Shown here piece by piece: positions 1-5,018 of a stretch of DNA of 5,018 bases (position 1 is the stretch's first letter; each line of letters begins with the position of its first letter). A program made the translations under genes and the position numbers. The DNA lies in contig JALXCH010000385.1 of assembly GCA_026991005.1 (NCBI GenBank), positions 1 to 5,018 on the forward strand, given 5' to 3'. The notes beneath the pieces are model-generated. The model was not told the DNA's origin and searched no databases. It worked only from the letters and a program-made list of their open reading frames with translations. This DNA comes from Calditrichia bacterium (GTDB taxonomy: Bacteria; Calditrichota; Calditrichia; RBG-13-44-9).

Positions 1-1
1 C

Positions 2-1243
2 CTTTATATTCCTTTCTATCGCAGCAAGCCGCTTCAGTATTCCTACACAGCGGTAACCCGTGCGGTGATTTTGATTCATGGAGCTACCCGCAACGCCGAT
101 TCGTACTATAGCACACTTCAAACCGCTGCCAGCCATGCTTACGTCCCTTCTTCTAACGTCATTCTGATTGCTCCCCAGTTTTTGGTGGAGGAAGATATTA
201 CCGCTCACAATCTCCCCTCGAATATTTTGTTCTGGAGTTCTTCGGGCTGGAAGATCGGGCACAAATCCAAAAGTACCTCTTCTCATCCCAGGCCGTTTCG
301 CATCAGTTCCTTTGCGGTAATGGACTCTCTGCTGTACTTACTGGCCACTCACAATCCCAATCTCCAAACCATTGTAGTAGCGGGGCACTCTGCGGGAGGG
401 CAGTACGTGAACCGCTACGCAGCGGGGAGTCCGATGATTGATTATGTGAAAAATCATTTCGGTGTTACAGTACGCTGTGTGGTGGCAAATCCTTCTTCCT
501 ATGTGTATTTCAATAACGAACGCCATGTGACCGGTTCGTTAACAGCCTTTGCAGTGCCCTCGCAGAGTGCGATACAGGCCTGCCCGAATTACAATCGCTA
601 CCGCTATGGGCTGGAAGGTTTAAACAGCTACATGAGCAGTGTGGGGATTACCCAAATCCGGGCGCAATACCCGGGGCGCAGAGTCATCTATCTGCTGGGA
701 GAACTGGATACCAACCCCAACGATCCCTGGCTGGATGTAACCTGTGCCGCCATGATGCAGGGCTCGCAGCGGCTGGAACGCGGAGTGATTTATTTTAATT
801 TCCTCAAATACTATTACGGAAACAGCATCACTAATACGCAGGAATTGGCTATTATCCCCGGAGTTGGGCACTCCCATTCCGATATTTACCTTTCGGACTG
901 CGGATTGTTCTATTTGTTCGATTACGGCAATTGCCCCACAGTATCTGTGGGAAACCAGGGGAACGCGTCCAATTTTTCCCGGCAGTTTCGTATTCTCTCC
1001 AATTACCCCAATCCCTTTAACTCCCGCACCACCGTCTCTTTGATGTTACCGGCTGCGGGCTCGGTGAAGTTGAAATTAATAAACCTCAACGGAAAAGTGG
1101 TGCGAGAGTACCGGGTTGATTTTTATGCTGCCGGAACGCACACAATTGCGCTGGAGTTACAGGGGGAAGTTAGCGGAATTTATTTCCTGCAGGCTCGATG
1201 GGGAAATCAACAGGCGGTGAGAAAAATTTTGTTGCTCAAATAA
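2..1243 (+). CDS. Secreted alpha/beta hydrolase with T9SS C-terminal sorting domain (5' partial)
   Basis: The frame is open from the window edge to TAA at 1241-1243, so the start is missing. The GTG at 65 lies inside the first core beta strand (T-R-A-V-I-L-I-H-G-A) and is not a credible start. The alpha/beta hydrolase fold is clear: an HG oxyanion motif (about 77-82), the nucleophile elbow G-H-S-A-G with Ser at 389-391, the acid in G-E-L-D (Asp at 707-709), and the His in G-V-G-H-S (869-871), so the triad is complete. Other family-like blocks are C-P-N-Y-N-R-Y near 581 and Q-G-S-Q-R-L-E-R-G near 758. Five cysteines lie in the catalytic domain, which fits an exported, possibly disulfide-bonded enzyme. 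From about 995 the tail S-N-Y-P-N-P-F-N-S-R-T followed by G-x-Y-F-L is a T9SS type A sorting domain, removed or modified when the protein is secreted across the outer membrane. The substrate is unknown; esterase- or peptidase-like activity is inferred from the fold only. Confidence 0.88.
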   Translation, partial: LYIPFYRSKPLQYSYTAVTRAVILIHGATRNADSYYSTLQTAASHAYVPSSNVILIAPQFLVEEDITAHNLPSNILFWSSSGWKIGHKSKSTSSHPRPFRISSFAVMDSLLYLLATHNPNLQTIVVAGHSAGGQYVNRYAAGSPMIDYVKNHFGVTVRCVVANPSSYVYFNNERHVTGSLTAFAVPSQSAIQACPNYNRYRYGLEGLNSYMSSVGITQIRAQYPGRRVIYLLGELDTNPNDPWLDVTCAAMMQGSQRLERGVIYFNFLKYYYGNSITNTQELAIIPGVGHSHSDIYLSDCGLFYLFDYGNCPTVSVGNQGNASNFSRQFRILSNYPNPFNSRTTVSLMLPAAGSVKLKLINLNGKVVREYRVDFYAAGTHTIALELQGEVSGIYFLQARWGNQQAVRKILLLK

Positions 1244-1461
1244 TCTCCGGATAAAGGGAAATGTGAAGCGGCCTATTTCAGGTAAACTATCCTTTTGAGT
1301 GCATTCGCAATTTCACTTATTTTCGTTTGATCCTTCTCTGGATGTCTCAGTGCCTTCGGAGGCCTAATTGAAGGTGAGTGGTGGGGGAGTTCCGGCTAAT
1401 TCCGTTATTTCGAAGAAGCGTCCTTGCCCCATAATTTTAGATTTCACATTCCAGAAAAGCC
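1244..1461. other. Intergenic region without a recognisable gene
   Basis: No open frame with coding character and no RNA gene was recognised. The only local structure seen is a small hairpin at 1352-1363 (GCCT-TCGG-AGGC, 4 bp). It has no T-run after it, so it is not a convincing terminator for the upstream hydrolase gene. The stretch presumably holds the 3' UTR of the hydrolase and the upstream region of the next gene. Confidence 0.5.
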
Positions 1462-1490
1462 TTGATAAATAGGGGATTTGAGCAGATATT
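1462..1490 (+). promoter_or_regulatory. Candidate sigma-70 promoter for the beta-helix protein gene
   Basis: TTGATA at 1462-1467 (5 of 6 to the -35 consensus) and GATATT at 1485-1490 (4 of 6 to the -10 consensus) are separated by exactly 17 bases. Transcription would begin near 1497, giving a leader of about 50 bases that carries the ribosome binding site at 1534-1540. The -10 match is only fair, so this is a moderate call. Confidence 0.4.
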
Positions 1491-1533
1491 ACGTAGTATT
1501 AGATGTAGCACAAATTGCCCTCATCATAACATC

Positions 1534-1540
1534 GGGAGGA
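1534..1540 (+). promoter_or_regulatory. Ribosome binding site deciding the ATG at 1546
   Basis: GGGAGGA lies 5 bases before ATG 1546. The ATG is followed directly by a signal peptide, whereas an upstream in-frame TTG at 1462 has no ribosome binding site and would place 28 unlikely residues before the signal peptide. This site therefore fixes the start at 1546. Confidence 0.75.
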
Positions 1541-1545
1541 TTCTC

Positions 1546-2061
1546 ATGTTAAGATTAACTCCACTGTATTTCCTGATACTTGGTGTGTCTCTTGCCCTGG
1601 GAATTACCCTGCAGGAGGCGTACCAGAATGCCGCACCGGGCCTGGGCTACGACAAGTTAATTCTTCTGAACCCCGATTCCGTGTACACCGGCGGTCTCAC
1701 TGTTGTGGATGAAAAAGTGGGCATTAAAGGGTTCGGTGCACTGATTGATTTGAATAATGACACGATTTCGGTTACAGGACAATCGGTGATTGATCTGGAT
1801 GGGTGCGTCATCATTAACGGACTTGCCGGGTTGTATCTGGATGGGCCGGTAGTGTCCCGGGTTTCTCAATGTACCTTTTACGGAAACCAGTATGGTATCC
1901 TCATCCAATCCGGCGATGCCAGCATTACGGTGTACAATACCATCCTGGCTCACCATTCCCGCTACGGATTTGCCTGCAAGAAGAGTACCCAGCGCACGTT
2001 ATTTTACCTGGATGCCTTTCAGAACACTCTGGGAAATTATGTGGAATGGTGCCCGGGTTGA
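1546..2061 (+). CDS. Secreted parallel beta-helix protein, N-terminal part before an in-frame TGA
   Basis: Start ATG 1546 is chosen by its strong Shine-Dalgarno sequence. Residues 1-19 form a signal peptide: basic start M-L-R-L, hydrophobic core L-Y-F-L-I-L-G-V-S-L-A-L, likely cleavage after A-L-G. From about residue 20 the sequence has the spaced short hydrophobic strands, Asn/Asp/Gly turns and N-x-x-G-I-L-I pattern of a right-handed parallel beta-helix (pectate lyase/NosD-like fold); no catalytic site is evident. Translation as usually called ends at TGA 2059-2061 (codon 172), in the middle of the last coils. The same frame continues without another stop to 3480 and supplies the beta-helix C-terminal cap and all later domains, so this is not a complete protein by itself. 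Either the gene is freshly broken, the TGA is an error, or it is read through, possibly as selenocysteine. Confidence 0.8.
   Translation: MLRLTPLYFLILGVSLALGITLQEAYQNAAPGLGYDKLILLNPDSVYTGGLTVVDEKVGIKGFGALIDLNNDTISVTGQSVIDLDGCVIINGLAGLYLDGPVVSRVSQCTFYGNQYGILIQSGDASITVYNTILAHHSRYGFACKKSTQRTLFYLDAFQNTLGNYVEWCPG
2059..2061 (+). other. In-frame TGA, candidate recoded codon or nonsense mutation
   Basis: The codons read TGG-TGC-CCG-GGT-TGA-GGC-GGT-GGT, that is W168-C169-P170-G171-stop172-G-G-G. Cys two residues before the TGA makes a CxxU-type pair if selenocysteine is inserted. Alternatively a single G-to-T change of GGA would restore a glycine run. The coding frame is undisturbed on both sides, with no sign of an indel. 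Confidence 0.55.
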
Positions 2062-3480
2062 GGCGGTGGTTCTTACCAGGCCTTTGCGCCGCAACCTGGT
2101 ACAGGTTGTTTAACCAGCGATCCGCAATTTTTAGACCCCACCAGTTACCTCTTTCAACTTCAATCCGGTTCCCCATGCATCGGCAGCGGCAAAGATGGTT
2201 ATGATATAGGTGGCATTTTTTACAATAATATCCCCGAAGCTCCGGACAGTTTAACCATCCAGGCGGATACCGCCCAGGGAACCGTCACCCTGAAATGGAA
2301 AAATCCCACTCAAACAGTGTACGGCAATCCTCTCACTTCCCTTTCTGCCATTCGCATCTTTCGTAACGATTCCCTGATTGCCGAGTTGAACCTGGCGGAC
2401 GTGAGTTACGATTCCTCCTACACCGATGTAATTGACCGGGGAGATTTTTACGTTTATGCGGTGTGTGCGGTGGATAGCAGTAACGTTCCCGGACGGATTA
2501 TGTACGGATGTGAGACATGGTACGGAGATCCCATTCACGGGGTTGTCATCTGGGATCTGGATGTTACCCCCGTTACCGGGCAGGCGCTGGTGGAAGGAAT
2601 TCGCGCTGCGGGCTACGATGCTCCCATATATTTAACCCACACTTCCGCTCGCTACCCCCTAACCCCGGATGTTCAGGCGGTATTTGTGTGTTTGGGGATG
2701 TATTCCAACAATCATGAACTGAGCGATGAAGAAGGGCTAAAACTCAAAAATTATCTGGATCAGGGTGGTCGGGTGTATATGGAAGGTGGCGACACCTGGT
2801 GTTACGATCCCCAAAACGTGGTTCATCCTTACTTTCACATTCTGCCCATAGGGGATGGAAGCTCTGATCTGGCCACTGTGGTGGGAGACACCGGAACGTT
2901 TTGTGAAGGGCTCTATTTCAACTATCAGGGGGAAAATTCCTGGGTGGATCGCATTGGGCCTTCGGGAAACAGCCAGCGTATTCTGTACAACCTAAATACT
3001 CTTTATGGGGTGGCGGTGGCTTACGACGGCGGAACTTACAAAACCATCGGTGCCAGTTGTGAGCTGGGTGGTCTGGTGGGAAACACACCTAACAGTACCC
3101 GTAACGAACTCATCCGGCGCATTCTGGTGTTCTTCGATGTGATTCCTCCTATCGGTATTGCCGGGGATCACGCTCCCTCTTTACCGCAGGATTTTCTCTT
3201 GCAACCCAATTATCCCAATCCCTTTAACAGCCGTACGGTGTTCTCCTTCGCGCTGCCCTGGAATGGCGATGTGCAGTTGCAGATTTTTAACGTGGCCGGG
3301 CAGAAGATTTACCAGGCGGTACGGAAAGGACTTCCGGCAGGATGGCATCGGATGAGCTGGGATGGAATCGATTCTCATTCCCAGCCCGTGGCAAGCGGGC
3401 TGTATCTCTACCGAATCACAGCACGCTCTACCCGTGGAAAGCAATTGGTGCGTACGGGAAAAATGCAGTTGGTGAAATAG
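2062..3480 (+). CDS. Continuation of the same protein: beta-helix cap, FnIII, GATase-like domain, T9SS tail
   Basis: This stretch is in the same frame as 1546-2061 and open up to TAG 3478-3480. The first start-type codon, GTG 2317, has no ribosome binding site and lies inside a domain, so independent initiation is unlikely. Numbering from ATG 1546: residues 173-222 finish the beta-helix with its typical end (D-P-Q-F-L-D-P, then G-S-P-C-I-G-S-G and D-I-G-G). About 230-325 is a fibronectin type III domain (I-P-E-A-P, V-T-L-K-W, F-Y-V-Y-A-V). About 330-532 is a Rossmann-like domain resembling the class I glutamine amidotransferase fold (V-V-I-W-D, then V-F-V-C-L-G and L-D-Q-G-G-R-V-Y-M-E-G-G-D-T-W), with no proven catalytic triad. 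About 546-644 is a T9SS sorting/FlgD-Ig-like domain (P-N-Y-P-N-P-F-N-S-R-T, S-G-L-Y-L-Y-R-I). The product would be a surface-exposed or released protein, perhaps carbohydrate-binding; its function is unknown. Confidence 0.8.
   Translation, partial: GGGSYQAFAPQPGTGCLTSDPQFLDPTSYLFQLQSGSPCIGSGKDGYDIGGIFYNNIPEAPDSLTIQADTAQGTVTLKWKNPTQTVYGNPLTSLSAIRIFRNDSLIAELNLADVSYDSSYTDVIDRGDFYVYAVCAVDSSNVPGRIMYGCETWYGDPIHGVVIWDLDVTPVTGQALVEGIRAAGYDAPIYLTHTSARYPLTPDVQAVFVCLGMYSNNHELSDEEGLKLKNYLDQGGRVYMEGGDTWCYDPQNVVHPYFHILPIGDGSSDLATVVGDTGTFCEGLYFNYQGENSWVDRIGPSGNSQRILYNLNTLYGVAVAYDGGTYKTIGASCELGGLVGNTPNSTRNELIRRILVFFDVIPPIGIAGDHAPSLPQDFLLQPNYPNPFNSRTVFSFALPWNGDVQLQIFNVAGQKIYQAVRKGLPAGWHRMSWDGIDSHSQPVASGLYLYRITARSTRGKQLVRTGKMQLVK
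2074..2101 (+). promoter_or_regulatory. SECIS-like hairpin just downstream of the in-frame TGA
   Basis: TACCAGG (2074-2080) pairs perfectly with CCTGGTA (2095-2101). Inside it TTGC (2084-2087) pairs with GCAA (2091-2094), leaving a 5' bulge CCT (2081-2083) and a triloop GCC (2088-2090). There are 26 bases between the TGA and the apical loop. A bulged U under a short upper stem and a G at the start of the apical loop are hallmarks of bacterial SECIS elements such as that of E. coli fdhF, and the spacing is in the accepted range. The structure is seen directly; its function is inference, and a chance hairpin is possible. Confidence 0.35.
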
Positions 3481-3495
3481 ATTGGTATTAGACGA

Positions 3496-3547
3496 GTTTC
3501 CTTCCCCTGTTCTTTTCCGAGAAGGAGGAGGACAGGGGTGAGGAAAC
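3496..3547. repeat. Long intergenic palindrome, REP-like element
   Basis: The left arm 3496-3518 and right arm 3524-3547 form a near-continuous hairpin. GTTTCCT (3496-3502) pairs with 3541-3547. CCCCTGT (3504-3510) pairs with 3532-3538. TCTTTTCC (3511-3518) pairs with 3524-3531 including three G-T pairs. The loop is 3519-3523 and there is a small internal loop at 3503/3539-3540. It begins 15 bases after the stop of the preceding gene. There is no T-run, so it is not a classic intrinsic terminator, though it could protect the 3' end of the mRNA. The minus-strand frame over it reads P-H-P-C-P-P-P-S-R-K-R, the kind of proline-rich shadow that dispersed intergenic palindromes give in many genomes; that it is dispersed here is inference. 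Confidence 0.6.
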
Positions 3548-3831
3548 GACGTTCGAAGAAGTTGCACGGAAAAAATTCGTTTTGGTTTTCCCCGAAATGT
3601 TTTTTGCGTTTCCTCTCCGGTGATTTTTGTTCCGGTGTCGCCTGCTGCGGTTTTCTTCCTTCTGTTTCAGGAACTTTTCCGGTGTGCTTTATAGACGAAG
3701 TAGGTAACCCGAGGGTACAGCGCTTGCACATCCGCAGAATCCCATGAGATAAGTAATCTGGAACGAAGCCTCAGGGAAAAGAACGCCTCTCCTTTCGCCG
3801 AAATCCGCCCCAAAACGACTTGACTAAGCGC
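3548..3831. other. Intergenic region without a recognisable gene
   Basis: Frames on both strands are short and lack coding character or ribosome binding sites. T-rich tracts occur at about 3577-3610. A weak hairpin GGAAAA/TTTTCC spans 3568-3591. The heptamer TCCGGTG occurs three times (3616-3622, 3631-3637, 3678-3684). No tRNA, rRNA or riboswitch fold was recognised. Confidence 0.45.
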
Positions 3832-3860
3832 TTGACAGGTTTTTCTCATTTTATTATATT
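3832..3860 (+). promoter_or_regulatory. Strong sigma-70-type promoter of the EF-G-like gene
   Basis: TTGACA (3832-3837, perfect -35) and TATATT (3855-3860, 5 of 6 to the -10) are separated by 17 bases of T-rich sequence. Transcription should start near 3867, giving a leader of about 55 bases. The perfect 8-base palindrome AAGCGCTT (3826-3833) overlaps the first two bases of the -35 box, and a second TTGAC lies 12 bases upstream (3820-3824); these could be a regulator site but are short. This E. coli-like architecture differs from the -33/-7 consensus of Bacteroidota. Confidence 0.75.
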
Positions 3861-3883
3861 CGCTCTTTGCTCAATAAGATTAC

Positions 3884-3907
3884 ATGGAATTGCAGACTTT
3901 TAATTGA
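3884..3907 (+). other. Possible 7-codon leader ORF before the EF-G-like gene
   Basis: ATG at 3884 opens a frame M-E-L-Q-T-F-N ending in TGA 3905-3907, whose last base is the first base of the Shine-Dalgarno sequence of the downstream gene. It has no clear ribosome binding site of its own. Such a position could couple translation of the two, but chance is the default explanation. Confidence 0.15.
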
Positions 3908-3914
3908 AGGAGGA
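3907..3914 (+). promoter_or_regulatory. Ribosome binding site deciding the TTG start at 3922
   Basis: AAGGAGGA is a near-perfect anti-16S match and is separated by 7 bases from TTG 3922. The protein from that TTG begins with the typical short EF-G N-terminus before the P-loop, so the rare start codon is well supported. Confidence 0.85.
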
Positions 3915-3921
3915 TTTTCCC

Positions 3922-5018
3922 TTGAAAGAGTATACAGGTGAAAACATTCGCAATGTGGGAACCGCTGCCCACGGAGGTTCTGGTAAAACCTCTCTGGTAG
4001 AAGCCATGCTCTACACCATGGGCGTTACCACCCGACTGGGTAGTGTGGAACAGGGTAACACCCAATCCGATTACAACGAGGACGAAATCGAACGTCAGAT
4101 TTCCATCAGCACTTCTTTGCTGCACGGGGAATGGCAAAAAACCAAAATTAACATCATCGATACGCCCGGTTACACCGATTTCTTCGGAGATGTGGTGAGT
4201 AGTTTGCGGGTGGTGGAAAACGTGCTGCTGCTGGTGTCCGCCTCCAACGGTGTGGAAGTGGGTACCGAGCAGGTGTGGGAGCTGGCAGAGAAATACGAAA
4301 AACCGGTCACGTTTGTAATTAATAAACTGGATCGGGAGAATTTGAATTTTGACAAAGTGGTGGAAGAACTGCACGAGCGTTTCGGGAACAAGCTGCAATT
4401 GGTTCAGCTTCCGCTGGAAACGGGGCCGAATTTCTTCAAACTGGTGGATTTGTTGAAGATGAAACTGCTGGTCTATCCGCAGGATAATTCGGGCAAACCG
4501 AAGGTGGAAGATATTCCCGCAGATATGCAGGAGAAAGCCGCCGAACTGCGCAACCAGCTGGTGGAAGTGATTGCCGAGAGCGACGACGAACTGCTGGAAA
4601 AATACTTTGAAGCCGGAGAACTGACCGAGGAAGAATTTCAGAACGGGTTCAAGAAAGCGTTTTTGAACCGCCAGATCTTCCCGGTATTTTGCACCGCTGC
4701 CACCCGGAATGTGGGCGTGAGCGGGCTGCTGGATTTCATCGTGAAATATGTACCCGCCCCGGTGGAAATTCCGCCCATTAAGAGCGTGGATGGGGAAGAG
4801 CGCAAGCCGGTGGACGATGAAGCGCTAACCGCTTTCATTTTTAAAACGGTAGCAGAAGCCCACGTGGGCGAGCTTTCGTTTGTGCGGGTATTTAGCGGGG
4901 TGCTGAAAAGCGGCGATGAGGTAACCAATTCCTCCCAGAATCACACCGAACGCATCGGGCAGATTTTCATCCTCTCCGGGAAGAACAAAGAAAACGTGGA
5001 TAAACTGCATGCGGGCGA
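3922..5018 (+). CDS. EF-G-like translational GTPase of the EF-G-2/FusA2 type (3' partial)
   Basis: TTG 3922 is fixed by the Shine-Dalgarno sequence; 365 codons are visible of a family normally near 690 residues, and the frame runs off the window. The GTPase domain is complete: P-loop A-H-G-G-S-G-K-T (residues 16-23), switch I E-R-Q-I-S-I (57-62), G3 D-T-P-G-Y (80-84), G4 N-K-L-D (134-137) and a G5 region C-T-A-A (257-260). Domain II (beta barrel) begins near residue 300 with A-F-I-F-K-T and H-V-G-E-L-S-F-V-R-V-F-S-G. Canonical EF-G has D-A-G-K-T, R-G-I-T-I and D-T-P-G-H. The changes here (G-S-G-K-T, R-Q-I-S-I, D-T-P-G-Y) match the paralogous EF-G-2/FusA2 group, cytoplasmic ribosome-associated GTPases of uncertain cellular role. 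A main translocase is less likely, because the catalytic His is Tyr and neither rpsL/rpsG nor tuf is seen alongside in this window. It is transcribed from its own promoter. Confidence 0.9.
   Translation, partial: MKEYTGENIRNVGTAAHGGSGKTSLVEAMLYTMGVTTRLGSVEQGNTQSDYNEDEIERQISISTSLLHGEWQKTKINIIDTPGYTDFFGDVVSSLRVVENVLLLVSASNGVEVGTEQVWELAEKYEKPVTFVINKLDRENLNFDKVVEELHERFGNKLQLVQLPLETGPNFFKLVDLLKMKLLVYPQDNSGKPKVEDIPADMQEKAAELRNQLVEVIAESDDELLEKYFEAGELTEEEFQNGFKKAFLNRQIFPVFCTAATRNVGVSGLLDFIVKYVPAPVEIPPIKSVDGEERKPVDDEALTAFIFKTVAEAHVGELSFVRVFSGVLKSGDEVTNSSQNHTERIGQIFILSGKNKENVDKLHAG

Follow-up and report, generated by a model that had tools for sequence, protein, structure and literature searches.

The TGA codon at positions 2059-2061 of the window (the whole stretch of DNA that was analysed, 5,018 nucleotides) is most probably decoded as selenocysteine (Sec) within an exported beta-helix protein. 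For this explanation as a whole, i.e. Sec at the UGA, a SECIS element at 2091-2109 and a single T9SS-exported protein, we estimate a probability of about 0.93. It is based on the conservation of the UGA and of the reading frame and on the Sec genes in the genomes of relatives, while use of the hairpin, T9SS export and the chemistry of the site are predictions from sequence. A ribosome reaching the UGA would use SelB and Sec-tRNA-Sec, guided by the hairpin just 3' of the codon, and translation would continue to the TAG at 3478. The product would be one exported protein that begins with a signal peptide and a right-handed beta-helix, continues with additional Rossmann-like and beta-rich domains and ends in a T9SS sorting domain. 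Within a flexible loop, Sec would follow the Cys of the W-C-x-x-U motif by three residues, the working part probably being an exposed selenol/thiol site. An earlier sequence-only reading of this DNA had proposed selenocysteine in a T9SS-exported beta-helix protein, and this is now the best-supported interpretation in view of the conserved UGA and the Sec genes of its carriers.

The in-frame TGA and its homologues

On its plus strand the window mainly carries the 3' end of an alpha/beta hydrolase gene (2-1243), the candidate gene (Table 1) and, from 3904 on, the first part of a gene for EF-G. The hydrolase has a T9SS sorting domain of its own (PF12697, PF18962). The candidate gene is open from its ATG to the TAG at 3478-3480, the TGA being the sole interruption. 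The part of the protein preceding the TGA matches PF13229 (31.5 bits, cut-off 25.9) and PF05048 (25.1 bits, cut-off 23.6), and the C-terminus matches TIGR04183 (32.2 bits, cut-off 23) and PF13860 (29.5 bits, cut-off 27), in agreement with the earlier beta-helix and T9SS assignment; PF13585 (26.1 bits) falls slightly below its cut-off of 27. As judged by the sorting domain, the protein is a putative T9SS cargo.

Table 1. Positions of the features discussed in the text
Feature	Position	Strand	Remark
Ribosome-binding-like site GGGAGG	1534-1539	+	5' of candidate gene
Selenoprotein candidate gene	1546-3480	+	644 codons with TGA read through; homologues collinear on both sides of TGA
Hydrophobic N-terminus, putative Sec signal peptide	1546-1602	+	Translation read by eye
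Right-handed beta-helix domain	1603-2250	+	Ends approximate; Pfam matches before TGA; beta strands in model
Cys169 codon, C of W-C-x-x-U	2050-2052	+	[WF]Cxx terminates 36/37 N-terminal homologues
UGA, proposed Sec172	2059-2061	+	TGA conserved in L001, L002, L003 and L091
Hairpin of the sequence-only reading	2074-2101	+	Real in window, unconserved, mutually exclusive with 2091-2109
Proposed SECIS hairpin	2091-2109	+	8 pairs, loop GUA 2099-2101, 37 nt from UGA to loop
Cys188 codon, third conserved Cys (GxGC)	2107-2109	+	In 5/5 DNA homologues including window
C-terminal T9SS-type sorting domain	3187-3477	+	TIGR04183, PF13860

The TGA had been noted in the context W-C-P-G-[TGA], which we confirm (in full V-E-W-C-P-G-[TGA]-G-G-G), and it is also present in divergent homologues. 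In a scan of genome contigs, 80 loci were retained out of 299 relatives, and only L001, L002 and L003 matched the N-terminal domain strongly; all three have TGA at the corresponding column. So does L091, and in all four the frame is conserved across it. The same TGA is thereby found in four other genomes, the proteins being 46-50% identical over their full length. L001 is titled Calditrichaceae and L003 Ignavibacteriaceae. L002 is titled Deltaproteobacteria, yet its genome belongs to the phylum of L001 and the gene content of its locus is nearly identical to that of L001. No gene neighbourhood common to L001, L002, L003 and L185 was seen except for the resemblance of L001 to L002; nine chosen neighbours were analysed with Pfam. 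The EF-G of the window was closest, among 45 genomes, to those of G038 (77%), G037 (74%, partial), G040 and G041 (both 72%) and G039 (71%), all within L001's phylum, and 45% identical to that of G003. This places the window very probably in Calditrichota.

Fifteen of the 40 genomes in G001's phylum matched (E 0.001); G001, G002 and G041 did so strongly (E < 1e-76) with one TGA each, and the remaining listed matches were weak and without stops. Twenty-two of 391 Ignavibacteria genomes matched: G003 strongly, with one TGA, G222 (the genome of L126) at an intermediate level, with 34% identity and no stop, and the others weakly. No relatives were detected in the scan of viral contigs. Directly 3' of the UGA, the block GGGSxxAFxPQPGxGC is conserved in frame, and over the 70 codons following the UGA dS was 1.2-2.4 (defined in 4 of 6 pairs) compared with a dN of 0.40-0.56. 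The conservation of the TGA is far beyond chance. TGA also closes ordinary open reading frames near the gene (in L001, for instance, 4 of 10), so there is no general change of the code, and recoding of the entire genome was rejected on this ground.

Database proteins break at the same column. With the read-through protein as query, 104 proteins were obtained, the window's own (P0002) among them. Its top 24 relatives (P0003-P0026, 372-522 residues) begin, without exception, downstream of the TGA column; P0027 and P0028 have other N-terminal domains. With the upstream half as query, 36 of 37 proteins terminated exactly at the column as [WF]Cxx-stop (WCPG in 19, WCSG in 11, WCPS and FCPG in 2 each, WCES and WCST in 1 each), the lone exception, P0142, appearing frameshifted just before it. 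The YVEWCxx-type motif occurs in 36 of 141 fetched proteins, none of which has a residue after it. The protein alignment omits P0128, P0130, P0133 and P0142 of the N-terminal proteins and every C-terminal protein after P0026. Nine pairs of N- and C-terminal proteins have equally long longest contigs, and in one pair the genes (Kow0042_29410 and Kow0042_29400) are adjacent in one Calditrichia bacterium. Cys188 is present in all seven C-terminal database proteins that start early enough.

Gly, Arg or Trp at the column, which would have spoken for an ordinary codon, is absent from the close homologues: the column holds UGA in DNA and a stop in proteins. The expected Cys was likewise not found there. 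A search with residues 1-240 and whole-protein lengths gave one match, P0004, which begins after the column; as that search needs shared five-residue words and missed the 752-residue homologue L126, a rare Cys form may exist. The lack of a Cys form counts against the Sec reading, Cys homologues at the Sec column being usual for selenoproteins, though not obligatory.

A more distant branch has a stop at what appears to be the same place. In the phylum of G505 (locus L004, titled Cloacimonadota), 11 of 124 genomes matched the N-terminal domain with E 1e-8 or better. Seven of eight fetched loci (L187-L193) have TGA at the corresponding place, within LCEYG-[TGA] followed by xxPxxVSW; the eighth, L186, has neither stop nor Cys there. 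In six of the seven, no further stop interrupts the frame before the fetched sequence ends (425-433 codons). L192, open for 139 codons, has a frame-broken upstream half that looks frameshifted, and the codon count for Cloacimonadota excludes it for that reason. The spacing is C-x3-U in this branch as opposed to C-x2-U in the window. From the alignments, we read the Cloacimonadota UGA as probably the same site.

Sec genes of the carrier genomes and other readings of the UGA

The sequence-only reading would have been refuted by a genome lacking selB or selC, which is not what the relatives show. The four carrier genomes (G001, G002, G003 and G041) all have a tRNA-Sec scoring 63-72 bits, which ARAGORN calls as tRNA-SeC with anticodon tca. 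The Rfam tRNA-Sec model alone is unspecific: five of 14 control genomes pass its cut-off too, as does G222 (47.4 versus 47 bits), where ARAGORN finds a tRNA-Ser. Of the five genomes searched, the four carriers have both selA and selD above cut-offs, whereas in G222 nothing matched selA and any selD match stayed below the threshold. Three carriers (G001, G003 and G041) have a complete selB; in G002 it is a fragment of 50 positions. The selD matches L180 (G041) and L182 (G001), both over the cut-off, each contain one in-frame TGA, and Sec-containing SelD is known.

One contig of the Ignavibacteria-class genome G003 (C48, 17603-23134) carries selD, selB, selA and tRNA-Sec in less than 6 kb, a cluster with the look of an acquired cassette. 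Within its order, 2 of 164 genomes (G003 and G408) have selA and one has the candidate gene (G003; the seven best candidates per genome were scored), so that the sole gene carrier is one of the two selA genomes. selB is widespread in G001's phylum (29 of 40 genomes), and co-occurrence of the gene with selB therefore says little there.

If the UGA were a true stop, the locus would encode a 171-residue beta-helix protein and, further 3', an independently initiated T9SS protein. Gene callers divide the homologues in this way, and possible in-frame GTG or TTG codons, the nearest start candidates, follow the UGA after 23 codons in L001, 51 in L091 and 26 in L003. In the window, however, there is no in-frame ATG, GTG or TTG across the 85 codons following the UGA, and the protein is conserved in frame right after the UGA, ahead of any such start. 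The first half alone would moreover forfeit the signal-anchored C-terminal sorting domain, and a UGA fixed after W-C-x-x in 36 of 37 homologues is unexpected for a plain gene end. We therefore consider termination very unlikely. It is also highly improbable that the UGA is read as another residue, be it Trp, Gly or Cys by near-cognate readthrough or Cys by a variant tRNA-Sec. Such decoding would suit RNA evidence for a SECIS that is moderate and a Sec proposed here from sequence, but it is at odds with selA and selD in all four carriers, with TGA terminating ordinary frames nearby and with C-x-x-U being a usual Sec context (Table 1, PMC13188914).

The possibility of a simple GGA-to-TGA mutation, raised in the sequence-only reading because the lone TGA stands amid glycine codons, extends to a pseudogene and to a sequencing error. 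We give these a negligible chance: the TGA is shared with four other genomes and a long open frame lies on either side of it. Point mutation and pseudogene were both rejected on the conservation of the TGA.

Candidate SECIS hairpins

The two-tier hairpin originally proposed as the SECIS is present in the window as described, with TACCAGG 2074-2080 pairing with CCTGGTA 2095-2101, TTGC 2084-2087 with GCAA 2091-2094, and the loop GCC at 2088-2090. Folded alone it takes this shape at -11.1 kcal/mol (z -2.5), and 7 of 200 shuffles were as good. As a conserved SECIS it did not hold up, since its pairs decay in relatives. The 7-bp and 4-bp stems, complete in the window (7/7 and 4/4), retain 6/7 and 3/4 pairs in L001 and L002, and the hairpin is lost in L091 (4/7 and 3/4) and L003 (3/7 and 2/4). 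When 52 nt of the window are folded, the hairpin at 2091-2109 displaces it.

The latter keeps its 8 pairs and a loop GUA or GUU in all five sequences (four of them distinct). The spacing from UGA to loop is 37 nt, but 34 in L003, and folded alone the hairpin reaches -9.3 (window), -11.7 (L001), -11.7 (L002), -9.3 (L091) and -9.0 kcal/mol (L003). The available text of PMC13188914 gives as limits of bacterial SECIS elements a loop of 3-9 nt with G in the first two positions, a stem of 4-16 bp, a distance of 16-37 nt from the UGA and an energy of at most -7.5 kcal/mol, and the hairpin is within them in 5/5 sequences. It thus resembles these elements in its 3-nt loop beginning with G and then U, its stem, its distance and its energy, and is unlike them in that the spacing is at the upper limit.

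Codon choice may reflect selection on the RNA. Among 174 degenerate conserved codons, 13 are identical in the window, L001, L091 and L003 (L002, nearly identical to L001, was excluded from the codon counts), and these make up 3 of 5 inside the hairpin compared with 10 of the 169 that lie outside it (p 0.003, Fisher's test). When the genes were recoded with their own codon usage, all four 7-bp stems survived in 7 of 20,000 trials; it should be underlined that the hairpin was chosen post hoc, so these p-values are optimistic. Covariation is weak, amounting to one pair, a level reached by 237 of 500 shuffles, and the 63-nt fold of L003 favours another structure. A search of Rfam gave one match only, snoZ40, far below its cut-off (27.3 versus 50 bits). 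Overall, the RNA-level evidence for a SECIS is moderate.

The Cloacimonadota branch has a differently placed hairpin. An 11-base block, invariant in 7/7 sequences, lies inside a 6-bp stem with the loop AGUUG, 18 nt from the UGA; this loop differs in sequence from that of 2091-2109. The stem pairs in 41 of 42 cells, and 2 of its 6 pairs change on both sides, which 25 of 500 shuffles also reached. It is broken at one pair in L187, which a simple 5-bp scan did not flag, and in L189 the hairpin, folded by itself, differs little from shuffled sequences (-7.6 kcal/mol, z -1.2). A Cloacimonetes-type tRNA-Sec is mentioned in the available part of PMC5330540.

Sec may be inserted at the UGA with the help of 2074-2101, or of hairpins specific to each species, instead of 2091-2109. 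The former hairpin is the stabler one in the window when folded alone, with its loop 26 nt from the UGA, in the middle of the published range of 16-37 nt (PMC13188914, available text), and the placement in Cloacimonadota would fit species-specific elements. In view of the loss of 2074-2101 in L091 and L003, against the 8 pairs of 2091-2109 in 5/5 sequences, we regard this arrangement as unlikely.

Relation to known selenoproteins and nature of the site

Known CxxU selenoproteins (e.g. SelW-like, AhpD-like and GrdA; PMC13188914, Table 1) share with the candidate the in-frame UGA preceded at three residues by a Cys, genomes that carry Sec genes and a SECIS-like hairpin within 37 nt. They differ in that the candidate has a beta-helix scaffold and a T9SS domain, while neither a known redox domain, thioredoxin-like or other, nor a Cys form was found. 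A thioredoxin-like fold is shared by most of the selenoproteins that have been characterised (PMC13188914). Envelope or surface selenoproteins by name are the TonB-dependent receptor FCYXU type, the MtrB/PioB-like GSU2204 family and the ExtKL cytochrome (PMC13188914); these are different families, and the table describes none of them as T9SS cargo or as a beta-helix protein. Table 1 of that paper, which by its text covers 119 families and subfamilies, has no entry for a selenoprotein of the beta-helix or T9SS kind. No selenoprotein model was among the NCBIfam matches of four family proteins, and the literature matches listed held nothing relevant on Caldithrix/Calditrich selenoproteins or on selenocysteine with T9SS/Cloacimon. 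Deng et al. are said to have reported in 2026 candidate selenoproteins from groundwater genomes, which could include the present family.

Sequence comparison thus points to a probable new family of secreted, surface-exported selenoproteins. We think it likely that Calditrichota, Ignavibacteria and Cloacimonadota share an undescribed group of T9SS-exported beta-helix selenoproteins with no known Cys counterpart, C-x2-U or C-x3-U motifs and branch-specific SECIS placement. If so, phyla whose selenium biology has received little study would have selenocysteine in a protein exported by T9SS, and selenium chemistry would take place outside the cell on a scaffold that is not known to be redox-active. 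As described in the available texts, the Sargasso Sea, GOS and deep-Sep discovery studies search for Cys-containing homologues, so that families lacking a Cys form can escape them; the genes of the present one are annotated as two truncated proteins.

Sec-less T9SS beta-helix proteins (PF13229/NosD-like) are represented by L126 and L186, which match residues 21-231 at 32% identity and residues 1-215 at 34%, respectively. Their beta-helix is homologous to that of the candidate, but unlike the candidate they have no stop, C-x-x-U or GxGC Cys in the corresponding loop, the neighbouring Cys residues being absent along with Sec.

An AlphaFold model with Cys replacing Sec had a mean pLDDT of 88.7, with values of 56 and 60 for the blocks flanking the Sec residue. 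A fold search with the whole model gave only low TM-scores among the best 50 matches listed, and a PDB sequence search matched nothing beyond the C-terminal sorting region. Cys188 lies 16 residues beyond Sec172. The model suggests a flexible loop at the Sec position; with Cys169 and Cys188 close by, Sec may form an exposed selenol/thiol site. Substrate reduction, a selenenylsulfide or soft-metal binding may be its chemistry; as a matter of judgement, we somewhat favour a redox role, with metal or metalloid binding the less probable option. Small and defined (C-x-x-U and one Cys), the site is open to assay.
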